Source: Daucus carota subsp. sativus
Lineage: Eukaryota > Streptophyta > Magnoliopsida > Apiales > Apiaceae
Assembly (NCBI RefSeq): GCF_001625215.2
Contig: NC_030383.2
Coordinates: forward strand, 45,380,380 to 45,444,379
Reading direction: 5' to 3'
DNA: 64,000 nt
A program made the position numbers and the translations under genes. This document shows positions 1 through 64,000 of the stretch, piece by piece. The stretch's first letter is position 1, and each line of letters begins with the position of its first letter. The notes under the pieces were generated by a model that saw only the letters and a list, made by a program, of their open reading frames with translations, was not told the DNA's origin and ran no database searches.

Positions 1-805
1 TATTAGACAGTTTTACATTTTAAATTAGATATAATTTATGTAACAAAAAAAATTTAATATTTCTAAAGTAACTTATAATTAGTAAGACCATATAATTTTC
101 TTTTAAGAATATATGTAGGAGCGAAACGACTTTGCACTATAGTTAGCTCAACACCAATCAAGAACCCCCAAGGAAGATGATTTATTATTTTACATAATAA
201 ATACTTGTGCAATGCAATATTCTTGTAAAATTTGAGATTTTTCGTGTATAAGTTAAATTTTGGAATATTTATTTTTAGAAAAACATTTAATAGAACAATA
301 CGAGTGAAAGATTTTAATTTTTATATATAATTTTCATCAAAAGAATCTGCATAAAAATATGCATCAAAACACTTAATGAAATCTGGTTAAATCATATTAG
401 TATGAATATAAACACTTCAAGGAATCCAATTACACTGAAACTGAAATACCTCTCTTTTGTTAAATGAGAAAATATTTCATCAGATTCAGTTGAAAGATCT
501 CCTACCTACGACAAATTTAAAATTTGAAATTCAAATTAAATACTGATTGATTGATTGAGATATGGATAATATAGAAAAGGAAATCAATTAATTGCATATC
601 TTATTGAATGTACTGATTAAATGCATTAAATATATTACCGATTGTATGCATTAAATATATGTACAAGATTACTATAATATCCCTTGTGAATTAGATTTGA
701 TTGATTTTTTGATAAATCATAATTTATATTATGATTATAAAATCAACGGTGATTAAGTGGGTTTTTCGGTTTTCTTGATAAGCTGAGTTTTCTTAGGATC
801 TTCCT

Positions 806-892
<87 letters not shown>

Positions 893-974
893 TTCTTGTA
901 TATTGATCTATGTTTTGTTTGGTTTGTTTCTTTTTTCTGGATACTTTGGAGCTAGGTGTTCGTGACTTCTTTCA
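1..974. other. AT-rich intergenic DNA, no gene seen
   Basis: No coding sequence or RNA gene was recognised here. The only clear structure is a long (AT)n microsatellite near the right side. The stretch directly abuts the target-site duplication of the LINE that follows. Confidence 0.6.
808..889. repeat. (AT)n microsatellite, about 80 bp
   Basis: An uninterrupted AT dinucleotide run about 90 bp outside the 3' end of the LINE. Length is likely polymorphic. Confidence 0.95.
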
Positions 975-1021
975 TTCTTCATGGGTATTCTTTTCTTTTT
1001 TGACGAAAAGCAGGGGTTTTA

Positions 1022-4000
1022 TTAAGCATTCAAATCGTGCAAAATACAATCATGAATCGATTTAGGAACAGAACTCCTATCGATAATACGACCTGACAAA
1101 TAATATGATTCCCTAGCAACTTGATGGGCAACCGTATTAGCAGACCGTTTGACAAAAAACAAATTAACCTTGTTTAGACTTAGGAGGTAATTACGGCACT
1201 CCTCGATGATCAAGCCAAAATATGATCTGAGCTTTGCCGTACTTCTAACAGCTTGCACCAGAACCCAGCAATCAGATTCTACAGAAGCTTCCCCCCATCC
1301 TCGAGCATCCATCCAACTTAGCGCTTCCTTAAAAGCCATAGCTTCAGCTTCCAAAGGAGAAACCATGGCAGGGTGAAACACAGCTTTTGCTTCTATCAGA
1401 TGACCTTCAGAATTTCGAGCCACTAAACCAAAACCAACTCCACCACGATCTTCAAAAACAACAGCATCCAATGATACCTTAATTGTGTTTGGCTGGGGCT
1501 TAACCCATACTACAGCTCCATCTCCTTCTGCGAACGGCTGTAGAGGAGTAATAAAATTTCTTGACTGGGTTATTTTCCATTGTATAAGGTACTGCTTTGC
1601 ATCCGCCACTGTTTTATTAAATTTCGTATGTCTTTGGTTCCAGACTACATCATTCCGTGATCTCCAAATTGACCAGCACAAAGTTACCACCTCTGCATAT
1701 TCGGCCTTGCTGCAGGTATTGAACATAACCTGTAGCCACATTCTGAAACAGGTGGCCGTTTGAAACTGGATGTTAGGGAACATAGTAGCCCAGCACTGAC
1801 GAGCAAACCTGCAGTTCACTAACGTATGCACAATCGATTCTTCTTCCTCTTGGCAGCTCGGACAAGTAACTTGAACTGGAACGCGTTTCTGATGAAGTTG
1901 AGACAAGGTAGGGAGACAATCAGATAAAGCCCTCCATACCAGATTAAGAACCTTCGGTGGAGCTTTTATACTCCATAAAGTTTGCCAAATTTTGTCATTC
2001 TCCTCCACGTTCCAGTGACCCCTCTGAGATTGCAAGAATCTGTACGCCGATTTAACCGTGTAGTTACCCATTCCTTCAAATCTCCAGTACAGTTGATCCT
2101 CAGTGTTTGTCTCAGACAAAGGGATGGCCAGCACACACACCTGGTCCCTTTCATTCAGAACATCCTTTACTACTTCAATATCCCACTCCTTTTTGTCTGT
2201 GCGAAACAGCGAAGCAACAACATTATTTTGTAAAGGTTCTGGCATAGATGTAATATAAGGGTTCTCATGCACTAACAGCCAGGGTTGGCCAAGGATTTGA
2301 ATTGTTGAACCATCACCAACTCTCCAACGAGCCCCTTCCTTAAGCAATTGTTGAGCTTCAAGAAGACTACGCCATATAAAACTTGGATTGTGGCCTAGCC
2401 GAGCATGAAATATATCCGATGAATCATAGTATTTAGCTTTGTACAATCTCGAGACAAGGCTGTTAGGAATACTAGCCAATCGCCATAGCTGTTTACCTAA
2501 CATAGCAATGTTGAAATCTCGAAAATGTCTAAAGCCCATGCCTCCAACATTTTTATGTTTCGCCATTCTCTCCCAAGACATCCAATTGAGCTTCGATTTA
2601 CTGTTCTGACCTGAGTTCCACCAGATTCTTGTTAAGCTTTTCTCGATATTCCTTGTAATATCTAGCGGAAGAAGGAATACGTTCATGGCGTAAGATGGCA
2701 GGGCCTGAGCAACATGTTTAACCAAAATTTCCTTTCCAGATCTCGAAATATAGTTACCGTCCCAACTACGGACTCTTGAGTCAACCTTATCCTTCAAGAA
2801 GCCAAGAAGAGCTGACTTGTTTCTGCCAATAATATTTGGTAACCCCAGATATGTCGAGTGATCATTTGCTTCTGCCATTTGAAGCCACTGAGCTATTGAA
2901 TCTTTATTGTACTGCAGAACATTCGAGCTATAGAATATTGAAGACTTGTTTCTGTTCACTTGTTGCCCTGAAGCTTTTTCGTATAATTCCAAAATCTCAA
3001 GAATCCTTTGAGCCTCAGTTGAGTTTGCTTTACAAAACAGATAGGAGTCATCAGCAAATAGCATATGGGTGACCATCGGGGCCTTCCTGCAAATTTTAAC
3101 ACCCTGAATCCATTTCTTTTCTTCATATTTCCTCAAGAGCGCAGAGAATCCTTCAGCACATATGATGAATAAGTATGGAGAAAGAGGATCTCCTTGACGT
3201 ATTCCACGGGTTGGACAAATTGGACCCATTTCGTGCTCTCCATGAATGATTGTATAGTTAACTGTGGTGACACATTTAAGCACCAGAGAAACCCACCATT
3301 GAGAGAAACCCATTTTCAGGAGAATTTCACGCAAAAAATCCCACTCGATACGATCATATGCTTTGCTCATGTCGAGCTTCAAGGCCATATACCCATCCTT
3401 ACCAACCTTCTTCCCTTTCAAGTAGTGCATGATCTCATAAGATATCATAATATTGTCAGAAATGAGTCTATTAGGGATAAATGCACTCTGATTATCAGAA
3501 ACCACATCATGAAGCATACTTTTCATTCTGTTGGCCATAATCTTGGTTATGATTTTCATGATGACGTTACAGAGAGCAATCGGCCTCAAATCCCCAACTA
3601 CAATTGGATTCTTCTTTTTCGGGATCAAGACAATGTTAGTGTCATTGATGCCCTGCAACAACTCACCCGTGACAAAGAAGTGTTTTGTAAGCTTATACAC
3701 ATCTTCACCAACAATTTGCCAGTGTTTCTGAAAAAAGGCCGGAGTCATTCCGTCAGGTCCTGGTGCCTTATCGGGGTGCATCTGGAAAAGTGCTAGCTTA
3801 ACTTCTTCCCTTGTCACCTCTGTACTTAAAGCCCCATTTTGTTCTGGTGTGATGGTTTGAGGAACACAATCAATAACAGCTTCGTACTCCACTCGACCAG
3901 CTGTAAAAAGGTCCTCATAGAAAGATTGAATAAGGTACTGCAAGCCATTCTCCCAGTCTAACCATTCACCTGAATCATCTTTTAGCTTAACAATACGATT

Positions 4001-6316
4001 AGTCCTTTGCCTTCTATTACACGCAGCATGAAAGTACTTCGTGTTCTTGTCACCAGCACTGAGCCAAAGCTGTTTAGAGCGCTGACGCCAAAAAATCTCC
4101 TTCTGATCCAATATTAAAAAGAGCTGGTGTTTAGTATCCTTGTATTCCCTCAAGGACTGCTCATCACGTTTTCTCCGGAGAAACTTTAACTTCTGATGGC
4201 ATTCTTTAATCCGTTTGTTAAAGCAACCCGTCACTTCTTTTCCCCAAACACTTAAGTTTTCTGCACACTGCTGAATTTTCTGTTGAACTGTTGACACCCC
4301 ATTAGATTCCCAGTTTTCTCGAACAATGACTCTACATAATGGTTCCGTTAGCCACGCATTTTCAAAACGAAATCTCTTCTTTCTCAAGCCAGGACTGGAG
4401 ACAGATGGTTCCAGAAAAATTGCACTGTGATCGGAGGGTGATCCTTCCAGATTATATAATTTTGAATAAGGAAATAACTCAAACCAGTTACTTGTTGCCA
4501 TAGCCCTGTCTAGCCTGATTTCCAGCCAAGCATCCGTACCCCTTCCCCTCTCCCAAGTGAACGGATGGCCATATAATTCCATATCTTTTAAACCAACCTC
4601 TTCTAACATATCATTGAACCCATCCAATAACCATTGTGGGTAAGCAGCTCCACCTTTTTTATCCGCCTGCGAAGCTATGTTGTTCATGTCTCCGATAGTA
4701 CACCACGGCAAGTTGGCATCTCTGGAGAGATTACGTAACAGCTCCCAAGTTCTTCTCCTCTGGCTCCTGTTTGGCTCGCCGTAGACACCTGTTAGGCGCC
4801 ATGTTTGTATAGCACTAACAGATATTTCGACATCAATGTGGTTACTCGACAAGCTGCGTAATTGGACTTGATCTTGATTTCTCCATAACAAAGATAAACC
4901 TCCACTCCTTCCCTGAGCCTCCACAACTAACATGCCTTGAAAACCAATCTGAGAACGAATACATTCCATCTTCTCTTTACTACTTAAAGTTTCACATAGA
5001 AAAACAAACGAAGGCCGATGTTGACGAATGACGTCTTTTAGGAACCGAAGCTTCCAAGGCGGCCCCATGCCTTGGCAGTTCCAACTTATAATACTCATAA
5101 TGATAGGCGGGACTGCATAGCAGTACCCGCCATATTTCCGTTTTTTTTTGTTCTGGTCTTGTTCTAAAGTACTATCCGCCATTTCCTCTTCATGTGGGCT
5201 TTGATCTCTATTAGCATCTGGGCTTGTTGGTTCATGGGCCACTCTTCTTCTTTTCGGGTCCGTGTAAGTAATTTCCTTATTTTCCTCTGAAATCCCATTC
5301 TCAATATAATCATTATCTAGAGAAACAATCACCTGCTTTTTATTTTTATCCTGAACTCCACCTGGTACGCCTAAATTTACTCCAACAGCTATCCTGGAAT
5401 CAAGGGATGTGGTTGTCGTGGCAATCCCTGATTTCCCGGGATTATTGTTAGCAGTTGCTGAATTCAAGGCCACTGATTTATCACTGTCTTCCTCCGTTGT
5501 GGTGTTCACCGGAGTTGCACCACCTGCCCTCAGCCACTTATTTCCCATGGTGTAAGAGCGTCTTTTTGGATCTGCTCGCATCCATGCACCATACGGCTTC
5601 TCAATATCACTGCCTTGAACGTCAAAAAGTTTGTCACAGAATTTGTCACTGTGCCCAATTAAACCACAAATGAAACAAAAGGTGGGAACAGCCTCATACT
5701 TGAAGTACACCCAGCACCATTCTGTCTCCGATTTCCTCAGTTTCATTCTTCTTTTCAACGGATTGTCAATGGGAATTGAGACCCTGACTCGAAAGTGATC
5801 TCTCCATACTCCCACAAAGTTGTTTACATCTGATTCCACGAACCTGCCAATGTGATTGCCAATGTCTGTAACTACGCGTTGTGGCATAAATCCAGCCCCC
5901 AGACCATGCAGTTGCACCCAGATCTCCAGATTATTTATGTTCATCGCCCTAGGATCTACACCCTCCTTCAGTCTTTCAAAGATCAAGTGGAAGCTCCCAA
6001 ATGTCCAAGGACTACCATCACAAACTCGTTTAATGTCAATCTTGTGGTAGAATTGAAACAAGAAGCGATTTGGTTCTAACTGTTTCACATACATACCCTT
6101 ACCCGGTCGCCATAATGTAGCCATCTTATGTTGCATGGCTTGAAAATCAATTGTTGAATCAGTAAGAAACTTCCCAACAAGGCACCACCTAGTATCAATT
6201 TCACTTAGAATCGTTGGCTCTTCTGTGTAATTAATTTCTTCTAGTTCTTCATTTTCAATGGAGAATTTGGCGAAACTCTCTGCCATTTCATTCACTATAT
6301 TACTCTGACTCGACAT
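1022..6316 (-). CDS. LINE polyprotein: DUF4283-like, zinc knuckle, endonuclease, reverse transcriptase, RNase H
   Basis: One uninterrupted frame of 1764 residues encodes everything needed for target-primed retrotransposition. Order seen: an N-terminal nucleic-acid-binding (DUF4283-like) region at about residues 38-180; a CCHC knuckle near 215-228 (CFICGLIGHSDKFC); an APE-type endonuclease starting near 406 (SIISWNCQG); reverse transcriptase at about 880-1150 with the catalytic FADD near 1089; a zf-RVT cysteine cluster near 1490; and an RNase H-like domain at about 1630-1750 with acidic residues (SLDAVV, LEAEAMAF, VESDCW). Plant L1 elements often split the gag-like and pol-like parts into two ORFs; here they are joined in one frame. 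No stop or frameshift is present, so the protein may be functional. The chosen ATG sits on the edge of a MITE insertion, so translation initiation may be altered. Confidence 0.93.
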   Translation of the reverse strand: MSSQSNIVNEMAESFAKFSIENEELEEINYTEEPTILSEIDTRWCLVGKFLTDSTIDFQAMQHKMATLWRPGKGMYVKQLEPNRFLFQFYHKIDIKRVCDGSPWTFGSFHLIFERLKEGVDPRAMNINNLEIWVQLHGLGAGFMPQRVVTDIGNHIGRFVESDVNNFVGVWRDHFRVRVSIPIDNPLKRRMKLRKSETEWCWVYFKYEAVPTFCFICGLIGHSDKFCDKLFDVQGSDIEKPYGAWMRADPKRRSYTMGNKWLRAGGATPVNTTTEEDSDKSVALNSATANNNPGKSGIATTTTSLDSRIAVGVNLGVPGGVQDKNKKQVIVSLDNDYIENGISEENKEITYTDPKRRRVAHEPTSPDANRDQSPHEEEMADSTLEQDQNKKKRKYGGYCYAVPPIIMSIISWNCQGMGPPWKLRFLKDVIRQHRPSFVFLCETLSSKEKMECIRSQIGFQGMLVVEAQGRSGGLSLLWRNQDQVQLRSLSSNHIDVEISVSAIQTWRLTGVYGEPNRSQRRRTWELLRNLSRDANLPWCTIGDMNNIASQADKKGGAAYPQWLLDGFNDMLEEVGLKDMELYGHPFTWERGRGTDAWLEIRLDRAMATSNWFELFPYSKLYNLEGSPSDHSAIFLEPSVSSPGLRKKRFRFENAWLTEPLCRVIVRENWESNGVSTVQQKIQQCAENLSVWGKEVTGCFNKRIKECHQKLKFLRRKRDEQSLREYKDTKHQLFLILDQKEIFWRQRSKQLWLSAGDKNTKYFHAACNRRQRTNRIVKLKDDSGEWLDWENGLQYLIQSFYEDLFTAGRVEYEAVIDCVPQTITPEQNGALSTEVTREEVKLALFQMHPDKAPGPDGMTPAFFQKHWQIVGEDVYKLTKHFFVTGELLQGINDTNIVLIPKKKNPIVVGDLRPIALCNVIMKIITKIMANRMKSMLHDVVSDNQSAFIPNRLISDNIMISYEIMHYLKGKKVGKDGYMALKLDMSKAYDRIEWDFLREILLKMGFSQWWVSLVLKCVTTVNYTIIHGEHEMGPICPTRGIRQGDPLSPYLFIICAEGFSALLRKYEEKKWIQGVKICRKAPMVTHMLFADDSYLFCKANSTEAQRILEILELYEKASGQQVNRNKSSIFYSSNVLQYNKDSIAQWLQMAEANDHSTYLGLPNIIGRNKSALLGFLKDKVDSRVRSWDGNYISRSGKEILVKHVAQALPSYAMNVFLLPLDITRNIEKSLTRIWWNSGQNSKSKLNWMSWERMAKHKNVGGMGFRHFRDFNIAMLGKQLWRLASIPNSLVSRLYKAKYYDSSDIFHARLGHNPSFIWRSLLEAQQLLKEGARWRVGDGSTIQILGQPWLLVHENPYITSMPEPLQNNVVASLFRTDKKEWDIEVVKDVLNERDQVCVLAIPLSETNTEDQLYWRFEGMGNYTVKSAYRFLQSQRGHWNVEENDKIWQTLWSIKAPPKVLNLVWRALSDCLPTLSQLHQKRVPVQVTCPSCQEEEESIVHTLVNCRFARQCWATMFPNIQFQTATCFRMWLQVMFNTCSKAEYAEVVTLCWSIWRSRNDVVWNQRHTKFNKTVADAKQYLIQWKITQSRNFITPLQPFAEGDGAVVWVKPQPNTIKVSLDAVVFEDRGGVGFGLVARNSEGHLIEAKAVFHPAMVSPLEAEAMAFKEALSWMDARGWGEASVESDCWVLVQAVRSTAKLRSYFGLIIEECRNYLLSLNKVNLFFVKRSANTVAHQVARESYYLSGRIIDRSSVPKSIHDCILHDLNA

Positions 6317-6317
6317 A

Positions 6318-6956
6318 CAGTAAAAACTCTATAAATTAATAATGTCGGGACCGGAGAAATTTATTAATTTAGAGAGTTATTAATTTATCGATAAATTAAT
6401 AAATATTAATTTAAAGAGTTTTTAACCGATTATACTGTACATCTATACCTCTTAGAATTACATTGCAGCAAACGAACCTTGGGACTTAAAGTAAATTAGT
6501 AACTACTCTAAATGTAAAAAGAGAAATAAATGTGTTCGGTGTACCGTATTCTTAAGCAAGTTTGACATATATAAATTACATGAATGTGTTAGAGTATTCA
6601 AATCATATATGACAGCATGGCTTCTCATACAATACAGAAATACAACACCTGAGCTATTGAATGCAATAAGAAAAGTTAGAGATGAACTCCAAATAGATTT
6701 GAACTTTAAAGAAAAATAGACAACTATTGAATCATATTTCAATAGAGTGTAATATATTTTTCTTCACTTTTTATGAATTATTAATTTATGATTTTATTGG
6801 GACCGAAAATTATAAAGGGATCTCTCGAAAAATTATTATCTTATTATTTTATCGAGTTTTTCAATTTTTTACATTGACCCAAGTTGGGACCGGACAATTT
6901 TATTATTTTAGAGAGTTTATTAATTTACCGAGTATTAATTTAAAGAGTTTCTACTG
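6318..6956. mobile_element. Emigrant/Lemi-like MITE (pogo-type Tc1/mariner), 639 bp
   Basis: Terminal inverted repeats begin CAGTAAAAACTCTATAAATT at the left and, read inward from the right, CAGTAGAAACTCTTTAAATT. A TA target duplication occupies 6316-6317 and 6957-6958. The terminus closely resembles Emigrant-type TIRs (known family knowledge). The interior has no coding capacity but repeats GGGACCGG-type blocks near both ends. The left TA overlaps the start codon of the LINE ORF, so this MITE landed inside the LINE. Confidence 0.88.
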
Positions 6957-7121
6957 TATCTCTCTTTATGATTAAAGAAGAAGAAAAACAAATCGATGAA
7001 AAAGCTAAGAAACAGATTGATAAATGATAAGGACAGATCTCAACGAGAGAACATTCTCACCATGTCAAAGGACAAGACTTTGTATTCTTTTCTAATTCAA
7101 ATCTTCTTCATGGATATTCTT

Positions 7122-7799
7122 CGGAGTTGTGCTTGCATGACTTTCGGTTAGATGATAAACTTTCTTGAAAGAAAGATATCCCGGATGCGGTTTATTGTAT
7201 TCGATACAATTCATCTACTTGTATGTAGACCTTACAAAAAAAAAAATCATTAACCAAAGTATAAACACGCCACACATGAGTCGTTATACCTTTAATCTCT
7301 CCTCAATCCAAGAACCGCCAATTTTGTAACTCTTATATCATCACTACTCATTTGTGGTTCCTCATCTTGTGGGACACGCCGCCCGACCACTTTAGTTAGG
7401 AAGACCGATGCAACCCATTTACAAACTCTCATATTGCTGGACACATCACCAGACCACCTTAGTCAGGAAGACTTTCGATAGATACCGTCCAAGAAGTCTA
7501 GAGCCTCCCACGTCACACAATTACAGTCCACAACCACATGATCAAATTTTTAACCATAAGCTCCGATATCACTTGTTAGGGTTAGATACGAAATTAGCCT
7601 ACTTGTGCAAAACACACGCAAAATGTATATGACGTAGCAAACACATGTCCTAACTTGTATTATTAATCAAAACTACAGCAATAATACAATTAATCAAACT
7701 ATGATGTTCAAGCCTAATAAGACCCAAATATCCACTTTCATGCGATAACTAATTCTACATCTTGATGCTCAACTAACTTTTTATCAAATGGTTTTTCGT

Positions 7800-7800
<1 letters not shown>
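7122..7800. other. Gene-free stretch with degenerate repeats
   Basis: No supportable gene. Two imperfect copies of a segment containing GACCACTTTAGTTAGGAAGAC lie within 7365-7475, spaced about 80 bp. Some of this could be a decayed retroelement, but no domain is readable. Confidence 0.4.
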
Positions 7801-9190
<1,390 letters not shown>

Positions 9191-9222
9191 GTAAGAGTTT
9201 TTTATGGTCGGAGTTTCTCTTA

Positions 9223-9648
9223 GAAGTCGTTTGGTTGGCGGAATGGTATGGGGTTGAAACAGGGAATCAGGTTAAGGTGGTATGGGTTTAAGGTATCATA
9301 TCTGATATCTTGTGTTTGGTTGAGTGCTGGAATCAATATATTCAAAATTTAAAAAAAATTAAATTATTAATTAATAATAATTAAAAAAATTAAAAATTAT
9401 TAGTATTATATATTTTGCATCATTATTAATATTTAATTACTGAAATAGCGACAAAAAATAAAAAATGAAGCTGATTCTCATACCTCCATCTCATACTCAC
9501 CTCCTCCCTTCGGTATCAAAAGCCCATACTCTAGGGGTTTGAGGTATCATGAGTTTCGAGTTTTATTTTTTGCAACCAAACATTAGGTATGAGTTTGAAA
9601 TCATCAAAATCCATGCCTGATACTAGATATCCGTGAACAAACGACCCC
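9223..9648. mobile_element. PIF/Harbinger (Tourist-like) MITE, 426 bp
   Basis: The ends GAAGTCGTTTGGTTGG and, in reverse, GGGGTCGTTTGTTCAC are flanked by TTA on both sides (9220-9222 and 9649-9651). The 3-bp TTA duplication and the TIR type fit Harbinger. A related copy lies at about 31828-32286. Confidence 0.75.
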
Positions 9649-9651
9649 TTA

Positions 9652-10590
9652 GCGAGGTTAAACTTTTCAATTTACCAAATTATTCTGTGAATAATTCAAA
9701 TTTTCCGTTTTCAATTTGCAGAAAAAAAATTTAAGTTTTTCTTTTCTTCTTTGTGGTGGAAGAACAAAATTTAGCTAGGAAATAACGCAAGACCCGTGGA
9801 TATGAAGCTCTGTGACTCTATAGAATTATCAGCACCGTCGTACGTAAGCAAATAATTTGATTTTTGAAATACTCATTATAAAAAATATTTACAGTTACTC
9901 ATTATTCGGGAAGCTGGTAAATTGCCACTTATTTAGGAAGGCGGTAACTTAGTTATCTGGTTGTTAATTAGACACGTAGGAATCGGAATTGTAATTCTGT
10001 TTTCATACTAAAAAATGCGCACCAACTTGTTTGGGGAGTACTGACCCTAATTTGATCGCAAATGTCCTTTTATTTAACAATATTATTTTGCGAAATAGTA
10101 AATATTATAGTAATTAACCAAAAAAGTCCTAACATTTATTTGACGTTGTTGATTTATATCCTTAAATAAACGAATAAAAAGGATATTATTGGAGTATACA
10201 TGACACAGATTGATTCACACTGAATCTTGGTGATTAGTAAAATAAAGAGGAGTAAATAAATTAGTGTGAAGAATAAGTAGTAAGGGCAATCTGGTCAAGA
10301 AAGAAAGAGTAGAGGGGGGTCATTTACTTGAAATAGTGCAGGGACAAAGAGGAAACTCAGAAAGGCATTGAATCCATTGTCTCAGTCTCTCTTAATAACA
10401 AACAGGAGGAGAGGCCTTTCTCTCTCTCTCTCTCTCTCTCAGCTCTCTTTCTCTCTCTCTGTTATCAAATCTCTCTTATTCTCTCGTTTCTTCTTTTTGA
10501 TCAGACGGGCGATACCACTCCTTTCTCAAATCTCAACGGCACAAAATTAATAAATACTCTCGCTCTAGCCCCTCTCTCTCTCTCCCCATC
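9652..10590. promoter_or_regulatory. Upstream region of the LBD gene with CT-rich tracts
   Basis: No gene is seen in 9652-10350. From about 10375 the sequence becomes strongly CT-rich (runs of CTCTCT at 10418-10460 and 10561-10600), followed by TATATCAG and a likely transcription start near 10600-10640. Pyrimidine-rich patches near the start are common in plant promoters and 5' leaders. The exact start is inferred. Confidence 0.5.
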
Positions 10591-10599
10591 TCTCTCCCT

Positions 10600-11544
10600 C
10601 TATATCAGACTCTCACACTCCTCACTCATCAACCTTAACAAGAACAATCGACATATTCATGTCCACCGCATTCATATGGTATAGCTTACAACTTTTCACT
10701 GATTTTTATGTTCATTTACTCTCAATATTACGTTCAAGAATCAAATGTCTCATCCATCTTTCACACTTCATGAAAATACACACACATGTACCCATATATG
10801 TATGCCCTAGCCTTACGTATTTTTGTTCATCTCTATATATGGATCTTTCTGTTCAAATGAGTTTGTAATCAACTAACCTCCTACTTTTCAGTAGCCTTTT
10901 TCTTCCTCATGAAATACTCATATTTATCTTCCTCATGCTTCATTCTTTACATCTATCTCATCTTTTTCATTTGCAGATGATACTGGAAGAGAAGAGGCTC
11001 GATACAGTACTTGTGTGATCTGAAATTGCTTTCCTATACATAATTCAAAGGTAAGATCTTTTTTCGTTTAGTTTCAGATTTTATGTATCATTCCATATAG
11101 GTGGAGACAGATATGATTCAATGTTGAAAATCAGTTTAACAAGAGAAAGCGGATCTACACAGAAATCTTGAGACCTCAAGTTTAATGATAAAGTTTAGAA
11201 AGAGGAGAGAGAGAGAGGGCTTCAGTCCTTGAGACGCGTACCCAAAATTAGGCTATAAGATTAATTCAAATCTTCCAAATAGTAATCCATTTTTATTTTT
11301 TGTATTTTCCGTATGATATTATTAATTATAAAGATTTAGTTTACTGTACTAAATCTGTTCATGATTTTGTTAGACTAAAATCAAGGTCACCATGGTTTTG
11401 TTATATTTATCAAGATTTTAATGACCATTATAGTAATTGATTCACCTTCCTTTTTCTGCATTGAATTTTTCTTCTTGTAACAGACAAATGATTATATATT
11501 CAACCTTTGCAGTTTTGAAAGAGTGACAAAAGAGCTAAATAAAG
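10600..11544 (+). other. Putative 5' UTR of the LBD gene with one or two introns
   Basis: A good donor (AAG|GTAAGA, intron from 11051) pairs with acceptors at 11483 or 11512 just before the ATG. A further intron may end at 10976 (TTTGCAG) with a donor near 10679. These are inferred from splice consensus only. Leader introns would make the mature 5' UTR roughly 150 nt. Confidence 0.5.
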
Positions 11545-12435
11545 ATGTCTTCGTCAAACTCTCCATGTGCTGCTTGCAAATTCCTCCGAAGAAAATGCAC
11601 TCAAGAATGTGTGTTTGCGCCGTATTTTCCCCCAGACCAGCCTCAGAAATTCGCCAATGTTCACAAAGTGTTTGGCGCCAGCAACGTGGCGAAACTCCTG
11701 AATGATCTCAACGCGGCGCAGCGCGAAGATGCTGTGAATTCCCTGGCGTATGAGGCGGACGCTAGGCTCCGAGACCCGGTGTATGGCTGCGTTGGCCTCA
11801 TCTCGATTCTACAACACAAGCTGAAGCAAGTCCAAGTTGACCTATTCAATGCCAAGAAAGAGTTAGCCAGTTACATTGGGCCTTCTGCAATGTTACCGAT
11901 TCTTCAGCACCCGGGCCTAATTCAGCAGCACCCGAGTAATCCCCAAAACGTGTTGGGCTACAATAATATGCAGCCGATGTTAGGGCTGTCCATGAATCAG
12001 CCCCACGGGGCAATGCCGTTGATGATCCGTGACCCGCAGCAGCAGCAAATGCTGGAGGCTCAGCACTTGGCCGCGGCCGAGAGAGAACAGGCGGAAATAA
12101 TGAGAACTTATAATGAGCAGCAGCAGCCGCCTCCTGATCAGCATCCGCGGTTCAACAATGGATTTGACACCAGCGGCCAGACCGCAGCTAGTGGATTCAA
12201 TCAGACTATCGCAGACGGTTCAACCATGTCTCTGGTTTTAGGTTCTTACGAGAACCAGTACGGTCATCATCCGATTCAACAGCAGCCACAGGAGCCTCAC
12301 ATCCATCACAATCAGGTCCTTCAAATCCAGCCTCAACTCCTACTCCAACAGCAGCAGCAGATTGCGCCACCGCAAGCGGTGACGCAGCATAGAGATGGAA
12401 GCGAGGAAGGCCGGAGCGGTGGTCCATCGTGTTGA
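11545..12435 (+). CDS. LBD36: LOB-domain (LBD) transcription factor, LBD36/ASL1-like
   Basis: Plant-specific nuclear DNA-binding regulator of organ boundary and leaf patterning (family knowledge). The 296-residue protein is one exon. The LOB domain spans about residues 6-107: the zinc-like C block CAACKFLRRKCTQEC (CX2CX6CX3C, cysteines 8, 11, 18, 22), the GAS block beginning FGASNVAKLL, the invariant DPVYGCVG, and a leucine-zipper-like coiled coil after it, which marks class I. The following PSAMLPIL and the overall sequence are closest, from memory, to the LBD36 branch. The C-terminal half is rich in Gln, Pro and His, as expected of an activation region, and ends in a basic GRSGGPSC. The start is the first ATG giving the conserved SSSNSPCAAC N-terminus. 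Orthology to Arabidopsis LBD36 is a family judgement, not an alignment. Confidence 0.93.
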   Translation: MSSSNSPCAACKFLRRKCTQECVFAPYFPPDQPQKFANVHKVFGASNVAKLLNDLNAAQREDAVNSLAYEADARLRDPVYGCVGLISILQHKLKQVQVDLFNAKKELASYIGPSAMLPILQHPGLIQQHPSNPQNVLGYNNMQPMLGLSMNQPHGAMPLMIRDPQQQQMLEAQHLAAAEREQAEIMRTYNEQQQPPPDQHPRFNNGFDTSGQTAASGFNQTIADGSTMSLVLGSYENQYGHHPIQQQPQEPHIHHNQVLQIQPQLLLQQQQQIAPPQAVTQHRDGSEEGRSGGPSC

Positions 12436-13536
12436 AAAACAAGTCGGATGATGATATTATTATTATTACTTTGTTTTGTTTGCCACAATTTATCCATCTA
12501 TATAGGTAAGGTAACCTTTCACTTTCTCATTCTAGTTTTGGTTTCTAGCGACTATTCCATATCTACGTTATGTTTTGGTGCATTATTGACTACATAAATT
12601 ATCCTAATTTTATTTAATTCGAAACGAATATAATATTCGAAAAAATGGGAGCGTAGTCGCACCGCATTCTGTGCGGTATAAAAAATGAGTGCGTAAGCGA
12701 AAATATATGTAGCGGTCTTAATTGCTTAGGGGTGTAGCAGGTGGTGGTTAAGAGAATTATTGTCTTTTCACTGCCCAGATATGTCACCTTCTGTAATCAT
12801 AACTCTACTCTGCTGCTACCTTCTTTTTAACCCTATGCTACCAAGTCAATCCTGCCACTGCATCAATATGAATATTCATATTCATATTATATGCTCATTT
12901 TATGTGTCTTCTCTGCATTTATGGTGTTGGTTTGGTTTGTTGAAGAGCATCTTCGTCTCTGATTTCCTAGACCCAAATTCGTGTTACTTTTCATAAATGA
13001 TCCAAGAAGGATAATAGTGTTGAGATCGGCCAGGGAGAGCTGGAAGTAGTGCTAGTATCATAATGGTCAGTAAATTCATATTTTTGTACAGGCAGTGACT
13101 TGAATATATATAATTGAGATACATGCATGCACAAACTTGTTGATAAAACCATTAACTGTATATGCCCAACAGCAAGTATGAAATCAGTGTAGTGAATAGC
13201 AGCTGCTTTGTCACAATCGGATATGATATTGGCTTTCGGCCACGCTTATATCTATTTCGTACTAATTCCTGTGGATGGAAATACAGCTGAAATTAATAAA
13301 GAGATTAGAGATTTGACCCAGAAAGCTGACATTGATGAATCATGCAGCATTTATGTTTATTTCATGTGTTGACTCCACTTGTTTCCTATTTCTAGGGTTA
13401 AAGATCTTTCTATTCAGTTTTGGTTTTAAATTAATCAGTGACCATAGCCAATTTAGCCCGTCAAATCCCAAAAGTAAAGCCATCATCATTGCTTCAAACT
13501 ACTGCATACAGATACGTTCTTTTCCTGTCATCGTAT
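12436..13536. other. LBD 3' flank, no further gene seen
   Basis: Contains the presumed 3' UTR of the LBD gene. A short hairpin (ACCGCATTCTGTGCGGT, about 12660-12676) is present. No coding sequence with a recognisable product was found. Confidence 0.5.
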
Positions 13537-13539
13537 ACA

Positions 13540-13767
13540 GGGGCTGTTTGGCAACGGCTTAAAAGCCGGCTTCTGGGATTATAAGTTAGAAGTACTTATT
13601 TCATACTGTTTGCATAAAAAGTCAAGAAGCATTTATAAAAAGCTAGGAATGCTAGCTTTTGTTTTAGGGCTTCTACTTATTTATCAAACACTTTAATCAC
13701 TTATAAGTCTTAACTTGTTTCTAACTTCTACTCCACTTATTTATTTTAAACTCACCCAAACAGCCCC
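13540..13767. mobile_element. MITE with GGGGCTGTTTGG ends, 228 bp
   Basis: Perfect 12-bp TIRs GGGGCTGTTTGG are flanked by ACA on both sides (13537-13539, 13768-13770). The interior holds AGCTTCTACTTAT-type inverted words. The TIR matches Harbinger/Tourist-type MITEs, although ACA rather than TWA is an atypical target. A similar degenerate interior occurs near 48880-48980. Confidence 0.7.
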
Positions 13768-14808
13768 ACAATGTCTATAGGACTTCTATATTATATCATA
13801 TATTGTTCAAACTTATACTATACATTTTACATCTATGTAGTTTTAGCTAAATGCATTTTGCATCTAATAATTTTACACCAAGCATTTTGCATCTACAAAC
13901 TTTAAAACCCGGCACTTTCAATCATTTATACGTTTTTGTGTCATATTTTGACCTTTGTTGTTAGTCAACGGAGAGTGTTTCAGATATTTCATATTACATA
14001 AAAGATTTATTTAGAATTTTAATAGACAGTTTTATCATTGTCAACTTTGATGTTAACGGTCAAGCATGACGGAAAGGATTCAAAATATAACGAACTCGAT
14101 CGATAGTTATGGGATGCAAAATGTTTGTTACGGAAATATTAGATATAAAGTACATTTATCGTAAAATAATTAAAGGGGTGCAAATTTCATATTACATATA
14201 AGTCTATTGTACATTAATTTTCTGAAAATCATATAATTTTAATTAGATACTGTAGGTCATAAAATCATAAAACTGCTATTTTAGTAAAGACCTGGGCTGA
14301 AAGGGTGTTGCATGCTACTTGGTGGTTTGTCATTACTTGCAGTAGTATGTGAACGTTGGGAGGCACACCTTCTGGTTTAGGAAATGCTGCTACTGCATTG
14401 GTTTCAGCTATTTATTTTATTTCAGCAGTTGTTTTATAATCTGCTTTCCCTCTTGTTTACGCTAAGTTATAGTATTACAACTACTACTCGTGTACAGACT
14501 CTCCTGAGAGTACTAGTTTAAATTTGCTGACATTTACTTAGACCTAAAGCAAGTGCTTATTGTTTGAGTGTTCATACTATGCCTCTCAGGCTTTGACTAT
14601 AATTATACTATTACTACTAGCTAATAGGCTGTGTAAAAAGTATGAACCATTTTTACTGTTCTAGCTACCAAGTGTAGGCTGTAGCTTAAGGATTGGAAGG
14701 CAACCACGATTGTCTTCAGATCATAAGAATAGGGTTCGACAGAGTTGAGAACTAGGCAATTCTGTATGTTTCTGTGAAACGGGTGTGTTTGTTTAAATTA
14801 TCAACATA
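13768..14808. other. Gene-free, degenerate repeats
   Basis: No gene supported. Around 13850-14190 short words (GCATTTTGCATCTA) recur, suggesting an old non-coding repeat. Confidence 0.4.
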
Positions 14809-14809
14809 A

Positions 14810-15074
14810 TCCCTCCATCTCATATAATATGTCTTGTTTTGATTATTTAAAAGTCAAGTTTGACTAGATTTTGACGCAAATTACACATATTATCCGACTT
14901 AAAAAGATAAAAAAAATTACTTTATTAGAAAATATATCTAATCCTTTTTAAAATCATTTTTCAGATTTTTAAAATAACTAATAATCTTTTCTTAGTTAAT
15001 GACCAAAGTTTGGTCAAATTGACCATCTAATAGTCAAAAGAAGACGCAGGATCTGAGATATGAGATGGAGGGAG
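14810..15074. mobile_element. Stowaway-like MITE (CTCCCTCCATCTCATAT type)
   Basis: Ends read TCCCTCCATCTCATAT on the left and ATGAGATGGAGGGAGTA on the right, about 265 bp apart, AT-rich within and with no ORF. TIR type and TA target fit Stowaway (Tc1/mariner). Confidence 0.75.
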
Positions 15075-15077
15075 TAC

Positions 15078-16744
15078 AATATAGCGTAAAGAAAAGTTAT
15101 TAATTTGACTTATATGTTCATATTATTTTTACGCAACCCTCACATCTTGTGAAGGAAGTGAGAGTATTATCAAATTAAATCAAGAATTTGTCGATATAAT
15201 TATCAAATATTACATATGTCAAATTTAATTTATCCAGCAATAGCAATCAAGTAAGAATAGTTATTAACACGAGAACACAGAAGATAAATTTAACTGTTTA
15301 TTAAAAAGAAAATGATAGAATAATATGAAACAATATAAATATGTAATGCATAACATATATACTAGGAAAGTTACGGTGGTTTAGTTAACATTCAGATAGG
15401 CCGGGAATTGTTTCGGAAAATAACATTTTGATAAAATTCTTTGAGTGAGGCTGCTATTAATTTTTCCATCATTTTGAAATATAAATTATTTGATTTTCTA
15501 AAACACATTTTAAAACTTTTTGAATGTATAATAAAATTATTATATTTAAATTATTTTTTTTATTATAATACTAATCTATATTTTTATAGAATAATGATTT
15601 TAACTATATAATCAGAAAACTTATAAATATGTGTCGAAATATTAAACGACCCTCTTGATAATTTGAAAACTAAACTTTATATATCAATCAAATACAAATT
15701 TTAACTTCTCATTTATTATAATTTTTCTCGTAATTTCAAATTACATTGCAAATAAATTTTGATTGTTAACGAACTAAGCATTTGATGGATCAGTATTGTG
15801 TTTCGGCGAACATCTTTAATTTATAATATGTTTTAATGGTTGTTTTCGATTATAACTATAATATATTTAAATTTGTACATTAACGGATATCCTTCTGCCA
15901 GTACGTTTTATAAGACTTTTGACAATATTAGTTATTAGAAATTTATATAAAATATACAATAAGAATATTAATTTTTATATATCTTACAAAAATATATTAA
16001 CAAAAAGTAGTTATTAATTATTATAAAATCTATTTTATTAGAAGACATATATTATTATAATATATATGTGTGTGTATTTGAAATAAAAGTAAGTATTAAA
16101 ATTTATATATAACAAAAAATTAATATTATATGCACTAAAATATATTTTTGCAAGATGTTAATAGAATATGTACTTAGTTTAATAATATATAATATTTTGA
16201 AATTAATAATATATAATATTTTGAAAATTTATTATTAATTAAAAAATAACTAACCTATTAGTCAACTCAAAAATTCAAGTAGGCCTTTAAAGTTTGTAGA
16301 AAAAATTTTGTAGAAAAAGTAAATGAGCATGTGCATATGGATCATAAATTCATCGAAGGTGTACAATACGATGACATAGTTTGCTTAAACAATTAAAGTG
16401 CCTCAATGTACCAGCTATCAAAACTAAAATCTAAGCTTTGAAATCTTGCAAAAATAAAAAACTAAATGAACAAAACATCAAGGCTTTAAAGGAGAAAGAC
16501 TTCTATGCTCACTCTCATCACTAGCACCTGGCTTGCCCCTTCAACAACGAATTATGACAGGGCCTACATGGACTTAAAAGTGAGAAAATCTTCTGTCAAA
16601 AAAAAAAGTGAGAAAATCTCCGATCTATATAGCACATGTATTTATATTGTCCACATCATACAGGAATAGGTTTTGTTACTCCCACCCGGCCAATCCTACT
16701 CACGAATTCTTTGGATTGAGTTGGGTACGTAGACTCAAAAATGG
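15078..16744. other. AT-rich gene-free stretch
   Basis: Extremely AT-rich with many short TATA-type words. No gene, RNA gene or element boundary could be supported. Confidence 0.5.
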
Positions 16745-16746
16745 TA

Positions 16747-17027
16747 CTCCCTCCGTCCCATCCATTTCTTTACACTTTCCTTTTTGGGATGTTCCATTCA
16801 ATTCTTTACATTTCAAAACTTACCAAAAATAGTTAATGGGTCCCAACACTTCTTCACTTTTCTTTCCTTTTCACACTACTTTTACTCCACTATCTTCTTT
16901 TAATACATTAAAAATCAATGGGTCCCACCACTTTACCCACTTTTCTTCCTTTTTTCCACTAATTTATACATATTTCTTAACCTCCGTGCCCAACCCATTT
17001 GATAAGAAATGGGTGGGACGGAGGGAG
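16747..17027. mobile_element. Stowaway MITE, family A copy 1 (281 bp)
   Basis: TIR CTCCCTCCGTCCCATCCATT with TA duplication at 16745-16746 and 17028-17029. The interior (GGGTCCCACCACTTTACCCA-type blocks) is shared at high identity with copies at 18144, 26099 and 48503. No coding capacity. Confidence 0.92.
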
Positions 17028-17036
17028 TATAAAGTA

Positions 17037-17259
17037 CTCCCTCCATGTTCATAACATGTAATAAATTACTAATTTACGTCTAATCTGTAAAACTAAATAT
17101 AGTCATGAGTGATTTTATTGGATTCGTATTTACGAACAATTTAATATGGTGAAATTTTTATATTTAATACTTATACGAAATTGAAGATATTAACGATCAA
17201 AAGTGTATATTTACAAGCGTGAAAAAGGGAAACAGGAAAAGTATAATGAGACGGGGGAG
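17037..17259. mobile_element. Stowaway-like MITE, family B
   Basis: Starts TACTCCCTCCATGTTCATAA only about 8 bp after the previous MITE and ends at ACGGGGGAGTA. The interior (ACTAATTTACGTCTA and related words) is shared, inverted, with the element at 35913-36171. The right TIR is degenerate. Confidence 0.65.
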
Positions 17260-17399
17260 TATGAAATAATGAAAAAGAGTAAGAAAATCGGAGAAAGTTT
17301 GGTCTATATTTTTAATTGATAGATTTGAAAAAATAGATGAAAACAGCGGGTGGTATTGTGGTTTTATATTATAAAACTTTTTAATATTTTTAAAAAGTT

Positions 17400-17622
17400 T
17401 TGTTGATGTTTGGTTTCTTGACACGTATATTGAGGTGTAAAAAAACAATATCTACACTCAATAAAAAAAATTTGATTCTTATATCATACAAAAGTTTAGA
17501 TTCTAAATTTTTATTTGATATATATTTTCTAAAGATTAATTATGTTTAGATGTGCTTTTTTTAACATCTTAAAACACGTGTAAAAAAGTCAAAATCAGTT
17601 AAAATGGAACGGAGAGAGTAAT
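17400..17622. mobile_element. Stowaway-like MITE, family C (left end degenerate)
   Basis: The right end AACGGAGAGAGTA and the interior words ACACGTGTAAAAAAGTCAAA and TTTTTATTTGATATA match, inverted, the clearer copy at 32315-32547. The left terminus cannot be placed exactly. Confidence 0.55.
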
Positions 17623-17642
17623 ATAAATTAAAAAAATAAGTA

Positions 17643-17875
17643 CTCCCTCCGTCCCCCTGAATAGTTTACCTATACTGTTTGCACGCATTTTGAGACTTTT
17701 ATAAAGTATAGTTACATAACTTTTTTTTAAAATTTTCTTTTCCTGAATAAAAGTTTAAACATCAAATTTTTATTTAGAGAAAAAAAAATTAAAAATATAT
17801 TATGAAACTATATTCAAAATGAGAATAAAAAAACGTGCTAAAAAATAACATAAAAAAATGAGGGAGAAAAGGGAG
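17643..17875. mobile_element. Stowaway-like MITE
   Basis: Begins TA/CTCCCTCCGTCCCCCTGAAT and ends GGGAG/TA. The interior contains inverted TTTTTATT-type arms and no ORF. Confidence 0.7.
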
Positions 17876-18143
17876 TATAACTTAAGAAAAAGGGAAACCT
17901 TAAAATATCGGTGGAAGTTGATTTAGCCAGGAAAAAAAAAAATCATGATGACCACATGCATGACCGCTTTACTGCGGATTTTGACCAAATAGGGGGCTAA
18001 TCAGGATTAAATATACGGAGTGCTATTATATACGCAGACAAGTATGATTATGACCAAACCCATCAAGATTTTAGGGTGGACTTGATGTTTTCACGTGGAC
18101 CCTGCTAATTTGTTGAGAACAAGGAAGGTAGTACAAATTTATA

Positions 18144-18442
18144 CTCCCTCCGTCCCGGCCAATTCTTTACGTTTGGTTTGGGCACGGAGGTTAAGAAATA
18201 TATAAAGTAGTGGAAAAGTGAATGAAAAGTGGGTGAAGTTGTGGGGCTCATTGATTTTTAATGTATAAAAAGGAGATGGTGGAGTAAAAGTAGTGTGAAA
18301 GAGAGTAAAAGTAGTGTGAAAAGGAAGGAAAAGTTGGGTAGTGGTGGGACCCATTAACTATTTTAGGTAAGTTTTGAAATGTAAAGAATTAGACGAGACC
18401 TCCAAAAAAGAAACTGTAAAGAATCCGGTGGGACGGAGGGAG
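18144..18442. mobile_element. Stowaway MITE, family A copy 2 (inverted)
   Basis: CTCCCTCCGTCCCGGCC at the left and GGGACGGAGGGAG at the right with TA target duplication. The interior matches the copy at 16747-17027 in inverse orientation, with one short internal duplication (AAAGTAGTGTGAAA twice). Confidence 0.9.
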
Positions 18443-18572
18443 TACACTACTTGGTCATGCAGTAGTTCTTAAATCTTCAGTATCTGCGGTGACAAAAATG
18501 TGGAATAACTTTATAATATTCTTTAAGATACGATTGTCTGTTGTTAGCCTGTTGAAATTAACACTACCATTA

Positions 18573-18954
18573 GAGCAACTCCAGCAGCTTCCCTATTTCA
18601 TGTCCTAAGTCCAATTATAAGGAATGTGACATAAATTAGTGCTCCAGCAGTGTCTTAGAGGTGCCTTAAATCACTAGGATCCTCCTTCCATGCCTTATTA
18701 ATAAGGCACCACTAGCCATGCCTTATTTGATTTTTTTAATAAAAAAATCATTTCTCTCTTATTGTAACTTATTTTCTCTCTCTTCCTTCCATCTTTTATC
18801 AATCTCTTTCCAAATTTATTATTATAATAATAATAAGGAATGAATTATAAGGATCATTGTTGGAGTTGAAATACAAAATCTTGTCCTAAATCACTAGGAT
18901 TCAATATTTTATAATATTTATAAGGAAGACACTAAGACACTGCTGGAGATGCTC
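18573..18954. mobile_element. Tourist/Harbinger MITE, 382 bp
   Basis: Inverted ends GAGCAACTCCAGCAG and GAGCATCTCCAGCAG (15 bp, one mismatch) are flanked by TTA at 18570-18572 and 18955-18957. The subterminal CCTTAT(A)AGG-like words repeat. The GAGCATCTCCAGCAG terminus is a widespread plant MITE type. Confidence 0.88.
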
Positions 18955-19139
18955 TTAACCATAACACAACTCACTAACGGATACAACATCAATTCCCTCC
19001 CCCGAATCAGCAAGATCCCCGGAGATACTGGTATACGTAGTCCTATACTCAAATTATCTTTTTGTAAAGAGTTTCTATAATGCGAAGTCTTGAATTCAAT
19101 GAGCAAGTAACCTGTTCAAAATTGCTTTCACAAAATACA

Positions 19140-19398
19140 ATCCCTCCATCCCAACCAATTGCATATATTGGGTGGACACGGAAACTAAAAAAAATGTGTA
19201 AAAAAAAAGTTTAAGTTAGATGAAAAGTAAATAAAGTGGTAAGATCAATTTATATTTAATTATATATTTGAGACAGTGGAGGAAGGTAGTAGGTGTAATA
19301 ATATTTTATATTATTAAAAGTTATAGTTTTTGAAATATATAGAAATGATACGACATCTCAAAATGGAAAATGTATAGACATGAATGGGACAGAGCGGG
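19140..19398. mobile_element. Degenerate Stowaway-like MITE
   Basis: TCCCTCCATCCCAACCAATT on the left and GGGACAGAGCGGGTA on the right, about 260 bp apart. The TA duplication is unclear and the ends have decayed. Confidence 0.5.
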
Positions 19399-19511
19399 TA
19401 TAGATACGGATGTCAGCCTTATGATCCCACAAATTAAGTCTTATATGAACTAATCTTTGAGGCTGTCTACATGGTGTTTAGTAAACCAGATACACAGTTT
19501 ATCTTATGTTC

Positions 19512-22500
19512 CTATTCAGAATCAGAGGATAGTTGAGACTCAGGGACAAGTGCATTCACCATCTTATGCAGTACATCTTCTAAATCTTCCAGGTCATCTT
19601 TTTCAAACCCCCAGGTCCTAAGCAACTCCTTTCCAAGAGCTCCTCGTTCAACACCAAACCTGCGGAAATTACGCAGTCTAGTCTCTAAGAATGGCAAAAT
19701 GTCACTGCTTGATCGCAGTCTTGCGCCCATGGGTATGGAATGGACATCAAGTGATCCTCTTGCTGATGATGATGACGTTTCACTTAGAAGCTCGCCATGC
19801 TGCCCAACAAGGTTGCTGAAGATCGAGGGGAAAGGCAATGGTATAGGAAGCGGACAACGAGAAACTGAGACATGAGAGAATTTCGGACTTGTTGAATGCT
19901 CATAAGCAGCTTGAAAAGCATCATTGACTTCAGCAACTGATGCATGATGACCTCCTGTAAAATATCCAAAAAAAAAAAAAAAAAGTCTAGTGAAAAGATT
20001 GACTTCCAGATTCAGCAGCAGAAAATAGAGAGACCAGGCATTCACAACATAATCATAATGCTGTCACATGAAAGATTGTTAATGGCTTAGAAACAAGTTC
20101 ACTCTATGTCCATCATCTCCCCACTTCTCTTGGGGTTTGTAGACTTCCTCATTCACAGAACTATAAGACAAAGTATTCCAGATTTTAATTACTTGTTATT
20201 TAGATTGTTTTGTTAAGAGCGCAGTGGTTAAATTCCTCCAGGAGTCTGCGCATGTCCAACATAGAAAGCAACTTTCAAGGCCTAGTCGCGACTAGTCGAC
20301 AACTATTCGACTAGTCGAGTCAAGAAAATCGACTGGAGAGGTCGACTTGCAATTGTCGGCTACTCGGTCGACTTGGTCGACTAATCGATCGACTAGTCGG
20401 TCGACAAGTACAACAATTCAATCAAAAATTAAATTTAAAAAAATAAATTCTATGAACCTGCTCAAAATCAGCAATAATCAACATGTTAATCTAAGTTTAT
20501 AGGTCGTTGTGTGTATGAATGTATGTGTTTGTGTATGCATAAGTTGATTAAAACTCAATAGACATGTATAATCTGTTTATATATTGGTACAGTCAGTGTG
20601 TTAATGTGTGTAGTGTTTTAATGTGTATACATGAAAGGGGAAAAAAAGATATGTTTGCTAGGAAGCACGGACACGGCAAAAAGGCTGCCGTATGCGTGTC
20701 GGACACGGCTGATACGGGGACACGGCACCGACACGGCTGAGTACGTATCCGATACGCCATGTGGCGTGTCGGAACGCAAATGCAGTCGGCATGTAACCAA
20801 AACCTCTGCCTAACTTTAAAAAAGGCCCAGTAATGTTTATAGCCTAATACAGTCGTCTTTTATATGTATACAGATTCTATATGTATATAAATGTTTAGCT
20901 ATCTCTCTCTGTTTTTCATCTTTCAATCTGATATACATACGGAAAAGCCTATATACACATACATTCCATATATCTATTTGCTAAAGATCACTTGATTATA
21001 TATATATACGAGTGAGACAATGAGTTCAAGTGTGAAGTTGTTTAACATTCAACATATATTAATTTTATATTTTATATTACTATTTATTTTTTGCCGTGTC
21101 CCGTATCCAGGACTCTTTGCTAATTGGCGAATCCCCGTATCCCGTGTCCTGTGTCCTGTGTCGCCGTACCCGAGTCGGTGCTTCCTAGTATGTTTGTAAT
21201 TAACATATCTATTTTGTAATTGATATACATTTGAGAATTAGAGTGTTAAAATTTTATTATAGGAAACCATATATATAAGATATATATTAATATATATTAT
21301 TTAATTGATTATTATTAACTCTACGATTAGTCAGTGACTAGTCTACGACTAGTCGACAAGCTTGACCTCTATCGACTCAACTCGACTTATCGATGTGACA
21401 ACCATGATTGAAGGTTTGTGTCCAGTTATAAAAGGCACTAGAAGTTTTGGACAACGGTAAACAAAAAACCAAGTCTAAACAAATTGAGTTTGAACAATAC
21501 TGTTCAGAGGCATGTTAAGCATACTTTATTAAGAAACAAATTTTAATTACAGATTTATGTACCTGATCCAAGTACTCCATGCAAAGTGATCACCTCTGTT
21601 GATTGCAAGTCTTCCGAGTTGGTTGCTGTCTCTGGGGTCAGCGTGTGCATATTTCTTAACAAAAGTTTCCCTGCTTCTTTCCCTGACCAATCAACATATT
21701 AGGAACCTAGATTCCGGCATAAGTGTTTTCAAGTCATTTAAGTTGTGCACAATAGGTGATCCAGGAAGAAAAGTTCGGAACAGTTTGACTTGTATGCTTA
21801 TAAATTTAATCAGAATATTATGTGTATTAGTATTATAATAAGCTATAACTTGAATGATTTTCAAAATAACTACAGAGTATATTATGATTAGTTGGACGTC
21901 ATGACAAAATTATAAGTATCTATTAAAAATTAGACAATTAATTTGAAATGAAGGTCATATTAGTAAAACATCTGGCTTAAAAATTTGTGAAAAAGAACTC
22001 ACCATTAAAGTATATATAGCTATGCAGAACATATTATAACATATATTCAAATGTTGAAAACAACTTGCATGTTCAACCTTATTATAAGTTAACAATATGC
22101 ACAACAAATAGGCATGTATAGGCCGACTTTCATCCCTGCTCAGACAGGTTATTCTTGAATATATAAGGAAAAGCCCAGAGTAATAGTTACCTTTCAGAGA
22201 AGGTGCAGGCATCGCGACATCTAAAATAGAAACTTTGTTCTGCCTAGATTGGCCCGCTAACATTTGTATCGACTCATAAATATTCAAACAGCCTGATTCA
22301 TAGCGTGATTCAGTAGTAGGTCCAAATGGTTTCATCCGGAAAGGCAGAGTTACTGAATGCAGAGCAGAGGCATAAACAGCACTGGAATGGTATGGCTTTT
22401 TGTCGTTTATACGTAGATATCTGGAATCTAGAAACAAAGATATTTATAAATATTAAAGACAACAAATGGTTGTTGAAAAATCTAATATGTCAATGCATTT

Positions 22501-25500
22501 AGTGTCTCGATATACACAACACACACATCTTCGTTTAATCAAATCATATCATTAATTTGTTTTCACCTTTTAATATATCTGATTAATGACCACAATAAGA
22601 ATCTCATGTACTTAAGTAAATCATATCCCGATTGATTTATCAGAATTCCAAGGTGTCTAAATCATCAGATAACATCCAAAATGCTTACTTATACTTAAGG
22701 ATGGCAAACCGAGAGGCACAATCAATTTACAGAAGGATGATAATCTTGAAAAAGATACTGCATCGTGAACATAATGAGATACTGTCTGTTTTCGGCTTTT
22801 AAGATTTGTATCAGAGGCAGGATCCCGAACAGTATAGAGCAAAACTGGGATGTTTGTATATTCATCTGCCATAGCCTCCAAAAACTCTGCAGAAACACCA
22901 GAAAACCCTCCAGAATCATCTACTACGTATTGGATTCCCTGCAAACGTAAACAAAGTTATCCTACACAGGATTAGGGACCAAAAGGTGTGCTTCTAAATT
23001 AGTATCCAGCATGATGTCATGCAAGCATGCAGAAAAGAGAATTAATACTTACTAAAACGGACCTGAATATGATCACACTCTTCGATGAAAAAGCGAAGCC
23101 TCTCGCATATTTCCTCTCCTCTGCCACTAGAATATGCATCTCTTCCAATTCCATAATTGTTAAATTCTTGACTGTCTACCCACAATCCATTTATTTCATA
23201 CAGGCTCTTGGGATGATAATGAACTTTTGAATAGTCTGTCCAGTATTTAACGGTGTCGTCTAGATTATCAACTATATCCTTGTCACATATATCAGTCTCA
23301 TGCTCATTCTTCCCATTATCCATATTGTTGTCTGTATGCAGAGCATCCAGCTCCTCCTCATACAAACTTTTGATAAACAGATTCCTTTTCTGAGGTTTGG
23401 CAACGGATTTAGAGACATTACCCGTCCTGCACAATTTTCTGAAATTAGTAATCCATTTAAGAGCTATGTCAGATACTTCTACAGGTAAAAAAATAAAAGA
23501 CAAAGTTAATACATCCACTTTCAATATTACAATGCCTGCAAAATTAGCAATTAATAGATAATATCAAGCAACTCAATGAAACTGATAATCTCAACATACT
23601 CACTAAATTAGCTGAGGTGAACCTTTTTCTATGCTGAAGATATGTTCCAATCTAGTAACTTGGAAATTAACTACTAAAGCTGTTATCTTAAATCATTGCT
23701 TCCTTGTCAGCTGACTCGGCTCAGCTTCTAGCTTACATTGATACTGAGTGGTCAATTTATTTTCTTTTATTTTCTTTTATTTTTTGCAGCTAGTTAATGA
23801 TTGAGTTTAAAGATGGCACTTTTTTTTTTTACAGGAAATGGTGCTTCAAATGTTAACCTTCATTTGTCCAGATAAAAAAAAAAAAAAGCAAATTTAGTTT
23901 CCCCTTTTTTCCAAAAAGAAAAAGTTAAACAGTTACACTTCAACTTAACAAATATGTACATTTTTGCCCCAAAAGAATTTAGAGAAAATGAGAAATTTTG
24001 AAACATTATCAATAAGATTTTCATTATTAAGGATAGAGATGGAAAAGCAATCCCTCATACACACCTGAAACAGTGTGATAAAAAACTGTAACAGACCCAG
24101 AAGGACATCTCTATTTGATAAAGGAAAATGGCCGGGAGGTACATCTGGGACACCACAATAAGGAAGAAAGGAAACTTAAACTGTGAAGGTGGAACAAGGA
24201 AGTGACAAACAGTAAAACAAATATGTTATCATGCTGAAGCTTTATGTTGCATTTGGTTTAAACTCATTTCAGTTATATGTTAAAATGGATCCATCTTTAA
24301 GATAGGAAGATTTGAGATATATGAACATATATTAGTCTCACCAAGTGACAATATTTGACAGGTCAGCTTGATTTTCATTGTACAAGGTACCGCGTGAGCT
24401 CATGGTTCCAAGAGATCCTATAGAATAAACACTTAAACAGGTAAAGTGTGCAAGGGAAATCACTTAGTAATAGAAAAAGAACTCTAAAGAAATATGAAAC
24501 TGTTCGATTGTAAATGAATTAGACTGTCCTGCTTAAATGCCAAATGGGTCAAATTGCTTAAAACAGTCCCAAAGAACTTAAAAAGTATTAGACTGCATGA
24601 AACAGTATTGGTTTTTTTTATGCACTCAGCTATATACCTTTTATACAATAACATCTTTTTTCACACCATGAAAGCCGATTTACAAGCTACACTGATAGGA
24701 AATAAAAGGGAAGGCTGAAAGATCTTGAACGAATTATATCTTATTTACACTACACATCCTATTAATTATGAACTATTTTGAACTAAATCAGCAAGCAAGG
24801 ATGTCAGGGAATGAAAAGGTAAATGCAAATCCCTATGATCAAAGCTGAATCCACTTAATTTCATTATAAACTGTGTTTAATAAAATAAATTTTATGCTTT
24901 CTCTTTTAATATATATAAAGCCTGCCGATAACAACACTGATTGCGCCAAAATGTTATCTATTGATATACTTAACATTCACATGTCTAAGATTGTAAGTCT
25001 ATGTTTCTGTCTTTCTTCGATCATTGAGGTGTTAGAATAGCTCCTCACAGTATGTCAATTACTATCAATATGAGCACATATTCAAATATATCTTACAAAA
25101 TTTAGGTTACTTATTCATTGTCCATGGTGGCCTAGAATATACATCCCTAAAGTTATATGAGATAAGTAATAACCCCTCGTAAACTGTTATGCTTAACTTT
25201 ATGCACAAATAATATAATTCTTAATAAACAGCTCCATTATACCTTTAAAATCAATTGCAAGCAAACGAGGCGTATATGTGTCAATACCCTGCAATCCATA
25301 AGCAAATACAAGTGTAGACAAAAGAATCACAACCTACGAAGGAATAATGACAAACACAAAGGCAAAGCGTAGACGCGTGCTAGCATAATTTATTACTTTT
25401 CAGATATTATACTGAATGTTTTAAATTATTCCAAATTGATTTCTTGTCAATGAAATATGCAATCTACATGAATTGATGGTGAACCCAACAAAAGTAGACT

Positions 25501-28262
25501 AAAATTATAAACCCTATTCAACTGTAAACACAATGATAAGTGATAACCTTAGCGCATCTAAGATTATATATCAAATCATATATAAAAAGCATTCACTAAT
25601 TTAGCAACAAAAAAAGAAAAAAAGCATTCACTTATTCCATTAACTCAAAGTTTAAGATATATTTGCGTGCATCCTAAACCTAAAATGCCCAACCAATTTT
25701 TTGTACTTATCTCTTCCACAAATATGTCACAGCATGGCAGAATATAATGCATTATAATCAAATTGCCAATATACTCTCGTAGCAGCCAAAGATATAGTTT
25801 TAGATCCTATACAAAAAAGAATCATCAAAAGTGGGTTTCACATGCAAATCTACAAGATACATCCTTCATATGCCAGAGCATTTATTGTGTTAATAAGTAC
25901 AATATCAAAACTTGTACCTGTTGTGTTTCACCGGTCCGGTAGAGTACATCCATATCGATGCATTGATCCTTGAAGGCAGAATCAGCCTGGGAATTCTCAG
26001 CTAATCCAAGCAATTCATCCTACAACAAAGAGGATGCTTGTAAATTGGCAATTTGCAAACAAGAAATACAATGCTCATATCAGTAGACAATAATAGTACT
26101 CCCCCTGTCCCTCCCATTTCTTACCAAATGGGTTGGGCACGGAGGTTAAGAAATATGTATAAAGTAGTGGAAAAGAGAAAGAAAATTGGGTGAAGTGGTG
26201 GGACCCATTGATTTTTAAATGTATAAAAAGAAGATAGTGGAGTAGAAGTAGTGTGAAAAGGAAAGAAAAGTGGAGAAGTGGTGGGACCCATTCACTATTT
26301 TTGGTAAGTTTTGAAATGTAAAGAATTGGATGGGACACCCCAAAAGGGAAAGTGTAAAGAAATAGAAGGGACGGAGGGAGTACTATATAAACATGCACAT
26401 GACTTCTACAATATGTGCTTATATATTCAAGATAAAATTGCTGCATGATCAAATATATTTGCATATTTTCGTAACTTCTCAAGATTTATTTCACAGGTTA
26501 GGAATTATTTGAAAAACTCCACAGAAATAGCCTCTTTACTCCTTAGAATAGGGGGTGTTGGCACGAGACATAGATCCGATCCCTTATGAGTATCGGCCAA
26601 CTCACTACAAGTATAGGAAGTATATAAAAAACTCACGACAATTAGGTGACTTGCTCCTGAAAATAAAGAGTACTGACTTAAAAAAAATTCTACGTGAGAA
26701 AGGTAGCAGATCCTAATAGGACTACATAGACTTAATTCTTTACAAATATAGAAATATGTAAGCACCTTGAGCAGAATGGAACACTCTAAGAAATCTAGAG
26801 AATAAGCTCTCAAGCTTAATATAAAAACCCCTAACATCCCCCATAAACATCCCTCGATATCTCAAAAATGAAACGGAAAAAATTCATGCTACAAGGAGAG
26901 TTGTGAACTTACACTTGAATCAGGCTGTTAACTTCGGACATAGTGACATGCCTGTGTACATAAATTAAATATTGGCGTGCATGGTAGGGATTTGGAGTAC
27001 CATAAAAGGGTGACAGAAGCAAACAATAAAAGAAATTTTAACAAGAGCTCCATGACAACAAAGAGAATAAACATCCAGAGCTAAAATGTTCAAGGACATC
27101 CAGAGCTTAATAAGAGTGAAAGGAAGCGTCTATGCTGAGTTCTGGACTGCAAAAAGTTGTCTGCAGAAGCCTGCACACATGCAGCACCAAACGAATTACT
27201 CCCGCTTCGCGTAGTAATTTAAGTTTTTTTCTTTGAGCAAGCTCAAGCTGCTGTTGCTACAAGCCAAACAACCAATATCCCAGGCAATATCAAGGCACTT
27301 CTAGCAGCACATGACGTACCAATGAGGCCTCTCGAGCCATCAGTTAGTGGCAAAAATTTGCACCAGTGGAGCGTCTCAGGCCTTAAGACGCCAAGTTCTA
27401 GTATCTACTGGTGACAAACATGTTTACTTGCTCGTTTAATTCCTGTACTCAAAAGAATTGTTCTTTTTTTATTTTGTAATTAGTTTGTTGCAGCAACACA
27501 ATCATTCTTTAGCATTTGTGTGACATATGGAGTATCTGATTTTGCTTATTCTATATACTCTATGATATTTTGTATTAATTTGAAAATAATATAACTTGAT
27601 ACCCGATTCCTGAATATTGTAAACCAAATACTAGGTATCGGAATCATTTTCTTTCAAAAATTTAACCGAACACATGGGATGAGGAATGATATCCTAAACC
27701 CATAAACCCCCCCCCCCCCCCCCCCAACCAATTCCTCATTCCCAACCCATACCTTCTTTTGAACCAAACAACCCCTGAGATGTTCCAGAGTCTTGTATAT
27801 TTCTCCAAAAAAATTTCTTCCCCTTTAAGAAAGATTTGGAGAGAAAAAACAAAAACAAATACTGTACTAATTTTCCATTCTTTCTTATACTCGGGAACAC
27901 AGCGTTAACTCTCTCCTGAGTACCCGTGAATTACTAATACATCCATTATTCTCATTAATCACTGATACATCAATTTGAGTTCACCCCAAATCATAAAAAA
28001 CATGTAAACTAAATACCCATCAATTGCATCTCCCATATCACAATTGCAAGTAATTAAACTTGATGAAAAGATTCAAACTTTCGAGAAAAATCAAGAAACA
28101 AAACATAAAAAGATCGAAACATAAAATAATAAGTGTAAATGATGATATGAATTTTTTTTTTTGACAGAATGATGATATGAATTGAAAAACCTGAAAGTTC
28201 CAAAAGTGTGAACCAATGAAATTAGCAAAGCTTCCAGCTTGAATAGTCACAATTTCCCTCAT
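19512..28262 (-). CDS. MISATO: MISATO/DML1-like tubulin-related protein, 9 exons, 569 aa
   Basis: Exons on the minus strand: 28191-28262, 25918-26019, 25243-25288, 24342-24417, 23063-23426, 22689-22938, 22191-22427, 21563-21682, 19512-19954. All junctions are GT/AG and the phases close to 1710 nt. The N-terminus MREIVTIQAGSFANFIGSHF is the Misato version of the tubulin N-terminal QAGQCGNQIG motif, followed by DELLGLAE, GIDTYTPRLLAID, GTMSSRGTLYNENQAD and VVDDSGGFSGVS, all typical of Misato. In other eukaryotes Misato/DML1 acts in mitochondrial distribution and, with the CCT chaperonin, in tubulin/microtubule assembly (family knowledge). The length matches the family. The C-terminus is acidic and Ser-rich. 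The gene is stretched to 8.75 kb by introns holding a Stowaway MITE (intron 1) and nested GC-rich elements (intron 8). The coding sequence itself shows no lesion. Confidence 0.93.
20276..21410. mobile_element. GC-rich CGACTAGTCG word-repeat element in MISATO intron 8 (outer element)
   Basis: Both flanks of an inner insertion consist of iterated GTCGACTAGTCG-like words: 20281-20407 on the left and 21318-21400 on the right in inverse orientation. This suggests one element split by the insertion at 20658-21188. Termini and target duplication could not be fixed; a weak TTTCAAGG/ATTGAAGG pair is the best candidate. Confidence 0.5.
20658..21188. mobile_element. hAT-like element with GACACGG word repeats, 531 bp
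   Basis: TIRs CTAGGAAGCACGGACACGG (left) and CTAGGAAGCACCGACTCGG (right, reversed) are flanked by a perfect 8-bp duplication TATGTTTG (20650-20657, 21189-21196). Subterminal DNA is made of reiterated GACACGG, GATACGG and CGTGTCC words, unusually GC-rich for this region, while the centre is AT-rich. There is no transposase. The 8-bp TSD points to the hAT superfamily. Confidence 0.85.
26099..26380. mobile_element. Stowaway MITE, family A copy 3, in MISATO intron 1
   Basis: TIRs of the CTCC(C)CCTGTCC and GGGACGGAGGGAG types with TA duplication. The interior is nearly identical to the copies at 18144 and 48503. It lies between exons 1 and 2 of MISATO, well away from the splice sites. Confidence 0.92.
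27528..27778. mobile_element. Possible Harbinger-type MITE remnant with a 19-bp poly-C tract
   Basis: Words such as ACTAGGTATCGGAATCATTT, CCAACCCATACC and ACCAAACAACCCC resemble the MITE at 9223-9648. A run of 19 C lies at 27707-27725. One end is not recognisable. Confidence 0.4.
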
Positions 28263-28448
28263 TATTTCTCCTAAACAAACACCACAAATTTACCCTTTGG
28301 TATCAACAAAACATACAAAAAAATGAGGTAAGATTAAACTAAAAAGTGTATATACAATTATACATACAGTGATACACACAAGACTTTGGGGTAGCAGCAG
28401 CAAGCCTCGAATGTGGAGGGAAAAAAGAGCAAAAGGCTGCGTACTGGA

Positions 28449-28500
28449 TAATTGGGCTGACAAGGGCTACTGGGCAATATTGTATTGGGCTGGGCTTCTT
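28449..28500 (-). promoter_or_regulatory. Cluster of TGGGCT (site II-like) elements upstream of MISATO
   Basis: TGGGCT or TGGGCA occurs at 28453, 28471, 28486 and 28491 within about 45 bp, roughly 190-240 bp upstream of the MISATO start codon. Further GCCCATTAG words follow in the duplicated segment. TGGGCY clusters are typical of TCP-regulated, cell-division-linked or housekeeping plant promoters (established knowledge). A role here is inferred. Confidence 0.6.
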
Positions 28501-28521
28501 ATTGTTGATGCCATCGAATAT

Positions 28522-28990
28522 GAAACGATTTTTCGGATTTAAACCGTTATATTTTCCTTGCAAAAAAGAAGAAGAAATCGTTATATTTCGAATGTAAAGA
28601 AGCCCATTAGTTTCACTATTTTAATAACTTTTCTTTCTAACAGAACTTCCATTTATGAGTAGTAGGATAGTTTTGATGATATCACAAAATTTAAATGTCA
28701 GCATCTGCCGTTGAGAAAAAACTCTCGCTAAATGTTGCTAAAAATTTCTATAAAATTGAAACGATTTTTCGGATTTAGATCGCATATTTTCCATTTTTCC
28801 TTGAGAGAAAAAGAAATCGTTATATTTTGAATGTAAAAGAAGCCCATTAGTTCACTAGAGTATTGTACTTCCTTTTCTTAATAGAACTTCCATTTCTGAG
28901 TAGTAGGATGATTTCGATGATATTACAAAATTTAAATGCCTGAGCATCTGCCATTGAAGAAAACTCTCGCCAAATGTTGTTAAAAAAAAC
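28522..28990. repeat. Tandem duplication (two units of about 235 bp) upstream of MISATO
   Basis: Unit 1 (28522-28756) and unit 2 (28757-28990) start with the same GAAACGATTTTTCGGATTTA. They continue in parallel through AGAAGCCCATTAG, AGAACTTCCATTT, GAGTAGTAGGAT and AACTCTCGC with scattered substitutions and small indels. It is a direct head-to-tail duplication, not a transposon with TIRs. Confidence 0.88.
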
Positions 28991-29182
28991 TCCAATAAAA
29001 TATTACTTTTTATGTATAAGACTGTAACTAGCCTTAGTACCCGTGCAAGGCACAGGCTTCGTATAAAAATTCTATTTACTGCGATTATATCATTGTTTTT
29101 CAATAAGTTAAATATGACTTTTAATGATATTAGTAAATTATAAATTTTAAGTAACTCCTTACACAAATAAATGACAATTCTA

Positions 29183-29404
29183 CTCCCTCCGTTTTTTAAT
29201 ATATGACGTTTGACTTTTTGGCACATACTTTTAAGTGTTTTGATCGGGTAGTTAAAAGTATTATTTTTGAAATTTTCTTTTTCTGAATAAAAATATGTAA
29301 TCAAAATTTTAATTCACCAAAAAAAATCAATTAAAAATAATATTTTTTACTATCCGGTCAACCCATCTAAAGATACGTGCTCAAGTCAAAAGTGTCATAG
29401 GGAG
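29183..29404. mobile_element. Stowaway-like MITE
   Basis: TA/CTCCCTCCGTTTTTTAATAT on the left and ATAGGGAG/TA on the right. The interior contains TTGACTTTTTGGCACATA and its inverted counterpart TCAAGTCAAAAGTGTCA, giving a hairpin. Not coding. Confidence 0.75.
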
Positions 29405-31524
29405 TAATTTTGATAAATGATATTTTGTTGTAATATTAGAAGACATGGAGCGTGAGTCTTGTCACCACATGTCTGCCCCTACGACTTTCCTCAAATAGCT
29501 TTCTTCTAAGCCGATATTGGCCGGTAGCCAAATTCACATATCTATTTATTCAAAACAAATGACGACTCTCGGATAATTTCATCTCTATTTATTCAGCCTT
29601 AATATTATCCCGTGGCCAAAGTTAAACCCACAACAGTCAAAAGTTACACCTAATGTCAATCATGATATTACTCTTCATCATGTTCTTCTTTTCTCCTCAA
29701 GCCAAATCTGACGCAATTTTACCACATGTTCATGTTTTATCCCCACGCTCAAACCACATTCTATTCTAGAACCAAAATGCCGAAAACAAGGTGTATGTAC
29801 AAAGTGCAACATTTCATAGTCATTGTCCAAAAGTTACAGATTGATCATATCAAACACTCTCCATGAAGCAGTCTGAAAGGTGAGAAGTTGAATTTAAGAG
29901 CTTATTGCAATTCGCACCCCTAGACTTCGGCCCAAAAACATTTTAGTATGCAAACTTTAGATAATTGCACTTCGCCACCCACAGGTATTTTATGCGCGGC
30001 AATTTCCACCCCTTCCGTCAAAACTTAACGGTTCCATTATAAAGTTGAGGGTAATTATGACATTTAAAAAAATTAAACAACAAACCCACTATTAGTGGGT
30101 TAATTCAGCTGACTTAGGCAAATCTGCAGAATACACAACTCTTAGCTGAACTCGATGAAACCACAAGACGAAAAACCAGCAGAGCAAAACAAACTACACT
30201 GGCACATACAAATCTACAAACTCAGAACATTAATCAACACTAGTAAAAAAAAAAAAAGACTCTGCAACAAAATCAAACGAAACGAAACTCAAAGAAATCA
30301 AGTGACTCGGTGCTATACACAGACTACTCAGCGATTCAACTCAGCTATAAACACTAACGGTGATTCAAACCCAAAACTAAGAGTCTCTACTGTTCCATGG
30401 CAGTAGCATTACTTTGTGTATGTACATTATGAAGTAGACAGAAACACTTCCATATAAGATGCTTTGCTTGTGAATATAAATGCACTACTCGCACCAATTC
30501 GAAGCATTCTGTAGATTTTAGGCATTAGTATCAATTAAGTACAGTGAGTTTGACCGCAATCGGATAGTCCAATTACTACCTTGTTCCAATGTTTCGAGGG
30601 TATATTCAGATTAGAATCCAATTCATACTAGATCAATACCCAACAATCCTTCTTATATTTTGTGACCAAAACATATATTTTATAATAATTATATAAACAT
30701 ACAATTATTATTCATATATGTTTTGAATCAACCAAGTTCATGTTACTATTGTAATGAGCTGATACCTAACGACTACCAACAAAACAATCTTGGGTTGATT
30801 TTTTAATAAATGTCAAAGTACGAAATTAAATACTTAGGTATTGTGTAATCAAAGAGCGAGAGAGACTTTTATTTACTCCATCCTTCGCTCTACAGTTTTC
30901 TTACATTGCTTAACACATATTTTAAGTATTCTATACGTCTATAACTTATTTCTAAAAGTTTTGTTTATAAATAAAAATTTAAACACTTAAATTGTATTTA
31001 AATGAATAATAAATAACTTAGTTTATTAAACTATATTTCAAAAGAGTATTAAAATGCGTTCGAATTATTTGTCCCAAACTTATACAATATGCTCACATAA
31101 GAATACACGTTTTTAATAATGTTACATCGACTCGAGAATAGGCCGAAATTCCGGACTCTTCATTAGTCTGCCTTATATTCGACTCGAAAATATTACACAT
31201 ATCATATGTCCGTTTTATAAATGATCCATATCTAGCAAAAATATCGAACTCGGATAAATATGATCCTAGATACAAGCACTCATGAACTCGGTCTGATCAG
31301 GTCTCATATTATATATTATAAAGTGATCCTACTCTAATACTCAAATATTAACTATGGTTCGTATTTGATTCAAACTGATATATAGATTATATTTTTAACC
31401 AATTATATTTATAAGTAAATAATCATCTTCTTATAATAATTAATATTCTAATTACGTTTAAATTTTCACAAAATATGATTTATTCACTGTGATCGTGCAT
31501 TAATTATTATCGTATATACTTAAC

Positions 31525-31560
<36 letters not shown>

Positions 31561-31826
31561 TCTTAATTTTTAATCGTTATATTTTTATAATATGATATTA
31601 ATTTTAGACTAAATGATAATTTGAACATTAAAATAAAAATGATTTTTAATGTTAATGAAAATTCAGTGGATCATAAACTACCATTTTAGAAAATGAAAAA
31701 TACCGTACGAGCTCATATTCGATTTGAATACGCACCTCAAATATCTAGAATCAGAATAAAATAAATCCAAAACTTAATCTAGACATGCTAAAAATAAAAG
31801 GATCAAATATGTGAATAGAGCGATGT
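29405..31826. other. Gene-free intergenic stretch
   Basis: No gene could be supported. A decayed Stowaway-like sequence starts near 30876 (TACTCCATCCTTCGCTCTAC), and a (TA)n run is at 31531-31557. Short open frames here have no recognisable family. Confidence 0.45.
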
Positions 31827-31827
31827 C

Positions 31828-32286
31828 TGGTCGTTTGGTTCGCCGAGTGGTATGGGGTTAGAATGAGAAATCGGGTAAAGTGGTATGGATTTAAAGTATC
31901 ATATATGATATCAGGTGTTTGGTTGGGTCCTGAAACCAATATATTTCAAAATTTTAAAAAATTATATTATTAATTTATATTAATTAAAAAAAAATTAAAA
32001 ATTATTATTATATATTTTTGAATCATTGATTATTGTTGTATTAAAAATTAATATCTATTACTGAAATAGCGACAAAAAAAATATTTTTGCATCATTGATT
32101 ATTGTTGTATTAAAAATTAATATATATTACTGAAATAGCGACAAAAAATCAAAAATGAAATTGATTCTCATACCCTGCATCTTATACCCACCTCCTTCCT
32201 TAGGTATCAAAACCCATATTTTGGGAGTTTGAAGTAGGGATTAAAAAAACTCCCTAATTTCAGATACCCTTCAACCAAACCTCCCG
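31828..32286. mobile_element. Harbinger-like MITE, second copy of the 9223 family
   Basis: GGTCGTTTGGTTCGCCGAG at the left and, reversed, GGGAGGTTTGGTTGAAGG at the right. The interior shares GTGGTATGGGTTTAA-like and ACTGAAATAGCGACAAAAAA words with 9223-9648. A 3-bp TSD is not clear. An internal stretch (ATTGTTGTATTAAAAATTAA) is duplicated in tandem at 32032-32120. Confidence 0.65.
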
Positions 32287-32314
32287 TTAATAAGATGGTT
32301 TCTTTTGTTAATTA

Positions 32315-32547
32315 CTCCCTCCGTCCTATTTTAACTGCTTTTGACTTTTTTACACGTATTTTAAGGTGTTAAAAAAATCACTTCTAAACATAATTATTTT
32401 TTATAAAATTTATATCAAATAAAAATTTAGAATCTAAACTTTTATTTGACATAAGAATTGAATTTTTTTATTGAGCATATATATTGTTTTTTTACACCTC
32501 AATATACGTGTTAAAAAGTCAAACATCAGTTAAAATGGGACGGAGTG
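32315..32547. mobile_element. Stowaway-like MITE, family C
   Basis: TA/CTCCCTCCGTCCTATTTTAA on the left and AAATGGGACGGAG on the right. The arms carry inverted TTTTGACTTTTTTACACGTA words. It is the reverse of the decayed copy near 17400-17622. Confidence 0.75.
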
Positions 32548-33177
32548 TTTCTCTCCGTTTCTCGTTGTTAAAACTAAAAGGACACGTGTCAATGACTAAG
32601 AGGGTGGTAAAGCAATGGTTCAAATTTGGTTGCCATCTCAATCAATATGGTCGTGGTGGCCCCCATGAGATAGGGATGTGAGTATGGTAGGAGAAAGAAA
32701 ATGGTTCCTTGAGTTATCCAAAATCATGTAGATATATAATGATCCAAGAAGGATCAATTCCCGAGCAGAGAATATATAAAACAAAATATATGAGTAAATA
32801 TATGCATAATAATAATGCAGAGATGAGAGAAATGCAGTGTCTGTGTCACAACTCACAATATATCATGAATAACCACAGGTTTGGTTCGTAGTTCGTACCA
32901 CCCTTTTCGTGTGTTTCCGAAGATTCTTCTTTCTCTTCAGATACTCCCAGCTTCCGTATCATTTTTATATTTTTATTATTCGAGTCCGGGATCTTTGATA
33001 TTAAAATTTCAATATAAAATGTGTTGATTTTGAATTCTTATAAATTTTAGTTCCGTTAGTGCAGAGAAATGAAATCGCAATGAAAATTTATCCTGGTCGT
33101 GTATTAATGATACTAGAAAAATGAAAGAGTATAAATATAACTATGGACACCGTAAATATTATTTGCCTTTTCAAATC

Positions 33178-34349
33178 ATCAATATCAATATATTTATATA
33201 AAGCAGAAGCGAGGGGCGTGTTGGTGACGCCTCTCACATCGCTCCGTTCTATTTTTCTAATTTTCTGGATGAAAAATATCAAAAATACCTTTTTTAGTTT
33301 CAAATATATTAGAAGCAAGTCTCAGAATCTGATTTTGTTTCAAATTATTTATGGAATATAGCAGCTTGAAAGTTTTAATCTGATTTCGTTTCAGATTATT
33401 TAATTATGGGAAAGAGTAGCATACAAGTTTCTATGCACCTATAAATACCCTTATAGGTTGTAGGGTTTTGGATCATTTAAACACAACTTACTCTCTCTCA
33501 GTACCACAACTCTACCTCTCTCTTGTGATAGTTTTTTGCTCGATTTCTAACTCGGTGGTGTCGTTCTTCTGCAACGACAAGTGAAGGTTGTTTATACGGT
33601 GATAGTTTTTTTGCTCGATTTCTAACTCGGTGGTGCCGTTCTTCTACAACGATAAGTGAAGGCTGTTTAGACGGTATTAAAAAAAATAAAGGTTATTGCA
33701 AGTAAAGGTAGTTATAGACCACTATGTGGGAGTCGACAAATCCAAATACGGGAGAAGAATATAGTCTTGACATGATATTGATCGATGATATCAATAAATT
33801 AATTATTAGTGATGTATGTTTGTTGGTTATACTTTTATAATAATTGTTTTGTTCATCGGACATGTTTGTTGTTGTTAATTTTTATATGATTTACTTTGTA
33901 TATAGGAAAATATTATTCATGCATTATCTGTTTGCTCCGTTCAAGCAACTTTTAAGTGTTTATACTGTATTAAAAAGTAAAGGTTGTTACACGCAAGGAT
34001 AGTTATAGATCGCTATCTCACGGATTTAAGTTAAATGTGTTTGTGCATAATCAATCCAAAAAAATTGGAGGAAGGTGACAATGTAGGAACATAATTACTT
34101 TTAAAAGAAAACACAAATAAAATTAAGATTCCTCGTGTTTTAAATTCCAATTTTGCAATTTTATATATTAGTATTGGTATTACATCAAGTTTTTTATAAT
34201 ATAAATTTATCTTTTCCTACAAATATTAATTTTAATCGTTAATATATTTTTGATAAACAGCCACAAAATTATTGCACTCTACAAATATTAATATTGAATC
34301 ACTAATATAATTTTTATAGGCCGCCGCAACGCGCGGCTTCTCAACTAGT
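33178..34349 (+). mobile_element. Non-autonomous Helitron, copy A
   Basis: It ends in CTCAACTAGT (CTRRT-type terminus), preceded by the hairpin GCCGCCGCAACGCGCGGC at 34320-34338, which is the Helitron 3' signature. The 5' side begins near 33178 (TC...TATATAAAGCAGAAGCGAGG), approximate. Inside is a promoter-like segment: TATAAATACCC at about 33441, followed by CT-rich leader-like DNA. No Rep/helicase domain is readable, so it is non-autonomous. Confidence 0.75.
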
Positions 34350-35000
34350 ACTTATATAAATGAGAAGCGAGGGGCGTGTAGGTTGCGCCTCTCAAATCGC
34401 TCCGTTCTATTTTTCTAATTTCCTGGAATTTTTGAATTATCAAAAATTAGAACTACCTTTTTTAGTATCGGGTATATTAGAAGCAAGTTTCAGAATCTGA
34501 TTTTGTTTCAGATTATTTATGGAATATAATAGTTTGGAAGTTTTAATCTGATTTTGTTTCAGATTATTTAATTATGGGAAAGTGTAGCACACAAATCTCT
34601 CTGCACCTATAAATACCCCTAAAGATTGTAGGGTTTTGGATCATCTAAACACAACCTCTTCTCTCAATACCACAATTCTACCTCTCTCTCGTGATAGTTC
34701 TCTTGCTATTTCTAACTCGATGGTGCCGTTCTTCTGCAACGATAAGGGAAGGTTGTTTATATAATATTAAAAAATAAAGATTATTGCAAGCAAATGTTAG
34801 TTATAGATCGTTATGTGGGAGTCGACAAATTGAAACAGGGAAAACAATATAGTCTTGACATGATATTGATGGGTTATATCAATAAATTAACTATTAGGGA
34901 TCTATGTTTGTTGGTTATTCTTTTATAATATTTGTTTTGTTCATTGGACATGTTTATTGTTGTTAATTTTTATATGATTTACTTTGTATACAGGAAAATA
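34350..35000 (+). mobile_element. Truncated Helitron, copy B
   Basis: Starts directly after the 3' terminus of copy A with TTATATAAATGAGAAGCGAGG and tracks copy A (leader, TATAAATACCC, TTGTTAATTTTTATATGA). It stops at ATACAGGAAAATA, where copy C begins. The 3' half is missing. Confidence 0.65.
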
Positions 35001-35718
35001 TGGTGGAGAAGCGAGGGGCGTGTAAGTGACGCCTTTCACATCGCTCCGTTCTATTTTTCTAATTTTCTGGAATTTTTGGATGAAAAATATCAAAAAATAG
35101 AACTACCTTTTTTAGTTTCGGGTATATTAGAAGCAAGTTTCAGAATCTGATTTTGTTTCAGATTATTTACGGAATATAGTAGCTTGAAAGTTTTAATCTG
35201 ATTTTGTTTCAGATTATTTAATTATGGGAAAGAGTAGCACACAAGTCTCTCTATACTTATAAATACCCCTATAGATCGTAAGGTTCTGGATCATCTAAAC
35301 ACAACCTCCTCCCTCTCTCTCAATACTATAACCTCACGGATTTAAGTTAGAAGTTTTTGTGCACAATCAATCCAAAAAAATTGGCGGAAGGTGACAATTT
35401 AGGAACATGATTACTTTTAAGAAAAAAACACAGATAAAATTAAGATTCGTCGTGCTTTAAATTGTTAATTACCTGTATAAATTTATTTTCATTTTTTCAC
35501 CATGAATTATAGTCCAGTTTTGCAATTTTATATACTAGTATTGGTATTACATCAAAATTTTTATAACATAAAATTTATTTTATCCTACAAATATTAATTT
35601 TGAAACGTTAATATAGTTTTTATAAACATCCATAAAATTATTTAATTCTACAAATATTAATATTGAACTATCAATATAATTTTTATAGGCCGCCGCAATG
35701 CGCGGCTTCTCAACTAGT
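35001..35718 (+). mobile_element. Helitron copy C with internal deletion
   Basis: It begins inside the family 5' end (GGAGAAGCGAGGGGCGTG) and lacks the middle part present in copy A (jump from CTCTCAATACTATAAC to CTCACGGATTTAAGTT). It ends in the same hairpin plus CTCAACTAGT, followed by T, as expected for Helitron insertion. Confidence 0.7.
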
Positions 35719-35912
35719 TTACTAAAATAATGTATATGATATAAATTGTATGTATATAATATATGCCATAAGACAAGTAATACACCATGTATCATTCATT
35801 TTGTATGTATATAGAAACGACAATTTTGTTTGAATGAAGATGAGAAAGACAGCTTTCTGAATTGTTATTTGTATGCATGCTTGAGTGCCGTATCATAATT
35901 CCATAATTACTA

Positions 35913-36171
35913 CTCCCTCCGCCTCTTGATATTTTTCTTATTTGCTTTTATTATATTTTTCAACACACATTTTTTATCGTTAATATCTTTAATTTCGTAT
36001 TAATATTAAATATAAAAGCTACATTGTATTAAAGTACTCATGAAAACGAATCTAACAAGATCACTCATAATTATATTTAATTTTATAGAGTAGACGTAAA
36101 TTAGTAATTTGTCTCATGTTATGAACAGTCCCGACATTTCAAACGAGAAAAGTAAATAGAAACGGAGGGAG
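35913..36171. mobile_element. Stowaway-like MITE, family B
   Basis: TA/CTCCCTCCGCCTCTTGATAT on the left and AAACGGAGGGAG/TA on the right. The interior shares words with 17037-17259. Confidence 0.8.
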
Positions 36172-36235
36172 TACAAATACTGATAACCGTGTGGCAGAGC
36201 ATTTTTGTTTATATCAAGTACGTGTAAAAATTGCA

Positions 36236-36448
36236 TTCTCTCCGTCTCACCGATTTTTATATATTTTTTTATTGTCCGGCACATATTTTTAAAAAATATA
36301 ATTTTATAATTTATATTCAAATTCTTTTTAATATATTTTTTTCAGAAAAAATCCTAAATATAAATTATAAAATTATATTTTACAAAAATATTAAAGTGTG
36401 TGTCGCGTCCCTATCCCAGTATATACAATTCACGGGGACGGAGGGACC
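36236..36448. mobile_element. Stowaway-like MITE with palindromic interior
   Basis: CTCTCCGTCTCACCGATTTT and GGGGACGGAGGGA ends. The interior TATAATTTTATAATTTATATT is mirrored by AATATAAATTATAAAATTAT, so the element can fold into one hairpin. Confidence 0.65.
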
Positions 36449-36449
36449 A

Positions 36450-37500
36450 TTAGTACTTAATCTATTTGGTTGTATTATTCGGAAAAAAATGATCAATCAT
36501 ATCTTATAACTTATATTTGTCAGAATAGCATTTTATTGAATATAATTATGTCTAATCAGTATTTTCTTAATTAAAATTTGAGATAACTGTTTTTTCCATC
36601 GTCTTAAACCATTATTATAACTATTTTTATCACAAAAAAGACAAGGATAAATTATTAAAGCTATTAACATAAATTAATTTTGAAAAGAATATAATTATGT
36701 GGGCCGTAATTCAAATTACACTAAGCTAAGAAAGAAAAATGGTGCGTCCAATTGCAATATGCATAAGCATGATCATTACAATTTTATAAATAATAGTTTT
36801 ATATCACGAATAACCGGAGAATTCAGAGAATTTAGGAAGCATAATGCCAGTTTCAAATTATAAGGTAATAACTGCATTAGATGAATTAATTACCGAAACC
36901 GATTCTTTAATTTATAGCAGATGTTTTTAAATTTTTATTGAATAAATATAGCAGATGTTTTAGAACTGCATTTAAATGTTTCAAAATATTAGTTAAGAAA
37001 ATAAGGACAACATGGTCCAGTTGTGAAAGCTCCCTGTTTGTAAACAAATTTGCACAGAATCTTTACAATTTAATTTTCCATCAATCTTAGAAAGTAATTA
37101 CGAATAATTCCTTTAGCAAATAAAGAAACAAGAGGAATAATTCCTTTATTTAGTAAATATAGAAACAATAAAGCCGTCTAGATTTGGTATTCTAGAACTT
37201 TAATATTTCTTCCTTATTTTGATCCCAATTTGTTAAGATTTTATTTCAATAAATAAATACAGGCATTTTGTAAATAATATTTTAAAATATAAAAATACTT
37301 AAATTGTATCTCTAGTCCGATCAGTGTCAATATACGCGAGGACTCGAGTGTGTGAAAACTTGTAGAATCTTTTGACGTGAAATACCGAAACTACCCTCAC
37401 CTTTGTGTATAAGTGTCACACATACATTTCCGTGTCTGTTTCAACATGTTTATCCTCCAGCCTTTGTAAAACACACACTACACTTCCTGTCTTCTCCTTT
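36450..37500. other. Upstream region of the HHO gene
   Basis: AT-rich and without a gene. A CT-containing leader-like stretch precedes the start codon (37470-37532). No specific regulatory element can be assigned. Confidence 0.45.
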
Positions 37501-37532
37501 TCAGTTGTTCAGACAAGGAAAAATACAATAAA

Positions 37533-39013
37533 ATGGGCGTGAATTCTCCGCTGTCCGAGCCGGAGTTCGATCTAAATTCCAGTTTTGTCCCTGTCAACAT
37601 CTCGGAATTTCTTAAGGAAATTTCTGTGATCACTGATGTGTCCGAAAGAGCAATGAAGATGGACGATTATGTCCTTCAGTTACAAGATGAACTCAACAAG
37701 GTTCATGCCTTTAAACGTGAACTCCCCCTCTGCATGCTCCTGTTAAATGATGGTACTTTTATTTTGTGTAAATGATGGTGGTTTTATTTATGTTACATAT
37801 GTTTTTTATTTATTTATTTGTTGACTTGGTTTTGTAGCTATTGAGAGATTAAAGGAGGAGAAAATGAAGTGCGGGGAAATAGAGACTGGACCATTGATAG
37901 AGGAGTTTATGACATTAAAAGGTGGTAAATCAGATGAAAATGGAGGGGTAATAAAGTCAATTGATTGCAGTGAGAAGAAGAACTGGATGAGTTCTGTTCA
38001 GCTTTGGAGCACTAATGTTCAGTTTCACAATTTTGGACATGACTTTTTATCCAACCTTAAATCTGTATGTCTGATATATATTGTCAATCTTATATATAAT
38101 CTGTATGTTTTTTTATTCGATTGAATGGACTAATGTTATGATATCTTGATGATCAGAAGGTGAGAGAAGAGGATGGATCAAGATCATCAGGAGGATATGA
38201 TGAGACACGCGACAAATTGCAAAGCAGTGGAGGGGCTTTTGTGCCATTTAAGAGACAATCTGGTCAGATTGTCAAGGAAAAAATTGACAATTTGTTGAAG
38301 GAAAAGAACAAGACTTTACCTGTTAATAATCTTTCCTTGCGCGTCCCTATGGTTGAAATTGGTTCAATTGATAGGAATTCTAAAGGGAACGTTAGAGGAA
38401 CAAGTAGGTCTGATTCAGCTTTACCAGAGCGGAAACGAAGGAGGTGCTGGTCGCCTGAGTTACACCGGAGATTTGTCAATGCACTTCAACAACTTGGAGG
38501 TCCTCATGGTAAAATTCTTGTTCTGATCTTGTATTTGAAGCCTTTTCTTTTTTGGAATTTGGTTGATTTTGGTATAAATTAATTAGTGGATTTATTGTGT
38601 GCTTGAAATTTAAATAGTTGGGATTTTGCAGTGGCTACGCCAAAGCAAATTAGAGAAGTGATGCAAGTAAATGATCTCACCAACGATGAAGTGAAAAGCC
38701 ATTTGCAGGTGGTTTCTTTATCCTCTCATTTCCTTCTCTATTGTACAGATTCCGTTTCCTTCATATAATAAAATCCTTTTCTCCCATTGTACAGAAGTAC
38801 AGACTCCATGTTCGAAAAGTTCCAGCTGCTAAACTAAATTGCCCTTGGTTCGGCCAAGATCAACATATTAGCATGTCGAATTCAAGCATTTCACAGTCTG
38901 GTTCACCAGAAGGCCCTCTAGGGTGTGGAAAAGGTGTGTCCACTACTGGCGGTGACAGCATGGAAGAAGAAGAGAAATCTGAAGGCCGTAATTGGAAAGG
39001 TTCCTCAAACTAA
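37533..39013 (+). CDS. HHO/NIGT1-type GARP (MYB-like) transcription factor, 5 exons, 364 aa
   Basis: Exons 37533-37752, 37838-38064, 38157-38508, 38632-38708, 38795-39013; all GT/AG, total 1095 nt with stop. The N-terminus carries the family's conserved helix ([19 protein letters not shown] then [17 protein letters not shown], about residues 45-82). The single GARP/MYB-CC-like DNA-binding domain spans about 240-300: [20 protein letters not shown], then [20 protein letters not shown], then [15 protein letters not shown]1/HHO/NIGT1 proteins are nuclear repressors linking nitrate and phosphate signalling in plants (family knowledge). The length suits the HHO5/HHO6 branch, but the exact member is not assignable. 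A Ser/Gly-rich acidic tail ends in GRNWKGSSN. The first ATG after an A-rich leader was used. Confidence 0.92.
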
Positions 39014-42000
39014 TTGAGGACAGACTTTAGACGGATCCAACCTTGAATTTTGCAGATACATACATATAGAAAATATCATAAATTAGAATATAACTGATAT
39101 CCTTCATAAAGAGTCAGGGCGGATTAAAGGTTTCTACCAGTATTTTCTGGTCCGAAAGTATTAGACAGTTGTGTTTGAATTAACTTCTACTAAACGCGAC
39201 ATTTTCTGTTTGTTTTTTTTTAGTTTTTACTTCATGCTCCAAGTTCCTAATTCAGAATGAAGCGACATATGTACATGGCCGTTAACATGGTCTGATTGGA
39301 ATTAGCGAAGAAAGCAAGACCACGCCCTCCTCTGGTGTGATTTAGGGTCATCCTGGTGTGTTACATATAGATGGTGTCAGATTATATGGGAATTATACAA
39401 GTTGGAAACTCATAGTGTTGATGCATCATGATGTAGATGCAGTTGCATAACTGATAGCAAAACTTTATCTACCATGCCCTGATGCAGGTCTATAAACTTC
39501 ATCATTTTCGCAAGAACATGCCTGTGCTGCACCCGAACAGTACTATTCTCAGCGTAAAGGATACATATATGGAGATTAATAATTGGTATGAACCTTGTAT
39601 ACTTGAGTGTAAGCAGACTATTTCTAGGCCTCCTTGCTATTTTTCTGGACAAGAAAGCTGTCTAGAATGATACTGTGAGTTAAGATGTACTTGAGTGTTC
39701 CCGGTTCCCACTTAACTGACGCTTGATTAGAGTAGATGTCGAACATGTTAACCCAGAATCTAAGGATAAGGATGACAATATTATCACGGAAAAAACCTGA
39801 AATAGTCTCGAAATAACATGACATGATATAGGATAAATCCAAATACATGAAAAAGCTCCTTTATTCTAATATTATTATATGGTTCCGACTTATAAGTCAG
39901 AAGTGAAGTTGGGCTAAGCCCGGCCAAACACCAGTGGATGAACTTACAGATTTGAAGAAAATAATAATTTGATGTGCCATATTAAATAGAAATTTGCAAC
40001 TTTTTTATGTGATAATGTAAATATCAAACAGTGCAAAGATTAGTATCCTTACCAACATAGATGGCCATAGACGTTAAAAAGTCAATTTAACTGGAAAATA
40101 TCTAGCATTACGATCATGATATTGATACTGTGAAATGTGCGTATTTCAAAGAAAACGATCCTTCCTATTTCAAGGGCTAGAATGATTCCAGCGGTGAAGG
40201 GCCAATTGTATTATGAACGACTCAAATTCATTTAAAGATCACCTACAAGAGATTTATAAATGAGCTCTTAAATCAAAATATAAAGATTAAGATCAAATAC
40301 GACTATTGAGTGTGCACTGTCATGCTAATCTAAAATTTCTTACATATAACAGGAGCCAACCCGACGAGATCATAATATAAGCAAGGTCTTTAAGTGTTGC
40401 GGTTCTAGGCGCAAGTTTTGTCTATGACGAAGACCGCCCCGACAAGATCATACTCATAGTAGTATAAATATTGACGTGTTGATCACAAAAATCTTAACAT
40501 AACATATCGTTACAAGGTACACTGCACATTTCTATTATCCCTAATTTGTAAAAATAGTGTTATTATCTGCAGCAACAGGGCTACAGATCCGTACAGAAAG
40601 TGTACTTGTCACCAAAACACACCAATGTGCTGTCTTCCATTTCCAAACTAAGAGAGAGAGAGAGAGACATGAATGAGATTCCCACTAGCACTTGCCAAAA
40701 ACTTGCGATTCGCCACATACAATTTGGTGGGTGATGGATGGTGCTTAGTCCTTAGTAGCTGCACTCCCTCTACTGTGTGTCTACTATGATTCTCTCCACC
40801 CTTTAGCTACGCGTTTTTTCACTCTCTCCATCTTTTTACCTTTTGGAGGATGGACATGTAGTGGATGACCAATGAAATCATAACCACATTTTACTACACA
40901 CCCCATTTCCATATCAACTTTTACCAAAACTACCATCTTTATTGTACACCAAGATACATGCACATGTTGAATCAATTATAGCATTTTGAATTCGTATAGG
41001 TTGCGGTACACTCAAGTGACTACTTTACCAGATGCTTCCTTCTAGCCTTGAAATTGTACACAACTGCTTAGCCCAATATCTCATACAGGACTGAGGTGTG
41101 TGTACTAGACGATAACACAATCTAATCTCATCCTCAGTTTTTTCCTAGCGATTCTATCTCGTCTAGGAGATGAAAGGTCGAAAGTAAGTTTTCAAATTTC
41201 TGCAACTTAACAGTTTTGGACTTGTTTCAAGATTCCTCAAACTCGAATTGAGAATCTTCGAAACGTTTACAAAGATCTAATAGAGGGTATAAGGCTATAC
41301 AGATCTTTTCAATTCTTATCACAGCTCTCTCAGAACTAGGCTAGCTGATAAACAAGGCAATTAATCTACTAGCTCCCAGACCAGATAAACACCCTCAAAA
41401 TGAATGACCACAAACACGTAAAAAACAAGTACTAATATGCAAGCAAAATTAAATAAAAACCGTGAACAAAGATATATCTGTCCAACAACGAACGAGCTTG
41501 CATGCATATTTAAAAATCTGTAGATATGCTACAAAAATGAACCCAAAAAAAGTTGCTAGTTATGGCCTTTGTCGAGATGGCCTTGATTTGATTATAAAAT
41601 CATGATGCAACACCAGCAAGGCAGCAATCTAGAGGTAGGCATAGATGATTGCACATCAGCGCAAGTGGTATCATAGGCATTAAAATGTGCAACCTCAATA
41701 TAAGAATGCAACCCCAGTGGTGAAAAAGTTGTGAGCATACAAAGTAAGAGCAAGTATCTCCATCAATCTAGAAGAGCCAGGGCATTAGATTTTCTTTGAG
41801 AAACTAAATAGACATTGCTGGAGATAGAAAGAGTGAAAGAGCGCAGGAATTTACGACCATCAATCACGATATTCTTCAAAACAAACAGAAAATAGATTAC
41901 AATTTAAACTCAACTGATTTAAGCTCTTGCAGCCAGAAAATATATTATGTCAATTAATCGTCCTTGAAATTTAAAACCTAGGTCAGACTTGTCAACTACA

Positions 42001-42754
42001 AAGATCTCATGGGTACAAAACTTGGAATAAGAATCCAGCAAATAGCAGAGTCATATGTCCACAAGTACAACAAGCCTACCTCAGGATTTCTTACTAGCAA
42101 AGCAAGCCACATATGTCTTTTGATAGCACATCTCCTTAAAATACCGGCACCTATTTTATCATCATCTTCCTGATTCCCAGAGATAGTCAAAAGAAAACCC
42201 AAAAACTGACATTCATCACCTCTAAATTAACTTCAATGGACTTCGTCACATGACCACATAGTTATCCGAAACTATATCTGTATCGAAACAATAAAAAAGT
42301 TCCTTATTCAAGTGGTTGAGAACTTTGTGACTGCTTCTCCAAACCCCTTACAAGCTGATGACAGAACTATGATTAAAACAAATCATTTTTCTTTTATAAC
42401 TTGAGGGTTAAGTAGATATCATCTGATAGGGTTGCTTTTGTTACTTCAAGTCCTAAGTAAACCTGCAGAGGTGGTGTAGAGGTAGAATTTTCCAGATTAA
42501 AGTAATTAACCCGAAAGAGAAGGAAATGAAATGACACAGCAGCTTTCATGAATCAACGAACCCTAATCAAGAAAAACACCGGAGTCCAGAGCAGTTTTAA
42601 CCAACCTTTCTTTTCTATTTCGAGATTTCTAATTCTCCATTGTTAGACAGCCAAAAAACGTTAAAACGATGCTAATATACAAAATCAGAGAGAAGTGATC
42701 TTGATCTCCATGCAAAATTTCTTCAAATTGTTGACATAAAGTATCAAGGGGCAC
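39014..42754. other. Intergenic stretch between HHO and SWIB genes, 3' ends of both
   Basis: The two genes converge here. The 3' UTRs lie at the two margins. A short (GA)n run is at about 40651-40667. No additional gene, RNA gene or clear transposon was recognised in about 3.7 kb. Confidence 0.45.
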
Positions 42755-45700
42755 TCACTTTTCAGCCTTAACAAAATGACTCTTTAGGATTTTTGTAACA
42801 GCGAGTCCATTAAAAGTATCAACTTCAAAAAGTTCTTTCAGCTTCTCATCAGATATTATCCTTCCTGTATCAAATGGATCCTTCAAAATTCAAGTCAACA
42901 AAAGACTTAGTAACTGTTAGGTTCAATATGGTGAAAAAATAAATCAGTCTGAACAATACAAACAAGGTCTTAAACAACACAGACAAAACAATTAATTATA
43001 ATACAAAGATGATTTTACTTCTTCTGTGAGGAAATACTTATCTTTTGAAAGTATTAAATTAATACTCGAACACACTCTCTGAGTAGCGGGCCTGCTAACC
43101 TAATGTTAAGCCTTGGTTTATTGTAGAATATATTAAAATCCTTCATAACCCAATTCAAATATAATTTAAAATGATTTTACTACAAATCAACCTAGAGAGT
43201 GTTTGAATGTAGTTTATTTTAAATTCCTAATTTCAAATGACATGATTTGAGTTGTCATTTCAAATTCTCAGCTTTATTCTAGTACTGAATGTCTTCGATT
43301 TTAAAATGAAATTCAAATCCAAAATCTTTTATTTAACCAAGCATGTAATCTTTGAATTTGTGTCGATGTACAACAGAACTAATATCCAATGTACTTCCCT
43401 AACTTACAAACAACATAATTTCCACTACTTTGAAAAGGATGGCATTTGCAAACCTGGAGATTGTTTTGATTAATGTATTCCCATATCCTCTTTATAACAT
43501 CAGATCGTGATAATGAAGTTTCACCAGTACCCAAAAACTTCACCAGAGCATCTGAAAGTGGAATAGTGGCCACCTCCTCTGTATCACAACTCTTCTGGCG
43601 CTTCTCCTTTCTCTTTGGTACCTTCTCCTTTCTCTTTGGTACGTCAGAATCTACAAATTTCAAAATGGAGAAAGTTCATGAAATATCAGACCTAAAAGAT
43701 CAAAACTCTGTTTAGATGCTACTTTTTTTAATATATAAGAACATTACTAGAGAAAATAAAAAACAGGGTGCAAAATAATAGGTCATCAGACTTTTTGTTG
43801 ATAGAATAATATGAAGATATAATTAACATGACACAAATTAATAACACCAGAAAATGCTCATCACATTGTGGGCAAGTTATGATGACAGCGTAAAAACGCT
43901 AATTTTTTTATAAGCTCAATTAATCAAGAACAAATTAATTGCATTTATGTAATATTTAACCATTCTCACCTTCTCTCTCATGCTTAAGCTGCTTCTCCTT
44001 TGGCGTAGAATTGACTGAAGCTGTTTCAACAAGATCCAGGTGAGTTAAAATTACAGTTCCTTGATAAAGCAGTATTCACTGGAAAGATATGTAACGGAAG
44101 GAAAACATACACGAAGATAAAATGCTACCTCAATCACTATTTTACCACCAGTCAAGTTGACAGAACATCAAACCAGCAATTTAAGATATCATAATGTGTC
44201 ATGGGTCAAATAGAATTCATTGTCGTCTCACTTTAGCAAATATACAGCTAAAAAATAGACTCTCTGTTAGGGCAACTACTGGAACCATCAAATTCAGACT
44301 GAATTCGCCGTTCAAATTTTCCTACAAAACACCGTCAGGCACTCGGGCCTTCATAACAGAGTAACACTCTTAATTCTATAATCACCCATTGGCTTAATTC
44401 AGTATTAACTTTATGCAGATGCAAGTGCTATTGTAATTCAATATAATATGTTATAATCAGGCCTACTAAATTATCCACAAGCCAAGTGATGTTGAAGTAA
44501 TACATATGTTGATGTCTTAATTATATGCAAGTCCAGGAAACGTAAATGTCAACTACAAAAACAGCCATAGATTCTAAACAAACTTAAATATGAAAACTCA
44601 GAAATGAAATGGGGGTGAGTTGGCAAATAACAAGCTATAACCATATATCAATTTTACTGTTAATTTCTCAATGCTGGGAAAATGTACCTAACTAGTAAGC
44701 AACATAGAATAATATAAAAGTAACATTACCATCAGAATCCAACGGCCGAATATGCTTGGCTAGGGCCTTGTTCATTTGGAACATATTTATAGAATCCACA
44801 TTGAAAAGGACACGTAACGAATCATCACAAATTATATTTCTCCTGTCTGATGGGTCCTGCAAATTATTTTCTTTAATATAGCTCCATAGCTGTTTTACAA
44901 CCTAAAAGGAAGATGATAACATACATCAAAGATCTAACACCAACAGTAATAATCTGGAACTCGAAATAATATAGAAGAAATAAATTCTCAATAATACCTC
45001 GGTTCTTGGCAATTCAGGAACTCCAGTGAACTTTTGGAGTTCTGGAGAGAGACTACATACTTTTTTAAATCCGCCTCCGCCACTGCCTCCACTTCCTTTT
45101 CCTTTCACATTTTTATTCTGCTTCTTAGACCTGACAGAAGTTAATATATTCAACACTTGAGTCAGTCTGAACTGCACAAGTCAGTAAGCCTTACAGACAA
45201 AAATGCAGAAGCAAAATTTAAGATACTCATAAGCCATAACATGTACTTCCATTGACCAAACTCCAATAGAAAATCCACTCATACTACAACCAATCAAATA
45301 AACTAACTTTATAGTAGCTTTTTCATCGTCACTGCCTTCTTCGTCTGCCACCTCCGCTTCTCCTTCTTCTTGCTCTTCTCCTTTAGGAGTCATCATAACA
45401 GTGAAATGAGATTTAGATTAGACATTAGATAAATGGATATGTAGGCAAGGTAAAAAAGAAAGAAATCTAATGTTATAGAGAAAATGATAACTACATCAAA
45501 GATGGCATTGCATACAACATAAAATATGCACAATTGATCAAACTTTTACCAGAATTAAGTAATAAAAACAAACATGCAATTCACTGTATCGATACTGTGT
45601 CTTTCCTTTAAAAAACAATAAGACTTGGAAAGCATCCATTACTCTCAACTCATCAACTGCAGAATCTACTGCTAAAAACCATATTCCTCATATTAAGCCA

Positions 45701-47574
45701 TTAGTTAGAACCATCAAACTCAATTCTTACCATCCTTTTCTATTTACAAGAAGCTGTGAGAACTTTCCTACAAGTGCAGACAATAAATTGTCTCAAGTCT
45801 CAAAACACACTTAAAATTCCTTAATAGTCTAGTTTGTAGTATAGCAACCCCAAAATCTGTTTTGGAGACTGCCCTTTTTCCAATCCACGACTCAATTACT
45901 CATTTGGCCAAATTTCTTGTGGGTGAAATGTAACTGCAAGAGTTATCATATGGCCACATTCATTATGGTTATAATGTAGGTGTAAGAGCTATCATACCAT
46001 CATAGTACAATCTAGCATCTCAATGTCATAATTAGGCTTCCTAGATCATCCATGAGCCAAGAAAAGTTAACATTTTAAAACTTTAACTGCATACTATTTC
46101 CGAAAATCACATACAGAAAGATATCCCGTACATTCATGAGCCAAGAAAAGTTAACATATTACAACTTTAACTGCATACTATTTCTAAAAATTACATATAG
46201 AAAGATATCCCGTAAATCCTGAGAAACAATTTTCTGTGAAGGTACTGACTCAAAGTCATTAATTAATCTATATGCTACATCCAAAGGTCCTCGATGTATG
46301 TTCGGGTGCTGAAAAAGTATATGGCAACTACCACAGTAACCACACAGTCATTATCCTAGGAAAACTAAGCCATAAACAATCATAAACAAGTATAGGTGGG
46401 TTGGTAAACAACCAATGACGCTCGTGGAGCAATATTACCATAAACTTTCACACACAGGAATGTGTACCTTACAAGCAACTAAAAATAATAAAAGAGCAAT
46501 GTTACCGTTAGATTCCAATGGCCAGATATGCTTAGCTAGGGCCTTGTTCATTTGAAACATATTTATAGAATCCACATTGAAAAGGGCACGCAATGCATCA
46601 TCACAATTTATAGTTCTCCTGTCGGATGGTTCTTGCAACTCCTTTTCTCGAATATAATTCCACATCTGTTTTACAACCTGACTCAAAGATAATAATATAC
46701 ATCAAATATCAAGATGCTAATAATCTTCAATTTGAAAAATTATAGAAGAAATATATTTTCAGTAGTACCTCAGTTCTCGGCAATTTAGAAACCCCGGTGA
46801 AATTTTGAAGTTCTGGAGAGAGACTACAGACTTTGGCGAATCCCCCTCCACCCCCTTTTCTTTTGACTTTCTTTTTCTGCTTCTTAGGTCTGAGAGCAAT
46901 AGAAGTTTGCAATCATTAAGGTCAGACTGAACGGCATTAGTCAGTCAGCCTTACAGGAAAATATGCAGAAACTACAAATAGGATACCCATAGACAAAGAA
47001 GAGTAAATAAACAACATTTTATTTAGCAAAAAAATAAATTAAATAAACAAGATTGTGTTCTTACAAATACAGAAAAACTGAATTTCTTTCTTTACATGAA
47101 AAGTTGTAAGGAATTTTTACCGCTAACAAATTATAGTATGAGTCCCCCCCAAAACTGTTTCAGTTTTTTGTAAATGTAAGCTCGGCATTAAAAAAAATTA
47201 AAACTTAACATAAGAAACATTGTTCGTGATAGTTTAGTTTCACAAGTACACTAACATGGTTGTTTTTTCCACTGTGCACGCTATAAATATTGTGGAGAAA
47301 AAAGTTCTCCAGCAAAGGTATACAATACTACAATAAAAATCTTTTCATTCTCAGGGTGTAGCTTTTAGTCCCTCCAACGAAAAAAAAGGTGTAATTTAGC
47401 AGCTAGTTTTTGGCAATTCTCAGAGAGGGGTAAGGAAAAGGTTCCTAAGTGTGGTAGCTTCTGTATTCCACATATATACTTGTTGTGGAAATGATATTGA
47501 TCCAATAAAATAGATTCTAGTTTCTTGAAATGTATTTTCTTTAATCAGTAACAAGAATTCTGAAAACTACATTC

Positions 47575-47646
<72 letters not shown>

Positions 47647-48029
47647 GGGAGAGGGATAGAGATAAGGGAGAGAGACCTAGTTCTGGTAAGAGGAGCCTTT
47701 TCATCACCACTCCCATCTTCTTCTTGCTCCTCTGTTTCTTCTTCTTCTTGCTCAACTTGTTCTTGTTCTTCTTCTTCTTCTCCTTGCTCCTCTGTTTCTT
47801 GTTCTTGCTCAACTTGCTGTTCTTGATTGGGCTCCTCTTCTTGCTGTTGCTCAAAATGGGATTGGAGATAAAGATCAACTTGTTCCCGAATAAATGCTTT
47901 CTTATCAGACAAACTGACACCCAACTCTTCCTCAAGTTTCCGGCGAACAATTCCGGTGGTAGTGGTATTAAGGTCCGACGTACTTAGTATCTCGTGTAAC
48001 CGCTTCACCAGCTCCGAATTCGATACCAT
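42755..48029 (-). CDS. DEK_C plus three SWIB/MDM2 domains, chromatin-associated protein, 9 exons, 465 aa
   Basis: Exons (minus): 47677-48029, 46769-46889, 46506-46677, 45308-45380, 44998-45130, 44730-44901, 43970-44020, 43454-43650, 42755-42880; 1398 nt, phases close. The N-terminal DEK_C-like helix bundle (VSNSELVKRLHEILSTSDLN) covers about residues 1-55, then a Glu/Gln-rich acidic linker. SWIB domains lie at about 136-214, 262-341 and 383-465. The first two are near-copies (CSLSPELQNFTGV and CSLSPELQKFTGV; FNVDSINMFQMNKALAKHI in both); the third is divergent. SWIB domains occur in BAF60-type subunits of SWI/SNF remodellers (family knowledge), so a nuclear chromatin role is expected. Start is ATG at 48029; GTG further upstream was not used. 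The final AAG-TGA also overlaps a GTGAGT donor, so an extra 3' exon is possible. Confidence 0.9.
46046..46215. repeat. Tandem repeat (two units of about 83 bp) in SWIB intron 3
   Basis: CATGAGCCAAGAAAAGTTAA through AGAAAGATATCCCGTA occurs twice head to tail with a few substitutions. It lies between the exon pairs coding the first and second SWIB domains. Confidence 0.85.
47577..47668. repeat. (TA)n and (GA)n microsatellite at the 5' end of SWIB intron 1
   Basis: About 40 bp of TA and about 30 bp of GA immediately downstream (in gene sense) of the exon 1 donor. On the sense strand the donor is AG/GTCTCTCTCCC, a weak consensus followed by a pyrimidine run. Confidence 0.9.
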
Positions 48030-48500
48030 TTTCTTCACCCACTTTCCTAAAACAAAATGTAGAACTAATTATAATAGGAGGATATTATTGTAATTCGATT
48101 CGCTTCGCCTGCCTCCCTTAATTAGGGTATGTTTTGTATTTAGGGTTAACAAGAACACCATAGATTCGCCTTGCCCATTTTTCAGTTTCTTTTATTTATT
48201 TCTCACGTTTTTGCCACTCGCTTTTATATTCTTGGCCCTTTGTTTTTTTTCTTTTGGTATCTTTACTTCACTGTACTTTCCTAAAGCGGGGTTGAGCAAG
48301 TTCAACATATTTGGTGAGAATTTTGCAAAATTAACATTTATTGAAGCCTACTCTTATAAGCTGAACCATGGGAATATATACGGAAACTAAATAGTTACAT
48401 CATCAATCAACATGGTGAAAGTCTGAAATCGTAGACAAATTAAAATGTTTGTTTTGATAATTTTGACTTATGAATGATTTATGAGTTGTTAAAAATATAA
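48030..48500. promoter_or_regulatory. Upstream region of the SWIB gene
   Basis: No gene is present. Probable promoter and leader of the minus-strand SWIB gene, with a minus-strand AACCCTAA (telo-box-like) word near 48142-48149 (TTAGGGTT on the plus strand). Function is inferred. Confidence 0.4.
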
Positions 48501-48502
48501 TA

Positions 48503-48782
48503 CTTCTTCCGTCCCCCAATTGTTTACATTGGGTTTGTGCACGGAAGTTAAGAAATATGTATAAAGTAGTGGAAAAGTGAAAGAAAAGTGGGAGAAGTGG
48601 TGGGACCCTTTGATTTTTAATATATAAAAGTAGAGATAGTGGAGTAAAAGTAGTGTGAAAGGGGAAAAAAAGTAGGAAAGTGGTGGGACCCATTAACTAT
48701 TTTAGGAAAGTTTTGTAATGTAAAGAAATGAGTGGAACATCCAAAAGAGGAAACTGTAAGGAATCCGATGGGACGGAGGGAG
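48503..48782. mobile_element. Stowaway MITE, family A copy 4
   Basis: TA/CTTCTTCCGTCCCCCAATTG at the left and GGGACGGAGGGAG/TA at the right. The interior is shared with the three other family A copies in this window. Confidence 0.9.
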
Positions 48783-49439
48783 TAATAATAATAAAATGAT
48801 TTATGAGTAACTTATAATTTGTGAGTAATTTTTATAAAAAAAAAGTTCAAAAAAAATTAGCCACCGAAAAAAATACCTCAAACTAACTTCTGTCTTTAAG
48901 TCAGCTTCTGGTTTATTTCTGACTTTAAGTTGGCTTCTGACTTATTACATAAACAGACATTTTTCAGCTTAAAGCCACCCTCGTAATTTGAGGTGAAATG
49001 ATATATTTCTACATATTATTTTTCTAAAAATATCAAATTTATAAAATCTAAAATTTTATTCAGAAAAATAAATTTTAAAAATATTTGAGTAGAAATATAT
49101 TTTTTTGTATCGTATATTACATGCAAAATTATGTTATCTGTTAATCAGCTACAAACACTTATACAAAATTATGATAAGTGTTTGACTTATCATAAAAGAA
49201 GATGTTGACACTCAACGTTCTATTTTGAGGGTGTCAATCATAAAAGAACATCATATTCATAACACGGATGGATGCCTTGACACTCAACGTTCTATATCAA
49301 GGTATTATATTTTTTCTTAGTAATAATTTGGTATTATGGTCCTCTACGAAAGAACCACAATATTCGTGCTCTAGTGCATAGACAAGATATCAGGGTTTGC
49401 AAATGTGAAAACCTATTATGACTGATTATTATGATATTA

Positions 49440-49754
49440 ATGTTGTTTACATATCCTGTAATCATGTCCAACACCAGCACATTAAACAAGTGGAGGTAGA
49501 TATACACTTTGTATGTGAAAAAGGTAGTCTTAGACCATGTTCGTGTTCTTCATGTTAGATATTGGTGCATATAATTATAACATAGGCTTTTGTGATCCGA
49601 TATGTATATGGATAAATAATTGTAAAAGGTATATCTTTGTCACAACACAAAATAAGCGGAGGATTGTTGAGTATCAACTCGAATTTTGATTTGAGTTAGA
49701 ATTTTTAGAAAAATTTAAATTCTAATTGGATTTAGATATTTCACAATTAGATTA

Positions 49755-49755
<1 letters not shown>
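49440..49755 (+). mobile_element. Copia retrotransposon remnant: RNase H tail, PPT and start of LTR
   Basis: A short frame near 49470-49520 reads HIKQVEVDIHFVCEK, a decayed form of the Copia RNase H end that normally reads RTKHIEVDYHFVREKV. About 140 bp later the purine tract AAGCGGAGGAT (49654-49664) is followed by TGTTGAG, the canonical LTR start. The LTR is cut off by the (TA)n run and MULE terminus at 49756-49788. Frameshifts make it a pseudogene. Confidence 0.75.
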
Positions 49756-49789
<34 letters not shown>

Positions 49790-50263
49790 CCAAGGATCAA
49801 ATAGAAACCAATTTTAAAATAAAAACTTAGAACTAATCTTGACCATCTATCTAATATAATTTACTTTCAATCATAGCCATTCAAATAATAAAATATGTAA
49901 AATATAAAAAACAAAGATTTTGTTTAATTGAATATCATAACTGATTTCCGTTTCTCTCTCTTCACTCCATGATTTCAGCGCCTAGCAGCTTTCTCTCTCT
50001 AAACTGTAGTTTAGCGACGCCATTAAAACTGTAGTCTTCGATTACTGTCTTCTCTGTACTCGAGCTTCGATATCTCTCTGTCTCTATTGCTCTGTGTCTC
50101 TAACTCGAGCTTCGACTCTCTAACTCGAGCTGGCTTTTGTCTGTTTTTGACGTTTGATTGAAGCTCTCTGTCTCTGTTATTCTGGAGCTCTCTCTCTTTG
50201 TTGCTTTGTGTCTATAATTCGAGCTCGAGAAAGTGTGGTTGAAGTAGATTCGAATTGCTGAAG

Positions 50264-53200
50264 ATGATTATATCAGACTTAACGAAGATTAGTGATAATC
50301 AAGGTAAAGTTTGTTGTTCACTGTTTTTGTTTTTTGATATAATTTGATGATTATATCAGATTACAGTGTTTTCATGCTCATATTGCTTTTGTAGTTTAGG
50401 CATGCTCATATTCTTGTAGTTTCTATTTAGTGATATGTCTAATATAATTTAGTTGTATTCGAATTGTGTATATTTTAGTGCTTGTGTTTTAGTTAGAGTT
50501 TAGACATGTAGTTGCTGGATTGATGATTGTTAGTTATAGTAATTGTGTTTATATATGATTTTTAGTCATATAGCTAATATAATTTAGTTGTATTGGAATT
50601 GTGTGTTTTTTAGTGTATGTGTTTTGGATAGATTTTAGATATGTAGTTGCTGTATTGTTGATTTTTAATGTATGATTGCAAGTTTTTGATGACTGAGTTA
50701 GTGTGTAGGTGCTGCAGTATATTAGTAGTGTTTGTTTATTATTTTCAATGTGATGCAGTAGGCAGTTATAGTATGATCCTGTTAGAGTATTATAGTATTA
50801 TTTATATAAATTTTGAGTATGTCTATTGTATTTCAGGTTCAAGTTGCGGTGATTCGTCTAATGTTTGTGTTAGTATTCCTGTTTCTTCAACAGAAAGCGA
50901 AAAATCAGTGACGAATTGCATTGTCTCTCCTGGTGGTATGAAGTATTTTATGCCTAGTTCTGTTGATGGAAGTCAAGTACCGTTTCAAAATCAGTCATTT
51001 GATAGCTTAGATAAGGCGTACAACTTTTACAGAGAGTATGGGAGGCTAGGGGGTTTTGATGTACGAAAAACATCGGAGAAGAGAGATGCTGATGGTACCA
51101 TAATTTTGAAACATTTTGTGTGTAGTAAGGAAGGTTTTGTTGATGGAAGTCATTCTGAAGGAATTAGGCAAAGACGTACTGTGTCACGGAGGTGTGGATG
51201 TAAAGCAAAAGTGGTCATGAAAATTAGGAGCCAGAACAGATATTATATTTTCAATTTTGTTGAACTTCACAACCATCCGCTTGCTAGTGAAAGTGGTAGA
51301 CAGTTTCTGAGGTCTAGTAGAGAGATGACAGTTAGTTTGCGAAGTTTTGTTTTTGATGCTGCGAAGGTAAATATCGGCTGCAGCAAGGCATTTAGCTTGG
51401 TCAAAGAGATGACAGGTGGATATAGTAATGTTGGGGCAACATTACGTGATTTCAGGAATTTTAATAGGGATTTAAAAGAATTTGTCGGTGAAAGGGATGG
51501 ACAGATGCTGATTGACAAGTTTAAAGTATTACAGGAGACATCAAAATCATTTTATTTTGCTTATGAGCTTGATGGTGACGGGCATTTGACTATGCTTTTC
51601 TGGGCTGATCCAACTAGTAGGAGGAACTTTGAAATATACGGCGATGCTGTGTCATTTGATGCCACTTTTGATACTAACAAGTTAGTTATTTTACATTTCA
51701 AATTGTTGTCTTTTAGTAATAGAGTTATTAGTTTTCTTTTTATGTAATGTTGTTAGAATGTCGATAATGGTTTATATTATACTACAATACCTTGTCTGGA
51801 ACTATGAAGTAAAGTACGTATATTTGTAATTTTTTTAATTAATCTTTTTAACAAGGCTCAAGGTGCAGTAGACAATGGTATACTGGAGTTATATTTGCAG
51901 TACCTTAGTGATAATCTCAGTATATTTTAGTGATACCCTAAATATATTTTAGTGATGTCTGCAGTGTATTTTAGTGGTATATGTTAGTTTATGTGGTTTT
52001 TAATCTGTTTTATCTATGTTCAGGTATAATATGATTTTTGCGCCTTTCACTGGTGTTGACAAACATGATAGATGTGTCACATTTGCTGCTTGTTTGTTAT
52101 CAAAAGAAGATGTTGCTCATTATAATTGGGCCTTTAAACATTTTGTCAAGGCCATGGGACGCAATCCAGTGGTGTTTATAACTGATCAGTGCCCTGCAAT
52201 GAAGGTATCTGTGCCGGCTTCATTTTGTGGTGATAATGATTTGGTTGCTAGCAAGCATCGCCTATGTATGTGGCATATAATGCAGAAATTCCCTATTAAG
52301 GTAGTTTTTTAGTTGTTTTTTAGAAATTTGGTTCCTAGCATCTGAAATTTACTGTCATATATTTATGTAATTTTCCATAATATTGCAGCTTGGGAATCGT
52401 TTGTGTAAGGAAACAGACTTTATGGAGAAAATGAAAACTTACATATGGTCATCGAATTTGGAAATTGATGAGTTTGAAAGTGGATGGAAAGCGGTTATAG
52501 GAGAGTTTAAGTTGGAAGATAACAAATGGTTATCAGATATGTATGACATAAGAAAGTCGTGGATTCCTGCCTATTTCAGGGACAGTCCTATGTTTGGTTT
52601 GATGAGGACAACTTCAAGGTCCGAAAGTGAAAATTTTTTCTTTTCACAGTTTCACAAGCAAGGTGATACTTTATGTGAGTTTTGGATACGTTTTGAGAGT
52701 GCAATGCATAGGCAGCGGAATGAAACAGAACGTTTAGACCATGAGTCTAACTCAAGCAAACCAAACATTTTATCAAGATGGTTCATTGAAGATGATGCAG
52801 CTGAGTTATTTACACGTTCCATTTTTTACAAAGTTCAAGAAGAAATTTTGGCATCTTGCTTGGATATGCAAATCAAGAGGATGAGTGAAGAAGTTGATGG
52901 GGTAACTCATTTTGAAATAAAGGATGTCAAAGTTAAAGATAAACTTTTTAAGGTATGTGTTTTCCCCTTTATAGTAGTATTTTATATATTCTAATTTTGA
53001 TTTATATTTTTTTTACAGTAGTAATTGTTATTGTGGAACAGAAAGTAAATATAAAATATTTGAAAATATGCATAATATAATTTTAGTAATGCATTATTAA
53101 AATATTTTGCATTCTGATAAATTGTAGTGGCATTAGTAGTTGTTTTGTATTGCAAGTAGTCATTAGTAGTGATCTGGATTGGAAGTAAATGTACTGGACC

Positions 53201-53915
53201 ACCTGCCGAACTTTGGTTTTTATGTCATTTTATTTTTGAAGCATATCTCATATTGGTAATGGTTCAAAATGGTGATTTGAATGGTGATTTATGATTCATT
53301 TTGCAGGTTACTGTTAGCAAATCACATGCCGTATGTTCATGCAAACAATTTGTTATGTGTGGAATTGTTTGTAGGCATGCTTTCTGTGGCTTAAAGCAGA
53401 TTGGTGTCACAAAATTTCCAAGGAGTCTCGTGCTTAATCATTGGATGAAAGTTGCAGAAAGTGGCACTTCATTGGAATCTAATGTTGTGTGTTCGGATTA
53501 TTTTAAAATGGAGCAAGTGTCGTTGAAGTTGACAAACTTATGGTTTGATTTTCGTCAGATTCTTAGCAAAGCTGGAGTTGAAATGGATAAGCTTGACTAT
53601 GTTCACAAAATCATTAAGCAGATAAGTAGTGATTTTGAAAAGTATGATGGAGGTTCTGTTGATTTTACTAAAAAGGATCATATGGCAGCTATGGTAGGTG
53701 AACAGCCGGTTGAAGAGGTTACCATTCTTGCACCAACTGTTTCCAGGAACAAGGGAAATTATTTCAAGCGTCTTGTGAGTGATAGGGAGAAAGCAATGAC
53801 AAAAGCAAATAAAAGAGTTCGAAGATGTAAAGAATGTTCGGCAACCACTCATGATTCGAGAACTTGTCCGAAGAAAAAGAAGGATGGAGGAGCTGTAGTT
53901 TCGAATATGTTGTGA
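50264..53915 (+). CDS. FAR1/MULE-type transposase, 5 exons, 777 aa
   Basis: Exons 50264-50303, 50837-51680, 52024-52300, 52389-52952, 53307-53915; all GT/AG, 2334 nt, no stop. Domains: FAR1 DNA-binding region about 61-165 (FDSLDKAYNFYREYGRLGGF then CGCKAKVVMK and FVELHNHPL); MULE transposase core with the likely DDE residues in SFDATFDTN (about 285-295), FITDQCPAM (about 348) and RSESENFF (about 467), plus the CMWHI motif; SWIM zinc finger about 584-600 (CSCKQF, CRH); and a C-terminal zinc-knuckle-like CKECSATTHDSRTC (about 749-763). It should bind the element ends and catalyse cut-and-paste transposition. Host FHY3/FAR1 regulators share this fold, but the TIR context makes this a transposon gene. 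The start ATG is in a small first exon whose phase fits exactly. Confidence 0.9.
51900..51990 (+). repeat. TTTAGTGAT motif cluster in transposase intron 2
   Basis: Four copies of (C/T)TTAGTG(A/G)T at roughly 20-bp steps between exons 2 and 3. Further clusters of the same motif are at 54110-54215, 54870-54990 (reverse), 57010-57050, 58715-58815, 59830-59940, 61880-61945 and 62400-62440. Confidence 0.8.
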
Positions 53916-55857
53916 ATATGATTTTAATTTTCAATTTTAAAAGACCTTGTGCACTTGTCTTTATAAATTGTTAAGTACATTTTGATTTTATGTTTTCTGA
54001 GTACATTTTGATTGTTTATAAATTGTCTTTATAAAGCATATTAGTACTGATACATTGTCAGTTTATATTGAATATATAAACTGAATTTGTCAAGTTTTGG
54101 AGTGAAAATGAGTTGGTTTTTAGTGATATAGGTAATGTAATTTAGTGGTGTTATCAGTGTAATTTAGTAGTATACATCCCAAGTTTTAGTGATATGTGTG
54201 GTTTTTTAGTGATATCCTGCTTTACTGTGTAATGAAAACAATGAAAAATCATAAAACTAAAATGAAACAATAACAAAAGTAAAAAAGCCAAATATTTACC
54301 ATTGCATTTTGAGCTGGTAAAAACAAAATAACCATATCTTTACAAAAACAAACCACTAAATCATTTTCAGTCTCAACAGGACTGATAATTTTCAGCCATC
54401 TAATAATTCTGTTCAATCAGTTTCTAATATTCTATAAAAGTGCAGTAAAACAATGCACTAAATCTAAGAAGGAGTTGGTCCTTCTTGAGACGACCTTTCT
54501 GCTTCGTGGAAAGAACTTATTAAGTTCACCGCGAATTTCACTCTCTTGCCGGATTTTTTAGTTGGAAACTTTTCTGCAACTTTTCCAGCCAGGACGACAT
54601 TGATGATATTATGCTTTTCTGCTGTGTTGTACAAGCCTACAGCTTCTGTGGTGATAGGCTCTTTCAGTTCATTCAGGTGTGAAGATAGGATTGTTGTGTT
54701 GTACTTGAACCTCAGCCTAGTTATTTGTTTATCATGTGTTGGCTGCAATATGATAATTTGTTTATTAGTGTTTGTTATCACATAAATTTTTAAGCCTAAT
54801 AAACAGAGCAATTTGAAAAGAAATTAAGGGCATGCTGCATACACATTTGAATTACAAAGCTATATACACTTTAATCAATTTCACTAAAACATATTAACTA
54901 TATCACTAAAACATATTAACTATATCACTAAACTATATTAAGTATATCACTAAAGTATGTCAACTATATCACTAAAATGTAAAGCAGTATATAAGTATGT
55001 AAAATATTAAACTAATCTTACCCCTTCTTCTGTTAAGTCAGTGTTCCAGTTTTTGACATCTCCTTTGAAGGTTTCCATATGGCGCATGAGGAAGATACCA
55101 CAATCTGTGGAATTGTCAGTAGTCTGCCATGGCATTTTCACAAAACGAGGCTTCATTTTCCGCACTCTTGATCCCAAATTTGGATTTTCATTCCTACTTA
55201 TATAATTGCAAAAGTGAGAATGCTGTAAAAGAGAAGTAAAATATTAGTATAGTGGACTTAAAACAGTGCATGTTTATATACATAATAGTGGAATGAAGGA
55301 TAAAAAAATATATTACCAAAACCTCCAAAACTCTGCTATAGTACATCTTAGGCTGTGCTTCACGTTTAATATTGTCAATTATAAAGTATCCCATGGTTTT
55401 GATACCATAGCATACCAAATAATAATGCTCATATTTATTAATAGGAAAGCACACCTGTAATCATATTAAGAGATATTTTAGTTAAAGATATTTGAGAAAT
55501 GTTGAGATCTATGTCAAAATTAGTTGAGAAATGACATTTACCATTTCCACGTCTTCCACTTTTTTGATGGAAAAAGTTTGAAGAATCTTGTCCATCCCAC
55601 TGGCAAACGAATCATAAGTTTCGGTGACTTTCTTTTCTGGATCAATGCTGAAAATCTGGTTGATATAAATATATTAGATTCTGTTGTATGTAGTTATGAA
55701 ATAACTGAAAGAAATTAATTAGAATATATATACGAAGGCAGTATATATTACCAAATCTCCTATTGTGCAGAAAAGTCTTAGTGGTGACCCATCTGCCTTG
55801 TACTTTTCACTGTCATTTAGGATTGTTGCCCATGTATCAATCACAGAGTAGTATACA

Positions 55858-56270
55858 TAGAGCTGTAATTCGAGTCGGGCGGCTCGCGAGCTCGCCCGGC
55901 TCGAACTCGTTTAAGTGAGCTCGGCTCGACTCGACTCGTTAAACGAGCCGAGTTCGGACAAAGGTTTCGGCTCGTTTAATTAAACGAGCCGGCTCGACTC
56001 GACTCGTGAAATTAATCGAGCCGAGTTCGGGTGGAGGTTTGGGCTCGATTTAGTGTAAAATTATACGAGCCGGCTCGCTCGACTCGTTAAAACTGGCTCG
56101 TTTAGCTAAACGAGCCGGCTCGACTCGGCTCGTTAAATTAACCGAGTCGAGTTCGGGCAAAGATTTAGGCTCGATTAGTTAATCGAGTCGGCTCGGCTCG
56201 ACTCGATTAAACTTAGCTCGAATTAAGCTCGGCTCGAAACTCGCCCGGCTCGACTCGAATTACAGCCCTA
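55858..56270. mobile_element. hAT-like MITE built of CGGCTCGACTCG words, 413 bp, inside ULP exon 9
   Basis: TIRs TAGAGCTGTAATTCGAGTCG and (reversed) TAGGGCTGTAATTCGAGTCG; perfect 8-bp duplication AGTATACA at 55850-55857 and 56271-56278. Almost the whole interior is iterated GAGCCGGCTCG, GACTCGACTCG and TTTAATTAAACGAGCC words, self-complementary and GC-rich against an AT-rich background. No coding capacity. The 8-bp TSD supports hAT. Confidence 0.92.
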
Positions 56271-58628
56271 AGTATACACTTGTTTTTGGTTTCAGCGTCA
56301 ACAAGTGTTCCTTGATACATCTAACTTCCTCCCATCTAAACAAATCATCCCTGTAATTATATATATTAATTAGTATTAGGCAGATAAAGAAATGTATATA
56401 ACAGAAAGGGCAAAATACTTACAATAGCTCGCCCTTTTTCTTTAACAAGAAGACCCAATATCCAAAGTCTTCATTGTTCATTCTTTCCTTGATATCAATC
56501 ACTCTGTTGACATAAGGTGATTTTTGATATGGACCAACTTTCTTTGTCCGCTTGCTTTTTTCTCTCTCTTGTGGTTCTGGCTCTGGCGTGACCAAATTTT
56601 GATTACTTTCTTTTTCTATGTCATCCAGGCCAAGGGAAAAAGAAGGGACATATCTCTCATCATCTTTCTCTTGCTCAGCAAGGATCTCAATGTCGGTTCT
56701 GTCCATTTGTTCAACAACTTCTAGGCTGGCGACTATTTCAGGTGATAATTCATCACCCAAATCATCACCAGTTTCCTGGTTAGGAATGAGATATTCTTTC
56801 AGGATTTCACCGATAATAGAAAAGTTTTTATTATCGGGAAACTTTTCCCTTGCTTTCACTAAATCTTCATCAAATTTGGACTTTATGTCCACAAGTTCCT
56901 CTGCCCTTTTACGTAAATCATGAAGTACATCCTGAGAAGTCAATGCAAAATTTAGAATTGAAATATAGTGATATATATGGTAGTATTATAATATTTTAAT
57001 AGGTGATCTATCTAATATACTCTAGTGATATATATAATAGTTTTTAGTGATAATTTGCATGAATTATAGTAGTATGTTACTAATTCATATATAATGTACC
57101 TCTTCAGTTTGTTCAACATTTCCATCAGCTGCCTCTGTTGGAGGAGTGTAATACTGTGTATTTTGTGGACTTTGGCACTGAGTTGATTCATGAGGTGGTT
57201 GTGATGTTGACTCCTTTCTCTTCAGGTAATCTTTTTCAATTCTATCCACCTCTGACCAATACTGCCACGTATCCCAGGCTCCATTTTCATTATCATTTAC
57301 CTACAATTAAGGATGAAACACATTTTTATATAAAAAGAATAAGATAGGTTTTCGACTACGTATTCCATATACAAACAGGATCATACCTTTGTCTTTGGAG
57401 GTTCAGAAGGATCAATTTTTTGTAGATATTCTTTTAAACTTGGTTGGATTGATCCAACTCCAAAAACTCCGTCAATCACCTCAATTTCTTGTCTTTGTCT
57501 CAACATTTCTATAGTCCAACCATTGTAGGAAGGAAATTGTCTATCAACCAGGTTCATTCCTTTGTACCTCACACGGTCGACATATAACAACTACAAAGTG
57601 AAACAAGTAAAACTATTAATTAGATTTTATATTCTATTAGAATATACAGACGAGAAAAAAAAAGATTTAGATTGTTGTCTTACAGTGAGAAAGATTAGTG
57701 ATCCTCGGAAAAATGTTGTTGTTGTTCTGTTCCAACTCTCCATTCCAATTACAAGGTAGCCTAGGAGGAAATCTGCCCAGTTATACTTCTTCAGATTGTC
57801 AAGGTTATCATCAAGTTGCAGCAGTTGTTTGTCCACATAAGAAGCTCCTTTTGTGCCAATAAGCACATTTGACATAACAAGAAGGACGTTTAATTTGAAG
57901 TTATCATTAACTTCTTGGTTTTTCATCACTTGAACAATCATCTGTGTTGTTATTTGATCAGATAAAGTGAATTGTGCATGCCAATCTTTGATTCTTTGAC
58001 TGTACTTTCCAGGTGATGCCAGAATAATAGGATGTCCTCCATTTGGCAGGCCTAACACATCATAAACATCTTCACTTGTAATATTAATATCTCCATCCTT
58101 CAGCTTCAGTGAGATTGAGTGGTGATCAAAGATTTGGAGTACATTGTAGGCGATTTTGGTTGGCAAAATGTCAAGCTCAAAATCCAGTAAGAGTGCAAAA
58201 CCAGCTCTTGTAACCCAGTCCCTCTGCTCTTTTGTGAGTTCACCTGCCATCTTACTAAAATGCCTTGGAGATATCCTTATCTTGACCTCGTCTTTTTTCT
58301 TATTTATATGTTTAGCCCCTTCTGTTTTCTAATGAAATAAGAGGAAATAATTAGTGTTGTAAAAACCACAAGAAACGACAGTGCAGGGCATCACTAAAAT
58401 ATTGTGCTCAAATTTCTAATTCTAAGTAACGAAATAAATAAAAAATACCTTAACATCCTTGTTCATGAACTTCAATAGTGGATATAATGTTCCAGCAATC
58501 CTTTTTCTTGGTATATGAGTTTCAAATGCAGCTTCCTGTTAAGAACATAAAACAATATACTAAGCAGTTGTATATTCACAAATTTATACTAAGCAGTTGT
58601 ATATTCACAAATTTATAAAACTATGGAA

Positions 58629-58944
58629 CCTGCAAAATCATAAAACTTGCAAATACATGTAAAATATACTATTTAACAAGAAGTATATTCACAAATTTAT
58701 ACTAAGCAGTTGTATTTTAGTGATCTTAGTTGATATACTTTAGTGATATACTTAATATACTTTAGTGATATACTTAATATAGTTTAGTGATATAGTTAAT
58801 ATATTTTAGTGATAGTGATATTCACCTATCTATTCCTTTAAAACGAATCAAGATTTTAAGCTACCAGTCTACTTTAAACAGATAGATATCTCACAAACAA
58901 CACACACAAATATACAGACATTCGATATATACTATAATTAAAGA
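58629..58944. repeat. Direct repeat, copy 1, within ULP introns 2-3 region
   Basis: About 310 bp starting AACCTGCAAAATCATAAAAC recur almost unchanged at 59744-60058, including the TTTAGTGAT cluster. This copy lies in the intron between exons 3 and 4, the other between exons 1 and 2. Confidence 0.9.
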
Positions 58945-59743
58945 CTATATAAACGTCGATGCTTTAAAATCGAATTTAAGCACATTCGATATATATACTA
59001 TATAATTAATAATGAAGAAAGTGAAGAAAGTGAAGAAAGTGTACCTTTTTCCTTTTGTATTTTGTTATTTTAATCTTTGGTTGTGCATTGTTGACTTGAG
59101 CTTGATTTTCTGTTTCATCCTCTTCTTGTTCATCCTCTTCTTCTTCATCCTCATTTTCTTCCTCACTTTCGTTTAGTACATCGTCTTGTTCATCATCTTC
59201 TTCTTCTGCACTATCTTCATCACCTTCTTCACCTTCTTGTGCACTATCGTCATCACCTTCTTCACCTTCTTGTGCACTATCGTCTTGCTCCATGTCTTCT
59301 GCACTATCTTCTTGTGCACTGTCTTCTTCACCTTCTTGCATATCTTCATCACTTTGTTTGTCATTATCTTGATCTCCATCTTGTTCATCCACCAGATTAT
59401 TACAATTATGTTCATCCCCTTCTACTTCATCAACAAGTTTATTTCCCTATGAAATCATACAAAATAATGATTTAGATTAATTTATAAATCAATAATACAA
59501 CTAAGAAATAATGTAGTTGATCACATACAACAAGAGTTTTGATATTTCTTCCAGCAGTAGCCTTTATGACTTTGTTATCTGGACGTCGATAGACTTTTGC
59601 AAGTGGTCTATTGTCTCCTCTGTTGTTGGTATTCATGTTTGCTTGATCTTCGGATTCTAAATCTACAGGAGTATCTGCAGTGTTTGTAAACTTTGACAAA
59701 CTATGTGCACGAAGTCTTGTACTTCTTCTGCATTGAACTATGT

Positions 59744-60058
59744 AACCTGCAAAATCATAAAACTTGCAAATACATGTAAAATATACTATTTAACAAGAAG
59801 TATATTCACAAATTTATACTAAGCAGTTGTATTTTAGTGATCTTAGTTGATATACTTTAGTGATATACTTAATATACTTTAGTGATATACTTAATATAGT
59901 TTAGTGATATAGTTAATATATTTTAGTGATAGTGATATTCACCTATCTAATCCTTTAAAACGAATCAAGATTTTAAGCTACTAGTCTACTTTAAACAGAT
60001 AGATATCTCACAAACAAAACACACAAATATACAGACATTCGATATATACTATAATTAA
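59744..60058. repeat. Direct repeat, copy 2, in ULP intron 1
   Basis: Near-identical partner of 58629-58944, about 1.1 kb away in the same orientation. The copy includes the exon 2 acceptor sequence itself (TTTTGCAG), so a splice acceptor was part of the duplicated unit. Confidence 0.9.
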
Positions 60059-61415
60059 AATTCAATTGAGGTTACCAAGAGAAGAAAATAGATTCTAACT
60101 TGTTCTGTTATTTAGGCTTAAAAAATTATGTGATTAGAAACACTTAGCACTTAGCTCTGCTACAAGAGTTTTATTAAAGAAATATTTCGGTTATACATGT
60201 TACTAATAAGAAATGCCTGATTCATCATAAATCAACTTGGAGTTTGAACATGCCAGAGGGATACCAATTAAATATTTGCTTTAATATCTGTCAGTTATTA
60301 ATTGCTAAGCATCTTTTCAATACTAAATCTGAGTTTATTAGCTAAGATAAAGAGTACTTTTCCACGGCATTTGTTTCTACTTTGGGAGCTTAATCATGAT
60401 TCAACTTAGTGTTATAAAATCTGTCAATTAGGCTTTTGGATAACTGATCTAGATTAACATCAAGATATGTTATAAAATCATATGTCTCAGCCTGGTTGTG
60501 TACTAAGTACTCTACACTAAGATGATTAATATGCACTAAGTACTCTACGTACTCTACACACTACACACTAAGATCAGTACTCTACATACTCTACAAACTG
60601 AGATTAGTAATATGCATTAACATGAGTAATATGCACTAAATCAACATCTTATTCATCAACAACATATTCATATTCATTAATTAAACAAATCAGCAACATA
60701 TTCATCAACATATTATTCAATAAATCAACATATTCAGACAAGTAAATGCTTGAAATCACAAATAATTAAAAAAACAGTGATAAAACCCTAATTTAACATA
60801 CCTCCTCTAGTTCTAGCCATATTTTAGTAGCTTTCAGAGTGAAATAAGCTAATTAACAGCTGTTATGAAAGAACATTAGTAAATTGAAGTCAGTTTTCAC
60901 AATAATATACAACAAAACCCTTAAAATTCAAAAAAACCGACATACACTAAAAATACGAGTTGATTAAGATGATTAACTAACTATAAATACTACTAAACTA
61001 CAGAAAAGTACCTATTCAAACAAATGTTGAAGTGATTTTGCGCGGTGCTTGAGCTGCGGTTGCGAGATCCAAAAATCGCCTCGAATTTCTTCGTAGAAGC
61101 TGTAATATGCCTAATTAGAACAAAAAAGAGGGAAAAAGTCGAAGAAACCGCCATTAGAGACGTACCTGAAGCTCGGTGCAGCAGCGCGATGATGAACAGT
61201 GGAGTAGTGGAGGTGATCGACCGTTGTGCGCGAAACGTGTGTATCGTGTGTATCGTATCGGTGTGTATCGTTTTTAACTGTGCAAGTGGGTTTTGTATAA
61301 GCGGGCTGGATCATTTTAGTGGGCTGGGAGTGTTAAAAAGTGGGTTGGGCCTGTGGTTTCTAGTTTCTATTTTAATTTGGTTTCTATTGGAGTATTACTC
61401 TATATATATATATAT

Positions 61416-61818
61416 GCTCATGATCAAATAGAAACCACTCTTAAAATAAAAACTAGAAACCAGTTTCCCTACCACTATTTATAACTACGGGTATCACTAA
61501 TTTATACTGCACTAATCACTGTTTTTATATAGTATGCAAACAACGATTTTTATCATCAAAATTGAGAAAATCTACTTATCTAAATTATTGATAATCGATT
61601 ATAGATGATTAATTTCATCCGTAGGAAGGTTCTTGGTGGTAGGAAACCGCAAGAGAAGTTGTATGATGATGGTAAGTAGTTGTTAATTTTGTAAGTTATG
61701 ATGGAAAGTGTATGTGACTATTGGTGATGACAGACAATGGTGGCAAGTCATAGAAACGTTTGGTAATGGTGGTAAGAGGTCCATTATTACGATTTGGGTG
61801 AAGATGATGGTCATATAT
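61416..61818. mobile_element. MULE-derived element, left arm of a palindrome
   Basis: Starts GCTCATGATCAAATAGAAAC, the same terminus type as the MULE, and is almost perfectly inverted relative to 62681-63083. Its far end is missing. Contains no ORF. Confidence 0.85.
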
Positions 61819-61823
61819 ATATA

Positions 61824-62490
61824 GGCTCATGATCAAATAGAAACCAATCTTAAAATAAAAACTAGAAACCAATACAGGTTAGTGATATTCCCAGTACAAT
61901 TTAGTGATATTCTCTTTAGGATTTAGTGATCTGTGTTGCAGAAATTAGTGAAAACTTAATCTCCAGATATGTTCAAGCTTAGAATCTCCAGATCTGTTCA
62001 CGTTTTCGATTCAGATGGTGGTGATAGTGGTGGAGATGGTGGAGGTGAAGGTGGAGATGGAGGAAAGATGATTGTAGCGGAGGTTTGGGCGGCTTGAGGA
62101 AGTGGGTTGGAGCGTTGCCGGAATAGTGGAGGCTCCGCGTTTGAAGTTGAGTCGAGGTGGAGAAAGAAGTATGAACGGGGCTGAAGGAGGTTGAAATAAC
62201 GATTAAGACGGGCCTGGTGAAGATGGAGGTGGAGGTTGTGTTGTTTGAGAAATAATGGAAGTGGAGGTGGAGATGGAGGTGGTGGTTATGGAGGAGGCAG
62301 GCGGCATAGAGGTGGTAGTGGTTATGAAGGAGGCGACGACAGAGGTGGTGGCAGTGGAGGTGGGTGTGGTGAAGATGGAGGTGGAGATAGGTTTATTTAA
62401 AAATTTAGTGGTATTTGCTTTAGGATTTAGTGATATTTCAGCTTGGTTTTTAGTTTCTAGAATAAGGAGGTTTTTATTGGAGTAAGACTC
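61824..62490. mobile_element. Small MULE relative inserted between the palindrome arms
   Basis: Left end GGCTCATGATCAAATAGAAA, right end (reversed) GAGTCTTACTCCAATAAAAA, both against short TA runs. The interior carries a purine-rich (GGTGGAGATGGA)-like low-complexity tract at 62015-62390 and several TTTAGTGAT motifs. No transposase. Confidence 0.75.
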
Positions 62491-62508
62491 TCTCTCTATA
62501 TATATATA

Positions 62509-63083
62509 GAGTCCTACTCCAATAGAAACCAAATTAGCCTAAAAACTAAAAACCAGTTTCTGGACAATTTTTTATCACTATATTTAACTACAGAAATCAC
62601 TAATTTGTACATAACATATAACTAATTTATATATAGCATATCTCGCGAATATAAATATATATATACACATATATGCAACGTATATGACCATCATCTTCAC
62701 CCAAATCGTAATAATGGACCTCTTACCACCATTACCAAACGTTTCTATGACTTGCCACCATTGTCTATCATCACCAATAGTCACATACACTTTCCATCAT
62801 AACTTACAAAATTAACAACTACTTACCATTATCATACAACTTCTCTTGCGGCTTCCTACCACCAAGAACCTTCCTACGGATGAAATTAATAATCTATAAT
62901 CGATTATCAATAATTTAGATAAGTAGATTTTCTCAATTTTGATGATAAAGATCATTGTTTACATACTATATAAAAACAGTGATTAGTGCAGTATAAATTA
63001 GTGATACCCTTAGTTATAAATAGTGGTAGGGAAACTGGTTTCTAGTTTTTATTTTAAGAGTGGTTTCTATTTGATCATGAGCC
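62509..63083. mobile_element. MULE-derived element, 575 bp, right arm of the palindrome
   Basis: Left terminus GAGTCCTACTCCAATAGAAA, right terminus (reversed) GGCTCATGATCAAATAGAAA. The segment 62681-63083 is the inverted partner of 61416-61818. It appears to be a complete non-autonomous member of the family. Confidence 0.8.
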
Positions 63084-63269
63084 TATATATATATATATCA
63101 GCTTGAGATGACTATATATGAATATTTATATTGTGTTTGTTATATATACATAAATATTATATTAAATATTATAATATTATACATACATGAAATTATATCA
63201 TATGCACCTTGTTATTTACATATAACATTGTTTACTTAAGACATGGATATTGAACAAATCTTCTTTATA

Positions 63270-64000
63270 TTTATATAAAGGAGGATCCCAGAGAGGATGA
63301 CGTGTAACCTCTCACATCTCCTCTTTTACTTTTCCTCAATTCTCATGATCTCGTGTCTTTTTTCTCTCAAATTCTTGAAATTTTGGCATTCCCGGCGGAA
63401 ATCGAGAGGTCTCCTATTAATTATTAATTACTTTACTACTTCAGTATGTAATTTGTAAAGGCCGAAACTGAGAGTTTTTAACTTCAAGTTCACATCTCAA
63501 AACTAACATCAACGAAGCTGTCCGGCATGGCAGCCGAATCTTTTTCGAACAAAAACAATAATGATCCTAAAAGCTATGATTTCGCTTCCGATATTGCTCC
63601 TACAATGATTACGTTGATCAAGTAATTTCAACGTTGTTCACTGAATTCCACTCATCCGATCCTGTCAGTGCCATTCTTCCGAGGTTAGACTCTGACCCCT
63701 CATTATTTGAGTTAGTTATGTTTATTATTTTTAGGGTTTTGATCATGTTTTGCGCTGAAACGAGAAGAAGTAGGCTTAGTTTCTGGGATGTGGCTGTGAA
63801 GGTGATACAAATGGCATGTTCTCTTTGCAAAACAGTACAAAATGGCTTAGCTTCTGGGAGTTTTAATCAGGTTAAGTCTAAGAATGATGATTCTCCTGTT
63901 GCTGTGGCAGGTATTTTTATTTACTTTAAATGGGTATGCTCAGATTCTTGTAATCCTGTTACTGTGGCAGGTATTTTTATTTATTTAAATGGGTATGCTC
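63270..64000 (+). mobile_element. Probable 5' part of another Helitron, running off the window
   Basis: TTTATATAAAGGAGGATCCC followed by GATGACGTGTAACCTCTCACATC mirrors the 5' region of the Helitron copies at 33.2-35 kb (TATATAAA..GAGG..GACGCCTCTCACATC). A possible short coding start (MAAESFSNKNNNDPKS) is at 63526 with a donor soon after, but no family is recognisable. The window ends inside a 60-bp tandem repeat. Confidence 0.45.
63893..64000. repeat. 60-bp tandem repeat at the window edge
   Basis: CCTGTTGCTGTGGCAGGTAT and CCTGTTACTGTGGCAGGTAT start two units exactly 60 bp apart. The second is truncated by the window end. Confidence 0.85.

Follow-up and report, generated by a model that had tools for sequence, protein, structure and literature searches.

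Plant transposons with genes for Ulp1-type proteases (ULP) have been on record since the 2000s, and a 2026 review, in its accessible portion, still terms the role of their Ulp1 domain unknown (PMC13317346). In Jittery-like Mutator-like elements (MULEs) of grapevine and melon, some families carry a ULP gene downstream of the transposase gene, as does the carrot element described here (PMC2528002). Compared by description, the grapevine elements are listed without terminal inverted repeats (TIRs) or target site duplications (TSDs), whereas the present element has TIRs; the available parts of that paper do not describe motif arrays, a DUF1985 region, selection or TA targeting for them. The AutoMuTAnT/MuTAnT system of Medicago truncatula resembles our element in having a five-exon Jittery-like transposase (833 aa), TA microsatellites as its target and many short non-autonomous relatives. 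It differs in its length (4.9 kb), its single ORF and its TIR sequence, and ULP is not mentioned in the main text of the article (PMC4486113). The carrot MiMs, too, are located in TA stretches; they are MITEs in 15 families with more than 2000 copies, and for three of the families related autonomous Mutator elements have been found. The available part of the report mentions neither a ULP partner nor motif arrays (PMC8227079).

A MULE partner protein with DUF1985 and a family-specific motif is known from VANDAL elements; here the corresponding region is DUF1985-like, with matches below the Pfam cut-off. The Arabidopsis VANC anti-silencing proteins carry DUF1985, DUF287 is drawn in them, and the targets bound by VANC21 and VANC6 are short motifs, tandemly repeated in non-coding DNA and differing between families (PMC5735166, in the portions available). 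With regard to KIU/Kaonashi, the KIU genes are described as VANC genes bearing a Ulp1 domain (PMC13317346). VANDALs belong to another MULE group, with TIRs that are absent or short and degenerate according to the available text of PMC6446971, whereas the element studied here has a FAR1-type transposase, TIRs and TA targeting, and anti-silencing is a candidate role. With the Ulp1/SENP SUMO proteases (SENP7, PDB 3eay and 7r2e) its second gene product has the H-D-Q-C motif in common; it differs from them in a Q-to-C spacing of 8 residues and in a large, acidic and DUF1985-like N-terminal part. No motif arrays in Jittery-like MULEs were found in the literature searched; Sasaki 2022, a study of VANC and ULP known to us through the accessible part of a review (PMC13317346), may treat Jittery-like elements. 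Jittery-like MULEs with a ULP gene are already known from grapevine and melon, and what is new here is the lineage-specific motif arrays in the non-coding parts of the element.

Structure and copies of the element

The window, i.e. the whole 64,000-nucleotide stretch of carrot DNA that was analysed, contains at positions 49788-61400 a two-gene Mutator-like element, which is assigned from its predicted domains to the Jittery/FAR1 branch of MULEs (Table 1). The TIRs are imperfect, with 82% identity over 60 bases between 49773-49832 and 61415-61358, a figure in which TA bases are counted in. The insertion target of the element is TA microsatellites: ten left ends, that of the window included, could be located among 22 stretches, and every one directly abuts a TA run. 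No separate 9-bp TSD is visible at either end of the window element because both ends sit within TA microsatellite.

Full-length matches to a 403-bp right-end query were obtained at 16 further places, and in eight other copies the distance from exon 2 to the right end, determined by hand, was 9.9-11.5 kb. The preliminary description of this locus had placed two convergent genes between imperfect TIRs and had asked whether these TIRs delimit both genes in other copies. Other copies in this genome have both genes between these ends, so the description withstood this test, and separate insertions of the transposase gene and the Ulp1 gene are ruled out by the convergent pairing and the ends shared across copies. 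A 15-base TIR word had 689 exact matches (2 for the control), and a 745-bp short relative had 44 other near-complete matches.

Table 1. Features of the two-gene element and its surroundings (positions in the window)
Feature	Position	Strand	Remark
TA microsatellite, left-hand target	49757..49787	.	
Left terminal inverted repeat	49788..49832	+	starts GGCCAAGGATCAAATAGAAACC..., immediately 3' of TA microsatellite
Transposase gene	50264..53915	+	5 exons, GT-AG introns, 777 aa
Transposase exons	50264-50303, 50837-51680, 52024-52300, 52389-52952, 53307-53915	+	
Motif cluster upstream of transposase exon 2	50426..50667	+	one exact TTTAGTGATA at 50426; 107-bp direct repeat, 86%
Motif array, 22-bp period, transposase intron	51905..51976	+	
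Motif cluster, intergenic, between the two 3' ends	54119..54214	+	
DUF1985-like/Ulp1 gene	54464..60820	-	convergent with transposase gene
Ulp1-gene exon pieces 5' of insert	60820-60802, 59746-59529, 59446-59045, 58535-58449, 58328-57684, 57590-57387, 57300-57100, 56931-56423, 56350-56271	-	
Ulp1-gene exon pieces 3' of insert	55857-55752, 55655-55542, 55454-55317, 55222-55022, 54742-54464	-	
Motif array, 22-bp period, Ulp1-gene intron	54881..54977	-	
Exons bearing Ulp1 catalytic H, D, Q, C	55022..55454	-	
hAT-like MITE, 413 bp, in Ulp1 coding exon	55858..56270	.	hAT-like ends
Motif cluster, Ulp1-gene intron	57003..57052	+	
Exon with DUF1985/plant-mobile-domain-like region	57684..58328	-	all DUF1985 and PMD matches below Pfam cut-off
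Motif array, 22-bp period, Ulp1-gene intron	58716..58814	+	
Motif array, 22-bp period, Ulp1-gene intron	59833..59931	+	within 324-bp duplicate of 58716..58814 array, 98.8% identical
Right terminal inverted repeat	61358..61400	-	then TA run
Neighbouring non-autonomous element, related ends	61816..62560	+	exact TTTAGTGATA at 61900 and 62426; TTTAGTGAT at 61922

The two genes and their pairing

The transposase of 777 aa, encoded in 5 exons, was confirmed as had been proposed. In a Pfam search it gave a FAR1 domain (PF03101, 6e-20, residues 76-163) and a MULE domain (PF10551, 6e-21, residues 285-383), and DDE-like residues were assigned by eye (D288, D349 and E466 or E468). The FAR1 and DDE parts of the earlier domain assignment were thereby upheld; for its SWIM part, a CxC...CxH motif was recognised by eye at residues 585-599, the SWIM zinc-finger family itself had no Pfam match, and zf-CCHC_6 matched below its cut-off.

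The Ulp1 His-Asp-Gln-Cys signatures noticed before were confirmed in the second gene, with a C48/Ulp1 domain barely above the Pfam cut-off (21.2 versus 20.7 bits). The catalytic H lies in EHYYL, D in FIIDN, and Q and C in WQTTDNSTDCG; judged by eye, using one element per lineage and three for lineage A, H-D-Q-C is conserved in all six element lineages (A to F). A PDB sequence search with E values up to 10 returned only two matches, both to SENP7 (3eay and 7r2e), which were weak, with E values of 0.047 and 0.055, and located near the Cys box. DUF1985 was matched below the cut-off in five of the six lineages and had no match in lineage F in the Pfam search, and DUF287 was absent from the Pfam families matched (E up to 0.01). 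A PDB profile search with the DUF1985-like domain yielded three matches at the level of chance (best E value 0.39), and a single-sequence structure model of the DUF1985-like exon was discarded (mean pLDDT 32).

The Ulp1 gene of the window copy is interrupted, not intact. The 413-bp insert is flanked by an 8-bp duplication, TGTATACT (56271-56278 and 55850-55857), and is missing from all 14 other copies whose sequence spans the insertion point. The fully modelled protein of 1064 residues given in the preliminary description was not borne out, as this length is the sum of two exon sets (788 + 276) with the 413-bp insert ignored.

Of 45 transposase loci in the genome to which the window belongs, 39 have a convergent Ulp1 match within 5 kb downstream; at the same 45 loci there were no Ulp1 matches on the same strand and none upstream. 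Both genes are under purifying selection, with pooled pN/pS values of 0.33 for the transposase and 0.27 for the Ulp1 gene (the latter covering about its C-terminal half), and the aligned Ulp1 codons were free of in-frame stops in 14 of the 15 compared copies. The ULP gene is a regular partner under selection, not an occasional passenger, and the tail-to-tail "partner-gene slot" suggested earlier is well supported by the 39 paired loci and the selection on both genes. The contrast that had been drawn with Kaonashi alone fails, since PMC2528002, in the parts available, already describes some Jittery-like MULEs with ULP from grapevine and also cites melon.

Motif arrays in non-coding DNA

The word TTTAGTGATA occurs 18 times in the non-coding DNA of the window element and not once in its coding DNA, with 0.53 copies expected per window. 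Elsewhere in the window there are only two exact copies, both in the neighbouring related element. The exact copies nearest to the element ends are about 640 bp and 1.5 kb away from them, and the others lie in introns and between the 3' ends of the genes. The arrays at 58716..58814 and 59833..59931 represent one event counted twice (324-bp duplicate).

In each of the six lineages GTGA is part of the commonest 8-mer of the non-coding DNA, simple words excluded; in lineage F this 8-mer is tied with one other word. That count was reached by a GTGA-type word in 0 of 200 shuffles, and GTGA was contained in the top word of none of eight control stretches. The motif sequence shifts with the element lineage, in the flanks around the GTGA core: the words are TTTAGTGA, TTAGTGAT and TAGTGATA in lineage A, TTTAGTGA plus TATAGTGAA in B, TAGTGATT in C, GGTGATTT in D (lineage-D motif GTGGTGATT), GTGATTTT in E and AGTGATTT in F. 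For lineage E this is weak because the top count of 7 falls inside the shuffle range for any 8-mer (mean 5.1, largest 9). In lineage B the 5-mer GTGAT ranked only 31st of 512.

Genome-wide, 498 pairs of TTTAGTGATA were spaced exactly 22 bp apart (1 for the reversed control), and 532 pairs were found at any spacing of 10-40 bp (5 for the control). Exact spacing at 22 bp is a strong feature of the window's lineage only; a 22-bp rule for all lineages was dropped, as the lineage-D motif pair at this distance has a single occurrence in the genome. A 22-bp array detected by TRF for lineage C was not counted because it is located left of the element's end, in an adjoining element. Of the 68 exact TIR words on contig C1, only 16 had an exact motif pair within 2.5 kb, and at 8 of 25 pair sites there the TIR word and the pair were separated by 69 or 86 bp.

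Between-copy variation was lower at motif sites (17/290) than at other non-coding sites (603/5035, P = 0.0009). When the motif was compared with the rest of the arrays, the difference was not significant for exact copies only (P = 0.22), and P was 0.025 if up to one mismatch was allowed. A version of the conservation test built on exact motif matches in the window element is biased, so the test was rerun allowing up to one and up to two mismatches and taking a different copy as the reference.

Discussion

By analogy with the VANC proteins, it appears quite possible, and we tentatively propose, that the protein of the Ulp1 gene is a VANC/KIU-like anti-silencing partner directed by the motif, and that its protease may free silencing factors of SUMO. 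In favour of this model we count the convergent pairing, the purifying selection on both genes, the conserved H-D-Q-C residues, the motif arrays with their lineage-dependent flanks, the genome-wide excess of closely spaced motif pairs, the lower variation at motif sites and the VANC precedent. The FAR1-type transposase would recognise the element ends and mobilise the element together with its many short non-autonomous relatives, as their shared ends suggest. The product of the convergent gene is predicted to combine an acidic stretch, a DUF1985-like region and the Ulp1 cysteine-protease domain. Its N-terminal part, rather than the transposase, would bind the GTGA-core motif in the non-coding DNA of the element, and the motif-bound protease would strip SUMO from nearby silencing or chromatin factors. 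Silencing might be prevented in this way, and with its marks lost the element could be expressed and moved. We counted against the VANC-like model the sub-cut-off DUF1985 matches (none in lineage F), the unmatched DUF287, the weakness of lineage E, the rank of GTGAT in lineage B, the lineage-limited 22-bp spacing, the 16 of 68 TIR words, the P value of 0.22 and the pairs located 69 or 86 bp from a TIR word.

The last of these observations bears on the main alternative, which we regard as rather unlikely: the motif arrays would be enhancer-like or subterminal binding sites of the FAR1-type transposase, and the Ulp1 gene would have a separate role. The transposase possesses a FAR1 DNA-binding domain of its own, the eight pair sites close to the TIR word on contig C1 lie where transposase sites would be expected, and in other plant transposons the transposase is known to bind subterminal repeats. 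However, the arrays of the window element are not subterminal, given their distances from the ends and their location in introns or between the 3' ends.

Improbable in our judgement is a third reading, according to which the Ulp1 protein acts as a transposition helper, as thought for mudrB, and de-SUMOylates the transposase or repair factors without any DNA motif. The stable tail-to-tail pairing, the conserved catalytic residues and the purifying selection would be consistent with a helper, and mudrB is apparently needed for integration (PMC6446971, available text), but such a function leaves both the DUF1985-like region and the lineage-specific motif arrays unexplained. Although gene capture is frequent in MULEs and ULP in MULEs has been read as repeated transduplication or repeated loss (PMC2528002, in the parts available), a fragment of a host gene that was captured and persists as a functionless passenger is very improbable in view of the 39 of 45 paired loci, the pN/pS of about 0.27 and the catalytic residues conserved across lineages.

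Returning to the motif-directed anti-silencing partner, the motif arrays give a testable candidate answer to why a transposon carries a SUMO-type protease, lineage-specific arrays being of the kind used by anti-silencing proteins. The two-gene MULE is also a candidate for the autonomous partner of TA-targeting MITEs, the propagation of which is called unclear in the accessible part of PMC8227079. More speculatively, and with considerable doubt, FAR1/Jittery-type MULEs may run a motif-addressed anti-silencing system of their own, apart from VANDAL/VANC, in which a SUMO protease would be guided to co-diverging GTGA-core arrays and the benefit would be common to hundreds of non-autonomous TA-targeting elements with the same address. 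If this were true, distant MULE clades would share a DUF1985-Ulp1 solution against host silencing.

Structure of the element and its surroundings

The two convergent genes lie in one Mutator-like element (MULE), whose features are listed in the first table. The transposase gene, on the plus strand, has five exons separated by GT-AG introns and codes for 777 amino acids. Its product matches the Pfam families FAR1 (6e-20) and MULE (6e-21), scores under the Pfam cut-off with ZSWIM1-3_RNaseH-like and the CCHC knuckle, and has DDE-like residues and a CxC...CxH motif, both assigned by eye. The Ulp1 gene, on the minus strand, consists of 14 exon pieces. The protein has an N-terminal acidic stretch, weak DUF1985 and plant-mobile-domain matches under the Pfam cut-off, and a C-terminal Ulp1/C48 domain slightly above it, in which H, D, Q and C follow one another as expected; among PDB sequences only SENP7 was matched, weakly.

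One Ulp1 coding exon is split by an insert with an 8-bp duplication (TGTATACT). The 1064-residue protease of the preliminary description agrees with the sum of two exon sets (788 + 276), and has to be amended in that this insert interrupts a coding exon. The ends of the insert, TAGGGCTGTAATTCGAG and CTCGAATTACAGCTCTA, are presumably hAT-like. It is absent from all 14 other copies with sequence spanning the insertion point. Judged by eye, a GT within the duplication together with an AG at the MITE end could allow in-frame splicing of the insert with three extra codons, and this hAT-like MITE in an Ulp1 exon is possibly a newborn intron. Participation of hAT-like MITEs in new splice variants has been reported in carrot (PMC8227079).

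The TA-rich stretch beside the element contains more elements or fragments with related ends. TA-targeting short elements have been described in carrot (MiMs, PMC8227079) and guayule (SaTars, PMC5907723), and the group seen here resembles the modular SaTar arrays of guayule. For the middle, non-autonomous neighbour, at least 44 other near-complete rows (81-97% identity) were obtained from the 40 of 1537 candidates scored in the same genome.

Features of the element and its neighbourhood (positions in the window)
Feature	Position	Description
Mutator-like element	49788-61400	
Left end	starts at 49788	GGCCAAGGATCAAATAGAAACC...; TA run adjoining
Right end	up to 61400	inverted relative to left end; TA run adjoining
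Imperfect inverted repeats	49773-49832 and 61415-61358	82% identity over 60 bases, some TA included
Insert in Ulp1 exon	55858-56270	413 bp
Region of possible in-frame splicing of the insert	55850-56278	
Direct duplication in Ulp1 gene	58619-58942 and 59736-60059	324 bp; 98.8% identical
TA-rich stretch	61401-63100	
Related-end elements or fragments	61401-61458; 61813-62555 (61816-62560 as the non-autonomous neighbour); 63017-63098	directly next to the element

Pairing of the two genes in the carrot genome

The window's own assembly (441 Mb, 11 contigs, nine of them of 33-65 Mb) was searched with the transposase; 58 of 1057 candidates were scored and gave 124 rows, 72 of which represent 45 loci. 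A convergent Ulp1 match was present within 5 kb downstream at 39 of these loci (41 within 16 kb), and at none of the 45 loci listed was Ulp1 on the same strand or upstream. Best exon identity to the query ranged from 51% to 99% at the paired loci. Another forty Ulp1 loci lacked a transposase from the list within 20 kb, and some of them may come from other transposon groups or represent more distant members.

Ten of 22 stretches, counting that of the window, showed the left end, always preceded by a TA run; several of the remaining stretches were too short on that side or diverged. The right-end query matched at full length in 17 places, the window among them; near the loci at 16.57 Mb and 26.83 Mb of contig C9 no full-length right end was among the matches listed. 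Exon 2 of the transposase is 9.9-11.5 kb from the right end in eight other copies, and this distance is enlarged to 24 kb in one copy and about 14.5 kb in another. The corresponding distance in the window is 10.6 kb (all values calculated by hand), so both genes are repeatedly enclosed by these same ends, if not in every copy found.

Conservation of the coding sequences

Sixteen copies were compared with the window copy as reference, counting pooled distinct changes. All 777 transposase codons could be aligned without a stop in six of the 16 copies, and seven had at least one stop among the aligned codons. In the transposase pN/pS was 0.33; for Ulp1 it was 0.27, a value derived mostly from the C-terminal half. 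The aligned Ulp1 codons were free of in-frame stops in 14 of 15 compared copies, with a coverage of 1054 of 1066 codons in two whole copies and 178-495 in the others. In the two whole copies the exon indels (listed for five copies only) were in-frame and within the acidic stretch; the transposase of one of the two, on contig C6, contains a stop. All five diverged lineages (B to F, one element each) have retained H, D, Q and C. Taken together, the selection results and the retained residues suggest that the protease has probably been maintained as an enzyme.

A GTGA-core motif in the non-coding DNA

Unbiased k-mer counting yielded a short motif with a GTGA core, whose exact form in lineage A, the window's own, is TTTAGTGATA. 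It occurs 18 times in the 6.1 kb of non-coding and not once in the 5.5 kb of coding DNA of the window element; the window contains two further copies, both in the neighbouring related element (expectation for the whole window, 0.53). The copies occupy introns of the two genes, the region upstream of transposase exon 2 and the space separating the two 3' ends, and partly form arrays with a period of 22 bp. Two of these arrays are accounted for by the single 324-bp duplication, which includes a motif array and extends to an exon border. Ten other copies of the element, each with about 7 kb of sequence, have 10-13 exact motifs apiece, at most two of them in flank, versus 9 in the matching stretch of the window copy.

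Genome-wide, 498 motif pairs are exactly 22 bp apart (reversed control, 1) and 532 are at any spacing of 10-40 bp (control, 5). The 12 bases between paired motifs are variable (35 distinct sequences among 58). Short non-autonomous elements contain many of the pairs. Of the 38 pairs on contig C1, 27 were at most 2.5 kb away from an exact TIR word (0.2 expected), and only 16 of 68 exact TIR words had a pair nearby. Between lineage-A copies, fewer sites were variable in the motif (17/290) than in other non-coding DNA (603/5035, P = 0.0009) or in the remainder of the arrays (22/183, P = 0.025); when only exact motif copies were taken, the motif did not differ significantly from the remainder of the arrays (P = 0.22).

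In six of six lineages the commonest non-simple 8-mer of the non-coding DNA includes GTGA, a ranking that excludes low-complexity words, some of which are equally frequent. None of 200 dinucleotide shuffles matched that count with a GTGA-type word, and GTGA was absent from the top word of each of eight control stretches of the window. In lineage F the GTGA-containing word shares first place with TTGGTTTA, and the count of 7 in lineage E is weak, being reached by some shuffled 8-mers (largest 9). Of 512 5-mers, GTGAT takes places 2 to 8 in lineages A, C, D, E and F, place 31 in B and place 475 in the remaining window. In all these lineage comparisons the coding mask for B to F was tblastn coverage, which takes some introns as coding and some N-terminal Ulp1 coding sequence as non-coding, and the non-coding sets include untrimmed right-hand flanks. 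The flanks of the core vary by lineage (second table), and GTGGTGATT has 11 non-coding and no coding occurrences in lineage D and none in A.

Motif words of the six lineages (one element read for each of B to F)
Lineage	Locus	Exon-2 identity	Motif words
A	window		TTTAGTGA / TTAGTGAT / TAGTGATA
B	L071	78%	TTTAGTGA plus TATAGTGAA
C	L072	67%	TAGTGATT
D	L073	58%	GGTGATTT
E	L074	51%	GTGATTTT
F	L075	64%	AGTGATTT

Motif arrays with a period of 21-22 bp are present in B, D and F. The exact lineage-D pair at 22 bp occurs once in the genome, thus the 22-bp spacing belongs chiefly to lineage A.

In the lineage-F element, 21-bp arrays lie at locus positions 7016-7299 (13.4 units) and 8959-9116 (7.5 units), with a unit that includes AGTGATTT and a second word, TTGGTTTAG.

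Possible role of the motif and relation to known elements

The anatomy of the element resembles that of VANC/KIU, in another MULE branch (PMC10398659, PMC13317346); according to a review, those VANC genes that carry Ulp1 are the KIU genes, and the domain is described there as being of unknown function (PMC13317346). On account of this anatomy we propose a VANC-like protein as the product of the Ulp1 gene, which would locate the element by binding the GTGA-core arrays. The strongest rival is that the motif is bound by the transposase, as the subterminal position of the motif pairs in short elements would suggest, but the motif arrays are distant from the element ends. With the VANC-like protein as the binding partner, its protease would remove SUMO and thereby might reverse SUMO-dependent silencing.

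Grapevine has some Jittery-like MULEs in which a ULP follows the transposase downstream, and melon is cited as well; the two multi-copy Jittery-like families are Jitvine-1 (11.9 kb) and Jitvine-2 (14.4 kb) (PMC2528002). MuTAnT is a Jittery-like, TA-microsatellite MULE whose main-text account is without a ULP (PMC4486113), and the plant Jittery group appears in a broad MULE survey with one ORF and FAR1 (PMC6446971). The literature searched, which did not include Sasaki 2022, the most relevant primary paper, yielded neither motif arrays nor claims of anti-silencing for Jittery-like elements. A Jittery-like MULE with a ULP is of a kind already published, and the motif system is the new part.
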